57,841 nucleotides of DNA from Candidatus Latescibacterota bacterium (lineage in GTDB: Bacteria; Latescibacterota; UBA2968; UBA8231), in contig RKRN01000062.1 of assembly GCA_007571365.1 (NCBI GenBank), forward strand, positions 1-57,841, given 5' to 3'. Positions 1 to 57,841 of the stretch are shown piece after piece. Position 1 is the first letter of the stretch. The number at the start of each line of letters is the position of its first letter. The notes beneath the pieces are model-generated. The model made no database searches. It worked only from the letters and a program-made list of their open reading frames with translations, and was not told the DNA's origin. The position numbers were made by a program, and so were the translations under genes.

Positions 1-55
1 TCCTGAGAAGCGTTCTCAACCTTCCGCTCGGCGTTGCCCCATGGCAGCTCAGCCA

Positions 56-1027
56 CTACGCAATGGGGCCCATTGAGGAGTTTAAGAACGTTTCTGAGCA
101 CTGCGGTTGTTCAATACACCTGTCGGCCGGCGCAAGAAGCCGCTCCAGTTTCTCGAACAAATCGCCGAAGATCGCATCGCGCCGCACCGTCCGCGCCACC
201 CGCATAAAGTGCCGCGACGAGTCGTGGCCCCAAGTTTTCTGATCGGTCAGTATCGGGCTATGCACCACGTCGGTCGGCACCCACGACGCGTCGAGCAGCC
301 AAGCGACCGCTGACAGGTCCCAAATCACCTTGGAAGAGGCGAAGTGATTTTGGGCATAGGCGGCGAAGATATCGACCAGATAGTCGCCAATCGCCCCCCG
401 CCCCTTGACGAAGTGCTCCAGCTCCGCCAGCGTCGTCTGCAAGTGCGAGGCCACCGGGTGGCATGGGATTTGTACAAAGGGTACGCCGCTGTCGAAGACG
501 ATCTGCGCTGCCAACAGATCGCCTTGGAGGTTGAATTCGTCAGCGGTCGGCCAGTAGTGCGCGTGGCCGCCGAGCCAGACCACGACGATTCGCTTGATGA
601 TGGAGGGATCTTTTAGGATAGCTGAAGCTATGTTGGTGAGTGCGCCGATGGCCACCACATAGAGCGGGTCGGCGGTTTTGGCCTTGGCAATTAGGTCATC
701 GACCGCCGCGCTTTCCTGCGGCGCAGTGTCCCGCAGTGTATCCGTCGCTCCCCGGAACACCAAGCCCTCCGGCGCAATATCCAACCGCTCCAATAGCCGC
801 AGGATTTCCGCGTAGCTTTTCTCCATTCCGTCGCCCGGCCCGGATGAACGAGTGTTGTAGAAAGGGGCCGCGTATATCGCCTCGACCGCGAGTTGGTCGG
901 GCGACAGCAGTGCCTGGACCACTGCGAACTGGTCGTCGATCTCGTTGTACGTATCGGTGTCGAGTACCATCCGCACCTTGCCGGTCGGCGGCAGGCGCAG
1001 GGCTTCGTCTAGTTGCGAAAAATCCAT
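56..1027 (-). CDS. Inosine/uridine-preferring nucleoside hydrolase family protein
   Basis: A 323-residue protein of about the usual length for the IUNH family, which hydrolyses the N-glycosidic bond of ribonucleosides in purine/pyrimidine salvage. The N-terminal calcium-binding aspartate cluster is visible as DTDTYNEIDD (residues 23-32), a variant of the usual DxDxxxDD. ALTNIASAI and the later NLQGD stretch match the family's internal motifs. No signal peptide is evident, so it is probably cytosolic. It is divergent from the dioxygenase gene at 1122, and the short space between them must hold both promoters. Substrate preference cannot be read from the sequence. Family assignment is firm; nucleoside specificity is inference. 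Confidence 0.85.
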   Translation of the reverse strand: MDFSQLDEALRLPPTGKVRMVLDTDTYNEIDDQFAVVQALLSPDQLAVEAIYAAPFYNTRSSGPGDGMEKSYAEILRLLERLDIAPEGLVFRGATDTLRDTAPQESAAVDDLIAKAKTADPLYVVAIGALTNIASAILKDPSIIKRIVVVWLGGHAHYWPTADEFNLQGDLLAAQIVFDSGVPFVQIPCHPVASHLQTTLAELEHFVKGRGAIGDYLVDIFAAYAQNHFASSKVIWDLSAVAWLLDASWVPTDVVHSPILTDQKTWGHDSSRHFMRVARTVRRDAIFGDLFEKLERLLAPADRCIEQPQCSETFLNSSMGPIA

Positions 1028-1121
1028 TGATTACCGCTCCTTCTTTCAGCTATTCGCAAACGGACCATATCGCACTATATTCAAGCGCAGATTGGATTCT
1101 CCAACCCACGGAGGAAAGCAT

Positions 1122-2093
1122 ATGCCATGTTTGGCGGAGGAACAACTCGCACACTTTGACCAAGAAGGCTATCTGCTATTGAGGGGGATGCTCGACGTGG
1201 CCGAGGTCATCCAGCCCATTATCGACGAATACCACGGCGTCCTCGACAAGCTCGCCCGCGAGCTCTACCAAGCCGGCCAGCTTGCATCCACGTACGACGA
1301 CCTGCCCTTTGGCAAGCGCCTGACGCAAATCGTCGTCGCTAGCGGCCAGATCCACGCTCAGTACTTCGACTTCTCTCTGCCGCAAACAGGCATTGATGCC
1401 GATACTCCCTTCTGGGCCGGGCCAGCCGTCTTTCGCTGCATTACCAACCCCGACCTCCTCGACGCGGTCGAGTCCATCGTCGGCCCCGAGATCTGGTCCA
1501 ACCCCGTCCAGCACGTGCGCCTTAAGCCGCCGGAGCGACTCGTGCCCAAAAACCACAACGGCCAAGCCCTAGTCAGTGCCACCAACTGGCACCAAGACAA
1601 TGGCGTGGTCTTACCTGAAGCCGACGACTCAGAGGTCTTGACGGTGTGGTTTCCGCTCAATGAGGCGACGCTCGAAAACGGCTGTTTGCAGATTATGCCC
1701 CGCAGCCATCGCCAAGGGTTGCACACGCATTGTCCGGGAGGACCGGGGGGATTGTGGATCCCCGAGCTGTTTATGGATATGGACGCAGCGCTGCCAGTGC
1801 CCATGCAGCCCGGCGATGTACTTTTCCTGACTCAACACACCATTCACGGTTCGCTGGCCAACAACAGCGACGACGTGCGTTGGAGCTTTGACTTGCGCTA
1901 CAATCCAATCGGCCAGCCCACGGGCCGAGATCGCTTTCCCGGCTTTGTCGCCCGCAGTAGAGCCAATCCCGCAAGCGCCTTGCGCGATCCCGTGGCGTGG
2001 GAAAAGCGCTGGCGCGACACCCGCGACCGACTGGCCCAAGAGGCGCACACCCCCTTCAACCGCTGGAGTGCCGACGCGGCCGTCTGTGCTTAG
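1122..2093 (+). CDS. Phytanoyl-CoA dioxygenase (PhyH) family protein 1
   Basis: A 323-residue Fe(II)/2-oxoglutarate oxygenase of the PhyH family. The start is the ATG at 1122, seven bases after a GGAGGA ribosome binding site; the frame is open further upstream but lacks such a site. The HxD metal motif is WHQDN (H157, D159), the distal His is IHGS (H242), and R253 is a candidate 2-oxoglutarate-binding Arg. The PRSH element typical of the family is at about residues 193-196. Family members hydroxylate diverse small molecules, so the substrate is unknown. Neighbours are catabolic, which suggests oxidation of a scavenged compound. It is one of six PhyH proteins in the window and belongs to the long form with an extended N-terminal helical part. 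Confidence 0.9.
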   Translation: MPCLAEEQLAHFDQEGYLLLRGMLDVAEVIQPIIDEYHGVLDKLARELYQAGQLASTYDDLPFGKRLTQIVVASGQIHAQYFDFSLPQTGIDADTPFWAGPAVFRCITNPDLLDAVESIVGPEIWSNPVQHVRLKPPERLVPKNHNGQALVSATNWHQDNGVVLPEADDSEVLTVWFPLNEATLENGCLQIMPRSHRQGLHTHCPGGPGGLWIPELFMDMDAALPVPMQPGDVLFLTQHTIHGSLANNSDDVRWSFDLRYNPIGQPTGRDRFPGFVARSRANPASALRDPVAWEKRWRDTRDRLAQEAHTPFNRWSADAAVCA

Positions 2094-2119
2094 ATGGAAC
2101 GAAGAAGATTCCCTCAGAG

Positions 2120-2281
2120 GCGGTCTGAAAGCCCTTGTCGGGCTGCTTTGCGAGGCGGTTAAGCGACTGGGGCGTCCGGCGTTTTTCGAGGCTTCGACCT
2201 GAGCCCAGCCGAAGGACGAGACGCCCTCGATCCAGCAATTTGAAGTCAAGGTAGCAATCGAAACCCTAGTTTTGAGACCGC
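2120..2281. repeat. MITE-like palindromic intergenic element
   Basis: This intergenic stretch is bounded by near-perfect inverted ends, GCGGTCTGAAA (2120-2130) and TTTTGAGACCGC (2270-2281). Inside lie nested inverted repeats: GGCGTC (2171-2176) with GACGCC (2220-2225), and CTTCG with CGAAG between them. No ORF is plausible inside. The CTAGTTTTGAGAC end recurs in reverse orientation near 16334-16348. A non-autonomous mobile element or a folded extragenic repeat are both possible. It may also serve as a bidirectional terminator between the convergent genes on either side. Confidence 0.5.
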
Positions 2282-2283
2282 TT

Positions 2284-2580
2284 CTAAACGGCGTTAAGAG
2301 ACCAACGCTTACCCATGCGCTCAAGTTCAGGAAGATGCTCGGGCCAATCGTGCAAAGTGGCTGGATCAAAATCAGCCCCATTCGGCCATACTAGAGTATG
2401 GACCTCATTATCAATCCCAACCTGATTGAATAAGGATACATCGCGAAGTGGCCCGAACAATTCACCTTCCAATATGGCTTGGAAGTCGATAGTTTGTTCC
2501 GTATCATCGTCAAAACAAACTCGAAGTATATAGGGTGCTTGTATTTCAAAGAATATCACGCGGTATATGGGATGACGCAT
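2284..2580 (-). CDS. DUF2442 domain protein
   Basis: A 98-residue protein with the DUF2442 pattern: an early beta-rich part with FDDDTEQTIDF, then LFGPLRD, and a C-terminal VWPNGADFDPATL segment. It has a good AAAGGAG ribosome binding site. It lies 11 bases downstream of a DUF4160 gene. DUF2442/DUF4160 pairs recur as two-gene cassettes in bacteria and have been suggested to act like toxin-antitoxin modules, but no biochemical role is established. The family call rests on motif and context; the function is unknown. Confidence 0.75.
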   Translation of the reverse strand: MRHPIYRVIFFEIQAPYILRVCFDDDTEQTIDFQAILEGELFGPLRDVSLFNQVGIDNEVHTLVWPNGADFDPATLHDWPEHLPELERMGKRWSLNAV

Positions 2581-2591
2581 GTCGCTCTCCT

Positions 2592-2861
2592 TTACTGAAG
2601 AGGATCAATTTTGAAAGGTGCTCGACCTGATTGTAACCGTTCCCAATCTGCCAGTAATTCTTCATGGTGTAACTCCATCCAAGCCTCAACTAGACGCTGC
2701 TGTCGCCGGGGAAGTTGTCCCGCAATTAGTTCAATGGTATCAATGGTATATACACCAACGTCCTCTTGGTAATAAGCGTGGAGGTGAGGTCGGTGATGAG
2801 GTACATGAGGCTCAGCATACATGCGTATTATAATGCCGAAAAATCGGGAAATTTCAGGCAT
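2592..2861 (-). CDS. DUF4160 domain protein
   Basis: Begins MPEISRFFGIIIRMY, the diagnostic N-terminus of DUF4160, followed by HHRPHLHAYY, the family's His-rich centre. The ATG at 2861 is chosen although the frame is open to 2912, because the family starts at MPxIxxF and AAAGGATTGGA lies just upstream. This start sits inside the last codons of the histidine phosphatase gene (ATGCCTGA overlap), implying translational coupling. About 89 residues, normal length. With the DUF2442 gene it forms a compact cassette whose function is unknown. Confidence 0.8.
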   Translation of the reverse strand: MPEISRFFGIIIRMYAEPHVPHHRPHLHAYYQEDVGVYTIDTIELIAGQLPRRQQRLVEAWMELHHEELLADWERLQSGRAPFKIDPLQ

Positions 2862-3411
2862 TCCAATCCTTTTTAAATTCGGACCAGACTCTCTCAAATG
2901 CCCATCGCCCATCGCCGGCTTCTTTAAGGGCGAATACGTCTGGATTTGCTAGCGATTCCCATCCAGCGTAGCCGAAATTAGGGTCCAGTGAGTTCAAGAC
3001 CAGACTCAAGAGGTTGCCATGGGTTACCGCAATTGGGAATCGGTGCCCACCGTTGAGCAGTTCGGTTATGGCGGCCCAGCCGCGGGCTAACACTTCGCGT
3101 GCCGACTCGCCGCCCGGTGCCCGCAACTCCAAGTCTTCAAATGAATCGCGGACCACCTCGCGCCAGTTGTCAATCGGACTCCCCGCAAGCGTCCGTTCGG
3201 TTAGGCGGCGATCCAAGTGAACGGGCAATCCCACGTTAGTAGCGAACGGTTCAATGCTTTGCCGTGCCCGCGTGTAGGAGCTAGAGACGATCTGGTCGAT
3301 CGGGTAGTTAGACAAGAATCTAGCGAGTGCTGTCGTCTGCTTTTGCCCAATCTCTGTCAGCACCGCGTCCGGGTCTTGTCCCGATGCCTGGCAATGTCTA
3401 ATCAGCAACAA
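2854..3411 (-). CDS. Histidine phosphatase family protein
   Basis: A 185-residue phosphoglycerate-mutase-like protein. The N-terminal catalytic motif reads LIRHCQASG (RHC rather than the commoner RHG), with the catalytic His at residue 6. The second His is in AVTHGN near residue 130, and SSSYTRARQS supplies the conserved Arg. The family transfers phosphate through phosphohistidine on sugar phosphates, alpha-ribazole phosphate or proteins; nothing here singles out a substrate. It overlaps the upstream carbonic anhydrase gene by 14 bp and the downstream DUF4160 start by 8 bp, so the four genes from 3895 down to 2284 look like one transcript. Confidence 0.85.
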   Translation of the reverse strand: MLLIRHCQASGQDPDAVLTEIGQKQTTALARFLSNYPIDQIVSSSYTRARQSIEPFATNVGLPVHLDRRLTERTLAGSPIDNWREVVRDSFEDLELRAPGGESAREVLARGWAAITELLNGGHRFPIAVTHGNLLSLVLNSLDPNFGYAGWESLANPDVFALKEAGDGRWAFERVWSEFKKDWNA

Positions 3412-3895
3412 CTTCGTTCAGCTTGCCGGTGGCGCAGTCATAGACGAATCCCCGCACGTCGTCCTTGTGCGGGATAAACGGGCTGGCCTGAATGCGGGCG
3501 ATCGACTGCCGGACGTCCTCTTCGAGATCGCCGAAGGCCTCTAGGGCGAAGGCCGGGCGGATGCCGGTATCGGCCACTATCGCGTCCTTCACATCGTCGT
3601 CGCGGAACGTCAGCATGCCGCAGTCCGTGTGGTGGATGAGCAAGATCGAAGTCGTGCCCAGCAGCCGCTGCGAAATAGTCAGCGAACGAATCGCGTCGTC
3701 GGTTATCACGCCGCCCGCGTTCCGAATCACGTGCGCATCCCCTTCGGCGATCCCCAGCAGGCTGTGCGTGTCGATGCGTGCGTCCATGCAGGCCACCACC
3801 GCCAAGTGCAGCCTTGGAGGCAGGGGAAGGTCGCCCTTGTCGAAGTTGTCGGCATAGCGGGCGTTGTTTGCGAGAAGTTTATCGATAACGGCCAT
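3398..3895 (-). CDS. Beta-class carbonic anhydrase
   Basis: Interconverts CO2 and bicarbonate in the cytosol. The start is the ATG at 3895 with a strong AAAGGAG site, giving 165 residues, as in the short beta-carbonic anhydrases of actinobacteria. Zinc ligands and the dyad are visible: CMDAR (C36, D38, R40) and HHTDCG (H89, C92). The upstream extension of the frame is Arg-rich and lacks family similarity. First gene of a probable operon with the phosphatase and the DUF pair. Confidence 0.9.
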   Translation of the reverse strand: MAVIDKLLANNARYADNFDKGDLPLPPRLHLAVVACMDARIDTHSLLGIAEGDAHVIRNAGGVITDDAIRSLTISQRLLGTTSILLIHHTDCGMLTFRDDDVKDAIVADTGIRPAFALEAFGDLEEDVRQSIARIQASPFIPHKDDVRGFVYDCATGKLNEVVAD

Positions 3896-4093
3896 GAGAA
3901 GTCTCCTTTCGCCGTTGGTTGCGTCTGCGTCAGCCCGTGTCCAAGCGGGATGACGCAGGCCGTGATGATATTTGTACCGTCTGCTGGCGCGTCGCAAACA
4001 GCACCAGCGTGGAGTGCAACTAAATTAGGATGCCTTTTGGGACCGGACTACAGGAGTGAATCAAAAAAATAAAAGTCTCCTTTTGGCCCCCGA

Positions 4094-4857
4094 TCACGAC
4101 CACCTAGATTTCAGATCCGCCTCGATTTCCCGCCAAGGAACGTGCAGTTTTGCGGTTGCGGCCATCAACGCATATACGACACCGTTAAATTCTTCTGGAA
4201 TCCCCGTTTCTTGCGTAAACGCTCTCACAAACTCAGCCGACTCCTCGCCGACCTTCTTGCAAATCTCATTGTTGTCCGCAAGGAGCTTTGATGTGCTGGA
4301 ACCAGTGGGCTTTTGCGCGACCGCGGATATTCTCCGGTACTTTCAGTATCGCCGGCATAAGCAACGATACTGAGTTGCAATTTGCTGGCTTGGAAGCGCT
4401 GCGACACATACTGGCGAGAGGAGAGTTCGTATTTCTTGTTCACGGCAATGGACACCACCGCGGACGAATTGGGAATCCGCCCGGCGCGATTTAACAGACA
4501 AAGGGCCGGCCGATAAAACTGAGCACTGGGATCAAACCAATCGTAGGTGTTGAGGACCCCAAGTGGAGAGTCCCCAGTGCCCAACATGTACTCGTCGAAT
4601 AGATCGTCTCCGGTGAGGCCATAGGCGACTTCTCCACGCAGAATGCAATCGTCAACCCGTTGGGGCACATCCTCTCCCCGCGCCGAAATTATTTCGAGCG
4701 TTCCCACGCTCTCGTCTGCTCGGGTGAACGCCCCTCCGTCGCTAACGCCGATTTCACTCAGGAGATTGTTCACGTATTCATGCAGACCGCTGTTCTTGGG
4801 GATGTAGAGTTTGGCCTTGGGTTCAGGGACGAATAAACCGATTGCTTCGCGAAACAT
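4094..4857 (-). pseudogene. Degraded hisG-like / hisE-like locus
   Basis: The frame starting at 4857 (AAGGGAG site before ATG) reads like a short-form ATP phosphoribosyltransferase: DVPQRVDDCILRGEVAYGLT followed by a QYVSQRF segment resembles HisG. After about residue 165 the similarity stops and the frame runs into low-quality sequence ending at 4225. A different frame (4342 to 4094) then encodes KLLADNNEICKKVGEESAEF and an FNGVVYALMAATAKLH stretch, typical of the phosphoribosyl-ATP pyrophosphatase HisE helices, but it has no start codon. At least one frame break and loss of the HisG PRPP-binding end are implied. Both enzymes act in histidine synthesis; functional copies would have to lie elsewhere. 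Assembly error is possible. Confidence 0.6.
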
Positions 4858-4994
4858 CTGTTACTCCCTTGTTTACCCCACGGCGACGCGCCCGGTCCGC
4901 CACGGTGGCTGGTAGATGGCCTCTTTCTCTGGCGTCGGGTCGGCGATCGGGCAGCTTGGGTGGGGGCTTCCCCACGAAAACAATTCTCTCTCGG

Positions 4995-5906
4995 TCATTG
5001 GGAAGGGTCGAGTTCCAACACCGCGGCCAAACTGTCGCCTCGATGGACGCGATTGAAGACCCGCAGACACAAGATCAAACCCGCTTGGGTCGAAACCACT
5101 TCCTCGCGCCGCTGCCCCAGATGATCGACCATCGTGCCGATTACATCGCCCGGTTGTACGGGTGCTTTCAATGGTACTTGGGGTTCAAAGTAGCCGGCAA
5201 AAGGTGCTGGGTAATTGAGCTGTACGTGCCCGGAGTGGTCGCGGTTGTCCTCCACGGTGTACTCGGGGTGCAGGGGCGGCAGGGGGCGGTCGATCATGTC
5301 CAGTTCGGCCAAGACGTTCAAGCAGCCCTCGAAATAAGCATTCACACCTCGGGGATCGCACGTGCCACCCCCCATCCACTCGGCATAGATGGCTGGCACA
5401 TTGGCGTCGCGGGCCACCGAGAGCGTACGTCCGTTGAGCCGGGCCGAAGTGCCCCAGACAATGGGCATATTCAATGCGCGGGCCATGCGCCGTTGCACGT
5501 CGAGGATGGCTTTATCGGGATGCAGGGTGTACCCCGCGGTAGGATAGAATTCCATGACCAGTCCGCCGCTGTGCAAGTCAATGAGGTAGTCGGCCCGGCG
5601 GATTTCCCGGCTGACGGCGTGTGCTGTGCGCTCGGTGATCGAGCCATCGGCCCGGCCCGGGCAGGTGCGGGCCAAGTCCAGCTCGTCCTCGGCCGTGCGC
5701 TGGCCGCGCCAATAGGCAGCCTCGTTGACGACGGGGATGGCCGTGAGGCGACCGCGCAAAGCCGCTGGATCGAGGTGATGCAGCAGGCGGCGAATGGCCG
5801 CCATAGACTCGAACTCGTCGCCGTGGACGCCGCCCAAAATCAGCAGATTGGGACCTTCTTGGGTTCCTTCTATTACTTGCTGTCGCAGGGTGATTGTCGG
5901 CGTCAT
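4995..5906 (-). CDS. Succinylglutamate desuccinylase/aspartoacylase family protein
   Basis: A 303-residue zinc carboxypeptidase-fold deacylase (M14-like AstE/AspA group). Zinc ligands are visible as GGVHGDE (H28, E31) and DLHSGG (H112). A conserved NEAAY segment and a C-terminal beta domain (VQPGDVIGTMVDHLGQ, a biotinyl-lipoyl-like hairpin) fit the subgroup that deacylates small amides or esters. It starts 39 bases downstream of the PhyH stop, so the two minus-strand genes are probably co-transcribed. No clear Shine-Dalgarno sequence precedes the ATG. Substrate unknown. Confidence 0.82.
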   Translation of the reverse strand: MTPTITLRQQVIEGTQEGPNLLILGGVHGDEFESMAAIRRLLHHLDPAALRGRLTAIPVVNEAAYWRGQRTAEDELDLARTCPGRADGSITERTAHAVSREIRRADYLIDLHSGGLVMEFYPTAGYTLHPDKAILDVQRRMARALNMPIVWGTSARLNGRTLSVARDANVPAIYAEWMGGGTCDPRGVNAYFEGCLNVLAELDMIDRPLPPLHPEYTVEDNRDHSGHVQLNYPAPFAGYFEPQVPLKAPVQPGDVIGTMVDHLGQRREEVVSTQAGLILCLRVFNRVHRGDSLAAVLELDPSQ

Positions 5907-5945
5907 AGGTGGGAGATGGCCTTGCGGGCCGCCATGGGCCGTCTT

Positions 5946-6902
5946 TTAACTTTCAGCGCGATAGGGGCCGGTATCCATGCCGGGTAGGGTATGCTCTAAA
6001 AGCGCTAGGGTTTGGCTGGTGAAGTACGGGTGACCGGGTTCGGGCCAGCCAAATAGGCTGCGCACCCGGGGCGTGGTGGCGGTAAAGAAAGGCAGCATGT
6101 GCTCGCGTTCGCCGTACATGAAGGGATTGGCGAACCGGGTCCAGCGATCGTTGTCGCGGCGGCACATAGACAAAGTCCAAAAGGTGCGCTGCTTGCGCTT
6201 GTTGGCAAAAGGTTGGGCCGCGTGTACTAGATACGACGAGTAGAATGCAGCCGACCCCCGTTGGCCAGTGGTGGGAACTGGAGCGGCTAGTTCGGTGACT
6301 TGGCGCAGGTCTTTGAAGGACCCACCTGCGGCGTTGCCGTGGGCAAGTGCTCGCACAAAGGCGGCACCAGCTACTTTGTGCGAGCCGGGAATGACCAGCA
6401 TGGGGGCACCGTCGGCCTCGACATCGTGCAGGTACACCCCCGAATTGACGTAGTCGAAACGGCCTGTTTGGTCGTGGGGCGGCAGCAGGCAATTGGTGTA
6501 GTGGTCAATGTGATAGCCCTCCCAAGGGTTGTCGGCATGGCGCTTGTCGGTAGGCCCCGAGCGCATGAAGAGGTGGGCATTGCAGTAGCTCGCTTTTGCG
6601 CCCAAGCATTGCTCAAAAATGTCGAGGTAGGTCTCGTTTTCGATCAGCCGATCCAGAGCCGGTGCGCCCACGGGAAATTGCGAGCGCCCCTCGGAGTGGT
6701 CGTGCGTGGTGGTGAAGCCGTCCGAGACCCCGGAGGCCTTGCCGCGGTCGCAAGCGTCCAGCCATTGCTGAAAAGATTGGCCGTAGAAAATCTGTTCCAT
6801 CGCCGCGAGGGCGGCGTCCATCTCGTCGGCAGAAAACAGATCGGGGACGATGATGTAGCCGTCGCGGTGGAACTGGTCGAGTTGGGCTGGCGTTAGGCTC
6901 AT
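5946..6902 (-). CDS. PhyH family dioxygenase 2
   Basis: A 318-residue Fe(II)/2-oxoglutarate oxygenase. The metal motif is HID (H131, D133), the PGSHK signature is at residues 172-176, and the distal His is in LVHAAQ (H227), followed by a KRKQRTFW segment with the likely 2-oxoglutarate-binding Arg. The N-terminus (FHRDGYIIVPDLFS) is the canonical PhyH opening. It is transcribed divergently from the sigma factor gene and shares a 164-bp intergenic region with it. It probably works with the downstream aspartoacylase-like enzyme on an unknown substrate. Confidence 0.9.
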   Translation of the reverse strand: MSLTPAQLDQFHRDGYIIVPDLFSADEMDAALAAMEQIFYGQSFQQWLDACDRGKASGVSDGFTTTHDHSEGRSQFPVGAPALDRLIENETYLDIFEQCLGAKASYCNAHLFMRSGPTDKRHADNPWEGYHIDHYTNCLLPPHDQTGRFDYVNSGVYLHDVEADGAPMLVIPGSHKVAGAAFVRALAHGNAAGGSFKDLRQVTELAAPVPTTGQRGSAAFYSSYLVHAAQPFANKRKQRTFWTLSMCRRDNDRWTRFANPFMYGEREHMLPFFTATTPRVRSLFGWPEPGHPYFTSQTLALLEHTLPGMDTGPYRAES

Positions 6903-6963
6903 AAGGTCCGGCGCAAGAGTGCTTGTATGAGTTGAGGGGGCTTCAGGCGGTAAGATACCGACA

Positions 6964-6979
6964 TTGACTAGTGAGTCAA
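6964..6979. promoter_or_regulatory. Palindromic operator candidate
   Basis: TTGACT-AGTG-AGTCAA is a perfect 6-bp inverted repeat with a 4-bp spacer in the intergenic region shared by the PhyH gene (minus) and the sigma/polymerase pair (plus). Its symmetry and position suit a dimeric repressor or activator site. The left arm alone also resembles a -35 hexamer. No regulator gene is adjacent. Confidence 0.35.
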
Positions 6980-7022
6980 CTCAAGAAGGAAGCCAGCCTC
7001 CCAACTTTTTCCCTTCGTCCTT

Positions 7023-7050
7023 GAACCTGTGCTTTCCGGGCGGCGTCTTA
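7023..7050 (+). promoter_or_regulatory. Possible ECF-sigma promoter for the sigma/polymerase operon
   Basis: GAACCT (7023-7028), then 15 bases, then CGTCTTA (7044-7050) matches the general ECF pattern of a GAAC -35 element and a CGTC-like -10 element. It lies just upstream of the sigma gene, as expected for autoregulation. Transcription would start around 7055-7058, leaving only about ten leader bases, with the GGAGG ribosome binding site (7056-7060) almost at the 5' end, which is tight. Pattern match only. Confidence 0.35.
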
Positions 7051-7066
7051 TCTGCGGAGGGCCTTG

Positions 7067-7666
7067 ATGCAGATACCGGATTCACAACTCATAGCGCAAA
7101 TAAAAAAACGCGACGCCTGTGCGTTTCAGCAGTTCTTTGAGCGCTATCGGGAGCCGGTCCACCATCACGTGCGCTGCATCGTCCGCGACGATGCGAGTGC
7201 TAACGATGTAGTGCAGGAGGTTTTCTTGCGAGTGTGGAACCGGGCTGGCCAATGGAGCGGTCGCGGCTCTGCGGCTAGCTGGCTGTTCCGCATTGCCACT
7301 CATCTTTCCCTGACGCACCTGCGCACCGTGCGCAGGCGGCGGGAACAACGGCTGGAAGTACTATCCGAAACCGTAGAGCAGGAGACGCACCAAGTACCCG
7401 AATGGATGATTGAGGCCGCGTCCGAGCGCCCCGATGCCCAAGTGGAACGGGCCGATCAGCAGTGCTGGCTCCGGCGACAGGTACAAGAGCTGTCCGAGGA
7501 CAAGCGCGAAGTTTTCCACCTGATCTACGACGCCCAAGTCGAAGTGCGGGACGCCGCCGAACGCTTGGGCATTCCCGAAGGCACCGTAAAGTCGCGGCTG
7601 CACCACGGTCGCCGTCAGCTCTCACAGGCTTGGCAGGCTGTCCATAACCCGGAGGAACGCGAATGA
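7067..7666 (+). CDS. ECF-type RNA polymerase sigma factor paired with a mini-polymerase
   Basis: A 199-residue sigma-70 family factor with only regions 2 and 4. Region 2 is residues 19-92: AFQQFFERYREPV, then DVVQEVFLRVW (core-binding helix) and AASWLFRIATHLSLTHLR. Region 4 is about residues 140-192, with a helix-turn-helix in RDAAERLGIPEGTVKSRLH for the -35 element. The ATG at 7067 is preferred over the TTG at 7064, because GGAGG at 7056-7060 gives correct spacing only for the ATG. Its last codons overlap the polymerase start (ATGA, 7663-7666), the arrangement normally used for an anti-sigma gene; no anti-sigma gene is present here. This implies stoichiometric coupling and a dedicated sigma for the downstream enzyme, which is inference. 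Confidence 0.92.
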   Translation: MQIPDSQLIAQIKKRDACAFQQFFERYREPVHHHVRCIVRDDASANDVVQEVFLRVWNRAGQWSGRGSAASWLFRIATHLSLTHLRTVRRRREQRLEVLSETVEQETHQVPEWMIEAASERPDAQVERADQQCWLRRQVQELSEDKREVFHLIYDAQVEVRDAAERLGIPEGTVKSRLHHGRRQLSQAWQAVHNPEERE

Positions 7667-10600
7667 CATTGAATCTCGACGTACCTTGGCATAGGGAGTC
7701 CTTTGACCTTTTCGTCCAGCAGCGACTGCCCCGGCTCTTGGGCAAGCGCTTGCCGCTGGCTGACTATCAAGTCGAACAACAGGACTCTTATACTTTTTCC
7801 ATCAAACTGAGCTTGGGACTCGGCGATGCCTCAATTGAGGTTGAGTACCGAGATTTGCCTCGGCCCGACCGCGATGGCCTTTTCCACATTGAAGGCAACT
7901 ACCGGGTCGTGGTCCCCTATCCCGACCGGCGCGAACTCGCTCAGGCGCGAATTCTCTGTGTGGGCGAGCAGCTCTACGACTTTATTAACCAAAAATTGAA
8001 GGCGGCCCCCGAGCAGCTGGCTTGGGACGGCGACTTGGTGCGCAACTGGTTGCCGCTGGACGCTTGGCTGCGCGACTTCCACTTAGAGGAAACTTCGCAG
8101 TATCTACAGGCGACCAACTGGCTCGACCGCTATACCCATTTGCGGCGGCTGACTTTGATCCCCGTCGTCGAGCCTTTTGACGACCAAGATGTTTTCCCCG
8201 ACAGCCAATACGGCCTAGTGTGCCCCTACTGCACCCCTGAGGGCCCCAATATCGGTCGAGTGCTGGAAGTGGCTCGCGGTGCCCGCATCCGCGACGGCAA
8301 GCTCAAACGAATCGCCGGCTCGGCTGAGCCCGCCGAAGTTAAAGCCCCCGACAGCATCTTGGGTTTTTCGGCCTCCATGGTGCCCTTCTTAGAACACGAC
8401 GATACCAATCGCGCTCTGATGGGGATCAATATGATGCGCCAGTGGACGAGCGCCGCCGATACAACGGCACCGGTCCACTCTACAGGTTGGTTCGGCCAGC
8501 AGCACGACCAGCGCTTGGCCTCCAAAGGCCACAAACCCGAGCCGGCGTTAGTGCAGACGGGATACGAGCCCGAGGCCGCTGATTTTTGGGGTGGCTACAA
8601 TCTGTTGACCGCCTTCATCATGTGGGACGGGGACACATTTGAGGATGGTTTAGTCATTAGCGAGTCGGCGGCGGCGCGGATGGATTTTCCCACTGCCGTG
8701 GGGGTGGGCGACCGCATAAGCAACCGGCACGGTGCCAAAGGGGTGGTGACGCGCATCCTGCCCGACGCCGACATGCCGCAGTTGCCCGATGGTGCGCCGG
8801 TAGAACTGATCTTCAGCCCCACCAGTATGGTCTCGCGGCTCAATTTTGGCCAGCAGCGCGAAGCAGTCATGGGTCGTCTTGCGCAAGCCGCCGGATGCCC
8901 AGCGGTGGTGCCGCCGTTCCAAGCACCCAGCGAAGAGACGTTAAAAGCGCGTCTGGCGGCGGCGGGATTGCCCGAAGACGGCATGGAGCAACTGACCCTC
9001 CAAGGTACAAAGTTGCCCTATCGCAGTACCGTGGGTTGGGTGTACTGGGGTCGGACCCACATCGCGGCCGAACGCTTGGAAACTGCGGTGGCAGGCGTCG
9101 GCGGACCAGCGCTCGACATGATGGCCTACGGTGCTTTGTGCGAGGCCGGGGCCGTAGCCAACATCCACGCTTTATTCAACACGGCCGCGGCTGAGCGGCC
9201 CGACGCCAATACGCTAGGCCAGCACCTAACCACTGGCCCGGTGTCCCCGGCCCCGCCTCCGGCTCCGCGCTTTGCCTTGTTGCAGCAGTTGTTAGGTATG
9301 GCCGGGATACGGGCCGAGTTAGCGGGCGAGGAGCTGCGCTTTTCCTTTGCCGAGCCCGAGGGGCTGATCTTGGCTCGCCCCGTGCCGCACCCGTGGGCTC
9401 CAGGACGCCAAGTGAGGACGGTGGGAACTCCCGGCGCTTTGCCCACAGGGACCGAATTCGAGCCGATCCGGGGGTGCTACGAGGGTTTGGTCGCAGCTAA
9501 TACGCGTTTGCAGCGCATCGTCGATAGCGAGGCACCCGAGGCTCTGACCGGGCCAGCAGCGGCGCAGGTGATCCAACGGGTGAAGGATTTTTTTGCCGCG
9601 TTATTGCGCCCGGAGCACCTTCACTTCCGGGCTAGACCGCTGTTTAGCGGTCGGGCCGCGCTCGCCTCGGAGTCTGAGTTGAATCTCGACCAAGTGGGCC
9701 TGCCAGAGGAAATGGCTTGGGATTTGTTCGGGCCTCAGGTAGAGCGGGAGATAGGTCGCGCCGAGGCCGTGGCACAGCGTTCGACCCAAGCGACTGAGGT
9801 GCTGGACGCGATCATGGAGCGCTCGTGGGTGCTGCTGTACAGCGCTCAGCGGGTGCTGGTTGACGATGGCCCGGCGTCCACCGCGGTGGTGGCCTTTCGT
9901 CCGCAGCGTTTGGCCGGGGCCGCCGTGTGCGTCCATCCGCGCGTTTGCCGACTGATGGAGCTAGATTTCGACGGCGATCAGATCGAGGTGTTTTTGCCCC
10001 TCACGGAGGAGGCCCAGGCCGAAGCCGAGACCGCGCTGTCGGTGGCCGGACACATACAGCGCGATGCGGATATATGGCGCTACGTGGCCGACAACTACCA
10101 CGGCGTGATATGGGGCTTGGCGCAACTATGCCGCACCGAGGAAGGCCGCGCCGAAGTGGAGCGGCTGACCAAGGGGGCCGTGGATGGCAGTCGGCTATTT
10201 GCTAAGCACGACCTCAACCGCTTGCTAGCTCAGGTGCTGCAGCGCGAGGGTTTACAGCGAGTGCTGGAGGTACTCGACCAGTTGACGCGGCGCGGCTTTG
10301 CGGTCTGCAAACAGTCGGGAGCCTCCTTCAACCCCTTTTTGGGTTCGAGCAAGGAGTGGCCTGAGCAACCCAAAGAGGTCGATAGGGACGAGTGGCAACT
10401 GTACAGCGACGAGCTAGTAGCGGCTTTCTACCAGCAGGCTGAATTCGACGATAACGACTTGGGGCCTTTGGCCCTGTTGTCGCTGTCGGGGGCGCGGGGC
10501 AATCAACAACAGTTGATCCAGTACGTGGGCGGCGGGTTAATCTATCGGGAAGATGGCGGCCTATTCGCCCAGCGCGGTTGTTGGCGCGACGGCCTATCCG

Positions 10601-10839
10601 CGGAGGAGACCAAGGTGCGGGCCCCGCGTGCCTTATGGGGTTTGGCCGCTACCAACCAGGGCTGGACCGAGGCGCGGGAAGCGGCCCAACAGCCCCGCCG
10701 TGCCGATTACCACGTTTTGGGCCGGGCCGCCAGGGCCGCGCAGCCGGGCGTAGTCTTTGCTAGGGCGGCCGAGCGCGGCGAGGTCGAGCCGCTGACCAGC
10801 CTGTCTAGCCGGCTCTTTGCGGGCCTGACGGCGGACTGA
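7663..10839 (+). CDS. Single-chain miniature RNA polymerase (fused beta/beta-prime-like)
   Basis: One 1058-residue ORF with collinear signatures of both large RNA polymerase subunits. Beta-like part: TSQYLQATNW...THLRRL (144-163, rifampicin cluster/fork region), VCPYCTPEGPNIG (186-198), ASMVPFLEHDDTNRALMG (237-254), FEDGLVISE (326-334), GDRISNRHGAKG (349-360; K359 kept, R351 where E. coli beta has K1065), SRLNFGQ (391-397), and a MAYGALCEAGA end near 487-497. A Pro-rich linker (525-535) follows. Beta-prime-like part: clamp-helix segment (605-648), LNLDQVGLPEEMAWDLFGP (673-691), catalytic ELDFDGDQ (766-773; three Asp intact), SGARGN (942-947), bridge-helix start WRDGLS...GLAAT (974-997) and a weak trigger-loop-like end (1029-1054). 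Bacterial beta plus beta-prime total about 2,700 residues; lobe, protrusion, flap, zinc domains and jaw are gone or minimal. DNA-dependent RNA synthesis is the likely activity; compare phage and plasmid one-chain two-barrel polymerases. Confidence 0.9.
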   Translation: MTLNLDVPWHRESFDLFVQQRLPRLLGKRLPLADYQVEQQDSYTFSIKLSLGLGDASIEVEYRDLPRPDRDGLFHIEGNYRVVVPYPDRRELAQARILCVGEQLYDFINQKLKAAPEQLAWDGDLVRNWLPLDAWLRDFHLEETSQYLQATNWLDRYTHLRRLTLIPVVEPFDDQDVFPDSQYGLVCPYCTPEGPNIGRVLEVARGARIRDGKLKRIAGSAEPAEVKAPDSILGFSASMVPFLEHDDTNRALMGINMMRQWTSAADTTAPVHSTGWFGQQHDQRLASKGHKPEPALVQTGYEPEAADFWGGYNLLTAFIMWDGDTFEDGLVISESAAARMDFPTAVGVGDRISNRHGAKGVVTRILPDADMPQLPDGAPVELIFSPTSMVSRLNFGQQREAVMGRLAQAAGCPAVVPPFQAPSEETLKARLAAAGLPEDGMEQLTLQGTKLPYRSTVGWVYWGRTHIAAERLETAVAGVGGPALDMMAYGALCEAGAVANIHALFNTAAAERPDANTLGQHLTTGPVSPAPPPAPRFALLQQLLGMAGIRAELAGEELRFSFAEPEGLILARPVPHPWAPGRQVRTVGTPGALPTGTEFEPIRGCYEGLVAANTRLQRIVDSEAPEALTGPAAAQVIQRVKDFFAALLRPEHLHFRARPLFSGRAALASESELNLDQVGLPEEMAWDLFGPQVEREIGRAEAVAQRSTQATEVLDAIMERSWVLLYSAQRVLVDDGPASTAVVAFRPQRLAGAAVCVHPRVCRLMELDFDGDQIEVFLPLTEEAQAEAETALSVAGHIQRDADIWRYVADNYHGVIWGLAQLCRTEEGRAEVERLTKGAVDGSRLFAKHDLNRLLAQVLQREGLQRVLEVLDQLTRRGFAVCKQSGASFNPFLGSSKEWPEQPKEVDRDEWQLYSDELVAAFYQQAEFDDNDLGPLALLSLSGARGNQQQLIQYVGGGLIYREDGGLFAQRGCWRDGLSAEETKVRAPRALWGLAATNQGWTEAREAAQQPRRADYHVLGRAARAAQPGVVFARAAERGEVEPLTSLSSRLFAGLTAD

Positions 10840-10842
10840 GTT

Positions 10843-11691
10843 TTACTGCACCACCGCTTCGTCGCCCAGATGCTCGCGGATCCACGCTTTCAGCGGCACA
10901 TCTTCTTCTTTCGGCGAGGTGTAGCCATGCCCGCCGCTCGGACCGGCTCCTAATAGCTGCTGCCGGATCGGATCGCAGCACTCCAGCAGGTGGTCCACCG
11001 TCATGTCGTCGCGTGGCCGCAACCAGCGGTAGCTATAGCCGTAGAACAGCGCCTTGCGCGCATCGGGCGAGAAGTTGTGCCCAGCCGCGTGCCAGATGCG
11101 CCGGTCGAAAAATACCGCGTCCCCAGCCGCCACTCGAATCGGCACTGCGCCCGCTGGGTCTAAGTCCTCGCCCGCGGGCATTTCCAGCTTGTTTTTTAGG
11201 TGCGAGCCGGGTACGGCGTGGAAGTTGCCGCGGTGGGTCTCGGTGCAGTCCGTGAGAAAATACGCCACTTTGAGCGAGACCCGCGGCCGGGGCTCCGTCT
11301 CCATGTCGATGTTGAGCCGCCCGCTGTCTTGGTGCCAGCCCAGCCGCCGGCGCTTGGGCACGACGCCGTCTAGAGGCGGAGTAACGATCAAGTGCGTGTG
11401 GTAAAGCTGGATGTGCCAGCCCAAAATCCCAAATACCTTGGCGAATGTCTTTGGCCAGTCGAGCAACTCCAGAAAGAGCCTGTCTTTGCCGATAAAGTCG
11501 AACAAGTTGTGCATCTGGTGCTTTTCCAGCCCTTTTTGTCGCCGGTGTTCGGCATCGAGGCGATCGACGATGGGGATGAGTTGGGCGACCAGATTTGGCG
11601 GCAGCACGTCGCGGACGATGAAGAAGCCATCCTCCTCAAATTGGCGGTGCTCCGCCTCGGTCAACATATATTGCAGGCAGGTTGCATCCAT
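10843..11691 (-). CDS. PhyH family dioxygenase 3
   Basis: A 282-residue Fe(II)/2-oxoglutarate oxygenase. The ATG at 11691 is chosen: GGAGG lies eight bases upstream, and the longer frame above it is low-complexity Arg/Ala sequence. Motifs: GWHQD (H120, D122), VPGSH (161-165), IWHAAG (H202) with a following Arg. It is convergent with the mini-polymerase gene, their stop codons only three bases apart, so antisense read-through is possible. Downstream of two Gfo/Idh/MocA genes, with which it probably shares a transcript. Substrate unknown. Confidence 0.9.
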   Translation of the reverse strand: MDATCLQYMLTEAEHRQFEEDGFFIVRDVLPPNLVAQLIPIVDRLDAEHRRQKGLEKHQMHNLFDFIGKDRLFLELLDWPKTFAKVFGILGWHIQLYHTHLIVTPPLDGVVPKRRRLGWHQDSGRLNIDMETEPRPRVSLKVAYFLTDCTETHRGNFHAVPGSHLKNKLEMPAGEDLDPAGAVPIRVAAGDAVFFDRRIWHAAGHNFSPDARKALFYGYSYRWLRPRDDMTVDHLLECCDPIRQQLLGAGPSGGHGYTSPKEEDVPLKAWIREHLGDEAVVQ

Positions 11692-11743
11692 GGGGAACCT
11701 CCAAGCGGATTGCCGTCCAGCGGCAAAGTGGGTTATAGGCGGC

Positions 11744-12862
11744 TCAATGGCCGGGCAATCGCCGCATCGTTCCCGGCACCACGGGCTCGCCGCAGCGGGT
11801 GCTGGCCACGGCCGCAAAGCACAGTGCCAAACTCGCGAGGTTCGCACGGGCACTGTTGCTCGGCTCGCGGCCCTCTGCGACCGCGCAGAGCAGCTCGGCC
11901 ATAGTCCCGTGAAACCCCTGCTCAAACCACGTCCCCACAAGCCGCGCCCGCGCCATGCCGGCTGCGGTGTACAAGACGACTTCCTGCGCCGTCAGATCCA
12001 CGCCGCTGGCCCCTATAGTACCGGCCGTGCCGACGAGATAGGTGCGGTCTTGCTGTCCTTGGCGCGTGTTGCCGTTAAAGAAAATCGTCGCTTGGGCGTC
12101 CGCGCACTCAATCGCCGCCTGCGCCAAAAGCGGCGGTTTAGCCTCTTGGCCGGCTGTGTGCCGGGCGGAGGCGTGGACCCGTTGCGGGGTTTCGCGGCCT
12201 AAGAGCACCGTCGCCATATCGAACCAGTGCATCCCAAAGTCGTAGAGCACTAGGTCGTTCACCGCATCAAAAGCAGAGCCAGCGATCCAGTTGTGATCCC
12301 AATGCACGGCGAACTCGACGCTCTGTACTTGGCCGACCAAGCCAGCGGCCACCGCGTGGCGCATGTAGCTAAAATGCGGTGCCCAGCGGCCATTCTGGTT
12401 GACGGCCAGTTGCACGCCGCGTCGCTCGGCCCGCGCAATGAGTGCTTCGCCCACATCCAAGTCGAGCACAAAAGGCTTCTGGCTGAGGACGTGCTTACCA
12501 GCGTCAATGGCCGCTTCGAGAATCGGCAGCCGCTCCTTGGGGTGGGGCGTGATGTCCACCACCTCAATGTCATCGCGGGCGAGCAGGTCCCGATAGTCGA
12601 GGTAGGTGTCGGCCTCTGGGTAGAACTGCCGCTGCCGCTGCTCGACGCGCCCCGGATCGCGGCTGCACAGGGCCGCGACCTCGTAGCCGGCGTTTTTATA
12701 AGCCCGCAAGTGCATCTCGGAGATGCCGCCGCAACCGATCAGACCGATCGGCGGACGATAGGTCGCTGGATCGCGCGGCTGGTAGGGCAAGTCCGGGGCT
12801 GCCACTTCGGCTGCTGATCCGGTTTTGCCGCGGCCGTAGCCGCTGTCTTGGCTAGCCGCCAT
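11744..12862 (-). CDS. Gfo/Idh/MocA family oxidoreductase A
   Basis: A 372-residue NAD(P)-dependent sugar or cyclitol dehydrogenase-like protein. The Rossmann motif is GLIGCGGISEMH (residues 40-51) after an unusual 38-residue N-terminal extension. The EKP-type catalytic Lys is in LSQKPF near residue 126 (SQKP rather than EKP). Downstream is the GFO/IDH/MocA beta-sheet domain, with DFGMHWFDM supplying the usual active-site Asp/His. It begins three bases after the stop of a second Gfo/Idh/MocA gene, so the two are co-transcribed and may act in sequence on the same sugar derivative. Confidence 0.88.
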   Translation of the reverse strand: MAASQDSGYGRGKTGSAAEVAAPDLPYQPRDPATYRPPIGLIGCGGISEMHLRAYKNAGYEVAALCSRDPGRVEQRQRQFYPEADTYLDYRDLLARDDIEVVDITPHPKERLPILEAAIDAGKHVLSQKPFVLDLDVGEALIARAERRGVQLAVNQNGRWAPHFSYMRHAVAAGLVGQVQSVEFAVHWDHNWIAGSAFDAVNDLVLYDFGMHWFDMATVLLGRETPQRVHASARHTAGQEAKPPLLAQAAIECADAQATIFFNGNTRQGQQDRTYLVGTAGTIGASGVDLTAQEVVLYTAAGMARARLVGTWFEQGFHGTMAELLCAVAEGREPSNSARANLASLALCFAAVASTRCGEPVVPGTMRRLPGH

Positions 12863-12865
12863 GAG

Positions 12866-13942
12866 CTATTGAACTAGCGGTAAGGTGCGCTTCTGTGCGG
12901 CGCTCTGCGCGGCCGTATCGACGATTTGTTGGCCAATGCGGCACAGGGCTGGCGAGAGCGGCCCGGCGATGGGTTGGTCCGCTTCGATGCAGTGAATCAC
13001 GTACTGGACGGGATTCTGAAACGGCGGTTCGAGCACGTCTACTGGCCGTTCGGTGGTTGCTGGCTGCGCCCGCGTCTGTACGCGGATTACGTCTTCGTAG
13101 TCGTAGGAACTGATCGTGCCCTCGCTGCCGACGATGACGAAGCCGCACTTAGGCTGGGGTTGCAAGGTCCAAGGATCCGTAAAGGTGCCCCAGCGCGTCT
13201 CGAATTTCGATAGGCCCCGCTCGTAGCGCGCCACCGCAATGCAGTGTTCATCCACTTCGAGTCCTTGGGGCTGATCTACGGTGGCCGTCACTTCAAGCGG
13301 TGCCCGGCCGCCCCTGTACCAAGTGCCCAAGGTGGTGCCGTAGCCTAGGTAGTCTAGCAGGGAGCCGCCGCCAGCGGCCTTTTTATAAAACCAACTCGTG
13401 GGCTTTTCGCGCTCGACGGCGGCGGCGGTGCGCTCCACTTTGTCGGCGAGGTGCCACAGCGGCCCTCGGTTGCCGTCGTAGTAGTGGACCTCAATCACCT
13501 CGCCTATTTCGCCGGCGGCAATGAGCCGGTGCGCCGTCCGGTGCGGCGGATACCAAGCCAGCGGCCAGTTGATCGCCAACAATTTGCCCGTTTCCGCCAT
13601 GGCTCGCTGCATCCGGTCCGCCTCGGCGAGGGTGGCGGCAAAGGGTTTTTCCATGATGATATGTACGCCAAAAGGCGCGACCTTTTCGGTCCACTCCCCG
13701 TGTTCGGCCGTGGCCGGGCACAACAGGACGATATCGGGCTGGGTCTTTGCCAAGCACGCCTGGTAGTCGCTGAAAACCCGGTCGGCCGGAATGGCAAAAT
13801 CCTCGCATGCCTGCCTGGTGCGCTCGGGCTGCTCGTCGCAGAGGCCGACGATTTCGACATCTGGGTGCTCAAAGGCCATGCGCAAATTGTCGCCCATGTG
13901 CAGATGGTCGAAGTTGATCCCGGCGATTTTCCACTTGCTCAT
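12866..13942 (-). CDS. Gfo/Idh/MocA family oxidoreductase B
   Basis: A 358-residue oxidoreductase starting MSKWKIAGINFDHLHMGDN, in which the usual GxGxxG is replaced by GINFDH, a variant seen in some family members. EKPFA is present near residue 93 with the catalytic Lys. The C-terminal half has GGGSLLDYLGYG in place of the common GGxxxDxxxH motif, so the His of the active site is not obvious. The ATG at 13942 has no clear ribosome binding site. It may depend on translation of the truncated methyltransferase stub that ends only five bases upstream. Confidence 0.82.
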   Translation of the reverse strand: MSKWKIAGINFDHLHMGDNLRMAFEHPDVEIVGLCDEQPERTRQACEDFAIPADRVFSDYQACLAKTQPDIVLLCPATAEHGEWTEKVAPFGVHIIMEKPFAATLAEADRMQRAMAETGKLLAINWPLAWYPPHRTAHRLIAAGEIGEVIEVHYYDGNRGPLWHLADKVERTAAAVEREKPTSWFYKKAAGGGSLLDYLGYGTTLGTWYRGGRAPLEVTATVDQPQGLEVDEHCIAVARYERGLSKFETRWGTFTDPWTLQPQPKCGFVIVGSEGTISSYDYEDVIRVQTRAQPATTERPVDVLEPPFQNPVQYVIHCIEADQPIAGPLSPALCRIGQQIVDTAAQSAAQKRTLPLVQ

Positions 13943-13946
13943 GGTT

Positions 13947-14126
13947 TTAGCACGCAAGCGATCCGGCACCGCTGCCAATGTCGAGCACCTTCATCCCGCT
14001 GCTGATACCCGCTGCTGATAAGCGCCGCGTCACGGCGTCGTAGAGCTGCGACTGCTGAATCAGACGCTCCTCTTCCCCTTGGGTGCGTCCCATCGTATAT
14101 GTGGCATCGCCTTTTGACGCGCTCAT
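13947..14126 (-). pseudogene. Truncated class I SAM-dependent methyltransferase
   Basis: A 59-residue remnant starting with ATG at 14126 behind a perfect AAAGGAGG site. It opens as MSASKGDATYTMGRTQGEEE and ends just after the SAM-binding motif I, VLDIGSGAG, where a stop replaces the remaining roughly 200 residues. The rest of the methyltransferase domain is not found in any frame nearby; dehydrogenase B begins directly. A deletion that fused the 5' end of a methyltransferase gene to the front of the dehydrogenase explains this. The stub may now serve as a translated leader. Confidence 0.75.
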
Positions 14127-14135
14127 GGTGCTCAA

Positions 14136-14651
14136 TCCTCCTTTTAATTGGTTTTTTGTTTAGACAGGCTCTGAATCCATCTCAGAACCGCTGAGAGCAG
14201 TTTGGTATTCAAGATATTTTCGTACGGGAAGTCAACGCCACGAGCCCCTAGGCGCAGTCGCACCGGAAGCGAGTTCGGCTCGTCCCCGCCGGTCAGTCGC
14301 CCAGTATTAGGCGGGGCATACTATGCGCTTGGGCGTGGGATTCTGGAGCGGCGTCAACCCCGACAACATCGCCAGTACTTTGCAGCGTCTTCAACGGCCG
14401 GAACTTCCACCGCGCCTATGTCGATCCCGACTTAGGGCCCTCTGAGCGCAAGGGGTACTGAGTGGTAATACCGTTTTGCTAGGTCCCCTTAGTAAACGAC
14501 ACGTACTCTGCGTAGGCGTTTTCTACTAGGGCCCTAGGAGTGCGGGCCTCTGGCCCACAATGCGGGCGGGACGCCCGCACGCCCGGGTGCATGTCCTAGG
14601 GCGGGGAGGGAAATCCTTGCCTCTGATTGGTATAAGTAGTCAGTCCGCCCG
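14136..14651. other. Non-coding stretch with decayed ORF and hairpins
   Basis: No intact gene is visible. A short plus-strand relic (14323-14461) reads MRLGVGFWSGVNPDNIAST and, after a one-base frame break, NGRNFHRAYVDPDLG; I cannot name its family. Palindromes include CTCAG-AACCG-CTGAG (14181-14195), CTAGGGCCCTAG (14526-14537) and the strong hairpin GCGGGCG-GGA-CGCCCGC (14562-14578), which probably ends transcription or is an extragenic repeat. Confidence 0.45.
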
Positions 14652-15905
14652 TTATGCGGAACATGGGGCTTCCAGTACCGTCCCCTCCGCCACCAGTCGC
14701 GCCATCATCTGGGCAAATTCGGGCGTACCGTCGTCATCCCAGTACTCGGTCTCAATGGGCGCGGCGTAGCTGTGGGGCATCCCGCCCCGGGTCCAGTCGG
14801 GCCGGATCAGGAAATGGCGCGTCGTCCGGGGATCGTATCTATGGTACATGCGCGTCCCATTGGCGAATTGCGATTTGACGATCCACGGCTTGATGGGCGG
14901 CAATTCCCGGCTCGCTAGCCGTTCCAATTCGTCGCGATCTAAGGTCAAACCCAAGCCCGGCTTTTCCGGCACTCGAATGAGACCATGGATCGGCTCTAGC
15001 CGCTCGCGTACCACTTCGTCTTTGAGGATTTCGCTGCTGTCGATAAAGTGAAAGGTGGCCGAGGGAAAAGCCGCCATCATATGGCAAACCATGGCCCGCG
15101 TAATGGTGCCGCCCACGTTTTGCAGCATGAATGGTATATTGCCGGCGGCGAACAGACCGGCCGCGCGAATTGCCGCACCAATTTTCTGATGGCCGCGCAT
15201 ATACACGTCGCCCGCCCCCATCAGCACCTCGTATGTGGCATCCAGCGGTGCTTGATGGCGCACGATGGGCAGGGGAATGCGCCGGCGCAAGTCAATTGAC
15301 GCCAAGGTGTCGCCGGCATGAAGCGAGTCTTCAAAGCAGCCGGCAATGGGATATTGGGCCAACCTAGCTAGCAGGTCTGGCATGTAGTCATCGGTGCCGC
15401 CACCGGTGAAATCGTAGTGGATCTTGAAGCCCGGTGGGGCCACGGCCTGCATGGCCTCGGTCTGGTCGAAGACATTCTCAAAAGGCGACAAGTGGAATTT
15501 GAGCCAAGTGTAGCCTTGGGCGGCGTAGCACTTGACGGCCTCGGCCATGTGGCTGGGCGCGCTCGACACGGTCCAACTGCCCACCGGTACCCACGAGCGG
15601 TACTTCGGGCCGAAGAGTTTGTACACCGGTACGCCCGCGGCTTGACCCATCAAATCGTACATGGCCGTGCCCAGCCCGAGGGAGACTTCGTCGCCCATCC
15701 ACTCAAAGGGGTTGCTGCCCAAGTATTGGTCGATTACTTCCTGCGGCTCGGTGCGACCGCTCTCGCCGAGGCCGATTAGGCCGGTATCGGTGTGCGCTAC
15801 GTACACCGTGCGCCGGGTCACGCCTTGGTAGTGGCTGACCGGATAGGCGATCCAGTCTTGGTACTCTAGGCTGATTTCGCGTACTTCTATCTCGGTGACT
15901 CTCAC
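14652..15905 (-). CDS. Enolase-superfamily (mandelate racemase/muconate lactonizing) enzyme
   Basis: A 417-residue protein with the capping domain (1-110) and TIM barrel of the mandelate racemase/MLE group, which abstract the alpha proton of carboxylate substrates such as sugar acids. WLKFHL around residue 134 corresponds to the KxK/KxH catalytic strand. Metal-ligand candidates are the Asp in HYDFTG and the Glu in CFEDSL; the third position reads IVRHQ rather than a clear acidic residue, so metal coordination may be atypical. An LQNVGG segment and a C-terminal barrel strand with a FIDSSE motif follow. Likely a sugar-acid dehydratase or epimerase; the reaction is not determined. Confidence 0.8.
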   Translation of the reverse strand: MRVTEIEVREISLEYQDWIAYPVSHYQGVTRRTVYVAHTDTGLIGLGESGRTEPQEVIDQYLGSNPFEWMGDEVSLGLGTAMYDLMGQAAGVPVYKLFGPKYRSWVPVGSWTVSSAPSHMAEAVKCYAAQGYTWLKFHLSPFENVFDQTEAMQAVAPPGFKIHYDFTGGGTDDYMPDLLARLAQYPIAGCFEDSLHAGDTLASIDLRRRIPLPIVRHQAPLDATYEVLMGAGDVYMRGHQKIGAAIRAAGLFAAGNIPFMLQNVGGTITRAMVCHMMAAFPSATFHFIDSSEILKDEVVRERLEPIHGLIRVPEKPGLGLTLDRDELERLASRELPPIKPWIVKSQFANGTRMYHRYDPRTTRHFLIRPDWTRGGMPHSYAAPIETEYWDDDGTPEFAQMMARLVAEGTVLEAPCSA

Positions 15906-15941
15906 GGTGCCTCCTAATCGGTCTGGTCGTCTGCGGCCTTC

Positions 15942-16196
15942 TCAGTCAGCTTTCGCCGCAAAGAGAATTTTGTAGAGCACGGGCACCAAGAACAAGGTGA
16001 TCACCGTGGCGAAAAGCAAGCCCGCCATGATCGCCACCGCCATCAGCTCCCACCTCTAGCACTTTGTGGATTTCCTCTTGGAGGAAGCCTAGTCCGGTTG
16101 CCCCCGTGCGAAAATCGAGCAATAGACCAATGTAGAGGTCGTTTTTGGCAATCTAGGCTTGCGTCGGCAACGCCAACAAGGCCAAACACATACCTA
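15942..16196 (-). pseudogene. Deletion relic of an RND efflux locus
   Basis: The lower part (15942-16049) encodes ELMAVAIMAGLLFATVITLF, then LVPVLYKILF and a stop, which is the last transmembrane helix and tail of an AcrB-type RND pump. It is joined directly to a fragment (about 16050-16196) reading LLGMCLALLALPTQA, a stop, then AKNDLYIGLLLDFRTGATG, resembling the signal peptide and start of a secreted or outer-membrane partner. Everything between is missing, so one large deletion fused the two ends of a former operon. No full-length RND gene exists in the window. Confidence 0.65.
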
Positions 16197-16348
16197 AGAG
16201 GCAGTCTGAAAACGCTGAGTGTCGGCCCTCGCCCCCTCCCCTAGTGGATTCCCGTGTGCGCGGGAATGACCTCTACTGCCGGGGCCGTTACAAGGTGCGG
16301 ATTATCCTAGACACGCGACACAACATAGCAAAACAGTCTCAAAACTAG
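16197..16348. repeat. Second copy of dispersed repeat ends plus hairpin
   Basis: AGAGGCAGTCTGAAAA (from 16197) and CAGTCTCAAAACTAG (16334-16348) resemble the ends of the element at 2120-2281; the latter matches its right end in reverse orientation at 14 of 15 positions. Between them lies the hairpin ATTCCCG-TGTGCG-CGGGAAT (16248-16267), a common extragenic palindrome type. The sequence from here to 16456 contains no credible gene. Confidence 0.4.
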
Positions 16349-16456
16349 AAATCCGTCTTTGAAAATTTCGCTGCGATCAACGAAAAATAGCAGGGGCCAA
16401 AAGATTGCAGCCCATGCGCCTGTGTTAGCAAAAGCCTTGCATGTACAGCAGCAGAA

Positions 16457-18016
16457 CTATCGGCGGTACTGCAAATAGATTTCCACCTGTTCAACCCGTA
16501 AGGGCACCCGTAGCCGCTCGTCGCGCTCTAATACCCGCAGCCGGACTTGGTGAACGCCGTGCTTCACTTGGGCTGCGCTCAAGCGCCAGCAAAGCCAAGC
16601 GTTCTCCGATACATCGCTCGGGTCGCTCGCATCTTCGGCTGCGGCATCGCGCACCACCGGTGCTGTCAAGGCGACTCCGTCCAACACCACCTCTAGCCGG
16701 TCGGCGGGCGACCAGTGGGCCATTTCGATCTGCAACTCGGCGGCCAACAGGTCGTCCACCTCGTCGGCGACGCGGACGTGAAAGACCGGCCCACGGTCCG
16801 TTAGGGTGGGATACAGGGCCACCGGCACTTCGCCGTACAGGCGGTCGTCGCGCTCGGCATCGGCCCGGTTGCCGGTCTTGGGGCCAATGCTGCGGTGCAG
16901 GGCGGTGTACACTTTGTCCAAGCCAGCCAGCGTTTCTGCCGATCCCATGGTCGTGAGCAACGGTCGATGCGTCTGGGCATGGCCGTGCCAGTTGAAGACA
17001 TACACGCCGTCCGCCCCGCGCCCTAGCTGGTCTTGGGCCAAGCCGCGGAACCAATCTACCCGCCACGCCCGGTGGGGCCGCAGGCGCCGCGCTTGCTGCC
17101 GCCCATCCGAGTCCAAGCCAGCGTAGAAGCGCACGCCGTGAGGCTGGCACAGCGCGACGAACCGCTCGACTTCGGTCCCTGGATCGGTCCCTGAATTGCC
17201 GCCGCTGATAACCACATCGCACAAGCCATCCCGCACCCAAGTTTCCACATCGTAGCCAATGCGGCGACAGGCTTCAAAGGTCGTGGCCACGCGCACGGCC
17301 ACGCGAAAGGGCCGCCCCCGCTGCTCGGCGATCTGCTCGGTCTGCGCTCGCACGGCCCGCATGAGATCGGTCAAAACGTAGCTCAAGCGGTACGCATCGT
17401 CGGCTGGCAGGTGGAAAGCGTGCCGCTGCCAATCCAACTCGACGCCGTCCCAATCGGCCAAGCGACAGGCTTCGGCGACGCGCTGCAAGATGTAAGTCCG
17501 CACTTGGGGGATGGCCATGTTCCACGAAGTCGAGGCCCAACCCGGTGCTTGCTCTTCGCCCAAAAGCCACTCCGGGTGCTGTTGTCGCAGCGGGGTCAAC
17601 TCGGCCCGCTGTAAGCGGCCCAGGTCGCCCGGGCGCAAATCCCAGAAGTGGTTGTCGTTCATGCGCAGCGACGGCAGCACCGCCATGCCCAGCTCGCGCC
17701 CGCGCTGCACTAGTGCTCCATACAGGTCGTCGCCCCGCTCGAAAAAGGCGCGAATGTTTTCAGTATGGCGCATAGTCTGCACGGAATCGTAGTGCCGGTC
17801 GGTCGATGCGCCGACCATATCCAATTGTTGCGACGGCCAAGGCACTTCGTGGACGCCCACGCACCAGCACAAGGCCCCCACCTGAGTATCGGCTAAGGGT
17901 GCGTACACCTTGTCGAGGAACTGCGCTAGCGATTGGGGGTACTCGCTGTAGCCGTGCGGTGCCCCGTCCCAGTTGTACATGATGCCGTAGTTCGGCGCGA
18001 CTATTCGCTCGGCCAT
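16457..18016 (-). CDS. TIM-barrel glycosidase-like protein
   Basis: A 519-residue protein starting at the ATG at 18016 behind GGAGG. It looks like a (beta/alpha)8 hydrolase: an N-terminal region with NYGIMYNWDG, a central DGVELDWQRHAFH segment near residue 197 that places acidic residues at a strand end, VISGGNSG, and YVFNWHGHAQ at a later strand. The last 100 residues form a beta-sandwich-like domain (LRVPLRVEQVEIYLQY). There is no signal peptide, so it is probably cytosolic or acts on imported oligosaccharides. It resembles uncharacterised glycoside-hydrolase-like families, but I cannot assign a numbered family. Confidence 0.6.
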   Translation of the reverse strand: MAERIVAPNYGIMYNWDGAPHGYSEYPQSLAQFLDKVYAPLADTQVGALCWCVGVHEVPWPSQQLDMVGASTDRHYDSVQTMRHTENIRAFFERGDDLYGALVQRGRELGMAVLPSLRMNDNHFWDLRPGDLGRLQRAELTPLRQQHPEWLLGEEQAPGWASTSWNMAIPQVRTYILQRVAEACRLADWDGVELDWQRHAFHLPADDAYRLSYVLTDLMRAVRAQTEQIAEQRGRPFRVAVRVATTFEACRRIGYDVETWVRDGLCDVVISGGNSGTDPGTEVERFVALCQPHGVRFYAGLDSDGRQQARRLRPHRAWRVDWFRGLAQDQLGRGADGVYVFNWHGHAQTHRPLLTTMGSAETLAGLDKVYTALHRSIGPKTGNRADAERDDRLYGEVPVALYPTLTDRGPVFHVRVADEVDDLLAAELQIEMAHWSPADRLEVVLDGVALTAPVVRDAAAEDASDPSDVSENAWLCWRLSAAQVKHGVHQVRLRVLERDERLRVPLRVEQVEIYLQYRR

Positions 18017-18249
18017 GGTTTCCTCCAGCGCGTTAAGTTGGTCCGGCAGACTGCGCTGCATAGTTTATCAGATTGCTTGCTTGGGAACCTAACGAAGCGA
18101 GGACTATCACACCATGAATCCGTTGCGAGTGGATTAAAGTTGGATTTCTGCAACCGAGTGTGAACCGCGTTTGATTGCAGCGTTGGATTGGGGTATCTTG
18201 AGCACCGATTGGTAGGCTGATCTCCTCAACCTCCATTCAGGAGGGCGCG

Positions 18250-19383
18250 ATGAGTTCTTCCCGTTTTGCTTCCCCGGCTTCCGGTTTTGACCCCGCCGAA
18301 CTGGTCGGTCGCCTGCGCCGCGGTTTGCTTCTATCTTTGGTGCTGGCGGTCGGTCTCACGTTGGCTTTTGTCGCCCTCAATCCCTTCCAACAAGTCGAGG
18401 TCAAAGCCCCTCGGCCGCTCACCACCAAATTCATCAAGCGCGAGCCTCGTCTGACCAAGCCCTTGGAACTGCGCAAAATTCCCAAGCCCAAGCACCAGCT
18501 AGCCCGCCGCCAAGTTCACTTGGCGGCCGCCCGTCTAGATCAAGTGCAGGCCACAACCCAATTCAATGTCCGCTCGTTGATTTCCAGTCACGTTGGCAAC
18601 TCGGGCATTAGCTTGTTCAAGCCGATTGCCGCTCGCACCACCAACAGCCTTGTCCTCGAGCCTAAGCTCGTCTCCACCTCGGTGACCAGTACGCGGATGC
18701 CGGAGCACAAAATCGACATGGCCTTGGAAATGCTCGATGTCAACAGTATGGACACCGGCCGCTACCGGGCCATGGTCGTCCAGAACCCCGGCGATCCCCA
18801 AGCGGTCAAAGGTTTCCTCAAAATAGCCCATGTAATTTCGGCCCGCGCCATTACCGATCAATTACAGGGTTACAGCAATTTGAATCTGCGCTCGACTGAT
18901 GCCTTGTGCGACGCTATCAATGAGTACACCGGGCTCGAAGCCGAGTTTGTTGGCACGATTTCCTACGACGACAGGCGCCTACTCGAACTGCCCATTCTCA
19001 TTCCCCAAGGCTCCCTCAACGAGAGCGAAATGGAAAACTATGCCCGCTATATGCTGTCTGGCGGCTTCGTGCTGGGAGGCTACCATCGCGAAGCCCTGAT
19101 AAAGTACGGCGGCTTAGTGGAAGGGTATGATTTTTGGAAAGAACGCCTGCCCTTGACCCATCCCATTTTCAATGCCTTTTTCGCGCTGAAAGGCGGTACT
19201 GGAGGCCAAGTTGACTGGCGGGATATCGTCAACGGGTACTTCATCCGCGGCCGGATGGTCGGCATCGACAACGTTGGCTGGGGCAGCAATCCGCGCTACA
19301 ATCAGATGGCGGTCAACGTGATCGTCTATGCCCTGACCCAAGAAGGCTCCATTACCCAACGCCTCATGCAGAGGGTCAACTGA
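18250..19383 (+). CDS. Membrane-anchored DUF4159 protein
   Basis: A 377-residue protein with a strong AGGAGG site. Residues 1-24 are cytoplasmic and 25-45 form one membrane segment (LLLSLVLAVGLTLAFVAL). Residues 50-85 are Lys/Pro/Arg-rich, like the periplasmic spacer of TonB-type proteins. The rest, from about 170, matches DUF4159 (ThuA/glutamine-amidotransferase-like fold): LLELPILIPQG, LSGGFVLGGY and HPIFNAFF are the typical elements. DUF4159 proteins are exported or membrane-bound and often sit near MoxR/BatA-type loci; none is nearby. A role in the cell envelope is likely but unspecified. Confidence 0.75.
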   Translation: MSSSRFASPASGFDPAELVGRLRRGLLLSLVLAVGLTLAFVALNPFQQVEVKAPRPLTTKFIKREPRLTKPLELRKIPKPKHQLARRQVHLAAARLDQVQATTQFNVRSLISSHVGNSGISLFKPIAARTTNSLVLEPKLVSTSVTSTRMPEHKIDMALEMLDVNSMDTGRYRAMVVQNPGDPQAVKGFLKIAHVISARAITDQLQGYSNLNLRSTDALCDAINEYTGLEAEFVGTISYDDRRLLELPILIPQGSLNESEMENYARYMLSGGFVLGGYHREALIKYGGLVEGYDFWKERLPLTHPIFNAFFALKGGTGGQVDWRDIVNGYFIRGRMVGIDNVGWGSNPRYNQMAVNVIVYALTQEGSITQRLMQRVN

Positions 19384-19461
19384 GGCTAGCGATTCGCCAA
19401 AAGAAGAACCGGGCCGCTTCTTAATGTGGGCTAGAAAAACGTTCCCTGTAGGAGATATTTT

Positions 19462-20268
19462 ATGGCCATGACCGAAGAAGAACGCTTTCGCTTTGACCTC
19501 ACCGGCTTTTTGGTGCGCCCCGCCATCTTGACGCCCGCCGAAATCGCCGCCATCGTCGATCAGATCGACCGCATCAAGCACGATCCCCAATCGCTGCCGC
19601 CCGAACACCGCGATGTGCCCGGCGGCCCGGCCAGTGTGTTAGTTGACCACCCCCAAGTGGTTGATGTGATTCGGGAGGTAATCGGCCCTGATATCCGGCT
19701 GGAAGGCTGTAGCTGCGTCTGGCGCAAAAAGGGTGAGGAGCACGGTCCGCTGCACGGGGGCGGCCCCAGCCAAGCCGACCCCATTTTTGGGTACCGCGTG
19801 AAAAACGGGCGCATTCACGCCGGTATGGTGCGGGTTATTTTTGAATTGACCGACATTGCCCTAGAAGACCAGAGCACCCATTTCTTAATCGGCAGTCACA
19901 AGTCGGAGTTCCCCATCCACGAAGGCCACCTGTCGCTGGCAGAGGGCAAGCGCAGCCCCTTCCTCACCACGTATGCCTGCCCGGCCGGTAGCGCGGTTTT
20001 TTTTACGGAAAACTTGTGCCACGCCGGGCCGGTATGGCGGCGCGATACCCCGCGCGTCACCGTATTAAACGCCTATTCGCACTTGGCTACCCACTGGCAC
20101 CGCTTGAAAATTCCCCCGGTGGTGTTGCACAGCCTGCCGCGCGAAAAGCAGGCTTACTTTCGCCAGCCGTGGATCGCCGATTTTCGCACCAGCCCGGCGA
20201 CCCACAACACCACCGAGCGCTTCCTAGACAAAGACGAAGCACCCATCGACACGGATCATAGGCCCTAG
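19462..20268 (+). CDS. PhyH-like protein 4 with HxG metal motif
   Basis: A 268-residue PhyH-fold protein with a TAGGAG site seven bases before the ATG. The position of the HxD motif reads PLHGGG (H98, G99, G100), so the carboxylate ligand is missing. The distal His is in LCHAGP (H187) and the 2-oxoglutarate Arg candidate is R198. GSHKSEF (145-151) is the usual PGSHK element. In Fe/2-oxoglutarate halogenases the Asp is replaced by Ala or Gly to make room for halide, so this could be halogenase-like. Alternatively a nearby acid (D106) supplies the ligand, or this is simply a subfamily variant. Stands alone between DUF4159 and a convergent DNA methylase. Confidence 0.85.
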   Translation: MAMTEEERFRFDLTGFLVRPAILTPAEIAAIVDQIDRIKHDPQSLPPEHRDVPGGPASVLVDHPQVVDVIREVIGPDIRLEGCSCVWRKKGEEHGPLHGGGPSQADPIFGYRVKNGRIHAGMVRVIFELTDIALEDQSTHFLIGSHKSEFPIHEGHLSLAEGKRSPFLTTYACPAGSAVFFTENLCHAGPVWRRDTPRVTVLNAYSHLATHWHRLKIPPVVLHSLPREKQAYFRQPWIADFRTSPATHNTTERFLDKDEAPIDTDHRP

Positions 20269-20279
20269 CGTTGCTGAGC

Positions 20280-21215
20280 TCACCCCAGTTGTCGTGCGAC
20301 GTACGCAGCCCGCTCTTCGAGTAGCATTAGCTGTTCTGGCTTGGGCTCCAAGCCGTGATTGTGCTGTTTGATGTGGGCTGAGAAGTTGAAAACCAATGCT
20401 TCGACAACCGAACGCCTGTTCTCGATTTTACCGCCGGAGTGGTAAAAGTGATCGCGGGTTATGACGTTGAATCGGTTCCAATGGCACTCTAGCATTTTGT
20501 TCTCTCGATAGTCGTTGTGATGCCATGTAGAGAGAATGAATCGCGCCGGAGTCGCCGCAAGCAGTTGATAAAGACGCGCTTCGTCGGCTTCTGTCCAGCC
20601 ATTGTAGTAATCGACATGCCGCCCAGTGTAGGGAGGATCGCAGTAGATGAGGTCATCGCTGGTCGCCTGTGTGATTACGGCCTCGAATGGGGCGACTTCA
20701 AACGTCCATCCCCGTTGAATTAGGCAGGCTACATCGCGGACTTGGTTCACTATTTTGGTGATGTAGGAACGGCTGAAGCGCTCCGGCTTTTTGCAGAAGG
20801 GAATGTTCCATTCGCCTTTCTTGTTGAATCGCATCATCCCATTGAACCCAGCTCTGGAGAGAAACAAGAAGTCAAGTGGATCGTGGGACCGATTGAAGCG
20901 ATCTCTTATATAGGTGAAATGGTCGTATCCATTGCGACCGGCTTGTCGCAGGTGTAACCCTTCTTTTTCGAGATAGGCGCGAACTCGCAAGGGGTGGATG
21001 ACACCCTGTTGAATCTGCTGGTAGAAGCGGATAATGTGAGGATTAGTATCACCAAGCAGGGCCTCCTTGAATCCCGCATTAAAGGCGACGACGCCAGTAC
21101 CCAAAAATGGCTCTATCCATCGTCCCTTAACGTTGGGCACGAGGGCTTGTATCCACGGCACCAGTTTGGTCTTGATTCCCTGGCTTTTAAGCGGCGGAGT
21201 GACGACGTGTCTCAT
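20280..21215 (-). CDS. DNA adenine methylase, D12 (Dam) class
   Basis: A 311-residue N6-adenine methyltransferase. The SAM-binding motif is EPFLGTGVVAFN (35-46) and the catalytic motif is YCDPPYTG; the FLSRAGFNGMMRFN stretch is typical of the Dam/DpnIIA class. The order (FxGxG first, DPPY later) is alpha-class. No restriction endonuclease is adjacent. It begins three bases after the MetE-like stop, so it appears as the last gene of a metabolic operon, which is unusual. Target sequence unknown; it may methylate for regulation or phage protection. Confidence 0.88.
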   Translation of the reverse strand: MRHVVTPPLKSQGIKTKLVPWIQALVPNVKGRWIEPFLGTGVVAFNAGFKEALLGDTNPHIIRFYQQIQQGVIHPLRVRAYLEKEGLHLRQAGRNGYDHFTYIRDRFNRSHDPLDFLFLSRAGFNGMMRFNKKGEWNIPFCKKPERFSRSYITKIVNQVRDVACLIQRGWTFEVAPFEAVITQATSDDLIYCDPPYTGRHVDYYNGWTEADEARLYQLLAATPARFILSTWHHNDYRENKMLECHWNRFNVITRDHFYHSGGKIENRRSVVEALVFNFSAHIKQHNHGLEPKPEQLMLLEERAAYVARQLG

Positions 21216-21218
21216 GTC

Positions 21219-22247
21219 TCATAGCTTCGCCCGCACGGCTCGTACCCCAGCTACCATGTTCGCCAGCTTCTGCTTCGCCGCCCAGCGCGCCGTTTGGCTC
21301 AGCCCGCAATCGGGCGCAAAAGAGAGCTTGTCAGCCGGCGCATATTCCAAGCAGGCCTCCACCCGCGCCGCGATGTCCTCTACGGTTTCAATGTAGTAGC
21401 TCTTCACATCGACGATCCCCACCGCCACGTCCATCTTTGCGGCGATCGGGCCGATGATCGCCAACTCGGCGAACTCGCGGCTGGCCATTTCGACGTGCAT
21501 CTCATCGACCTGCATGGCCAAGAAGGCTGGGAACATGGGCGCGTAGCGGCGCAGCCCCACGGCGCGGCCCTTGTAATTGCCGAAGCACAGGTGGGTCGAG
21601 AGCCGGCACTTGCCCGCGACAGATTCGACCGTGCGGTTGAAGATATCGACGAAGCGCACAGGATCCTCGCGGTGGGCATAGCAACTCATCGACGGCTCAT
21701 CAACGGTCAACTCCGTGCAACCCGCCGCACAAAGTGCCTCCAACTCATGCCGCACAATCGGCAGCAGTGCCTCGGTCACAGCCCAGCGGTCTGGGTACTG
21801 ATCGTTGGGCGCGAGCCGTCCGCTCAACGTATAAGGCCCCGGCACACTGGCTTTGAGCGTTGGCCCGGCGGGTGCCAACCGCTTGAGCCGCGCAAACTCC
21901 TCCACCGCGCCTAGGCCGTGCGGGGCTTGCAGCACACCAGTGATTGCGTGGCGACCGCGCTGGTCGTGGGCGGGGGGGCCGAAGCGTCTGGGCGATGCGG
22001 ACTCTAGGTCGATGCCTTCGAGATAGCCATAAAAGGAAAGATTAAAATCAAAGCGGGTCTGCTCGCCGTCGGTAACGACGTCCAAACCGGCGCGCACTTG
22101 GTCGCCAAGCACGGCAACGACCGCGTCGTCCTGCATCTCGGCGATGTCGTCTGTCCCGAAGGCGTCGAGATGTGCAGCCGCGTGTTCGAGCCAGCTCGGG
22201 AAGGGGTAGGAGCCGATGACGGTGGTGCGCAAGGGGTGTTCTTTCAC
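21219..22247 (-). CDS. MetE C-terminal-like methyltransferase
   Basis: A 342-residue protein covering only the catalytic barrel of cobalamin-independent methionine synthase. The start is GTG at 22247: GGAGG lies six bases upstream and the codon overlaps the ROK stop as GTGA. Zinc ligands are visible: STHLCFGN (His and Cys) and FAPDCGLS (Cys), with an acid in DEPSMS. Such short MetE-like proteins transfer methyl groups to a thiol but often not from methyltetrahydrofolate; the donor here is unknown. Part of a six-gene minus-strand operon. Confidence 0.82.
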   Translation of the reverse strand: MKEHPLRTTVIGSYPFPSWLEHAAAHLDAFGTDDIAEMQDDAVVAVLGDQVRAGLDVVTDGEQTRFDFNLSFYGYLEGIDLESASPRRFGPPAHDQRGRHAITGVLQAPHGLGAVEEFARLKRLAPAGPTLKASVPGPYTLSGRLAPNDQYPDRWAVTEALLPIVRHELEALCAAGCTELTVDEPSMSCYAHREDPVRFVDIFNRTVESVAGKCRLSTHLCFGNYKGRAVGLRRYAPMFPAFLAMQVDEMHVEMASREFAELAIIGPIAAKMDVAVGIVDVKSYYIETVEDIAARVEACLEYAPADKLSFAPDCGLSQTARWAAKQKLANMVAGVRAVRAKL

Positions 22248-23221
22248 CGTTGGCCTCCAGCGACTTTTTCCCAAGCTAGGGCTGCGGTCCCCAAAACGCC
22301 GGCGTGGTCGCGCAGCTTGGACAGCACGATGGGTACGCCGGCACCCGCTGGGTAGCGAAATAAATGTTCGTTCACTTGCGTTTGCAGCGGCTCGAGAAAG
22401 TGCTCGGCCGCATTGGTTGCCCCGCCGCTGAGGATGATCCGCTGGGGAGCGTACACGTGTACCGCGCTCACCAGCAGCCAGCCCAAGTTGCGGGTCCAGT
22501 GTTCCAGTTCGTCAACGCAGATTCGGTCTTGGTGCTTTACGCCGCGGATTATGGCCTTGAAATCGATGGCGTTGGGGTCTTTGAAGTACAGGTCGCTCAA
22601 GACCGAGGGAATGCCGCGCGCCAATCCGTCCCGCACCTGCTGGGTTAGGGCCGTGGCCGAGCACATCATCTCGGCCGTGCCCCGGGCGTTGGTCAGGCAC
22701 AGCCGCCCGCCGAGGGCCTGCATGACGATGTGGCTCATTTGCGTCCCGAATTGCAGGTGCGGGTCGCGCAGAATTTTGCCGTCGAGCAAGACCCCGGAGC
22801 CGACGCCGGTGCCGATGGTGATGGTCACCGCCCATTCGACATCCCGCGCTAGGCCGTAGTGGCGCTCGGCGTAGATGGAGATGCGGCCGTCGTTGTCGGC
22901 GATGACCGGCAGTTCCGTAGCCTTGGCCAGCCGCTCGACAATCGGATACCCTTCAAGCCCCTTGATTTTGCCCGGCATGTACACCACGCCGACTGTCGGC
23001 TCCACCGCGCCGGGAAAGCCCAAGCCAATGGCCTGCGGCTGGCCGCCCAACTGCTTGGCAATCCGCCCAACCTCATCGTTGAGCGTCTTGAGCAAAGTGC
23101 CCATGCCCAGCGCAAACCCCGACGGATTGATGCCCGGGGCCAGCATCCGCCCCCGCCGCGTCACCGCGCCGCTTTTGACCCGGGTGCCACCCACGTCAAA
23201 GCCTATGACGTACTCTTTCAT
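22244..23221 (-). CDS. ROK family sugar kinase
   Basis: A 325-residue actin-fold kinase starting MKEYVIGFDVGGTRVKSG, the N-terminal phosphate-binding motif, behind GAGGAGG. IADNDGR supplies the catalytic Asp region and TITIGTGVGSG the second phosphate motif. The ROK zinc signature (CxCGxxGCxE) is absent: the region reads GTQMSHIVMQALGGRLCL, so it belongs to the zinc-less subgroup. There is no N-terminal HTH, so it is an enzyme rather than a repressor. It probably phosphorylates the sugar handled by the SDR, SIS and aldo/keto reductase proteins of the same operon. Confidence 0.88.
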   Translation of the reverse strand: MKEYVIGFDVGGTRVKSGAVTRRGRMLAPGINPSGFALGMGTLLKTLNDEVGRIAKQLGGQPQAIGLGFPGAVEPTVGVVYMPGKIKGLEGYPIVERLAKATELPVIADNDGRISIYAERHYGLARDVEWAVTITIGTGVGSGVLLDGKILRDPHLQFGTQMSHIVMQALGGRLCLTNARGTAEMMCSATALTQQVRDGLARGIPSVLSDLYFKDPNAIDFKAIIRGVKHQDRICVDELEHWTRNLGWLLVSAVHVYAPQRIILSGGATNAAEHFLEPLQTQVNEHLFRYPAGAGVPIVLSKLRDHAGVLGTAALAWEKVAGGQR

Positions 23222-23235
23222 GCGTCCTCCTCGCG

Positions 23236-24015
23236 TTAGCTCACGCACCAACCGGCATCTACGGTTGCCACCGTGCCGGTAATCGCCCGTGCTCGTTCCC
23301 CGAGCAAGAAGACCGCCATCCCCGCCACATCCGCCGCGCCCATCATCGCCCCCAGCGGCTGCTTGTCGCGCATAAACGCCATGATCTCCGCGCTTTCTCC
23401 GGCTCGCTTGCTCATGGGCGTCTCCACTAGCGCCGGCGCAATGGCATTGACCCGAATCCCGTGCGGCGCGTAGTAACTGGCCATGGCCTTACTCAGCGCC
23501 ACAATGGCTCCCTTGCTGGCCGCATAGGCGTGCGAGGCAAAAAACTTGCGCTCCGGCGCAAAGGCCAACACACTCGCCATGTTGAGAATGGCCCCTCGTG
23601 CGCCGTCTGTGCGCGGTTTCTGGGTCAACATCTGTTGCAGCACGGCGCGGCAGACCAAAAACACGCTCTTGGCGTTGGCGTTTAGTGTCGCGTCCCACCC
23701 CTCCTCGGTACACTCGTGCAACGGCCCATCGCCCAAGCGTCGCCCGCTGATCCCGGCCACATTGAACAGCCCGTCGACCCGCCCCCATTTTTCGACGCAG
23801 GCTCGCACGGTTTCGGCGACCTGTTCCCGCCGCGTCAAATCGGCTGCCCGGTACGCCCCCTGCTCGCCCAGCTTTTCGGCTAAGGCCCGACAGTTAGCTT
23901 CCGTCCGCGACGTGACGAAGACCTTGGCTCCCTCCTCTGCCGCGTACAAAGCCGTGGCCTCGGCAATGCCGGTCGAGCCGGTAATCAGACAAATTTTGTT
24001 GTCGAGTGTGTCCAC
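23236..24015 (-). CDS. Short-chain dehydrogenase/reductase
   Basis: A 259-residue classical SDR. The cofactor motif reads TGSTGIAEA (residues 13-21), a mild variant of TGxxxGIG. NVAG, a central Ser in NMASVLAF and the catalytic YAASK are present, and the C-terminus VDAGWCVS is typical. The start is GTG with no clear ribosome binding site, 51 bases after the SIS gene. Likely oxidises or reduces a sugar or polyol intermediate of the operon. Confidence 0.9.
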   Translation of the reverse strand: MDTLDNKICLITGSTGIAEATALYAAEEGAKVFVTSRTEANCRALAEKLGEQGAYRAADLTRREQVAETVRACVEKWGRVDGLFNVAGISGRRLGDGPLHECTEEGWDATLNANAKSVFLVCRAVLQQMLTQKPRTDGARGAILNMASVLAFAPERKFFASHAYAASKGAIVALSKAMASYYAPHGIRVNAIAPALVETPMSKRAGESAEIMAFMRDKQPLGAMMGAADVAGMAVFLLGERARAITGTVATVDAGWCVS

Positions 24016-24066
24016 GGGTTCGTAGAAGGGAGTTTGTAAATGAGGTGTTTGAACGGAAGTCGCCTG

Positions 24067-24837
24067 CTACTCGTACAGATGCTTGAGGCTCTTGCGGTAG
24101 CCCTCGTAAAACCGCGCTAGCTGCTCTTCCGCGCTTACATTGCCCACAAACTGATGGCTCGGCAACAGCTCCGGCTTGATCCCCCGTGCCAACAGCCGCT
24201 CGGCCACCGCGCAGCGCAGCATATTCATCAGCATCGCGCCGGTCACCGTCGATACCGGCCCCGTCCGCCACTCCAATCCGGCTAGTTCGAGCACGCAGTC
24301 CCCCGGTGGACATTGGTTGTCGAGGACGACATCGGCCAGATCCATCAGCTTCTGGCCCGACGAGTGCGCTGGCGGCGACTGATCGCCGTGCGGCTTCGAC
24401 AGCATGGCGATCACCGGCAAGCCCCGCGCCTTAGCACCCATGGCCATCTCGACGATCAGGGGCCGAATGCCGCTAGTCGAGATTAGGATAAAGGCGTCGT
24501 GCGGCCCGAACTTGAACCCTTGGAGAATCTCCTCGGCGTAGCCTTCGTACTGCTCCAAAAAGAGCGGCCCGCGCAATCCGTTGGTGCCGACGATCGACGC
24601 ATGGGTCGATACCGCGAGCTCGACCAAGGCAAAAAAGCCCACGAAACATCCTTGGCGCGGCGTCATTTCCTCGCACATCATGCGCGAGTGCCCAGCGCCA
24701 AAGAGAAAGACCAACCCGCTGTTGGCAATGCTCGCGGTGCAAATTTCGGCGGCTTGGTCTATAGCGTCCATTTGCGTAGTGCGCAGACGTTGCAACAGCT
24801 CCATCGTCTGCGCGTAGTACTCTTCAGCAGCGCTCAT
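24067..24837 (-). CDS. SIS domain sugar isomerase/phosphosugar-binding protein
   Basis: A 256-residue SIS-domain protein of the sugar-isomerase-domain (UPF0309-like) group. LVFLFGAGHSRMMCEE (residues 42-57) and ILISTSGIRPLIVEMA (115-130) are the two phosphosugar-binding strands with Ser/Thr loops. The family binds or isomerises N-acetylhexosamine-type phosphates. An AGGAG site lies upstream. Eighteen bases separate it from the aldo/keto reductase. Context with a ROK kinase suggests amino-sugar or sugar-acid metabolism (inference). Confidence 0.85.
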   Translation of the reverse strand: MSAAEEYYAQTMELLQRLRTTQMDAIDQAAEICTASIANSGLVFLFGAGHSRMMCEEMTPRQGCFVGFFALVELAVSTHASIVGTNGLRGPLFLEQYEGYAEEILQGFKFGPHDAFILISTSGIRPLIVEMAMGAKARGLPVIAMLSKPHGDQSPPAHSSGQKLMDLADVVLDNQCPPGDCVLELAGLEWRTGPVSTVTGAMLMNMLRCAVAERLLARGIKPELLPSHQFVGNVSAEEQLARFYEGYRKSLKHLYE

Positions 24838-24855
24838 GCGCGTAGTTTCTCCTGT

Positions 24856-25794
24856 TCAAAGTGCGGCAGCCCTGAATGCGGCGATGGTTTCGTCGGCTAC
24901 GGTGGCCATGGCGGCCGCGACGTTCCGCTCTAGCTGCTCGACGTTCAGCGAGCCTATTGGGTTGCCGTGAATCCGTTCCTCGCGCAAGCAAAACTGCAAC
25001 GTCAACTCCAACATGTCGATGCCCTGCTCGCTACACCACAAGCGCATGGCCGCGGCCCGGTACTGGTCTTGGCCCCACCTATCGCGGGGTATAAAGCGCT
25101 CCACGGGCACGCCGGTCAGCCAGCCGCGCATGATCGACCAGCCGTTGAGTACTCCGAGGTCGGCGGCGGCCGCCGCTGGCAGGACCGCATTGGTTGCGCT
25201 CTGCCGGAGCAAATTGTAGTCGCTGAAGCACAGCATCGCGTCGGTGCGGCCCGATGCAATGTGCGCGAGGTGAAAGTCGTGGGGCCTCATGCCGTAGCCA
25301 ATGAAGTCAACGGCACCCTGCTGGCGCACCCGTTCCAACCCTTCAAGTGCGCCGCCCGCCTCAAGGGTCGGTTCCATCTCGGGCGGGTCGTGCAGGAAGA
25401 GCACATCGAATTTCTCGATCCCCAAAATGTCGAGTTGATCTTCGGCATCGGCCAAGGCTCTTTCCGCCGAGTAGTCGGGCCTCCCTTCGCCATAGCCACC
25501 CCACGCCGCCGCGCTGTGGCAGCAGACGCGGCCGCTGATGATGATCTCGCGACGGGCGATGACCTCTTCCTTGATCGCGCGGCCCAACTTGCGCAGGGAG
25601 TCGCCGTAGCAGCGGGCGCAGTCGAAGTGATTGACGCCCAAATCGACAGCCCGGCGCATCAGGGCCATGGCCTGTTCGTCGTCAACCGGCCCGAAGTGAC
25701 CGCCAAAGCCTTGCGTCCCGAATGGAATTACGGGTATGGACAACTCGGTCTTGCCCCAGCGGCGGCGGGGACAGCCGTTTTTTCCCAAGCCCAT
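24856..25794 (-). CDS. Aldo/keto reductase
   Basis: A 312-residue NADP-dependent AKR with AAAGGAGG before ATG. HFDCARCYGDS carries the Asp and Tyr of the catalytic tetrad, and VLFLHDPPE the His region. The C-terminus (IHGNPIGSLNVEQLERNV) is the usual cofactor-binding loop. It resembles the AKR5/TIM-barrel oxidoreductases often found with sugar catabolic genes. It appears to be the promoter-proximal gene of the operon running down to 20280. Confidence 0.87.
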   Translation of the reverse strand: MGLGKNGCPRRRWGKTELSIPVIPFGTQGFGGHFGPVDDEQAMALMRRAVDLGVNHFDCARCYGDSLRKLGRAIKEEVIARREIIISGRVCCHSAAAWGGYGEGRPDYSAERALADAEDQLDILGIEKFDVLFLHDPPEMEPTLEAGGALEGLERVRQQGAVDFIGYGMRPHDFHLAHIASGRTDAMLCFSDYNLLRQSATNAVLPAAAAADLGVLNGWSIMRGWLTGVPVERFIPRDRWGQDQYRAAAMRLWCSEQGIDMLELTLQFCLREERIHGNPIGSLNVEQLERNVAAAMATVADETIAAFRAAAL

Positions 25795-25976
25795 GACGCC
25801 TCCTTTACCGGGCGTTTATTGGTGCTGTGATAGAGGGTAAAAGTACTACGCGCCAAATTCCGCCAAGCAGGCGGCCCCATCCCGAGTCAGCAAGGTACGC
25901 GACCGACCACGAGACGGCTAGGTGTTGGCTTGTTATTTGGGGTGTCGGAGAAGACAGGCCCACAAAGAGCGGCGAT

Positions 25977-26216
25977 TCAGGCCTCGTCTGCGTCCGCCCC
26001 TTCTTCCGGCGCGAGGACGATGCGCCCTTCGGCGAAGTCCAGCATGGCACTAGCCGACGAATTGGGAAATTCTTCCTCGGAAATTTCGGCTTCTCTCAGC
26101 TTGCGCTCTATGTTAATGTCTCGTGCGCGCTGCGACAGGCTGCGGCAGGCTTGGAAAGCGTTGATTTCGCCTTCCAGCTTGATGGCGACTTCCCGAGAAA
26201 ACATCGACTTGGCCAT
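25977..26216 (-). CDS. rpoZ: Possible RNA polymerase omega subunit
   Basis: A 79-residue acidic protein. AIKLEGEINAFQACRSLSQRARDIN follows the omega pattern (Ala, Lys, Asn-x-[Phe], then a helix ending RAR), and the later AMLDFAEGRI resembles the second conserved part (AL.E...G.I). Omega binds the beta-prime C-terminus and helps polymerase assembly. The match is short and lies at the limit of visual recognition, so a hypothetical small protein is the alternative. If correct, it is the ordinary housekeeping subunit; there is no evidence that it partners the mini-polymerase 15 kb away. Confidence 0.5.
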   Translation of the reverse strand: MAKSMFSREVAIKLEGEINAFQACRSLSQRARDINIERKLREAEISEEEFPNSSASAMLDFAEGRIVLAPEEGADADEA

Positions 26217-26371
26217 TGTAGCTCCCTAAAAACCAAAGGTGGATGACAGACGGATTAGAGACATGGCAAGATATGAACTTTGGCTGTATTCGGCAAACGA
26301 GTGGGCACCAGGTCGGGGCAAGGTCTAAATTCGCTGCAAGTGTTCTGCGCCGCTGTCGGGCGAGGCGATTT

Positions 26372-27550
26372 TCACGGCGTACTTCCTCGTGTTCGCTGCA
26401 CGGTTAGTTTCACTTTCTCTGGTTTAATGCTTTTGACACTCAATCCGGTTACATGGCGCACGGCTTGGGTGGATACCTCAAAGGTCCTGCGCCCCAGCCG
26501 GACGAGATCGGCGTCAATGACGACTTGGAAATCCGCATTGCTCGCCAACAACATGGCCCGCCGCGGACCGGCTACCTCTATCTCTACCTCTCGGGGGCTG
26601 ACGTTGGTTAGCGCATATCCTGCGGGCACGTTCTCCGCGTCTACGCGCACTTGGAGGACTGCCTTGTCGACCGGCACGAAGACCAGCCACGCACCCAAGG
26701 CCAAGGCCAGGGCCGAGAGACCTTCCACCGAGTGCCGCCCCAACCGACGCCACTTGACCCGGCGCGCCTTCACCGCGGTCCCCGTATGCGCTAAGTGGTC
26801 TTGGATCTTGTGCCTCAAATCGCCCGGTTTGATCGAGCCGACCGGATTGCCCAGAATCTCGAGTTGTCCCCGCGCTGCAATCCCGATAGTGCCGCGCTCC
26901 TCCGAGACTACCAGACACAGGGCGTCGCTGCGTTCGGCCAGGCCCAGCGCGGCCGCGTGTCGCGTACCGCCGCCCTTCAGTTCATCCCTATTTTCGGAAA
27001 GCGGCAAATGCACTCCAAACTCCTCGATCCTATTATTTTGCATTACCAGTGCGCCGTCGTGCCCAGCCGAACCGGGATCAAAAAGGCTGTCGAGAAGTTC
27101 CTCGCTGATCTCTGCATCCAAAGGGATTCCATGCTGCAAAAGATGCCGCTCTATCGGTTCGCGCCCCGGCAGGACCACTAAGGCCCCGCGTCTTTTCGCG
27201 GCCAACTGACACAACCCCCTAGTCAGCGTTGCCAAGCTGGAGGAATCTGGGCGCGGAGCCTTGCGGCGCAAACTGAAGGTGGCGATCTGCTCAAAGAGCC
27301 GGCGCAAATCGTCTTGGAAAACCACCACTATCACCACCACTAGCGCCGCGAAAAAGCCTTGGAAAATCCAAGTTGTTAGCTGCAACTTGAATTGCTGCGC
27401 TATCAGGTGGTAGAAGACGCCCAAAAAAGCCAAACCGAGCAGGGCCATTCGCGCTCGGCGGGTCCACACCACTAGCCCCCAAAGCAGCAAACCAACGACT
27501 GCAATGTCCATCAGATCAGTAGGCGCGATGTCCAACAGGGGTGTGTACAA
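26372..27550 (-). CDS. Diadenylate cyclase (CdaA-type) fused to a YbbR-like domain
   Basis: A 392-residue membrane protein. Three membrane helices lie in residues 14-78, then a DAC (DisA_N) domain, which makes cyclic di-AMP from two ATP: GSAGHDGALVM with DGA at 165-167, and GGTRHAAALG at 193-202, where the usual RHR reads RHA. A fourth membrane helix (about 278-293) leads to a YbbR-like beta domain (298-386), with VPAGYALTNVSPREVEIEVAG. In Firmicutes these parts are the separate proteins CdaA and CdaR. The listed start is a TTG with a weak site; the ATG at 27511 is an alternative. The YbbR part would sit outside the membrane and regulate the cyclase (inference). Confidence 0.85.
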   Translation of the reverse strand: MYTPLLDIAPTDLMDIAVVGLLLWGLVVWTRRARMALLGLAFLGVFYHLIAQQFKLQLTTWIFQGFFAALVVVIVVVFQDDLRRLFEQIATFSLRRKAPRPDSSSLATLTRGLCQLAAKRRGALVVLPGREPIERHLLQHGIPLDAEISEELLDSLFDPGSAGHDGALVMQNNRIEEFGVHLPLSENRDELKGGGTRHAAALGLAERSDALCLVVSEERGTIGIAARGQLEILGNPVGSIKPGDLRHKIQDHLAHTGTAVKARRVKWRRLGRHSVEGLSALALALGAWLVFVPVDKAVLQVRVDAENVPAGYALTNVSPREVEIEVAGPRRAMLLASNADFQVVIDADLVRLGRRTFEVSTQAVRHVTGLSVKSIKPEKVKLTVQRTRGSTP

Positions 27551-27566
27551 AGTATCTGCTCGCCTG

Positions 27567-28313
27567 TCAAGCCCCGGGGAACGCCGCCAAATACACCTTG
27601 GTGCGCTCGTTCAAAACGCCGTAAAAAGCCCGTGTCTCCGCATCTGCACTATCCCGCCAAAACGCCGCCGGAATACTTGAATCGTTGGCCAGCGGTGCCC
27701 GGTTGCGATGCCCGTAGTAAATCTGCACGGTCCGCCGCTCGGCCGGCGTGGGCCGCGTCGTCGCCGTGTGCAGCACCGCCACGTTAAACAGCGCACATGT
27801 TCCCGCTGGCCCATGTAAGTGGTACTCGCCACCCCGCTTGAGTTGTGCTTCTTTGTCTTCGAGCACCGGCTGGTTTACCGACTCCGGGGACAGCGAAAAA
27901 CAATGCGTTCCCTCATTGACAGCGGACAGATAGACCATGAGTTGGATGTAGTCCATGCGGAACGGATGCTCGTCCCAATGCGGCCTGTCGCGGTGCCAAC
28001 CCTGATGCAAGAGGCCGTCGTAGGCCCGCATCAGCCGCAGCCCAACCTCGCCAAAGCAGAGCGGCCCGCCCATCAGTGCCTCGATCGTCGGGTATATCTT
28101 GGGGTGGCGGATGAGTTCGTCGAACTGCGGCGAGGTGATCAATGCCTCGTAGTTGGCGTGCTGGTGGTGGCCGTAGCGGTGCCAGAAATAGGGATACTTT
28201 TCCATATCCCCATCGAACATGGCGCGGAAGTATGGCACCTCGTGGTTGTCGAGTACCTGCCCTAGGTTGAGATAGCCGTTGGCGGCAAAAAATTCGCGGT
28301 CGGCTTGGTCCAT
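27567..28313 (-). CDS. PhyH family dioxygenase 5
   Basis: A 248-residue short-form PhyH protein with an AGGAG site eight bases before the ATG. The metal motif is GWHRD (H107, D109), the distal His is in VLHTAT (H182), and R194 in ERRTVQIYY is the 2-oxoglutarate candidate. It lies directly downstream of a 596-residue uncharacterised protein and just upstream of the cyclase gene; spacings of about 20 and 16 bases suggest one transcript. Substrate unknown. Confidence 0.88.
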   Translation of the reverse strand: MDQADREFFAANGYLNLGQVLDNHEVPYFRAMFDGDMEKYPYFWHRYGHHQHANYEALITSPQFDELIRHPKIYPTIEALMGGPLCFGEVGLRLMRAYDGLLHQGWHRDRPHWDEHPFRMDYIQLMVYLSAVNEGTHCFSLSPESVNQPVLEDKEAQLKRGGEYHLHGPAGTCALFNVAVLHTATTRPTPAERRTVQIYYGHRNRAPLANDSSIPAAFWRDSADAETRAFYGVLNERTKVYLAAFPGA

Positions 28314-28333
28314 TGTCTAGTCTCCTAATTTTG

Positions 28334-30124
28334 TTAGCGATATGGGATATGCCCGCCGTGCCAAGGCAGGCGAAAGCTGGGCTGCTGGCAGTAACGCCGC
28401 ATGGCGAGCGACAATTCGATTTGGCTGGCCGGTGCCAGTGCAACTTGGAAATAAGTGCTATCCACGTCGAGGGCCTCATCGCCAGTTCGCACTTGGCCAA
28501 AGCAGTGCTCGCCAAAGCTGCCGGCGCCGACGATTACCTGCCGGGTGCAGCTCGCGCTTAAGTTGACCAACGTCAGTTCCGCACTCGCGCTGCTGAGGCC
28601 GGTCACTAAGGCAGCAACGTCCGGGGGCAGCCCCGGCCGCTGCTGTTCGCCGTCGAAATAGCGCACCCGCCCTTGCGCCAATCCACCCCAGTAGATGGTC
28701 TGTGGTGCGCCGGTCGTTAGCTGCACTAAGGCTTCGGTGACCACCGGATTGACCTGCTGCCACCAGTGTACGTCGAGTTGGGTCAGGTCCTGTTCGTCGT
28801 CTATGACCTTGGCGATGCGGTCGCAGACCTCGCGGTAATTGGCCTGCAAGATGCGCTCGGGGTAATCCGGGGACTCGCCAGCGAGAAAGCGAGTCCAAGC
28901 GCGGTCGTCGAGCGAGCGCGGTCCGCGCGGCCCCACCTGCCTCCACTCGCCTTCGGCTCCCCGGCGCAAGGTCTCCAGCCGCTGCCAGTCGCGCTCCTCC
29001 ATGGACGCGGCCCACAAGTGGATCGGCGCATTGGGATTGATGGGGTTGAAGTCGGTCCAACCCGCGGCCGTGTGCTTGTAGGGCACGAGCCGCCGCCCCC
29101 CTTCCTCGCGGCCGTGCGCGACTAGCGCATCCAGGTGCATGCGGAGCAAATCCAAGTAGCGGGTCTCGCCCGAAACCAACAGCGCGGCTTCCACCGCTGC
29201 CGTGATCGCGTGGGCCATCATGTTGTGTCCATAGCGCCCGGTCCAGCCGTACAGCCCGCCCCACCACTGCCCTTGGCGCATCTCGCCGACAATGCCGTTG
29301 GGGCCGATGTTGTCCGGGACGATGCCGCCGTTGGCCTCGGTGCGTGCTATCCAGGCCCCCACGTATTCCTCGATCCACGCCCGATACCGCGCCTCACCAG
29401 TGTGGAGAAAGGCCGTTGCCACTAGTGCCACGACGCCCAAGTTGACGGTCACATCGCCCTGCATGACCACTTGGTCAAATCGCTCTTCAACGCGGCGTTT
29501 GGTCTCGGGGTCCTCCCACCAGTTAGCGGGCAGAGCAAAGCCCGGCCCCAGCGTGGCGTGATCGTGGGTGAGGTCGTAGTGGATTTCGCCGCGTCGCATT
29601 TGGAAGAGCGGCCCCTTGCTGCCGCTACAGGGCGAGCGCACGATGCGATGCTCGGGGTCGTAGTTGGGCACGGCCGGGTCGTCGTTTAAGTACAATCCGG
29701 CAAAGCGCTGCGCCCGGCGGCGCGTTTCGGCGTTGGTCGGGTCGGCCATGCCCAAGTGATAGAAGTAGATGTAGTTTTCGGCGTTGTGGAACCAGTCGTC
29801 GTCGTTGATAAACTCTCGGGTAACGCGGCCGTAGTCGTGTTCTAGCTGCCGAGTAATGGCGTTCCACTCCTCTAGGGCTTTGACGCCTGTGTACTCGCTG
29901 CCGCCTAGGGCATAGTAGTGCGGCCAGTTGAAGAACGCCTCGTACAGGTCGTCGGCCCAGACCCCGTCGCCGGGGTATTCTTCCTTCCAAATCAGGCTGC
30001 CGCCGGGGCGGGTGTATTTCTCGAGAAAGATCGGGGCCGCCTCGTCAATCGCGTCGATCAGGCGCCGCTCTAAGACCGCCCATAGCGGCGGCGCAGTGCG
30101 CGTTTGGCCTTTTAGCGTTTTCAT
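28334..30124 (-). CDS. Large uncharacterised protein, alpha/alpha-toroid-like
   Basis: A 596-residue protein without a signal peptide. It is rich in helices with aromatic-lined turns (DDDWFHNAENYIYFYHLGM, GMADPTNAETRRRA, NIGPNGIVGEMRQGQWWGG, YGWTGRYGHNMMAHA), a pattern seen in (alpha/alpha)6 toroid enzymes such as polysaccharide lyases and unsaturated glycosidases. The C-terminal 120 residues look like a beta-sandwich. I do not recognise a specific family. Being upstream of a PhyH gene in a catabolic neighbourhood, it may act on a carbohydrate, but that is inference. Confidence 0.5.
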   Translation of the reverse strand: MKTLKGQTRTAPPLWAVLERRLIDAIDEAAPIFLEKYTRPGGSLIWKEEYPGDGVWADDLYEAFFNWPHYYALGGSEYTGVKALEEWNAITRQLEHDYGRVTREFINDDDWFHNAENYIYFYHLGMADPTNAETRRRAQRFAGLYLNDDPAVPNYDPEHRIVRSPCSGSKGPLFQMRRGEIHYDLTHDHATLGPGFALPANWWEDPETKRRVEERFDQVVMQGDVTVNLGVVALVATAFLHTGEARYRAWIEEYVGAWIARTEANGGIVPDNIGPNGIVGEMRQGQWWGGLYGWTGRYGHNMMAHAITAAVEAALLVSGETRYLDLLRMHLDALVAHGREEGGRRLVPYKHTAAGWTDFNPINPNAPIHLWAASMEERDWQRLETLRRGAEGEWRQVGPRGPRSLDDRAWTRFLAGESPDYPERILQANYREVCDRIAKVIDDEQDLTQLDVHWWQQVNPVVTEALVQLTTGAPQTIYWGGLAQGRVRYFDGEQQRPGLPPDVAALVTGLSSASAELTLVNLSASCTRQVIVGAGSFGEHCFGQVRTGDEALDVDSTYFQVALAPASQIELSLAMRRYCQQPSFRLPWHGGHIPYR

Positions 30125-30260
30125 AGTCTCGTCTTATCGCAAAGGGTTCCCATACATAGATACACACTTAGCCGCGCTGCGGGCAAGTTTGACAATATGG
30201 GCGCAGTTTGTCGTATTTTATTAAGACAGATGTCGCCATCCAAAGAAAGCGAGCCATACC

Positions 30261-30698
30261 ATGACCTCTGCCGCGACGGCCCCCTTAGGGGAAATGGCGC
30301 AGATTCTCGGGGTGCGCCATAGGCTGCTCAATGGCTTCGACCTAATTGAAATGAGCAATCGAGGCATTGCGCGGTCGGAGTTGATAAAACTAGCCGAATA
30401 CCTCGATATCTCGCCGGGACAGCTCGTTCGCTTACTGCCCATTAGCGAACGTACGGTGCAGCGACACGGCGACGCCAAACCATTCGGTCGGGCTGTCTCC
30501 GAGCAGGTTATCCAGATCGCCAGCGTCGCTGCCAGAGGGGTAGCTGTCTTTGAGCATCGCGACCATTTCTTGTATTGGCTCAAACAACCCTGCGTGGCAC
30601 TGGGCAACAAAGTGCCGCTCGAGTTGCTCAACTCGCGTTTCGGCGCAGCTATCGTTTTGGATGAGCTGGGTCGGATGGAGCACGGGGTATTCGCCTGA
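30261..30698 (+). CDS. Xre/MbcA/ParS-type antitoxin (DUF2384)
   Basis: A 145-residue antitoxin of the RES-Xre class. An N-terminal helix-turn-helix-like region (SELIKLAEYLDISPGQLVRLL, split over residues 40-60, followed by PISERTVQR) precedes the C-terminal DUF2384 part, which contains LKQPCVALGNKVPLELLNS (109-127). It should bind its promoter and block the active site of the toxin. Its stop overlaps the toxin start by one base (TGATG). Confidence 0.9.
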   Translation: MTSAATAPLGEMAQILGVRHRLLNGFDLIEMSNRGIARSELIKLAEYLDISPGQLVRLLPISERTVQRHGDAKPFGRAVSEQVIQIASVAARGVAVFEHRDHFLYWLKQPCVALGNKVPLELLNSRFGAAIVLDELGRMEHGVFA

Positions 30699-31156
30699 TG
30701 CGGCTTTTCCGCATCGCCAAGACCCGCTACATAAGTGATCTGTCGGGAGCCGGTGCCCGCGCCAACGGTGGTCGGTGGAATCGCGTCGGGGTGAGCTTGC
30801 TTTATACCTCGCCTAGTCGGGCATTGGCCACGGTGGAATACTTAGTGCATGTGCCGTTGGCGTGGGTGCCGAAAAATCTGAGCATTGCGACCATTGCGGT
30901 GCCTGAGGATGCGCCAGCAGAGACTATTACCGAGGAGATGTTGCCAAACGACTGGCGGCGACATCCGGCTCCTGTCGAGCTAGCGGAGATCGGCTCTTGT
31001 TGGACGGAGGAAAGGCGGTCTTTGTTGCTACGCGTACCCCCAGCAGTAGTCAAAGGCGACTACAATGTGCTGATCAACCCAGCGCATTCAGACATGAAAC
31101 AGGTGGAAATCACGGCCGTTGAACTGTACCTGCTTGACGAGCGGCTAGTGCGATAG
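30698..31156 (+). CDS. RES domain toxin
   Basis: A 152-residue RES-family toxin, a class that depletes NAD+ (by phosphorolysis or ADP-ribosyl transfer in characterised members). The motif residues giving the name are present: FRIAKTRY (Arg), an ATVEYLVH segment with the conserved Glu, and NVLINPAHSD with the Ser near the C-terminus. GGRWNRVG is the Arg-containing NAD-binding loop. Translationally coupled to the upstream Xre antitoxin. Confidence 0.92.
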   Translation: MRLFRIAKTRYISDLSGAGARANGGRWNRVGVSLLYTSPSRALATVEYLVHVPLAWVPKNLSIATIAVPEDAPAETITEEMLPNDWRRHPAPVELAEIGSCWTEERRSLLLRVPPAVVKGDYNVLINPAHSDMKQVEITAVELYLLDERLVR

Positions 31157-31175
31157 CTGCGAAATCTAACCGGAG

Positions 31176-31334
31176 TTAGTCAGCGTGCGACTTGAGGCGA
31201 AAGAAAAGGTACGCGGTCGGCACTGCAACCAGCAGAACGAGTCCTAGGCGACAGAAGAGGTAAAAGGGAATTGCAATCAGCAGAACGAGTAGCGAGACGA
31301 GGTCGAGGAGGCGTCTTATCTCCGGAGATGGCAC
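31176..31334 (-). CDS. Small two-helix membrane protein
   Basis: A 52-residue GTG-initiated ORF behind AAAGGAG: VPSPEIRRLLDLVSLLVL, LIAIPFYLF, CRLGLVLLVAVPTAYLFFR, then KSHAD and stop. Two hydrophobic stretches are separated by a short Cys-Arg turn, giving a small hairpin membrane protein. No family recognised. It lies in the otherwise gene-free 359 bp between the RES toxin and tRNA-Leu. Confidence 0.5.
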   Translation of the reverse strand: MPSPEIRRLLDLVSLLVLLIAIPFYLFCRLGLVLLVAVPTAYLFFRLKSHAD

Positions 31335-31515
31335 GGCGGTTTATCTCCTTTCGGGGCTTGGGACGTGCGAAAGATGGGGAGAAAGTTAGTTGGGCTTTCG
31401 ACTAAGAAAAAAAAGAAAAGGAAGGCAAGATTGCGCGGCCTACTTAGGAGTGCAAAAGGAACTGATGCAGGCTAGCGATGCGAGCGGCTTCGCTAGCCTG
31501 CAATGGTCAAAAAAA

Positions 31516-31602
31516 TGGTGCCGGAGGTGGGACTCGAACCCACACACCCTTGCGGATACAGGATTTTGAATCCAGCGCGTCTACCAATTCCGCCACTCCG
31601 GC
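31516..31602 (-). tRNA. tRNA-Leu (anticodon CAA)
   Basis: An 87-nt class II tRNA with an encoded CCA end (31516-31518). The acceptor stem GCCGGAG pairs with CTCCGGC, the D region is TGGCGGAATTGGTAGACGC, the anticodon loop is TTCAAAA (anticodon CAA), there is a long variable arm, and the T loop is GGTTCGAGTCC. It reads the UUG codon. Its first base is the last base of the stop codon of the upstream coiled-coil gene. Confidence 0.97.
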
Positions 31603-32105
31603 TATGCCATGTACCACTCCTCTCGTTCGCTTTTTGGCTTGCCGAGGATTTCCATATAGACGATCGCGTCGCGCGCTGTCTGAGGGTTGAGAAACCAACG
31701 GTTCTGGGGGCGACGCAGCTGCCTCTCCTCACGTGAATTTTGGAGCTTCGGTTGAGTCGTCTCTGTCAGCCGCTCCATAGCCAGCTTCTCAGCCGCCACG
31801 GTGCGTCGCTCGGCTTCTAGGGCCTCCCGCTCGGCTTCTAGGACCTCCCGCTCGGCCGCGACCGGATCGACTTCGGTAGGCACCGGTTCCTCAAAGGGAT
31901 CGCCGTCAAAAGGCCAGCCAAAAGTCGACTCTTCTTCCTTCTTTTCTTCCGCCATAACGGGTGTAGCTGGACTGACCTCGGTGTGCTGCTCGATCTCGGT
32001 GTGCTGCTGTTGGGCCTCTTCGAGCCGTTTGCGTCGCTTGCGTCGCTCCATCAGCGCCGAAAACACGCTGAACAGGATGGCGAGAAGAAAGAGTAGAAGT
32101 TCCAC
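31602..32105 (-). CDS. Membrane-anchored coiled-coil protein of the flotillin operon
   Basis: A 167-residue protein. Residues 1-18 form a single membrane helix (MELLLFLLAILFSVFSAL), followed by a basic stop-transfer cluster (ERRKRRKR), an acidic linker, and a Glu/Ala-rich helix (AAEREVLEAEREALEAERR, 83-101) predicted as a coiled coil. Nothing enzymatic is seen. It starts three bases after the flotillin stop, so it belongs to the NfeD-FloA operon and may be a scaffold partner. Its stop codon runs into the tRNA-Leu gene. No family recognised. Confidence 0.65.
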   Translation of the reverse strand: MELLLFLLAILFSVFSALMERRKRRKRLEEAQQQHTEIEQHTEVSPATPVMAEEKKEEESTFGWPFDGDPFEEPVPTEVDPVAAEREVLEAEREALEAERRTVAAEKLAMERLTETTQPKLQNSREERQLRRPQNRWFLNPQTARDAIVYMEILGKPKSEREEWYMA

Positions 32106-32108
32106 GAC

Positions 32109-33089
32109 TTAGTTGTTCTCGCGATTCTCGCCGCCTTCGGAAATAGAATCGCGCATGTCCGTGTCGGCTTGGATATTGCGCATGCGGTAGTAGTCCATAA
32201 TGCCCAAGTTGCCCTCGCGGAAGGCCTCGGCCATGGCGCGCGGCACCTCGGCTTCGGCTTCTTTGACGCGCGACTCCATCTCCACGACTTGGGCCGTCAT
32301 CTCCTGCTCGCGCGCTTGGGCCATGGCTCGGCGTTCCTCGGCCTTGGCTTGGGCGATTTTGAGATCGGCATCCGCCTGATCGGTCTGTAACTTGGCGCCG
32401 ATGTTTTCGCCTACATCGACGTCGGCAATATCGATGGAGAGAATTTCAAAGGCGGTCTCCGAGTCAAGGCCCTTTTCCAGTACGCGCCGGGAGATCAGAT
32501 CGGGATTTTCGAGTACCTCTTTGTGCGTCGTAGCCGAACCGATGGTGGTGACGATCCCCTCGCCGACGCGGGCGATGATCGTCTCTTCGCCGGCACCGCC
32601 GACCAAGCGGTCGATATTAGCGCGCACGGTCACTCGGCAGGTCGCTTTGACTTGAATGCCGTCTTTGGCAATAGCCGCAATTAGAGGCGTGTTGATCACC
32701 TTGGGATTGACGCTGACTTTGACCGCGTCGAGCACGTCGCGGCCGGCCAAGTCGATGCTGGCGGCCCGCTCAAAGCTCAGGTCGATATTGGCCTTGTCGG
32801 CCGAGATCAGGGCTAAAATCACAGCATTGACGTTGCCGCCGGCCAAGTAGTGGGCTTCCATGCTCTCCAAGCCGACGTCCAGCCCCGCCTTGGTGGCACT
32901 GATCTTGGGGCCGACGATTTGGCGCGGAGGGACTTTGCGCAGGCGCATGCCTACCAAGTCCTTGAAGATCCCCACCCGGACTCCGGCGAAATAGGCCGAA
33001 ATCCACAGCCCCACCGGAATAAAATAGGTGAAGAGCGACAAAAAGATGATGATGCCAAAAAGCGCCAAGACCAAAAACAGGACTTCCAT
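32109..33089 (-). CDS. floA: Flotillin-like protein FloA
   Basis: A 326-residue SPFH protein of the FloA (YqfA) type. The N-terminal membrane hairpin is about residues 1-35. The SPFH/PHB-like domain carries [19 protein letters not shown] and [12 protein letters not shown]. The C-terminal coiled coil is rich in Ala-Glu ([20 protein letters not shown]). FloA organises membrane microdomains and is normally encoded with an NfeD protein, as here. Length matches Bacillus FloA. Confidence 0.93.
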
Positions 33090-33114
33090 TTATAAGCTCC
33101 TTGAAGGGAATGAA

Positions 33115-33624
33115 CTAAGGTTCGGACTGGACTGACTGGACCACAACTCTGTTGCCAGCCACTTTCAATACCTCAACCTGCTCGCCGCGTTCAATATAGC
33201 CACCCTCGCTGACTACGTCGACTACCCGTTCGCCAAATTGCGCCCGCCCCGCTGGCCGCAGCGTCGTAACCGCCTCGCCCGTCTGCCCGAGCAACGCCTC
33301 GCGGCCCGGCTTAACCGAATCGTAGCCGGCCTTGCGCGTCATGCCATCATTGAGCACCAAGCGGTTCCAAGCGCGGACCTTGAGCATCAGCCGCACCAAG
33401 ATAGCGGTGCCCGCAAGCCCCAAGCCCGCTACGACGCCAGCCGCCAAGATGCCCATGTTCATATAGGCATAGGCAATACCGGCGACCGCGGTCAGAAAAC
33501 CAACGATGCCGAAGATGTTTATCCCTGGGATGACGAAAATTTCCAAAAGCACCAGCACAAAGCCGAGCACGAGCAAGGCCAGCGAATAAACCCATTGCAA
33601 CACCTCTCCCCCCAGAAAGCTCAT
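33115..33624 (-). CDS. NfeD-like protein (short form)
   Basis: A 169-residue protein with two or three membrane segments in residues 10-85 and a C-terminal OB-fold NfeD domain (EALLGQTGEAVTTLRPAGRAQFG, with RVDVVSEGG-like features ending in VEVLKVAGNRVVV). The OB domain is thought to bind flotillin or other partners. Its ATG overlaps the upstream NfeD1b stop by four bases. Second NfeD protein of the operon. Confidence 0.88.
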   Translation of the reverse strand: MSFLGGEVLQWVYSLALLVLGFVLVLLEIFVIPGINIFGIVGFLTAVAGIAYAYMNMGILAAGVVAGLGLAGTAILVRLMLKVRAWNRLVLNDGMTRKAGYDSVKPGREALLGQTGEAVTTLRPAGRAQFGERVVDVVSEGGYIERGEQVEVLKVAGNRVVVQSVQSEP

Positions 33625-34940
33625 AGTGCCTTCACCACCACTCGACTGCCACGGGCTTCGACGACTTTAATGGGCCGCTGCGCCTCGATGAATTCGCCCT
33701 CGGCGATCACTGTGAGCCGCTTGCCCTCAAACAGGGCTATACCCGAGGGCCGCAGGTAGCTGATCGTGACCCCCTCTTTACCCAACAGTTCCTCGTCGGT
33801 CTGGCGCGAGGAAGAAGTGTACCCATCGGTGGCCTTGATTTCGTTGTGGAGTACTAGGCGATTGAAGGCGGCGAACTTGGGCAGAGAGCGCAACGCGATG
33901 AGCGAAAGTATAAACGCGCCGATCATTGAGCCTGCCAGACGCCCGATCACCGAGACGATCTCGTCGAAGCTCCACAATTGAAAATCGCCTAATTGGGTGA
34001 TCACCACGCTGGCAATCATCGCCCCAATACCCAACACGCCCACAATGCCAAAGCCCGGTATGGCCACCAACTCGACGACCAGAAGCGTCGCGCCCACTGC
34101 GAAGAGTGCCAACTCCTGCCACTCGGCTAGATGCACGATCAGGTGACTGCCGAAGAAAAGCCCTAGTGCCACTAGTGCGAGTGTGCCGCCCAAGCCCCAA
34201 CCGGGTGTGCGCACCTCGGCGATCAAGCCGAACATGGCCACCGCCAGCAAAATCGACGTGACGACCGGGTGGGTCAACATGCGCAAGACATGCTCGGTCC
34301 AGTTGAGTTCAACCTCGACGATCTCGGCCTCGCTTAAATCGTAGATGTGCAACAGCTCGATTAGCGTCTCGGCCGTCTCGTCGGCCATCTGGTAGTTGAG
34401 TGCCTGCTCGGTAGTAAGGGTGGCTGGCCGGCCCGCCTCGGCACTCAGGCCCGGCACCTCGACGCGCTCGTCCACCATGGCCTCGGCGATCTTGACGTCG
34501 CGGCCGGTGCGCTCGGCCGTGGCGCGCATTTCGGCGCGCATATAGGAAGTTATTTTATCGCTAGCTTTGGTGCCCGTGGCATCGACCGGAGTGGTCGCGC
34601 CCATAGTTGAGGCTTGCGTCATGACGATCTTATCGCAGGCCAGCGAGATGAGTGCCCCAGCCGAAATCGCCCGCTTATTGATAAAGGCGATGGTCAGAGT
34701 TTCAGCGTCGAGAATGGCGTCGCGGATCACCGTGGCTGCATCGACGCGCCCGCCAAAGGTGTCGATCTCAAAGACGATCGCGTCGGCTGCGGCTTCGTCG
34801 GCCTCGGCGATCACGCGCTCGGTAAAGGCCGCCACGCCCGGGTCAATCATGCCCTCTAGCTTGAGGTGGACGCGATAGACGGTTTGAGCGTGGGCACTGC
34901 TGGCCGACAAAAGTAAGAGTATGTAGATAAAGCTTCGCAT
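33621..34940 (-). CDS. NfeD1b, membrane serine protease (ClpP class)
   Basis: A 439-residue protein. Signal peptide residues 1-18 (ending SAHA). The ClpP-like protease domain follows: IDTFGGRVDAA is the substrate-groove motif, S93 in AISAGALIS is the candidate nucleophile and K129 in SDKITSYMR the general base (Ser-Lys dyad). Several membrane helices lie between about 235 and 345, and a C-terminal NfeD OB domain carries GKEGVTISYLRPSGIALFEG. Archaeal relatives cleave membrane proteins of the stomatin family. First gene of an operon with NfeD, FloA and a coiled-coil protein. Confidence 0.9.
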   Translation of the reverse strand: MRSFIYILLLLSASSAHAQTVYRVHLKLEGMIDPGVAAFTERVIAEADEAAADAIVFEIDTFGGRVDAATVIRDAILDAETLTIAFINKRAISAGALISLACDKIVMTQASTMGATTPVDATGTKASDKITSYMRAEMRATAERTGRDVKIAEAMVDERVEVPGLSAEAGRPATLTTEQALNYQMADETAETLIELLHIYDLSEAEIVEVELNWTEHVLRMLTHPVVTSILLAVAMFGLIAEVRTPGWGLGGTLALVALGLFFGSHLIVHLAEWQELALFAVGATLLVVELVAIPGFGIVGVLGIGAMIASVVITQLGDFQLWSFDEIVSVIGRLAGSMIGAFILSLIALRSLPKFAAFNRLVLHNEIKATDGYTSSSRQTDEELLGKEGVTISYLRPSGIALFEGKRLTVIAEGEFIEAQRPIKVVEARGSRVVVKAL

Positions 34941-35074
34941 TTACTATTGAATATACGATATAACTTCGATAATTGTACTCCAAGCATCTGACCATTGTCA
35001 ACAACCTCATTTGACCCTCCTTTTGCTCCAGCCTACTTTCTGACTTTTACGCCAATATCCGAAACGAAAAAACC

Positions 35075-36343
35075 ATGCCCCGCAAGCTCGAAATGCTGCT
35101 CAAAGGCGGCCACGTAATTGACCCGGCTAACGGTATTGATGGCGTCGCTGATGTCGGCGTTCTCGATGGCCGCATCGCCCGCGTCGAAGCGGACATTCCC
35201 CCGGCAGATGCCCATCGCGTCATCGACGTAGGCAACCTCGTCGTCGTGCCGGGCCTACTCGACATCCACGCTCATACGTACCATACCCGCGCCCGCCAAT
35301 CGGGTGGGTTGGTGGGCAGTCTCCACGCTGATGCCCACTTCCTCAAAGAGGGTGTAACCACCTGCGTCGATACGGGCACCGCGGGGGCCGAGGAGTTTGA
35401 ACACTTCCGCACAACAGTGATCGACCACGCCAAGATCCGCATGTTCGCCTACGTCAACATCGCCGCCCCAGGTATGGGCCCGCCCGAACAAGTCGTCGCC
35501 AATCTCGATCCTCAGCGGGCGGCCGAAATGGCTGCGGCCCACGACGAGGTGTGCGTCGGCATCAAGACTGCCCACTATTGGACCACCAAGCCCTTTGACG
35601 ACGAGCATCCGCCTTGGGCCTCGGTCGACGCGGCCGTCGCGGCCGGCGAGCGCTGTAAGATGCCGGTGATGGTCGACTTTTGGCCGCGCCCGCCCGAGCG
35701 CTCCTACCCCGACCTCCTCCTCAAGCACCTGCGCCCAGGCGACATCCACACCCACGTCTTTGCCCGCCAGTTTCCGGTCGTCGATGACAACGGCGTCGTG
35801 TACGACTACATGCACGAGGCGCGCGACAGAGGTATTCACTTCGACCTTGGCCACGGAGCCGCTAGCTTCTGGTATCGCGCCGCCATGCCAGCCATTGCCG
35901 ATGGCTTCCCGCCCGATTCCATTAGCACCGACCTGCACATGGGCAATATCAACGGCCACGTCCACTCCATGCTCGACACGATGTCCAAGTGCTTGGCCAT
36001 GGATATGTCCTTACAGGAAGTAATTTACCGCTCTACCTTCACCCCGGCCCGCGCCATTCGCCGGCCCGAGTTGGGAACCTTGACGCCCGGCTCTGAGGCC
36101 GATGTCGCCGTGCTGGGCGTCCTCGAAGGTAACTTCTACTTTCGCGACTGTGGCTGGGCCTGCATTGAAGCCCGGCACCGCCTCGAATGCGCCCTGACTT
36201 TGCGCGCTGGCAAGGTGGTGTGGGACCGCCACGGCATGACCTGCCCGCACTTGCAGGAAATCCCGCTCGAAGAACCGTACTGGCACCTACCTGACCGCCA
36301 AGCCACCAGCCCTGTACCGCGTCTCTGGCGCACAGAAGCCTGA
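35075..36343 (+). CDS. Amidohydrolase family protein (dihydroorotase-like)
   Basis: A 422-residue metal-dependent hydrolase. HAH motif DIHAHTY (H65, H67), probable carboxylated Lys in VGIKTAHY (K164), later metal His in DIHTHVF and FDLGHG, and the Asp in STDLHMGN. The beta-sandwich halves at each end (LLKGGHVIDPANG and LTLRAGKVVWDRHG) are typical of the superfamily. It resembles the EF_0837/deacetylase-like group acting on amides or lactams. It stands alone and is divergent from the NfeD operon. Confidence 0.88.
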   Translation: MPRKLEMLLKGGHVIDPANGIDGVADVGVLDGRIARVEADIPPADAHRVIDVGNLVVVPGLLDIHAHTYHTRARQSGGLVGSLHADAHFLKEGVTTCVDTGTAGAEEFEHFRTTVIDHAKIRMFAYVNIAAPGMGPPEQVVANLDPQRAAEMAAAHDEVCVGIKTAHYWTTKPFDDEHPPWASVDAAVAAGERCKMPVMVDFWPRPPERSYPDLLLKHLRPGDIHTHVFARQFPVVDDNGVVYDYMHEARDRGIHFDLGHGAASFWYRAAMPAIADGFPPDSISTDLHMGNINGHVHSMLDTMSKCLAMDMSLQEVIYRSTFTPARAIRRPELGTLTPGSEADVAVLGVLEGNFYFRDCGWACIEARHRLECALTLRAGKVVWDRHGMTCPHLQEIPLEEPYWHLPDRQATSPVPRLWRTEA

Positions 36344-36357
36344 GTAGGCCGCTCTGC

Positions 36358-36831
36358 TTAGACCATCAGCGTCAGTTTCCCAAAGTAGGTCGCGTAAAAC
36401 CCACGATCTCGACTTAACAGCCGGTCGGCTTGGTGCAGGGCGTGGGCACCGATGAGAAAGTCGCTAACGATGTGCTGCCGACCGCGCAACCGCGCACCAC
36501 ACTGGTCGCATTGCACTTCGCGCTGTACGCGACTACACGCTGCACAGTGCCATCTGTCTACTCTCCGCTTGCGATAGGTTTTCCAAGCTCGCCCGGCGGC
36601 AAATAAGGCGTCCTCGGTCGCTGGTACGCGCCGAATCCCGGTATCGCACAAAAAAGTCTCTATTGCAGTCTGTTCCGCAAACTGCGAGGCCAACTCTGCC
36701 CAGACGACCTCGCATATAATCAATCCCCCCTCATCGTGGGCCTTTTCCAGCTTGGCCTTAGACTCATCGACAAAACGCGCATTGGGAATCAACAAATCCA
36801 AAAAGATATTAGTATCAACGGCGGTGATCAT
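36358..36831 (-). CDS. PIN domain toxin with an inserted Cys4 knuckle
   Basis: A 157-residue VapC-type PIN nuclease. Acidic catalytic residues: D6 in VDTNIFLDLL, E46 in WAEL, D124 in SDFLIGAHA and D142 in LSRDRGFY. Between the second and third acidic positions lies an insert with CAAC (96-99) and CDQC (108-111), a zinc-ribbon-like knuckle absent from most VapC proteins. Paired with an upstream AbrB antitoxin by a 4-bp overlap. Likely cleaves RNA; the knuckle could aid substrate binding or folding. Confidence 0.88.
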   Translation of the reverse strand: MITAVDTNIFLDLLIPNARFVDESKAKLEKAHDEGGLIICEVVWAELASQFAEQTAIETFLCDTGIRRVPATEDALFAAGRAWKTYRKRRVDRWHCAACSRVQREVQCDQCGARLRGRQHIVSDFLIGAHALHQADRLLSRDRGFYATYFGKLTLMV

Positions 36832-37055
36832 TCGTCGTCCCTGAGTTGGGCGACGATGTGGTCTGGATCCTCGCCTGCTCTGTCCGCTAGATAGCCGATG
36901 TAGCGTTCAAATACGGCGGTAGCTAACACCGGCTTCACCAGCACCCGCTGGTCGGGCAGCAGTTCAAACTCCACGTGGTCGCCCGGTTTGACTCCCAATA
37001 CTTGGCGGATGTTTTTGGGAATGGTCACCTGTCCTTTGCTCGTTATTCGGGACAT
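36828..37055 (-). CDS. AbrB/MazE-type antitoxin
   Basis: A 75-residue swapped-hairpin AbrB protein: SRITSKGQVTIPKNIRQVLG and VKPGDHVEFEL form the DNA-binding barrel (residues 2-32). The C-terminal tail, rich in acids, should neutralise the PIN partner. Its stop overlaps the toxin start (36828-36831). Confidence 0.92.
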   Translation of the reverse strand: MSRITSKGQVTIPKNIRQVLGVKPGDHVEFELLPDQRVLVKPVLATAVFERYIGYLADRAGEDPDHIVAQLRDDE

Positions 37056-37192
37056 CCCTTCACTCCTGTTGTGAAATGAGATCGGGGTATTACTTTTTCA
37101 ACAAAGTAATACCCCACTTTTGCGTTTGCCATCACGCGGCCGCTACCGTACATTTTGTGCGCCGCTACAAATGCCGTAACCTCTTGTAAATT

Positions 37193-40100
37193 TTGAACCA
37201 ATCGCCGACCAAACCCCACCCCATCACTGCGCTTAAAACCCTCCTGCCTCAGTGTATGCTCGAGGATCGGGTGCGCATTGAAGGCCGGCTGAATCGCCGC
37301 CGCCTCAGCCCGGCAGAAGTCGAGTGCCTCTTAGGCCAAGCACGCAGTTCGTTTCGTCTGCGCAAACGGCGGCGCGCAAACCGCCCGATCCCCACCTACC
37401 CAGTCGCCTTGCCCATCAGCGAGCGCAAGGACGAAATTTTCGCGGCGATCAAGGCGCATCCCGTGGTCGTGGTCGCTGGCGAGACCGGATCGGGCAAGAG
37501 TACGCAATTGCCCAAAATTTGCCTAGAGGCTGGCCGGGGCGAAGCCGCCCGCATTGCCGTCACGCAGCCGCGCCGCGTCGCCGCGCTTTCCATCGCCCAG
37601 CGCGTGGCCGAAGAGCTCAAGGTGACCTACGGCCGCGATGTCGGCTGCAAAATCCGCTTCCGCGACCAGACCGCGCCTGAGACCTGCATCAAGGTAATGA
37701 CCGACGGCATGTTGCTGGCCGAAACCCAAACCGACCCCAATCTACTCGAATACGACACCATTATCGTGGATGAGGCTCACGAACGCAGCCTCAACATCGA
37801 CTTTTTGCTCGGCTACTTGCGGCTTCTGCGTCGCAAGCGGCCCGACCTCAAGATCGTCATCACCTCGGCTACTATCGACACCGAAACCTTCTCTCAGGCT
37901 TTCGACGAGGCCCCGGTCATTGAGGTTTCTGGCCGGATGTTCCCGGTTGAGGTGCGCTATAGGCCGCTCGACGAGCTCCTGCAAGATCGCGGCGACTACA
38001 CGTATTTGGATGCGGCCGCCAATGCGGTGGACGAAATTTTGCGGACATCGCGGCAGGGCGACCTCTTGGTCTTTCTGCCGTCCGAGCGCGATATCCGCGA
38101 GGCCCGCGAGCGGCTTGAAGGGCGCAGGTTGCGCGGCGTCGAAATCCTGCCGCTGTTTGGTCGGCTGACCGCCGGAGAGCAGCAGCGCGTATTTGCTCCG
38201 GCGGACCGCCGCCGCGTAGTGTTGGCCACCAATATCGCCGAGACTTCGCTGACTATTCCCCGCATTCGCTACGTCGTAGATACGGGCTTGGCGCGCCTGT
38301 CGCGCTACAACCCCCGCACACACACCCAGCACCTGCCCATCGAACCGATCTCGCAGAGCAGTGCCCGCCAGCGGGAGGGGCGCTGTGGGCGGGTTGCGGA
38401 CGGGGTGTGCATTCGCCTCTACTCAGAGCAGGACTTTCTCTCACGGCCCGAATACACCCAGCCCGAGATCCAGCGCACCAATCTCGCCGAAGTCATCCTG
38501 CGGATGATCAACCTCAAGCTAGGGGATATTGAGGCATTTCCCTTTATCGATCCACCGGCAAAAGCCGCCATCGCCGGTGGTTTCCAACTCCTGCGCCAGC
38601 TCAACGCTCTCGACGAAAACCGCGCCCTCACGCCCATTGGCCGCGCCATGGCGCGCCTGCCCATTGACCCCACGGTCTCGCGGATGCTGCTGCAAGCCCG
38701 CGAGGAGCAAGCCCTTTCCGAAGTGCTCGTCATCGCCGCGGCCGTTAGCATTCAAGATCCGCGCGAGCGGCCCATGGAAGAGCAGGATGCGGCCGACCAA
38801 ATGCACCGCCAGTTCCACGACAAAAATTCCGATTTTCTCGCCTATCTCAACATCTGGAACGCCTACCACGACAAAGTGGAAAGCACCTCGCAGAACCAGC
38901 TCCGCAAATTCTGCCGGGCGCACTACCTCTCTTATATGCGGATGCGCGAGTGGCGCGATATCCACGCGCAGATCCGCGAGGCGCTAGGCGAAATAAAAGG
39001 CTTCCGCTTCAACCGAAAACCTGCCGGGTACGACGCGGTTCACCGCGCCGTGCTCACCGGCCTGCTTGCGAATGCGGCGCACCAAGAGGAGGGCAATATC
39101 TATCGGGCGGCGCGCAACCGCGAGGTGATGGTTTTTCCCGGTTCGGGACTGTTCCGTTCCAACAAGCGCAAAAAACCGGGCGAGGGCGGGCCACCCGACT
39201 GGCTGGTCGCGGCCGAGATCGTCGAGACCTCGCGCCTGTTCGCCCGCACCGTCGCCCTCATCCAGCCCGAGTGGCTCGCGGAACTAGGTAGCCACTTGTG
39301 CCGCACTTCGTACGACCAGCCCTACTTCAACGTGCGTTCGGGGCGAGTGCTAGTGCGGGAAAAGCAGACCCTCTACGGCCTCGAGGTACTTAGCCGTCGC
39401 ATCCCGTATAGCCGCATCAACGCCCGCGAGGCCACCGAGATATTCATTCGCGAGGCGTTGGTGCCCGGGACGGTGCATACTCCGCATAAGTTTCTGGCGC
39501 ACAACATTCGCCTGTGTCAGAAGATCGAAACTTGGCAGACCCGCGCCCGCGGCTGGGCCGATGTCCACGTTGAAGAGGCGGCCGCTCGTTTTTATTCTCA
39601 GTACCTCGACGATGTTTCCTCTCTGCCCGACCTCAACCGGTTCCTCAAAGACAAGGCCGACGACTTCCTGATGATGAGAGAGGAAGACTTGCTCGGCACC
39701 ACCCGCGGCGAATTTGACCAGCAGGCCTTTCCAGACGCGCTTGACCTCGACGGCAAAAAACTGGCCCTCAGCTACGCCTATCGCCCGGGGCAAGACGAGG
39801 ACGGCATTACCGTCAAACTGCCCTACAAACTGGCTCACGCTGTCGACCCAGAAATACTCGAATGGCTGGTGCCGGGCCTGCTCGAAGAGAAAATTACCGC
39901 CCTGCTGCGCTCGTTGCCCAAGGCCATCCGCAAGCAACTAGTGCCGATTCCGGCAAAGGCCCAGCGCATGGCAGCTGCGCTGAAGCCGACGCATCCCACC
40001 TTTTTGCAGTCGCTGCAAGAACACATCCGCCGACACTACCACATCCAAATCCAAGCGTCGGACTGGAACGCCGCCGACCTGCCCGACCACCTCAAAATGC

Positions 40101-41074
40101 GCGTCGATATCCAAGGTACCGACGAGCAGTCCGTCGCGGCTGGTCGCAATTTACAGCAACTGACCCAACGCCTCGAACAGCACGACACCTCAGTCGAACT
40201 CGACGCGTGGAAAAAGGCGGCCCAACAGTGGGAACGAGCCGGGATCACTACGTGGGATTTCGGCGATTTGCCCGAGCGAATAGAGGTAGCTCAAGCGGGC
40301 GGGGTGCCGCTCTATGGCTGGCCGGGCCTCTACCGGGACAAAGGCGGCGTGTCACTGCGGCTCTACAAACGTCGCGCCGAAGCCGAAGCCCGCTCGCACG
40401 AGGGTTTCTTGGGCCTCTGCGCTTTGGCATTGCGCGACGAGCTAGCGTGGCTCCGGCGCGAACTCCAAGAGTTGGCGCAGTTCAAGACGCGCTACCAAGG
40501 CAGTTCCCTTGAACTACGCACCCAAGCATTTGAACATCTCGAGTGCTATCTTTTTCATCGCGAGCAAATCATACCCCTGCGCCAGGAGGATTTCGCCGCC
40601 GTGTTGGTGCAGGCCAAGCAGCGGCTGCGCGGCTTGGCCCCGCGCTTCATCTCTTTGGTCGATAGCTTGCTCGAAGTCCGCCGCGAAATTCTCCTCTCAG
40701 GCCGATCCTATCGCGGGCTGGACGCGGACTTGGAGCGACTGCTGCCAGACGACTTTCTGGCTCGCGTCCCCTTCCATCGTCTCAGCCATCTGCTCCGCTA
40801 CCTAAAAGCCGTTGGGGTGCGCGCCGAGCGCGCTGCGACCGACCCGCGCAAGGACGCGCAAAAGGCCGAGTTGATCGCGGTGTACCAGAGTCCGTTGGAA
40901 AAGCTCGCCGGGGAGACTAATTCGCCCGAGCGAGCGGCCCAAATCGAGGAATTGCGCTGGATGATGGAGGAATACCGCGTCTCGGTCTTCGCCCAAGAGC
41001 TGGGCACTGCCCACCCGATTTCCCCCAAGCGGCTCGACAAGAAAATCGAGCAGCTTCGTCAAATGAAGAGCTGA
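37193..41074 (+). CDS. hrpA: ATP-dependent RNA helicase HrpA
   Basis: A 1293-residue DEAH-box helicase, the length of E. coli HrpA. Motif I GETGSGKST (96-104), TQPRRVAA, DEAH followed by ERSLN near residue 192, SAT in ITSATID, and motif VI QREGRCGR. Then come the winged-helix, ratchet and OB domains and the DUF3418 C-terminal region of HrpA. HrpA 3'-5' helicases act in mRNA cleavage control and rescue of stalled ribosomes. The start is a TTG without a clear ribosome binding site; the ATG at 37256 is possible but would remove part of the usual N-terminus. Single gene, apparently its own transcript. Confidence 0.95.
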   Translation: MNQSPTKPHPITALKTLLPQCMLEDRVRIEGRLNRRRLSPAEVECLLGQARSSFRLRKRRRANRPIPTYPVALPISERKDEIFAAIKAHPVVVVAGETGSGKSTQLPKICLEAGRGEAARIAVTQPRRVAALSIAQRVAEELKVTYGRDVGCKIRFRDQTAPETCIKVMTDGMLLAETQTDPNLLEYDTIIVDEAHERSLNIDFLLGYLRLLRRKRPDLKIVITSATIDTETFSQAFDEAPVIEVSGRMFPVEVRYRPLDELLQDRGDYTYLDAAANAVDEILRTSRQGDLLVFLPSERDIREARERLEGRRLRGVEILPLFGRLTAGEQQRVFAPADRRRVVLATNIAETSLTIPRIRYVVDTGLARLSRYNPRTHTQHLPIEPISQSSARQREGRCGRVADGVCIRLYSEQDFLSRPEYTQPEIQRTNLAEVILRMINLKLGDIEAFPFIDPPAKAAIAGGFQLLRQLNALDENRALTPIGRAMARLPIDPTVSRMLLQAREEQALSEVLVIAAAVSIQDPRERPMEEQDAADQMHRQFHDKNSDFLAYLNIWNAYHDKVESTSQNQLRKFCRAHYLSYMRMREWRDIHAQIREALGEIKGFRFNRKPAGYDAVHRAVLTGLLANAAHQEEGNIYRAARNREVMVFPGSGLFRSNKRKKPGEGGPPDWLVAAEIVETSRLFARTVALIQPEWLAELGSHLCRTSYDQPYFNVRSGRVLVREKQTLYGLEVLSRRIPYSRINAREATEIFIREALVPGTVHTPHKFLAHNIRLCQKIETWQTRARGWADVHVEEAAARFYSQYLDDVSSLPDLNRFLKDKADDFLMMREEDLLGTTRGEFDQQAFPDALDLDGKKLALSYAYRPGQDEDGITVKLPYKLAHAVDPEILEWLVPGLLEEKITALLRSLPKAIRKQLVPIPAKAQRMAAALKPTHPTFLQSLQEHIRRHYHIQIQASDWNAADLPDHLKMRVDIQGTDEQSVAAGRNLQQLTQRLEQHDTSVELDAWKKAAQQWERAGITTWDFGDLPERIEVAQAGGVPLYGWPGLYRDKGGVSLRLYKRRAEAEARSHEGFLGLCALALRDELAWLRRELQELAQFKTRYQGSSLELRTQAFEHLECYLFHREQIIPLRQEDFAAVLVQAKQRLRGLAPRFISLVDSLLEVRREILLSGRSYRGLDADLERLLPDDFLARVPFHRLSHLLRYLKAVGVRAERAATDPRKDAQKAELIAVYQSPLEKLAGETNSPERAAQIEELRWMMEEYRVSVFAQELGTAHPISPKRLDKKIEQLRQMKS

Positions 41075-41094
41075 CGTTCCGCAGTTTTTGTCAT

Positions 41095-41110
41095 GCCTGC
41101 GAAAGCAGGC
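41095..41110. repeat. Extragenic hairpin downstream of hrpA
   Basis: GCCTGC-GAAA-GCAGGC forms a GNRA-tetraloop hairpin within ATGCCTGCGAAAGCAGGC, directly followed by another AGGCAT, so register shifting is possible. It is 21 bases after the hrpA stop and may protect or end the transcript, though no T tract follows. The rest of 41111-41303 shows nothing beyond the ribosome binding region of the next gene. Confidence 0.5.
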
Positions 41111-41303
41111 AGGCATCGAGACGACCCCTCGGCCGCGTGCAAGGAGTGTATCGAAACGGACCCATCCGCGTGTACGGACGCACACAGATGGAATCCAGCA
41201 CCGCACCGCCCCTACTCAGAGACCGGCGTTGGCACGTAAGTTGCTTTTCCTAGGCGTGAGCCACCACATTACTCGCTAGCCTTGCCGCCCTAAGGAGTCT
41301 GCC

Positions 41304-41672
41304 ATGACTGATCGTCCCAACCCTCTCCCCCATCCCGCCCCCGAAGAGTTGCACTGGGGTATCAGCTATCTACGCGAAGACATTCAAGACCTGCGTAACC
41401 AAGTAGGATCGGTGCATCACCGCATTGACGAGACCAATAAACGCATTGACGAGACCAATAAACGCATTGATGAGACCAATCGCTCGCTGGGCGAACAAAT
41501 CCAAGCGGTGCATAAGCGCATGGACGAGACCAATAAACGCATTGATGAGACCAATCGCTCGCTGGGCGAACAAATCCAAGCGGTACATAAGCGCATGGAC
41601 GCCCATTTTATCTGGACGATGACCACCTTGGTCGCCATTACCAGCATTCTCATCGCCGTCATCAAACTCTGA
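41304..41672 (+). CDS. Heptad-repeat coiled-coil protein with C-terminal membrane anchor
   Basis: A 122-residue protein. Residues 39-100 are made almost entirely of DETNKRI and SLGEQIQAVHKRM heptads, an uninterrupted coiled coil. Residues 103-121 (FIWTMTTLVAITSILIAVI) form a C-terminal membrane helix. It resembles short coiled-coil membrane proteins that carry hemolysin-XhlA or DUF1640-like annotations, but no function is known. The repeats are nearly identical at the DNA level, implying recent expansion and length variability. Confidence 0.65.
   Translation: MTDRPNPLPHPAPEELHWGISYLREDIQDLRNQVGSVHHRIDETNKRIDETNKRIDETNRSLGEQIQAVHKRMDETNKRIDETNRSLGEQIQAVHKRMDAHFIWTMTTLVAITSILIAVIKL
41463..41603 (+). 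repeat. 75-bp coding tandem repeat built from 21-bp heptads
   Basis: Two copies begin at 41463 and 41538; a 63-bp stretch is identical except for one base (gcggtgcat versus gcggtacat). Upstream, CGCATTGACGAGACCAATAA repeats with a 21-bp period. The unit encodes three to four coiled-coil heptads. Confidence 0.85.
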
Positions 41673-41741
41673 CCACGCCCTAAGCACCGGCAAGGCCGCT
41701 CGCCGAAAATACAACCAATCGCTCCGCAACAGAGGGTTGGC

Positions 41742-42548
41742 TCAGACGTTCGCCACCAGCCACTGGTAGCACTTTTCGTATCCCACCTGTCCCTCGGTCT
41801 CCGGGCCTTCGTATTCAGCCGTCCAAGCTCCGTCGTAGCCGGCCGCCTTGAGGCACTGGACCGCGTGGTCGAGATGGATTTCGCCCTCGCCCAGTGCTGC
41901 CCCCTTGTAGTTTTGCCGCGAGCCGGTTCCGTCCTTCATGTGGGTGTGGAAGACGTGGGGAGCCAGTATTTCATAGAAGCGGTCGATCTGGTCCAACTCG
42001 TGCCCGAACCAGCGGTAGTTCATGGTGTCCAAATTGACGCCGAGCCGGTCTGAGCCAACGCGCTTGATCAGGCTCAACTGCCAGTCGCCATCGTTGGTGG
42101 AAACCCCGTGGTTGTCGAGGGCGATCCGCACGTCGTACGCTTCGAGAAAATCGGCGCAGCGCTTAAAGGCTTCGAGCAGCATTCCGTCCCACTGGTCTGC
42201 TGGCACCGCGTTGTTGCGGTTCCAGCCGCCGTCCGAGCGCACGATGTCGGTGCCGGTTATGGAGATGATCTGGCAGACGTAGCGGTAGCGCTCGATTTGC
42301 GCGTCCAAGTCGCGGCCATCGGCTTGCAAGAAGTCGTTGCCGGCCGCTACCGCCGAGGCTTGCATCCCGTATTGGGCCAACAACTCGCGGGTGGCGGCGG
42401 CCGTCTGTTCGCCGTTTTTGGACGCACCATCCCAGATGTCGCCGATTTGCAACTCGCAGTAGCGATAGCCGATTTCGCTGGCCCGCCGGGCGAAACCCTC
42501 TAAGTCGCAGCCGGGCCAGTTATAGTGAATTGCGCCGATTTTTGCCAT
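41742..42548 (-). CDS. Sugar phosphate isomerase/epimerase (xylose isomerase-like TIM barrel)
   Basis: A 268-residue AP-endonuclease-2-fold protein starting MAKIGAIHYNWPG at the ATG at 42548, behind GAGGAG. Metal-binding strands: ALDNHG, GVNLDTMN, HTHMKDGTG and a C-terminal AEYEGP supply His/Glu/Asp. These enzymes isomerise or epimerise keto sugars or inosose-like compounds. It begins 23 bases after the GH13 gene, in one transcript with GH13 and DUF3500. Confidence 0.85.
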   Translation of the reverse strand: MAKIGAIHYNWPGCDLEGFARRASEIGYRYCELQIGDIWDGASKNGEQTAAATRELLAQYGMQASAVAAGNDFLQADGRDLDAQIERYRYVCQIISITGTDIVRSDGGWNRNNAVPADQWDGMLLEAFKRCADFLEAYDVRIALDNHGVSTNDGDWQLSLIKRVGSDRLGVNLDTMNYRWFGHELDQIDRFYEILAPHVFHTHMKDGTGSRQNYKGAALGEGEIHLDHAVQCLKAAGYDGAWTAEYEGPETEGQVGYEKCYQWLVANV

Positions 42549-42571
42549 GTTCGTACTCCTCTTGTTTAGGT

Positions 42572-44674
42572 TCAGTAGAGCCGCCACACTTGCGTCTGCA
42601 ATGGCATGAGGCTGACCGCCGAGACCTCGTCGCTAGCGGGAATGGCCTCAATCGCAAGGGCTTCGTATGTGTCGAAGCACTTTTGGCGTTCGGTGGGCGG
42701 CTGCGGCAGGTAATCGAAGCGGTAGGACGCTTGCCGCACGGTGCATGGATCAAAGTTGTGGATCACGAAAAGTGCGCTCCACTCGGTATAGCGCATATAT
42801 GCTAAGATGCGGTCGTCTGGGTCGCCGCCGGCGGACTCGTTGCGGTGGAAGTAAACCTCTCCGTCGCAAAGTTCCGGCCATTCCTTTTGCAGCGCGAAGA
42901 GACGCTCGTAGGCCCTCGCTAGGCTGGCGTGTGGCTCGTGCTCGGCCCAGTCGAAGTGCAGGAGGGTTTCGTTTTCAAAGTCAGTGCGCGTTTCCTCGCC
43001 CCACTCGCTACCCAGTTCCAAGCCTCGCGTCAGATTGCACTTAGAGGCCGAGCCAGCCGAGCAATCGATCAAGGCAGCCTGCAAGTTCTTGAGCAATGCC
43101 ATCAGCAGTGCCCGGTCCCCCAGTTGGATGGGACAGGTGAGGCCCTGCCAGTAGGACCGCGCCTGCTCGTCGCAGCGCAAAAGTTCCCGGAACCGCTCGT
43201 GCCACACTTGGGTGGCGCGTGGGCTGTCGTGGTTTTCAAAGTAGGCCATGGCCACGGTGCCGGACGCGAAGGTGCGATTCTTCTCCTCGAGGAAATCGAT
43301 GAGGGGTTGGGCGCGTTCGACGTCGCGGTGGAAGTCAACTAAGAGCGCGTAGATCATATCTGTCGGCACGTCCACAGCCTCGGTCAGCGGGCACAGCGTC
43401 TCGCCTAACACCAACGCCTCGGGCGCGGCCGCTTGAATGCGGTTTTTGAGCTTTTTGAGGAAGGGCCGGTCGATGGTCTGGCTGGCGTCGATCCGCACGC
43501 CGTCGAACCCGCATTGTTCGATCCAATACGGGGCGATCTCCAGCAGGTACTCTTGCAATGGCTGGTTGTAAACCAAATCGAAGAGTGCCACGTCCGAATA
43601 AATCAGCCAAGCGATCTGGTGAATTTGCGGCACTCCGCGCTCGTCGCGCAGATACCACTCGGGATGCTCGGCGATCAGCGGACAGTCGCGGCTGCTCTGC
43701 ATCAGCACCAAGTCGAAGATGACCTTCTTGCCGAGGGCATGCGCCCGCCGGGTGAGTGCGCGGAGTTCGGCGCGACCGACGAGCTGGACGAAGGCATCGC
43801 GGCCGAGTGCCTTTTCCGCCTGGGACGCCGACAGCCCGGCGAGGTCTGAGCGCACGAGACCTTCTGCCACCAGCACCTCCCAACTCACTTCCTCGGCTGA
43901 GGAAACGAGTGCCGGGTCAACCTGGAAAAAGTCTTGGACTGCATAGACGCTGCCGAGGGTCCCCTTGCGCACATCCTCGCCCGTGTGCAGGTCCGCAAAG
44001 CCCGGGCGGAAGAAGGGCAGCAAGTAGATCACGTCGGCTGGAATAGCGTCTAAGTGCCGCGTCAGCTCGGCGAGCCGGCCCGGGCGGAAGTGGCCTCCTT
44101 TGACCTCCGCACCGACCTTGCGAGTGCACACCTCGGAGATCGTCGGCCCTTGGCGCACCCACTCCGGGCTGACGACAATGATCCCGTCGCGGTTTTCAGC
44201 TAAGTCGTTGAGGCCGATCCATTCCTTGCGCCCGGCCTCGGCGTAGCTGTCAGCGGAAAACTCCACCGCGTAGTTGAAGGCCCCGGTGCGTTCAAGCGCG
44301 AAAGCCCCTGACTCAAAGACGAGGTTGTTGCCAGCGAGGATGGGCGCGCCTTCCGCATCGACGAGCAGCCGCATCTCCACGTAGTCGTTAGTCCCGCTGG
44401 CATCGGTCCACAGCCGCGCATCCACATCTCCCGGCTGGATTTGGTGCGGGTCGACGGCAGCGACGAAAAGCTCGCAGCGCACTCGGGCGCGGGCTGCTGT
44501 CTTGCCGGGTTGGATATAAGCCCTAGCGAGGGGCGGCTCGCAAACCCGACCGTCGATTTCAATGGTCGCGTTGCCGCCCCAGACCTGCCAGTTGTCGAAC
44601 TGGTGGCGTTGGTAGCGGCAGTGCAATTGTTCGTAGAACGCGGCGCGCGAACCGAAGGCAGCCGTAACGGTCAA
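42572..44674 (-). CDS. GH13 alpha-amylase family protein
   Basis: A 700-residue protein. The start is a TTG at 44674: GGAG lies eight bases upstream and the family-like sequence begins there, while the longer frame above is Thr-rich and overlaps the DUF3500 gene. After an N-terminal beta domain, the barrel shows VIFDLVLMQSSRD (strand 3), GFDGVRIDASQ (catalytic nucleophile Asp), a general acid candidate in VLGETLCP, and AYFENHDSPR (transition-state Asp in NHD). These are GH13 regions I-IV in order. The C-terminal domain is short. Resembles alpha-1,4-glucan-active or maltosyltransferase-type enzymes; cytosolic. Confidence 0.85.
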   Translation of the reverse strand: MTVTAAFGSRAAFYEQLHCRYQRHQFDNWQVWGGNATIEIDGRVCEPPLARAYIQPGKTAARARVRCELFVAAVDPHQIQPGDVDARLWTDASGTNDYVEMRLLVDAEGAPILAGNNLVFESGAFALERTGAFNYAVEFSADSYAEAGRKEWIGLNDLAENRDGIIVVSPEWVRQGPTISEVCTRKVGAEVKGGHFRPGRLAELTRHLDAIPADVIYLLPFFRPGFADLHTGEDVRKGTLGSVYAVQDFFQVDPALVSSAEEVSWEVLVAEGLVRSDLAGLSASQAEKALGRDAFVQLVGRAELRALTRRAHALGKKVIFDLVLMQSSRDCPLIAEHPEWYLRDERGVPQIHQIAWLIYSDVALFDLVYNQPLQEYLLEIAPYWIEQCGFDGVRIDASQTIDRPFLKKLKNRIQAAAPEALVLGETLCPLTEAVDVPTDMIYALLVDFHRDVERAQPLIDFLEEKNRTFASGTVAMAYFENHDSPRATQVWHERFRELLRCDEQARSYWQGLTCPIQLGDRALLMALLKNLQAALIDCSAGSASKCNLTRGLELGSEWGEETRTDFENETLLHFDWAEHEPHASLARAYERLFALQKEWPELCDGEVYFHRNESAGGDPDDRILAYMRYTEWSALFVIHNFDPCTVRQASYRFDYLPQPPTERQKCFDTYEALAIEAIPASDEVSAVSLMPLQTQVWRLY

Positions 44675-44690
44675 AGAATTATCTCCAAAT

Positions 44691-45674
44691 TCACCGATGG
44701 TTCTGCCGGTAGTGTCGCCTGAGCAGATCCTCGCCGAAGTCGTTGTGCAGGTCGCGCCAGACTGCGTGGATGTGGTTGGCGTCGTTTTGGGTGTTGTCGT
44801 ACTCGGCGAGGAAACCCGGCCCTTGCACCCGGTAGTAGTGCGGTCCGCCGCGTTCCTCCGCGCCGGCCCAAGCAAAGTGCGCCGCTCGTAAATAGGCTGC
44901 TCCGAGTCGCGCCCATTCGGCTTCGGCCACGGCTTCGGGCAAACGTCGCACGTACACTTCGATTAAGGCGTCCAAGACCTGACGTTGCGCTGCGCTCATA
45001 TCCGCGCTGCCCAACCCCTCCGGCTCGACTTCGCCGCGCACGTGGGGCACGTTGGTGGTGAGGATGTCACTTGGGGCTTTGGCGCTGATGATGGCCGCTG
45101 CTTTTTGTTCGCCGTCTAGCTCGTGCAAAAGCTGCCGCGCCAAGTCCTCTTCCTCCCGCAGAGCACGCAATCCAGCTTGTTCGCCGTGGCGCACCTCGGC
45201 GGGGTTGGAGCCAAAAAACAACGGCGTCGGCCCCAGCCGACCTTCTACTATTGTGTGATTGAGCGAGATGTGGTGCCCCTCAAAGCGCCAACCCCAAGGC
45301 GCGTCTCCACCCGGCTCGCCGAAAATGCTCACGTAGTACAGCGCGGGATCGCGCTGGAAACGCCGCCCGGCTCCCTCCAATTCGGCCAGTATGGGCTCCA
45401 GCGCAATGATCGTCGAGACTTTTTCGTACCCCGACGCGCTGACTCCGGTCGCTACCAGCGCACGCGCTAGTGCTTGCTGTCGCTCGTCCATCTCCTTGAG
45501 CGGCAATCCGGCGCGTTCCCGCGGCACGTAGTGCCAATTTTCGCGCTCCGTGCCGTCGGCGAAGTCGATCACCGCTTTCTGCCGCCCCACTTCGTCCAGT
45601 GATGCGAGAAAATTGCCCGCGGCCTCGGCCATGCGCTGTACTGTATCGGCGTGATTTGTGATTTTTGCTGCCAT
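44691..45674 (-). CDS. DUF3500 domain protein
   Basis: A 327-residue protein starting at the ATG at 45674 behind GAGGAG; upstream frame similarity belongs to a toxin relic instead. The DUF3500 pattern is visible: NWHYVPRERAGLPL, FGEPGGDAPWGWRFEGHH-type sequence with SLNHTI, the PLFFGSNPAEV segment and a C-terminal HYYRVQGPGFLAEYDN. Biochemical function is unknown, although the His-rich core suggests a metal-dependent enzyme. First gene of the GH13/isomerase transcript. Confidence 0.8.
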   Translation of the reverse strand: MAAKITNHADTVQRMAEAAGNFLASLDEVGRQKAVIDFADGTERENWHYVPRERAGLPLKEMDERQQALARALVATGVSASGYEKVSTIIALEPILAELEGAGRRFQRDPALYYVSIFGEPGGDAPWGWRFEGHHISLNHTIVEGRLGPTPLFFGSNPAEVRHGEQAGLRALREEEDLARQLLHELDGEQKAAAIISAKAPSDILTTNVPHVRGEVEPEGLGSADMSAAQRQVLDALIEVYVRRLPEAVAEAEWARLGAAYLRAAHFAWAGAEERGGPHYYRVQGPGFLAEYDNTQNDANHIHAVWRDLHNDFGEDLLRRHYRQNHR

Positions 45675-45727
45675 TGCAAACGTCTCCTCTGGCGAGAAAG
45701 GGCTAGTTTGGCCCATGGCCCGTAGTT

Positions 45728-45923
45728 TTAGGGGTTGCCAGCCATGGCCTTCAGCGATTTGACTTTTATCGGCTCCCGGTTGGGCAAGCGAATGACGATG
45801 TCCATCTCGCCGCCCATGGCTTCTACATAGCCGCGCATTCAGCAACAATTCGTCCCGAACCCACTCCGAAAAAGTATCGAACTCAACCTTGAACTCCTCT
45901 GCAAAGCCAACAGCCCAAGTCAC
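45728..45923 (-). pseudogene. Fused relic of a higBA-type toxin-antitoxin pair
   Basis: The start (45923) reads VTWAVGFAEEFKVEFDTFSE and VRDELLL, the first 30 residues of a RelE/HigB-like toxin. A few bases on, a different frame reads RGYVEAMGGEMDIVIRLPNR and ends at TAA 45728-45730, which is the C-terminus of the cognate Xre-family HigA antitoxin. A deletion removed the catalytic end of the toxin and the DNA-binding half of the antitoxin. Confidence 0.7.
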
Positions 45924-45965
45924 TACTTTTTAAGTCCTTAGCCCGATCCATAAACAGGTCGTTCT

Positions 45966-46823
45966 CTAATGAAGTATCGAGCACTTCGGTCGGCGTACCG
46001 ACAAATCGTCGTGTAAGTCAATGGTGGTGAACTCTTTGTATGCTTGCTTAACGGCAATGCGCACAAATTCCAGTTTTTCCGGCCCGAGATTGTAGATGCC
46101 GTGCTTCTGCCCAATTCCCTGCCAAGTAACCGACTCCGGCCCCACTTCAAAAGTATCGTCGTCAATCGTCATCAGCCCTTGTCCTTTTAGCACCACAAAG
46201 CTCTCTTCGAGAAAGTCGTGATAGTGATACCCCACCGATCCTCCGGTGCTGAGGACCGCATGGTCGAGAAAGGTCCAGTTGCTGTAGAAGTTCCTAGGCG
46301 CGAGTACGTGCCGGGTGGCGATTCGCCCGCGGCCGCCGTGTATTGCCTTGCGCCACGTTAGTTCTTGTGCGTCAAAGGTCCCCCTAGGAAGAGGTAAGCC
46401 GGGTGTCTCGTCCGTTTTGACGCCCAACCCTGGCCAAAACTGGTTGGCCAGGCGTTGCTGCGCCTCTGCATCCACGTCCATCGCGACGCGTACACGCAGC
46501 ATTGGCACAGATCGTTTGGTCAAGTTCTTTAGCTCGTGTGCACCCCCGGTAGGTTCGACGATAAACCCAGGCCCTGCTCCGCTTTCTATTCGCTGCTGCC
46601 GCACGGTCAACTCCACCGGCCCGTCCATAAACACATAACCCTGTTCACAAGGCATTCCGCTGGCTCCTGATACTGAGCGCAATTCCTCCGGTGCCAAGGT
46701 TCCATAGTCGAATGCCGACCACGGCGTCATTGGCCTCAGTCCGGCAAAAACCGTAAAGACCGAGGTCATCTTGCCGCTTTCTGGTTTCAATTCATTGAGA
46801 TGGACAGGTCGGATGTGCTTCAT
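45966..46823 (-). CDS. Bicupin domain protein
   Basis: A 285-residue double cupin. The C-terminal cupin has the clear metal motif GYHYHDFLEESFVVLKG (about 199-215), with His, His and Glu, and the later GIGQKHGIYN His. The N-terminal cupin (residues 35-110) is more degenerate but keeps the VEPTGGAHELKN hairpin. Possible sugar isomerase, dioxygenase or regulator-type cupin; the sequence does not decide. Divergent from the dehydrogenase gene at 46953. Confidence 0.75.
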   Translation of the reverse strand: MKHIRPVHLNELKPESGKMTSVFTVFAGLRPMTPWSAFDYGTLAPEELRSVSGASGMPCEQGYVFMDGPVELTVRQQRIESGAGPGFIVEPTGGAHELKNLTKRSVPMLRVRVAMDVDAEAQQRLANQFWPGLGVKTDETPGLPLPRGTFDAQELTWRKAIHGGRGRIATRHVLAPRNFYSNWTFLDHAVLSTGGSVGYHYHDFLEESFVVLKGQGLMTIDDDTFEVGPESVTWQGIGQKHGIYNLGPEKLEFVRIAVKQAYKEFTTIDLHDDLSVRRPKCSILH

Positions 46824-46952
46824 GTTTGCCTTTCGCTATCGTGGCCCTGCCGCCCCGTAAACTACGCATCCCAACTCCCCTTAACAAACCCTTGACACCC
46901 CCCCTCTCAACCCCCAACATAAAACGCCCATCTCTACACGGAGCCACCCAAA

Positions 46953-48053
46953 TTGCCCAAAGAAAAAGACCCCATCCGCGTCGCCGTGCTCGGCCAAGGC
47001 CGCTCCGGCCTCGACATCCACTGCCGCTACTTCAAAACCGCCCCGCACCAGTACCAAGTTGTCGCCATCGCCGACCTCCTTGCCGACCGCCGCCAGCGCA
47101 CTCAAAGCGAAATGGGCTGCGACGCATACGCCGACTACCGTGACCTCCTCGCACGCGGCGACATTGAGTTGGTCGTCAACGCCCTGCCCAGCCACCTCCA
47201 TCCTCAAGCTACCATCGATTCCCTTAGCACCGGCCACCACACCGTCTGCGAAAAACCGCTCGCTTGGAGTGTGGCTCAACTCGACACCATGATCGCCGCC
47301 GCCCGCAAGGCCGATCGCCAGCTCCTGCCCTTCCAGCAGTCGCGCAATGCGCCCCAATTCCAAAGGATGCTTCAAGTCATTGACTCGGGCGTCCTCGGCC
47401 GCATCGTCCAAGTCTCGATTTCCTTCAGCGGCTTCGCCCGCCGCTGGGACTGGCAGACCGTGCAGGAATATCGAGGCGGCAACCTGCTCAACACCGGCCC
47501 GCACCCCATGGATCAAGCTATGTGCCTGCTCGATTTCAACATGCCGGACCACATCCTTTGTGCCATGGATCGCGCTAACACCTTTGGCGACGCTGAGGAC
47601 TACGTCAAAATTCTGCTACGCAGCAAAGACAAACCCGTCATCGACGTGGAAATCTCCTCCTGCACCCCCTTCCCGCCGCCCATGTACACCGTCCACGGCG
47701 AGCGCGGCGGCCTCTCCGGCGGTGCTGCGGGGCTGACTTGGCGCTATTACGATCCGCAAAAAGCACCCAAGCAAACGCTCATCCGCCGCCCATTGCCCGG
47801 CCCGAGCTATTGCCGTGAAGAGCTAAAAATGACCGAGCAGTCCTGGACCCCGAACAAGGCCGAGCAAAACGCATTTGCCTATATGTCCAACGCCTATTAC
47901 GACAGCGTATTCGCCGTGTTGCGGGGAGGAGCCGAACCCGAGATCACGCCGCAACAGGTGCGCGTCCAGATCGCCGTCATCGAAGAGTGCCACCGCCAAA
48001 ACCACCTCTCCCAACTGCCGCGCCAAGGTTGGCCCAAGGAATGCACGACATGA
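46953..48053 (+). CDS. Gfo/Idh/MocA family oxidoreductase C
   Basis: A 366-residue dehydrogenase starting at a TTG with GGAG ten bases upstream. Rossmann motif VLGQGRSGLDIH (residues 13-24), catalytic Lys in CEKPL near 110, and NTGPHPMDQ with the active-site His/Asp of the C-terminal domain. Its stop overlaps the next gene's ATG (ATGA), so it is co-translated with a PLP enzyme. Confidence 0.88.
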   Translation: MPKEKDPIRVAVLGQGRSGLDIHCRYFKTAPHQYQVVAIADLLADRRQRTQSEMGCDAYADYRDLLARGDIELVVNALPSHLHPQATIDSLSTGHHTVCEKPLAWSVAQLDTMIAAARKADRQLLPFQQSRNAPQFQRMLQVIDSGVLGRIVQVSISFSGFARRWDWQTVQEYRGGNLLNTGPHPMDQAMCLLDFNMPDHILCAMDRANTFGDAEDYVKILLRSKDKPVIDVEISSCTPFPPPMYTVHGERGGLSGGAAGLTWRYYDPQKAPKQTLIRRPLPGPSYCREELKMTEQSWTPNKAEQNAFAYMSNAYYDSVFAVLRGGAEPEITPQQVRVQIAVIEECHRQNHLSQLPRQGWPKECTT

Positions 48054-49075
48054 ACGCCGCAAAAGCAAAAGCCCTCACCGCAGCCATCGCCGAGCTGCCC
48101 CGCGTCCAGCTAGCCTCCATCCGCCCAACCCCGCTGGAGCCGCTGCCGCGCCTGACTGCCCATCTCGACAGCCCGGCACTCTACATCAAGCGCGACGACC
48201 TGACCGGGTTGGCCTTTGGCGGCAACAAGACGCGGATGTTTGAGTTCGCCTTGGCCGACGCCCTAGCCAAGGGGGCCGACACCATTGTCTCCGGTGCCGC
48301 GGTACAGTCCAACTATTGCCGCCAACTCGCCGCGGCCTGCGCCAAGCTAGGCTTGGAACTGCACCTACTGCTCCGGCCAGTGCGCGCCATTGACCGCACC
48401 GAATCGCAAGGCAACAACCTGCTACAGCACCTGCTCGGTGCCCAGATCACCGTCCTAGCGGAAGGCGATTGGCACCGCCAGCAAAACGCCCTCCAAGCCA
48501 AGGTTGAAGAGTTGTCCGCACAGGGGAAAAATGCGTACTGGCCGCGCCGCGCTGATACGATTGACCTCGACGCCATCGCCTATGCCGAAGTGGGCGTGGA
48601 GATTGCCCACCAATGCCAAGAGCGAGGCATCAACCCGACCTATCTCTATCTCTGCGCCCTCGACACCACTCAGGCCGGCATCGCTTTGGGCCTAGCCTAT
48701 ATCGAGTCGCCGGTCCAAGTCCGCGGCTTCAGCCCTTTCCCCGGTGCCGAAGGCCGCCACGAGGACATGGCTTCCATCGCCAACCAAGCTGCCCGGCGCC
48801 TCGGCCTCGACATTGCCATGAGCGCGGCCGACTTTGACAACGACAATTCCTTCGTCGGCGAGGGGTACGGCATTCCTACGCCGGCCGGCTTGGACGCCCT
48901 GCGCACTTTGGCGCACAAGGAGGGCATTCTCCTCGATCCCGTGTACACCAGCAAGGCCCTCGCGGGCCTTTTTGCCCACGTACGCGACGGCCGGCTCGCT
49001 GGCGAGGCGATCTTTCTACACACCGGCGGCAACCCCGCCCTGTTCGCCTATGCCCAAGAAGTGCTCGCCGACTGA
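48050..49075 (+). CDS. D-cysteine desulfhydrase / ACC deaminase-like PLP enzyme
   Basis: A 341-residue fold-type II PLP enzyme. KRDDLTG followed by GGNKTRM gives the Schiff-base Lys; SGAAVQSNYCRQLAAA binds the PLP phosphate; and HTGGNPALFAY is the conserved C-terminal loop. This group eliminates or deaminates D-cysteine, 1-aminocyclopropane carboxylate or related amino acids. Substrate residues were not resolved. The stop is directly followed by the TauE/SafE transporter ATG, suggesting joint handling of sulfur products. Confidence 0.85.
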   Translation: MNAAKAKALTAAIAELPRVQLASIRPTPLEPLPRLTAHLDSPALYIKRDDLTGLAFGGNKTRMFEFALADALAKGADTIVSGAAVQSNYCRQLAAACAKLGLELHLLLRPVRAIDRTESQGNNLLQHLLGAQITVLAEGDWHRQQNALQAKVEELSAQGKNAYWPRRADTIDLDAIAYAEVGVEIAHQCQERGINPTYLYLCALDTTQAGIALGLAYIESPVQVRGFSPFPGAEGRHEDMASIANQAARRLGLDIAMSAADFDNDNSFVGEGYGIPTPAGLDALRTLAHKEGILLDPVYTSKALAGLFAHVRDGRLAGEAIFLHTGGNPALFAYAQEVLAD

Positions 49076-49789
49076 ATGGATCCCTTTTTTTTAATCGGCG
49101 TCTCCTTCCTGACCTCGACCTTTACCGCCATTATCGGCGTGGGTGGCGGCATTGCGCTGATCTCGGTCATGCCGGGTTTGCTGCCCGCCGCGGCGATCAT
49201 TCCCGTCCACGGTGCCGTGCAGCTCGCCTCCAACGCCAGCCGCGTGTTCTTTGGCCTGCGCCACATTGAGTGGCGCATCTTTTGGCCCTTCGCGGGCGGC
49301 GCACTCCTCGGTGCTGTCGTGGGGGCGCAGGTCGTCGGCGAAGTTAGCTTCGACGATCTGCCCCTGTATTTGGGCGTCTTCATCCTCCTCGTCACCTGGC
49401 TTCCCATGCCCAAACGCGCTTTTCGCCTCCCCGGCCACTTTGCCATTTTCGGGGCCCTCCAGACCCTCCTCGCCCTCTTTGTCGGCGTCGCCGGTCCCCT
49501 GACTGGTGCCTTCTTAGCCAGCGCGGGTTTGCCCAAGGACCGCTTGGTCATTACCCACGGCACGGTAATGACCGTCACCCATCTGTGCAAAATTTTGGTC
49601 TTCGGCTTTGTCGGCTTTGCCTTTGCGCCCTACTTGCCGCTCATCGCCGGGATGGTTGGAGCGGCGGCACTTGGCTCGTGGTGCGGGACGCGCTTGCGCG
49701 ACCGAGTTTCCGCAAGCCTGTTCCGCAAGATCTTCAGGATCGCGATCACGCTTTTGTCGCTGCGCATGATCGTAGACGTGCTCTATTAA
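49076..49789 (+). CDS. TauE/SafE family transporter
   Basis: A 237-residue membrane protein with seven to eight hydrophobic segments. FTAIIGVGGGIALISVMPGL near the N-terminus and VAGPLTGAFLASAGLPKDRL mid-protein are the two repeat signatures of the TauE/SafE (sulfite or sulfonate exporter) family. It directly abuts the PLP desulfhydrase-like gene, which supports export of a sulfur anion released by that enzyme (inference). Confidence 0.87.
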   Translation: MDPFFLIGVSFLTSTFTAIIGVGGGIALISVMPGLLPAAAIIPVHGAVQLASNASRVFFGLRHIEWRIFWPFAGGALLGAVVGAQVVGEVSFDDLPLYLGVFILLVTWLPMPKRAFRLPGHFAIFGALQTLLALFVGVAGPLTGAFLASAGLPKDRLVITHGTVMTVTHLCKILVFGFVGFAFAPYLPLIAGMVGAAALGSWCGTRLRDRVSASLFRKIFRIAITLLSLRMIVDVLY

Positions 49790-49862
49790 GCGCAATCTCT
49801 GTTTTTGTGGGACACCTTGCACATCAGAAGGTTTTTCATAAACTACATAAGCATCGAGGTTC

Positions 49863-51233
49863 ATGGAGGAGATATTGAGCACCCACGTCGATCAGTTATC
49901 GCTTTTTGCAGACGAGACTCCTGCTGTAAAGGAAGACACTGTTAAAAGCTGGGGAACGTTTAAGGATAGCCTCAGAGCACCTGTTCACCGATGGTTTACG
50001 TATCCGGCCGGATTTTCATACAAGGCTGTAGCGCATTCATTTGAGCAGTTCAAAATTGCCAAGGGCATGGTCGTTTACGATCCCTTCATGGGATCGGGAA
50101 CGACGAACGTAACTGCCAAGTCAATGGGTATCGACTCCATCGGAACCGAAGCTCATCCTTTTGTGTACGAAATAGCAAAGGCAAAAATGGAATGGGAGAT
50201 TGACGGAAAGGAGATCAGAAAATTTATCCACCATATAAATGCAAATTTTGAATCCCGGTACAGTGCTTTAACTGAAGCTGCTAATTTCTCTCTCTCTAAT
50301 CACTTTCCAGAGTTAGTACTAAAGTGCTACAAAAAAGAGACACTGAGTAAACTTCTCGCCTTGCAAAAAATATATAGCGAATACGAACTTGATCAAAAGG
50401 AGAGCATGTTCGTCTTTGTCGTGCTGACAGCATTGCTCAGAGAAATTTCCAGTGCTGCAACAGGATGGCCTTATATTGCGCCAAAAAAAGAAAAAATAAC
50501 CTCTGAAGATAAAGACGCTCTACTGGAGTTTAACGCACTTGCAATATCCATGCTAGACGATCTCACTGACATAAAAAGACAGGCTAATGAAGAATATTTA
50601 AAATCAAAACACCGCTTAATTTTCGGTAGCTCTACAGATGTATCGGCGCACCTATCTAATGAGAGCGTAGATCACGTATTCACCTCTCCGCCGTATCTGA
50701 ACAACTTTGATTACTCTGATAGAACCCGGCTGGAACTCTACTTTTGGGGGTTGGCAAAAAATTGGAAGGATATTACGGATAAAGTACGATCTAAGTTGAT
50801 GACTTCTGCTACAACTCAAATATCGAGAAGCGACCCTAAATACTTACTAGACGAAGCGATAAAAACAAATAATCCTGAAATAGCGCAATTCATACAAGAA
50901 GCGGCAAATAAGCTGAGTGAACTTAGAAAAGTCAAAGGCGGAAAGAAGAGCTATGATCTTATGGTAATTGGATATTTTAACGACATATACAAGATAATAA
51001 AGGAGGTATATAGAGTGCTGAAGCCCGGTTCTAGTGCCTTATTTGTACTGGGTGATTCTGCCCCTTATGGTATTCATATCCCGACCGATAGACTAATAGG
51101 AGAAATAGGCTGCTCAATCGGCTTTAAATCTTATTCATTGGAAGTGTTGCGAAAGAGAGGCGATAAATGGAAGGCAAATCCTCAGCGACACGGAGTATCT
51201 TTGCGAGAATCTATTGTAATACTTGAAAATTAG
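49863..51233 (+). CDS. AT-rich DNA methyltransferase (SPPY type)
   Basis: A 456-residue DNA methyltransferase. SAM motif VYDPFMGSGTTNVTAKSMG (71-89) and catalytic TSPPYLNNFDY (274-284), an SPPY motif typical of N4-cytosine or some N6-adenine enzymes. The region between is helical and probably holds target recognition. Base composition is visibly AT-rich (frequent AAA, ATA, TTA codons), unlike all neighbours, so it was probably acquired recently. The start is uncertain: ATG 49863 has a poor site, and GGAGGAG just inside could serve a TTG shortly downstream. No endonuclease gene is intact next to it. Confidence 0.85.
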   Translation: MEEILSTHVDQLSLFADETPAVKEDTVKSWGTFKDSLRAPVHRWFTYPAGFSYKAVAHSFEQFKIAKGMVVYDPFMGSGTTNVTAKSMGIDSIGTEAHPFVYEIAKAKMEWEIDGKEIRKFIHHINANFESRYSALTEAANFSLSNHFPELVLKCYKKETLSKLLALQKIYSEYELDQKESMFVFVVLTALLREISSAATGWPYIAPKKEKITSEDKDALLEFNALAISMLDDLTDIKRQANEEYLKSKHRLIFGSSTDVSAHLSNESVDHVFTSPPYLNNFDYSDRTRLELYFWGLAKNWKDITDKVRSKLMTSATTQISRSDPKYLLDEAIKTNNPEIAQFIQEAANKLSELRKVKGGKKSYDLMVIGYFNDIYKIIKEVYRVLKPGSSALFVLGDSAPYGIHIPTDRLIGEIGCSIGFKSYSLEVLRKRGDKWKANPQRHGVSLRESIVILEN

Positions 51234-51238
51234 GCGAA

Positions 51239-51367
51239 GTGAAAGTCTACGAATTTGAGTCTGTAAAGGAAGCACTGGAGTTTTTGCAACAGGACGACCT
51301 CAAAGAGTTATTTTTAACAACTGATTCGTATAGCTTGTTTGATCCGCCACCCGAATTTGACGACTGA
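51239..51367 (+). CDS. Small acidic ORF following the methyltransferase
   Basis: A 42-residue GTG-initiated frame: VKVYEFESVKEALEFLQQ, DDLKELFLTTDSYSLFDPPP, EFDD. It starts five bases after the methyltransferase stop and shares its AT-rich composition. It could be a small accessory or antirestriction-like protein, or the 5' stub of a lost restriction gene. No family recognised. The following 51368-51534 holds no gene and includes the promoter and ribosome binding region of the PhyH gene. Confidence 0.45.
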   Translation: MKVYEFESVKEALEFLQQDDLKELFLTTDSYSLFDPPPEFDD

Positions 51368-51534
51368 AGTATCCCGTCAGTTCGGGTCAACTCGTGCTTC
51401 CGACGACCCCACCTACTGAGAGCACAATAAAATACGTGTCCAAAACATGGCACGACCTTACTCGCTAGCAGCGGTCGTTTGCCGAAGCGAACTGTGCGGG
51501 TTTATTTTTATAGCCTTTGTGAAGGGGACTCCTT

Positions 51535-52275
51535 ATGAACGAACTCGAACAAGCCATCCAAGAAATCGAAATCTACGGCTTCACCCTGCTCGAAAACGTC
51601 CTCGACTCCAACACGGCCGCGGCCATGCGCCAAGCCCTGATCCGCTGCGAACAAGAGCACGGTACCGAACACACTCATCGCGGCGCGGCCCGCCACGTGG
51701 CCAACCTCCCGGTCATGGATCGCATCTTCCACCAGTGCATTGACCACCCCCGCGTCTTGCCCATCCTCGAACACTTTCTCGAGCCCTCGCTGATTTTGGG
51801 CAGTCTCAACTCGCGCATCGTCCGCCCCGGCGACGGCTTCCAACACCTGCACAGCGACATCCCCGCCTATATGCTCAACATGGACACGCCGGTGATGATG
51901 AATACGGTGTGGATGCTCGACGACTTCAGCCCGGAGATCGGCGGTACTCGCGTGGTGCCCGGCTCGCACAAGAGCGGCCTCGCAGCCCCGCCGGAGGGAT
52001 TCACAGTCCGGCACGAGGTGCAGCCCACGGCCGCGGCCGGCTCGGTGATCGTCTTCAACGGCCAGTGCTGGCACGGCGGCGGCGCCAACACCGGCGACCG
52101 CAATCGCCACGCCCTCTTCGGCCACTATAGAAAGCACATGCTGGTATTCCAACTCGACCCGCACGACGGGTTCCCGCCCGAGTGGTGGGATAGCTTGAGC
52201 CCGCGCCAGCGCCAGCTCATGCGGATGCAAAACGGCCCGGGTGCTCTGCATGCAGCCGACGTGCATTTTCGCTAG
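51535..52275 (+). CDS. PhyH family dioxygenase 6
   Basis: A 246-residue PhyH protein. Metal motif LHSDI (H106, D108), VPGSHKS (141-147), distal His in CWHGGG (H180) and R191 for 2-oxoglutarate. The NVLDSNTAAAMR N-terminus is canonical. It lies just upstream of two exported FlgD-Ig proteins, whose first start is ten bases after its stop, so they may be co-transcribed. Substrate unknown. Confidence 0.9.
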   Translation: MNELEQAIQEIEIYGFTLLENVLDSNTAAAMRQALIRCEQEHGTEHTHRGAARHVANLPVMDRIFHQCIDHPRVLPILEHFLEPSLILGSLNSRIVRPGDGFQHLHSDIPAYMLNMDTPVMMNTVWMLDDFSPEIGGTRVVPGSHKSGLAAPPEGFTVRHEVQPTAAAGSVIVFNGQCWHGGGANTGDRNRHALFGHYRKHMLVFQLDPHDGFPPEWWDSLSPRQRQLMRMQNGPGALHAADVHFR

Positions 52276-52285
52276 GAGACAAGAC

Positions 52286-54337
52286 ATGCTGAGTACCCGC
52301 AGCTTCGCGCGCATCGTTGCTATTGCGCTTCTGGCACCGGTCGCCCTAAAAGCTGAGGTTACCACTTGGCAACTCGGCGGCAGCCAGCCTTGGGCAGGCC
52401 AAGACACGGTCAGCATTATGATTGACTTTGAGCGCGTCCCTGGCGCCATTCAGCCCGTGCGCGTCGAGCCGGGCGTCAACATCATTTCTTTGCTCAATAA
52501 TTGGACGACCTTTCGCCAGCCCAAAGAACTGGGCTATATCGACGGCGAGCGACCTCGCATCTGGAAGTGGAACGAGGGCAACGGCGACCCAACCGAAAAC
52601 GGCGTCGCGCTCATCGATGCCGACAGCACCACGTACAATTCCTCCAAGGCCGAGGGCATTGGCAAGCAGTTTTTCACCATTGACTTGGCCGTGCCTATGC
52701 CGGCACACACCTTCGGTTTTCACACCCCTTCGGGTGGCTTCCGCTCAGACGGTACGCCGTTGCGCACGGATTCGACGCCAGCCTTCCAAGTCTCGATCCA
52801 AGCGGAAAACAGCGAGATTTTCGCCATCAAAGGCCCGCTGCCCCTCGCCAGAATCGTCGCCGAGCCGACGCAAAATTTTGCGCCTGACGTGCATATTGGT
52901 TTCGACCAGCAATACGTGCGCTTCCTCCGCTGGGCCCGCAAATTCTCCATCATCGACGAGACGGCCTTGACCCGCGTTAGCGGCACGTCCGGTGGCCAAG
53001 GCAATCAAGCCCGCTCGCTCTTGGGCACCATCAGCGAGTTCGAGATCTATGGCGAGGGCTTTCCCAAAAGGGCCACGTACCGCTCCAAAATCATCGACCT
53101 CGGGGCCGAGCAAAACTTTGGTCGGCTGTTTTTTACGGCCACGCCATTGCGCTTTGTCGCTGGCGAAGCCGTTGAAGTGCCCGATGCACGGGCCTTCGCC
53201 GAGGTTGAGGTTCGCACGGGCCGCGACGACGATCCGAACATCTATCACGAATACACGGTCACTGGCAAGGAAAAGGTCGTCTCGCGCGCCCGCTACGAGA
53301 ACGATCTCCGCACCGGATTCGCCCGCACGTGCGCCTCCTGCGACTTCGTCCAGCGCAGCCCCCGGCCCGGCATGAGGGCCTCCATTACCTACGACCGCGA
53401 CAACTGGACCTTCTGGTCGACGCCCACGACCCAGTCGGGTCTGCCGCTCAACCTCGACAGCGGCTCCTTCATACAGGTGCTCATTACCTTGCACAGCACC
53501 CGCTTTGCGGATTTCGTGCGCTTGGATTCGCTGTGGGTTGAGCGGGCCCCGCTGTTGGCAGCGCGCGTCCTCGGCGAAGTGGCTCTGCTGGCCGATCCGC
53601 GCCCGGCGCCCGGGTTTGGCGAGGTGGCTTTGGGCGAGATGGTCGAGTTTGCCTACGACCTGTCGGCCTCCTTTTCAGGGGGAAATCAGCGCGGCTTTGA
53701 CCAAGTGCGCATCCAAACGGGTGCCCGGCCGCAGTTCAAAGAGTTGCTCATCGGCGGCCAGACGACCGCCCCGGTCGCCGTCCGCGAAGAGGATGATGGG
53801 CTAACAGTAGTCCTACCCGAGCGCATGACCCGCGCCAACAATGCGCTGTTGCGCATCGTCTTTGCCGCCGAGGTCTTTGAGTTGGCCACCACGTTTTTGG
53901 GCACCGTCACCGACTCAGAGGTCGAGACCCTGCCCCAACCTGTCGTCGCTGGCGACGCCAGCGAATTGCTCGCCACTAACAGTCTGCGCGTCCTTAGCAT
54001 TTCGGATCAACAACCGGCCTTGGTGCAAAACTTGCGCTTTTCAACGTCCGTGTTGACGCCCAATGGCGACGGCGTTCACGACGAGCTTCGCATGGCCTAT
54101 TCCCTCTATGGCCTGCCGGAGCAAGTGCCCGTCGAATTGGCGGTCTATGCGCTCGACGGTCGCCAAGTGGCGACCGTGGCCCAAGGCTTGCAAACAGCCG
54201 GTCCGCAAACGGCCCGCTGGGATGGACGCGACGCACAGGGCGCGGCCCTGCCGCCGGGCCTATATCTAATCTCCGTGGTCCTGCAATCCGAGCGCCGCGC
54301 TGCCGCTTTGCTCCGCCCGGTGGGCGTAGCGTACTGA
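52286..54337 (+). CDS. Secreted protein with FlgD-type C-terminal Ig domain (1)
   Basis: A 683-residue exported protein. The ATG at 52286 follows TAGGAGAC. Signal peptide residues 1-23 (SFARIVAIALLAPVALKA). The middle contains two or three beta-sandwich regions with discoidin-like patterns. From about residue 590 there is a FlgD_ig/CHU_C-like domain, with VLTPNGDGVHDELRMAYSL and the terminal LPPGLYLISVVLQ, found at the C-termini of surface or sorted proteins in Bacteroidota, Gemmatimonadota and related phyla. A CASCDF Cys pair sits mid-protein. Probably on the surface or secreted; no enzymatic motif recognised. Confidence 0.78.
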   Translation: MLSTRSFARIVAIALLAPVALKAEVTTWQLGGSQPWAGQDTVSIMIDFERVPGAIQPVRVEPGVNIISLLNNWTTFRQPKELGYIDGERPRIWKWNEGNGDPTENGVALIDADSTTYNSSKAEGIGKQFFTIDLAVPMPAHTFGFHTPSGGFRSDGTPLRTDSTPAFQVSIQAENSEIFAIKGPLPLARIVAEPTQNFAPDVHIGFDQQYVRFLRWARKFSIIDETALTRVSGTSGGQGNQARSLLGTISEFEIYGEGFPKRATYRSKIIDLGAEQNFGRLFFTATPLRFVAGEAVEVPDARAFAEVEVRTGRDDDPNIYHEYTVTGKEKVVSRARYENDLRTGFARTCASCDFVQRSPRPGMRASITYDRDNWTFWSTPTTQSGLPLNLDSGSFIQVLITLHSTRFADFVRLDSLWVERAPLLAARVLGEVALLADPRPAPGFGEVALGEMVEFAYDLSASFSGGNQRGFDQVRIQTGARPQFKELLIGGQTTAPVAVREEDDGLTVVLPERMTRANNALLRIVFAAEVFELATTFLGTVTDSEVETLPQPVVAGDASELLATNSLRVLSISDQQPALVQNLRFSTSVLTPNGDGVHDELRMAYSLYGLPEQVPVELAVYALDGRQVATVAQGLQTAGPQTARWDGRDAQGAALPPGLYLISVVLQSERRAAALLRPVGVAY

Positions 54338-54350
54338 GAGAGTGGGAACG

Positions 54351-56693
54351 ATGCGATTTTTGTCGCTAGTCTGCGTTGCGTTTGCGGCCGTGGCCGCCGG
54401 CAGCGAAACCCTGACCTTTCAGGGGCAAGATGCTTGGGCGACTTGGCGGGCACCGCTCGGCCTGACTGAAGTGGGCGAGAATGGCCAACTACAGCTCGTC
54501 AAGTTCCGCAAGGATATCAACGCGGTCGCCGATGCCCATCGCTTCTCCTACGAGAGCAAGAGTCGCGGGCGCGTTGCGGGCGGCATCTGGGAGGCGGTTT
54601 CCAATCCAGCCGATGCCGAGTTCATTATTGATGGAGATCTCCAGACCTTCTGGCGTCCAGACCCGGCCGATGCCGTCGAGGACTGGGCCATTGAGATAGA
54701 CTTGGGGCGCGCCGTGCTAGCCCGGGAAATACGCCTCGTTTTTCCCGACGAGGCGGGCGTGCGTCCCTTTAGTCAGTTTACCGTGTACGGCAGCCCGGGG
54801 ACCCGCATCTCGGTGCAAGACGACATGGTGCTGCTGGAGCCGCTTTTCCGCACGACCCGGCCCAACGCGGCCAGCGAACTCGTCATCCCCCTCGGGTTTA
54901 CCGCCCGCGACAGTGTACTTCAGCTCGACGAGGGCTTGGATATTGACCCGGTGGCCAAAAACAACTATCGGGTGATCCAGCGCATCCGCATTGAAGCCGA
55001 AGAGAAGGCCCCAGACGCAGCCTTGGCCGAGGTCGAAGTTCGCGGCATCGGCGACAACATCAGCATTGGCACCATGCAGCGAGGCCGTTTTGTCAACGGG
55101 ATCAACTCAGTCGATCCGCAGAATCTCTTCGACGCCGATATGAACACCAATAACCTCATCGGCTCTTCGTATGGCAGCCTCGGCTGGAAGGAGGGTGGGG
55201 TGTGGTTCGGCGTGGATTTGGGGGCGGTGTTCTTCGTCGACGAATTTTTTCTCTATTCCTTTCGGCCCGACGAGGGCTTAGTGGGCTTCTCGATCAGTGG
55301 CACCGGCCCGGGGCATACCGTGCTCTATTCAGACGGCACCCGCAGTCTTAGTTCCAATCTGCCCGTGCCCGATGCGTTTGACTACACAGAGCTCCTAACC
55401 CACATCAACCCCAATGCCGACCGCCTGCTCTACATTCGCTACATGTTCAAGCCGCGCAAGATGCGCTACTTCTTCTGGCACGGCATCCGGGACACCGGCT
55501 GGGGCATCGTCAAATGGGCCGAGTTCATGCTGTTCTCGCCGGGCTATCCCGCCGAAGTAGTATTGCACTCGGATTTCATCGACTTAGGACAAACCGCGGG
55601 CGCCGGGCGTCCAAAAGTCATCAAAAACCTCTCTTGGGAGGCCGAGTTGGCCGCCGGCACCCGCCTGCAACTGCGCTCGCGCTCGGGCAACTCGCTAGAG
55701 CCGGTCTATACGTTTCACAACAAGATCGGCGAGCAGGTCACCGAAGAGAAGTGGAAGAGTTCGCCCAAAGTGCTGCGCGGCCCCGTTGATACGACGCTCG
55801 TGGTGGGCGAGGATTGGGGCGAATGGAGCAATGTCTATCAGTTTTCGGGCGAGGCATTCCAGTCGGAAAGCCCGCGCCGCTTCATTCTGCTGGAGCTGAT
55901 CCTCGCCACCGACGACCCCGGAGTGGCGCCGGTGGTCCGTTCGCTCTCGGTCGAGTTTGAGGACGCGCTGTTGCAGGGTGCGGTGGGCCGCATTGAGCCG
56001 CGCCAAGCCAGCCCCAACGAGGACACCCGTTTTATCTATACGCTGTGGCCGCAGATGGAGGCCGAGGATTCGGGTTTCGACCTATTGCGCTTTACCGTGC
56101 CGGGTCGGATTGACGCCGCGGACCTCGAGCTACACATCGGCGCCGCGCCGGTTGAACCGGCCCGCACCGAGCAGCGGGGCGACTCGCTGTTGGTTGCCCT
56201 ACCGCGCATTGTGACCGAGGACTCGATTCAGGTGGGTTTCACGACGCGGGTTTTGCACAACGCCACGGTTTTTCCCCTCGATCTCGGGCTGAGCGAGCGG
56301 CCCGGTCTCTGGCAGTCCGTCGAGCCGGCCGAGCGTCGCTCCCAGGTAGTAATGCTCCCCGAGCTAGCCGAACACGGCCAACTCATCGACGCATTGGAAC
56401 TGGCCTCGTCCGTAATAACGCCCAACGGCGACGGGGTCAACGACGCGCTCGATATGCGCTTTGTGGTCTTTAAGTTAGACGCGGCGACTCCCACACTCGC
56501 GCTTTACGACCTAGCGAGCCGCCAAGTCGCTGCGGTCGAATCCACCCCGACCGCAACGGGCCATCGCTTCACCTGGACGGGCCGCGATGCGTCCGGGGCC
56601 TTAGTTGCGCCGGGCATGTATCTCTATCGCCTCGATTTGGGGGCCGAGTCGGGGCCGGGGACGCATACAGGTGCGATCTCGGTCGTATATTAG
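54351..56693 (+). CDS. Secreted protein with FlgD-type C-terminal Ig domain (2)
   Basis: A 780-residue paralogue of the preceding protein. Signal peptide MRFLSLVCVAFAAVAAGS. Residues about 60-170 look like an F5/8 type C (discoidin) carbohydrate-binding domain (DGDLQTFWRPDPADAVEDWA, then IEIDLGRAVLAREIRL), with a second such region around 270-330. The C-terminus repeats the FlgD_ig pattern (VITPNGDGVNDALDMRF and APGMYLYRLDL). It is 13 bases downstream of the first, so the two are made together. A paired surface adhesin or cell-envelope role is plausible; binding target unknown. Confidence 0.78.
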   Translation: MRFLSLVCVAFAAVAAGSETLTFQGQDAWATWRAPLGLTEVGENGQLQLVKFRKDINAVADAHRFSYESKSRGRVAGGIWEAVSNPADAEFIIDGDLQTFWRPDPADAVEDWAIEIDLGRAVLAREIRLVFPDEAGVRPFSQFTVYGSPGTRISVQDDMVLLEPLFRTTRPNAASELVIPLGFTARDSVLQLDEGLDIDPVAKNNYRVIQRIRIEAEEKAPDAALAEVEVRGIGDNISIGTMQRGRFVNGINSVDPQNLFDADMNTNNLIGSSYGSLGWKEGGVWFGVDLGAVFFVDEFFLYSFRPDEGLVGFSISGTGPGHTVLYSDGTRSLSSNLPVPDAFDYTELLTHINPNADRLLYIRYMFKPRKMRYFFWHGIRDTGWGIVKWAEFMLFSPGYPAEVVLHSDFIDLGQTAGAGRPKVIKNLSWEAELAAGTRLQLRSRSGNSLEPVYTFHNKIGEQVTEEKWKSSPKVLRGPVDTTLVVGEDWGEWSNVYQFSGEAFQSESPRRFILLELILATDDPGVAPVVRSLSVEFEDALLQGAVGRIEPRQASPNEDTRFIYTLWPQMEAEDSGFDLLRFTVPGRIDAADLELHIGAAPVEPARTEQRGDSLLVALPRIVTEDSIQVGFTTRVLHNATVFPLDLGLSERPGLWQSVEPAERRSQVVMLPELAEHGQLIDALELASSVITPNGDGVNDALDMRFVVFKLDAATPTLALYDLASRQVAAVESTPTATGHRFTWTGRDASGALVAPGMYLYRLDLGAESGPGTHTGAISVVY

Positions 56694-56710
56694 CTGCGTC
56701 GCATCCGGCG

Positions 56711-56886
56711 ATGGACAGCCAGACAGTTTTGCGGACGGTTGGGAAATAGACCGCATTCGCGGCTCGCACTACCATTTGCAACACCCCGAAAAGCGCGGTT
56801 TGGCGACCGTTCCGCATCCACGGCGAGATCTTCCAGCCGGTACGCTGCGGAGCATCGAAAGACAATCTAGGCTTAGACTGCGATAA
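56711..56886 (+). pseudogene. hicA: Frame-broken hicA toxin
   Basis: The C-terminal part reads DGWEIDRIRGSHYHLQHPEK, then TVPHPRRDLPAGTLRSIERQ, the classic HicA double-stranded-RNA-binding-like fold with catalytic His in GSHYH. The expected N-terminus MDSQTVLRT starts at ATG 56711 but in another frame, which stops at TAG after 12 codons. A deletion of a few codons' worth of bases near 56735 explains both. No start codon exists close upstream in the C-terminal frame. The toxin is therefore probably dead unless a sequencing error is involved. Confidence 0.75.
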
Positions 56887-56894
56887 GGAGACCC

Positions 56895-57185
56895 ATGGAA
56901 CGAACGTACATTGGCTTGATTCACAAGGAACCAGACAGCGACTACGGCGTGAGTTTCCCGGACTTTCTCGGCTGCGTCACCGCTGGTAGCACTTTGGAGG
57001 AAGCCCGAGCAATGGCCGCCGACGCCTTAGAGCTTCACATCGAGGGCTTGGCCTCCGTTGGAATGGAGATTCCCAAGCCCAGTTCCGCTAACGCCGCGAT
57101 TGTACACCCGGACGCTCGCGATGCCATCGCTCTACTCGTTGTTAGCACTAGGTCGGAGTACGCCGATATTCAGGAGTCTGTCTGA
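56895..57185 (+). CDS. hicB: HicB family antitoxin
   Basis: A 96-residue HicB protein: TYIGLIHKEPDSDYGVSFPD, FLGCVTAGSTLEEARAMAAD and ALELHIEGL form the partial RNase-H-like fold that inhibits HicA. An AAGGAG site lies upstream. Intact although its partner hicA is disrupted, so it is an orphan antitoxin that may only regulate or be decaying. Confidence 0.92.
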   Translation: MERTYIGLIHKEPDSDYGVSFPDFLGCVTAGSTLEEARAMAADALELHIEGLASVGMEIPKPSSANAAIVHPDARDAIALLVVSTRSEYADIQESV

Positions 57186-57277
57186 TGTCTTTTAAGCGGC
57201 CCAATTTTATAAAACGGAACCTACTCATTCTTCTTTTTGTTCCTGCCATCGCCCTCACAACCCCAAGGAGTTCCACT

Positions 57278-57841
57278 ATGAGTGACTATCTCGTCTATAT
57301 CGGCACCTATTCCAGCGGCGACGAAGACGGCATTTACGTCTACCGCCTCGACATGGCCACTGGGGCGCTCGCGCATCAAAGCAGCATTGGCGGCATTGAC
57401 AACCCGTCCTTCCTCGACATCGCACCCAACCGCCGCTTCCTCTACGCCATCGGCGAGGTTGGTGCCGTGGATGACCGGCCCGGCGGCGCAGTTGCGGCCT
57501 TTGCCATTGACCAGCAAAGCGGAGCTTTGACCCACATCAATACCGAATCGACCGTTGGCCCCGGCCCTTGCCACATCAGCATCGGCCGCGCCGGTAAGTA
57601 CGCGCTGGTCGCCAACTACGGCGGCGGCAGCGTCGCCATCTTGCCGATTCGCGCAGACGGCTCGCTGGGCGCGGCCACGGACTTCGTTCAACACGAAGGT
57701 TCTTCGGTCAACCCGGGTCGCCAACAGGGACCGCACGCCCATTCGATTATGGTCGCCCCCAACAACAAACACGCCTTTGCCCCAGACTTGGGCATCGACA
57801 AGGTGCTCATCTATGCGATTGACCACGTACATGGCAAGCTC
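57278..57841 (+). CDS. Lactonase family protein (6-phosphogluconolactonase-like), 3' end outside window
   Basis: At least 188 residues, running off the window. MSDYLVYIGTYSSGDEDGIY opens a seven-bladed beta-propeller lactonase; NPSFLDIAPNRRFLYAIGE, GPCHISIGRAGKYALVANYG and GPHAHSIMVAPNN are its blade motifs, with the His/Glu residues expected in the centre. Family members hydrolyse 6-phosphogluconolactone or similar lactones. The ATG at 57278 has AAGGAG seven bases upstream. The frame is also open from ATG 57185, which adds a signal-peptide-like stretch (IKRNLLILLFVPAIAL) and has its own CAGGAG site, so an exported form is possible. Confidence 0.85.
   Translation, partial: MSDYLVYIGTYSSGDEDGIYVYRLDMATGALAHQSSIGGIDNPSFLDIAPNRRFLYAIGEVGAVDDRPGGAVAAFAIDQQSGALTHINTESTVGPGPCHISIGRAGKYALVANYGGGSVAILPIRADGSLGAATDFVQHEGSSVNPGRQQGPHAHSIMVAPNNKHAFAPDLGIDKVLIYAIDHVHGKL

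Follow-up and report, generated by a model that had tools for sequence, protein, structure and literature searches.

A one-chain miniature beta-beta' RNA polymerase encoded with an ECF sigma factor in Latescibacterota and other bacteria: a putative minimal sigma-dependent transcription system

We describe a pair of neighbouring genes from a Latescibacterota bacterium which probably constitutes a minimal autonomous sigma-dependent RNA polymerase together with its dedicated ECF sigma factor, both catalysis and sigma binding being putative. We also lean towards seeing in this pair a second self-contained chromosomal transcription system present in several phyla, in which a chain reduced from RpoB and RpoC and an exclusive ECF sigma would operate without flap, trigger loop and alpha. 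The pair is located in a contig of 57,841 nucleotides, here called the window, which is the whole stretch of DNA that was analysed. The features of the window referred to below are the following.

7022-7047, forward strand: candidate promoter of ECF type, TGAAC-N15-GGCGTC, 19 nt ahead of the start codon of sigma
7067-7666, forward strand: sigma gene, 199 aa, ECF-type, Pfam Sigma70_r2/r4_2
7663-10839, forward strand: single-chain miniature beta-beta' RNA polymerase, 1058 aa, intact ORF
8098-8289, forward strand: fork region of beta, residues 146-209, with THLRRL and TPEGPN, Pfam Rpb2_3
8692-8745, forward strand: core of double-psi barrel B, residues about 344-361, GDxxSNRHGxKG
9472-9603, forward strand: beta' clamp helices, residues 604-647, from the profile alignment to E. 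coli beta' 267-309
9964-9978, forward strand: catalytic DFDGD with D768, D770 and D772
10600-10686, forward strand: bridge helix, helix 980-1008 of the model, following the SGARGN F-loop

The preliminary description of this DNA had taken the long frame for a one-chain reduced beta/beta' polymerase with its signatures in order, and this is borne out. A search with RpoB/RpoC-type domain models (Pfam) recovered, in the order to be expected, Rpb2_3 (residues 146-209), Rpb2_6 (E=6e-29) and Rpb1_2 (E=2e-11). In profile-profile alignments, residues 86-556 correspond to E. coli beta 442-1342 (E=2.9e-53) and residues 573-998 to beta' 243-787 (E=1.2e-36). Two further collinear matches, one of 20 residues to beta 127-146 (E=7e-4) and another, weak, to 1331-1354 at the beta' C-terminus (E=0.17), suggest that the ends of the chain may be retained as well.

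Like RpoB/RpoC, the chain has a collinear beta and then beta' core, with fork, both double-psi barrels, the three catalytic aspartates of DxDGD, F-loop, bridge helix and clamp helices. Unlike them, it is one chain of ~1050 residues in place of ~2700 in two, rather than separate large beta and beta' subunits equipped with flap, jaw and trigger loop. Lobes, beta flap, zinc ribbon, rudder and jaw are absent, and a trigger loop is not recognisable. The alignment to the E. coli profiles shows that most of beta 1-441 and the rudder stretch, beta' 310-329, are lost, and past the bridge helix it gives no match to the trigger loop and jaw of beta'. The motif GLTxEExxARAxGAR (near 975-1000) was considered as a trigger loop and rejected, since it aligns with the bridge helix of E. 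coli beta'. In all of the 33 distinct full-length chains that we aligned (998-1095 aa, 50% mean column identity), exactly 14 residues (338-351) replace beta 830-1057, which comprises the flap and its surroundings, and the fork residues R161 and E193 are invariant. An ordinary rpoB (1267-aa frame) and rpoC (1372-aa frame) are found on other contigs of the same genome, so the mini-polymerase coexists with the normal genes as an extra enzyme.

Structure prediction of the chain alone gave a confident AlphaFold model (pLDDT 88.4, pTM 0.86), with separate matches to beta and to beta' chains of known structure; no YonO-type chain was recognised among the best structural hits listed. In the predicted fold, two double-psi barrels face each other and carry DxDxD and a pair of basic residues, which are R/K instead of K/K in the window protein. 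The clamp region is modelled as two long helices (597-621 and 626-647), and an arginine in these retained helices is conserved.

The sigma and polymerase frames are both open and overlap by 4 nt (ATGA), in agreement with the translational coupling to a sigma-70-family gene that had been proposed. The sigma has only sigma2 (residues 23-90) and sigma4 (135-185; both Pfam), with a linker of less than about 50 residues between 90 and 135, as in an ECF. In related genomes the pair is conserved: a sigma gene lies directly upstream of all full-length polymerase genes with available upstream DNA, mostly overlapping (often by ATGA) or at near-zero distance. The gap amounts to 1.3-2 kb in three loci, all from one genus, and to at most ~250 nt in some Poribacteria. 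The paired sigmas form a single clade (SH-aLRT 96), to which none of 26 ECFs taken from four host genomes belongs, and distances in the polymerase and sigma trees correlate with r=0.87, a value that includes a contribution from shared species descent. Their sigma2-sigma4 linker (~90-130), 'vPxWmiDaaslgPd', is unusually conserved and specific to this clade; in ECFs at large the linker passes through the active-site cleft, and its sequence is not as a rule conserved (PMC8103513). The paired sigma thus resembles other ECF (group IV) sigmas in domain content, AAC-type -35, GTC-type -10 and probable autoregulation, and differs from them in its own clade, its conserved linker sequence and its neighbour, which is a polymerase and not an anti-sigma. 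No third gene beside the pair, and with it no co-encoded anti-sigma, was conserved across phyla in the neighbourhood comparison. In the literature searched, which did not extend to subscription papers and preprints, we met no earlier account of a single-chain polymerase with an ECF sigma as partner.

In two Latescibacterota families a DksA/TraR-like zinc-finger gene precedes the sigma-polymerase operon, often with a second unknown gene. Two of these genes are given here.

Locus L042, 11894-12844, reverse strand: DksA/TraR-like gene, homologues in L049, L066 and L078
Locus L072, 1663-2697, forward strand: DksA/TraR-like gene, homologues in L049, L066 and L078

A case of module loss was seen in genome G009, where the polymerase is missing and a truncated sigma remnant is left by the same flanking gene (L196:4793-5233, G009:C605). 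Such joint decay of both genes is expected if sigma and polymerase are useful together.

Just upstream of the sigma gene, TGAAC-N14/15-GGYGTC occurs in 26 out of 30 loci, across phyla, with near matches in two more. Elsewhere in those loci the TGAAC-type motif is not found, except for one doubtful case (L068). When 11 whole genomes were scanned with TGAAC-N15-GGYGTC, the other matches were as frequent as those of a reversed control, and nearly all of them lay inside ORFs. A motif that is present at the operon and at chance level elsewhere supports autoregulation of the operon by the sigma, through what reads as an AAC/CGT-type promoter, and does not support a wider regulon via the same sequence. 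Of the second chromosomal transcription system devoted to one regulon that had been put forward, the chromosomal polymerase-sigma pair is supported, and the regulon is not. Between the sigma gene and a divergent 318-aa gene, we also observe an inverted repeat, TTGAC-N6-GTCAA (window 6964-6979), within a block that is partly conserved in the genus; it is a possible operator.

Implementing these observations, we propose the following mode of action. The chain would be a bacterial beta-beta' fusion with almost every peripheral domain deleted, and templated RNA synthesis would take place where the two double-psi barrels meet; like in YonO, no trigger loop would be involved. The ECF sigma would act as dedicated initiation factor of the mini-polymerase, to which we infer that it binds directly: the retained clamp helices would hold sigma2, the cleft would take up the conserved linker, and recognition of the -35 box TGAAC would fall to sigma4, unaided by a flap. 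The resulting holoenzyme may initiate at sigma-defined promoters, at least its own and possibly at further targets. If the sigma activates its own operon promoter, TGAAC-N15-GGYGTC, expression would follow a positive loop.

Two docking surfaces bear on this model. The clamp helices are the sigma2 dock of ordinary RNA polymerase, and E. coli R275, E295 and A302, which we take to be sigma70 contacts on the clamp, are not kept in the mini-polymerase. The beta flap is the usual dock of sigma4; as it is missing, sigma4 must act without its usual support, which is the weakest point of the holoenzyme model. Consequently, what speaks for the partnership of sigma and polymerase is their linkage, their co-evolution and the conserved linker, not a canonical docking surface.

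The main rival explanation, which we regard as possible although unlikely, is that the sigma uses the host RNA polymerase to switch on its own operon, and that the mini-polymerase is the effector in a promoter-free role, such as transcribing nicked or single-stranded DNA, primer making or RNA copying. The promoter geometry is that of an ordinary ECF promoter, which the host polymerase could serve; sigma4 would not have to do without a flap, no other motif targets were found in the 11 genomes, and ECFs are typically autoregulated (PMC8103513). Left unexplained by this reading, however, are the gene overlap, the conserved sigma linker and the fact that a single clade of sigmas accompanies the polymerase from phylum to phylum. 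Moreover, the clamp helices are kept, whereas YonO shows no sequence homology for them.

Homologues of the polymerase are 89-92% identical within the genus, 55% in another genus of the family and 46-53% in other families of the class; the closest named record is OX638377, an uncultured Latescibacteria chromosome (92% identity). A scan of the collection yielded at least 39 loci, which is an underestimate because only one short C-terminal pattern was used, in MAGs whose possibly erroneous labels are Latescibacterota, Gemmatimonadota, Poribacteria, Hydrogenedentota, Armatimonadota, Chloroflexota, Bacillota and others. Within the phylum of the window, Latescibacterota, the gene has a patchy distribution (21 out of 64 genomes). 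Tree comparison indicates largely vertical inheritance within Latescibacterota and Poribacteria. The single-contig genomes G003, G006, G027 and G030 have the chain unbroken and at almost the same length, and the pair is intact there as well. Hence, it is neither a chimera nor an assembly artefact, and the chromosomal setting first assumed for the locus holds. Of the three findings that the preliminary description had named as fatal to its reading, namely a model without two facing barrels, a lack of homologues conserving the pair, and a chimera or artefact, none was obtained.

It appears improbable to us that the chain is a polymerase of the YonO, crAss gp66 or NCgl1702 type which was domesticated from a phage or mobile element. 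A single chain with neither trigger loop nor flap and a patchy distribution is what one would look for in this case, and YonO-like proteins are also known from bacterial main genomes (PMC5467207). The homology, however, runs along most of beta and beta', with the E-values given above, as opposed to the few active-site residues of YonO (PMC5467207), and inheritance is largely vertical in two phyla. No relatives were found in viral_contigs, and the phage and plasmid collections gave matches only to ordinary rpoB/rpoC-type genes. On these grounds, and with single-contig chromosomes carrying the gene, a phage or plasmid gene was rejected.

YonO of SPbeta and the YonO-like proteins share with the mini-polymerase both barrels on one chain of ~100 kDa and the lack of trigger-loop homology and flap. 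YonO works as a single chain and needs no trigger loop for its activity (PMC5467207), and the relatives of YonO have no flap insert (PMC7824862). YonO is the closest functional analogue; by sequence, the mini-polymerase appears much nearer to RpoB/RpoC. According to its published description, YonO is almost without homology to ordinary RNA polymerase and has no known sigma, whereas the mini-polymerase is clearly RpoBC-derived, chromosomal and sigma-linked. The crAss-like phage gp66, the single-chain RNA polymerase of P23-45 and QDE-1 likewise carry both barrels in one chain, but are phage virion enzymes or an RNAi polymerase and, to our knowledge, are not paired with an ECF sigma.

We also came across a different, giant one-chain polymerase. 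L050:416-6355 (reverse strand, G020:C268) encodes 1979 aa in which alpha N-terminal domains, beta and beta' are fused. L051:12158-15733 (reverse strand), a beta-beta' frame cut by the contig end, and L052:92-4426 (forward strand), also beta-beta', look similar to it. On an IMG/VR viral contig (L197:6001-10917) lies a relative with 32% identity to the alpha-beta-beta' fusion, so such fusions may belong to viruses or be shared with them.

Within the aligned full-length chains, D770 and D772 are present in 33 out of 33 and D768 in 32. At the two barrel-B lysine positions, Lys is found in 28 (first) and 31 (second) of the 33, the window protein having Arg at the first (E. coli K1065). The Poribacteria proteins L067 and L073 are examples in which every catalytic residue is kept. 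Substituted catalytic positions comprise D to Y in L060, K to M in L082 and K to T/A in L076 and L091. In L060 (2241-5357), Tyr replaces the first catalytic Asp before FDGD and barrel B reads HGSRG; this copy is possibly decaying. L076 (5499-8783) and L091 (2894-6172) belong to a divergent Poribacteria branch with Thr/Ala as first barrel-B lysine, perhaps a functionally changed paralogue. For the polymerase, dN/dS is 0.10-0.18, i.e. purifying selection over the whole chain, which rules out a pseudogene. That the chain is a catalytically weak polymerase mimic, which would bind DNA or sigma and act as a regulator of the host's own transcription machinery, would suit these substitutions in few members and the missing trigger loop, but is very improbable in view of the two aspartates kept in every chain, the purifying selection and the activity of YonO without a trigger loop (PMC5467207).

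Taking all facts together, a holoenzyme of mini-polymerase and ECF sigma is favoured by full-length homologues in several phyla, strict linkage, a sigma clade of its own, the correlated trees (r=0.87) and the conserved linker, as well as by a DxDGD motif invariant bar one D, the two-barrel model, dN/dS, the clamp helices, the cross-phylum promoter and the loss in G009. Counted against it are the flap, absent in 33 out of 33 chains, the ECF-geometry promoter open to the host polymerase, the presumed sigma70 clamp contacts that are not kept, the substituted catalytic positions, the patchy distribution and the regulon that was not found in the 11 genomes.

Cellular bacteria are thought to use one core enzyme for all genes, with many interchangeable sigmas. 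If our reading is true, a core enzyme about one third of the usual size with its own sigma would break this rule, and would reveal how large a part of RNA polymerase can be done without. It would also provide a tractable minimal sigma-dependent polymerase for probing the role of flap, trigger loop and lobes in initiation, and mini-polymerase and sigma may serve as a small orthogonal transcription tool. For the uncultured bacteria that carry it beside their normal machinery, the pair may represent a second transcription apparatus of minimal size, encoded in the chromosome.
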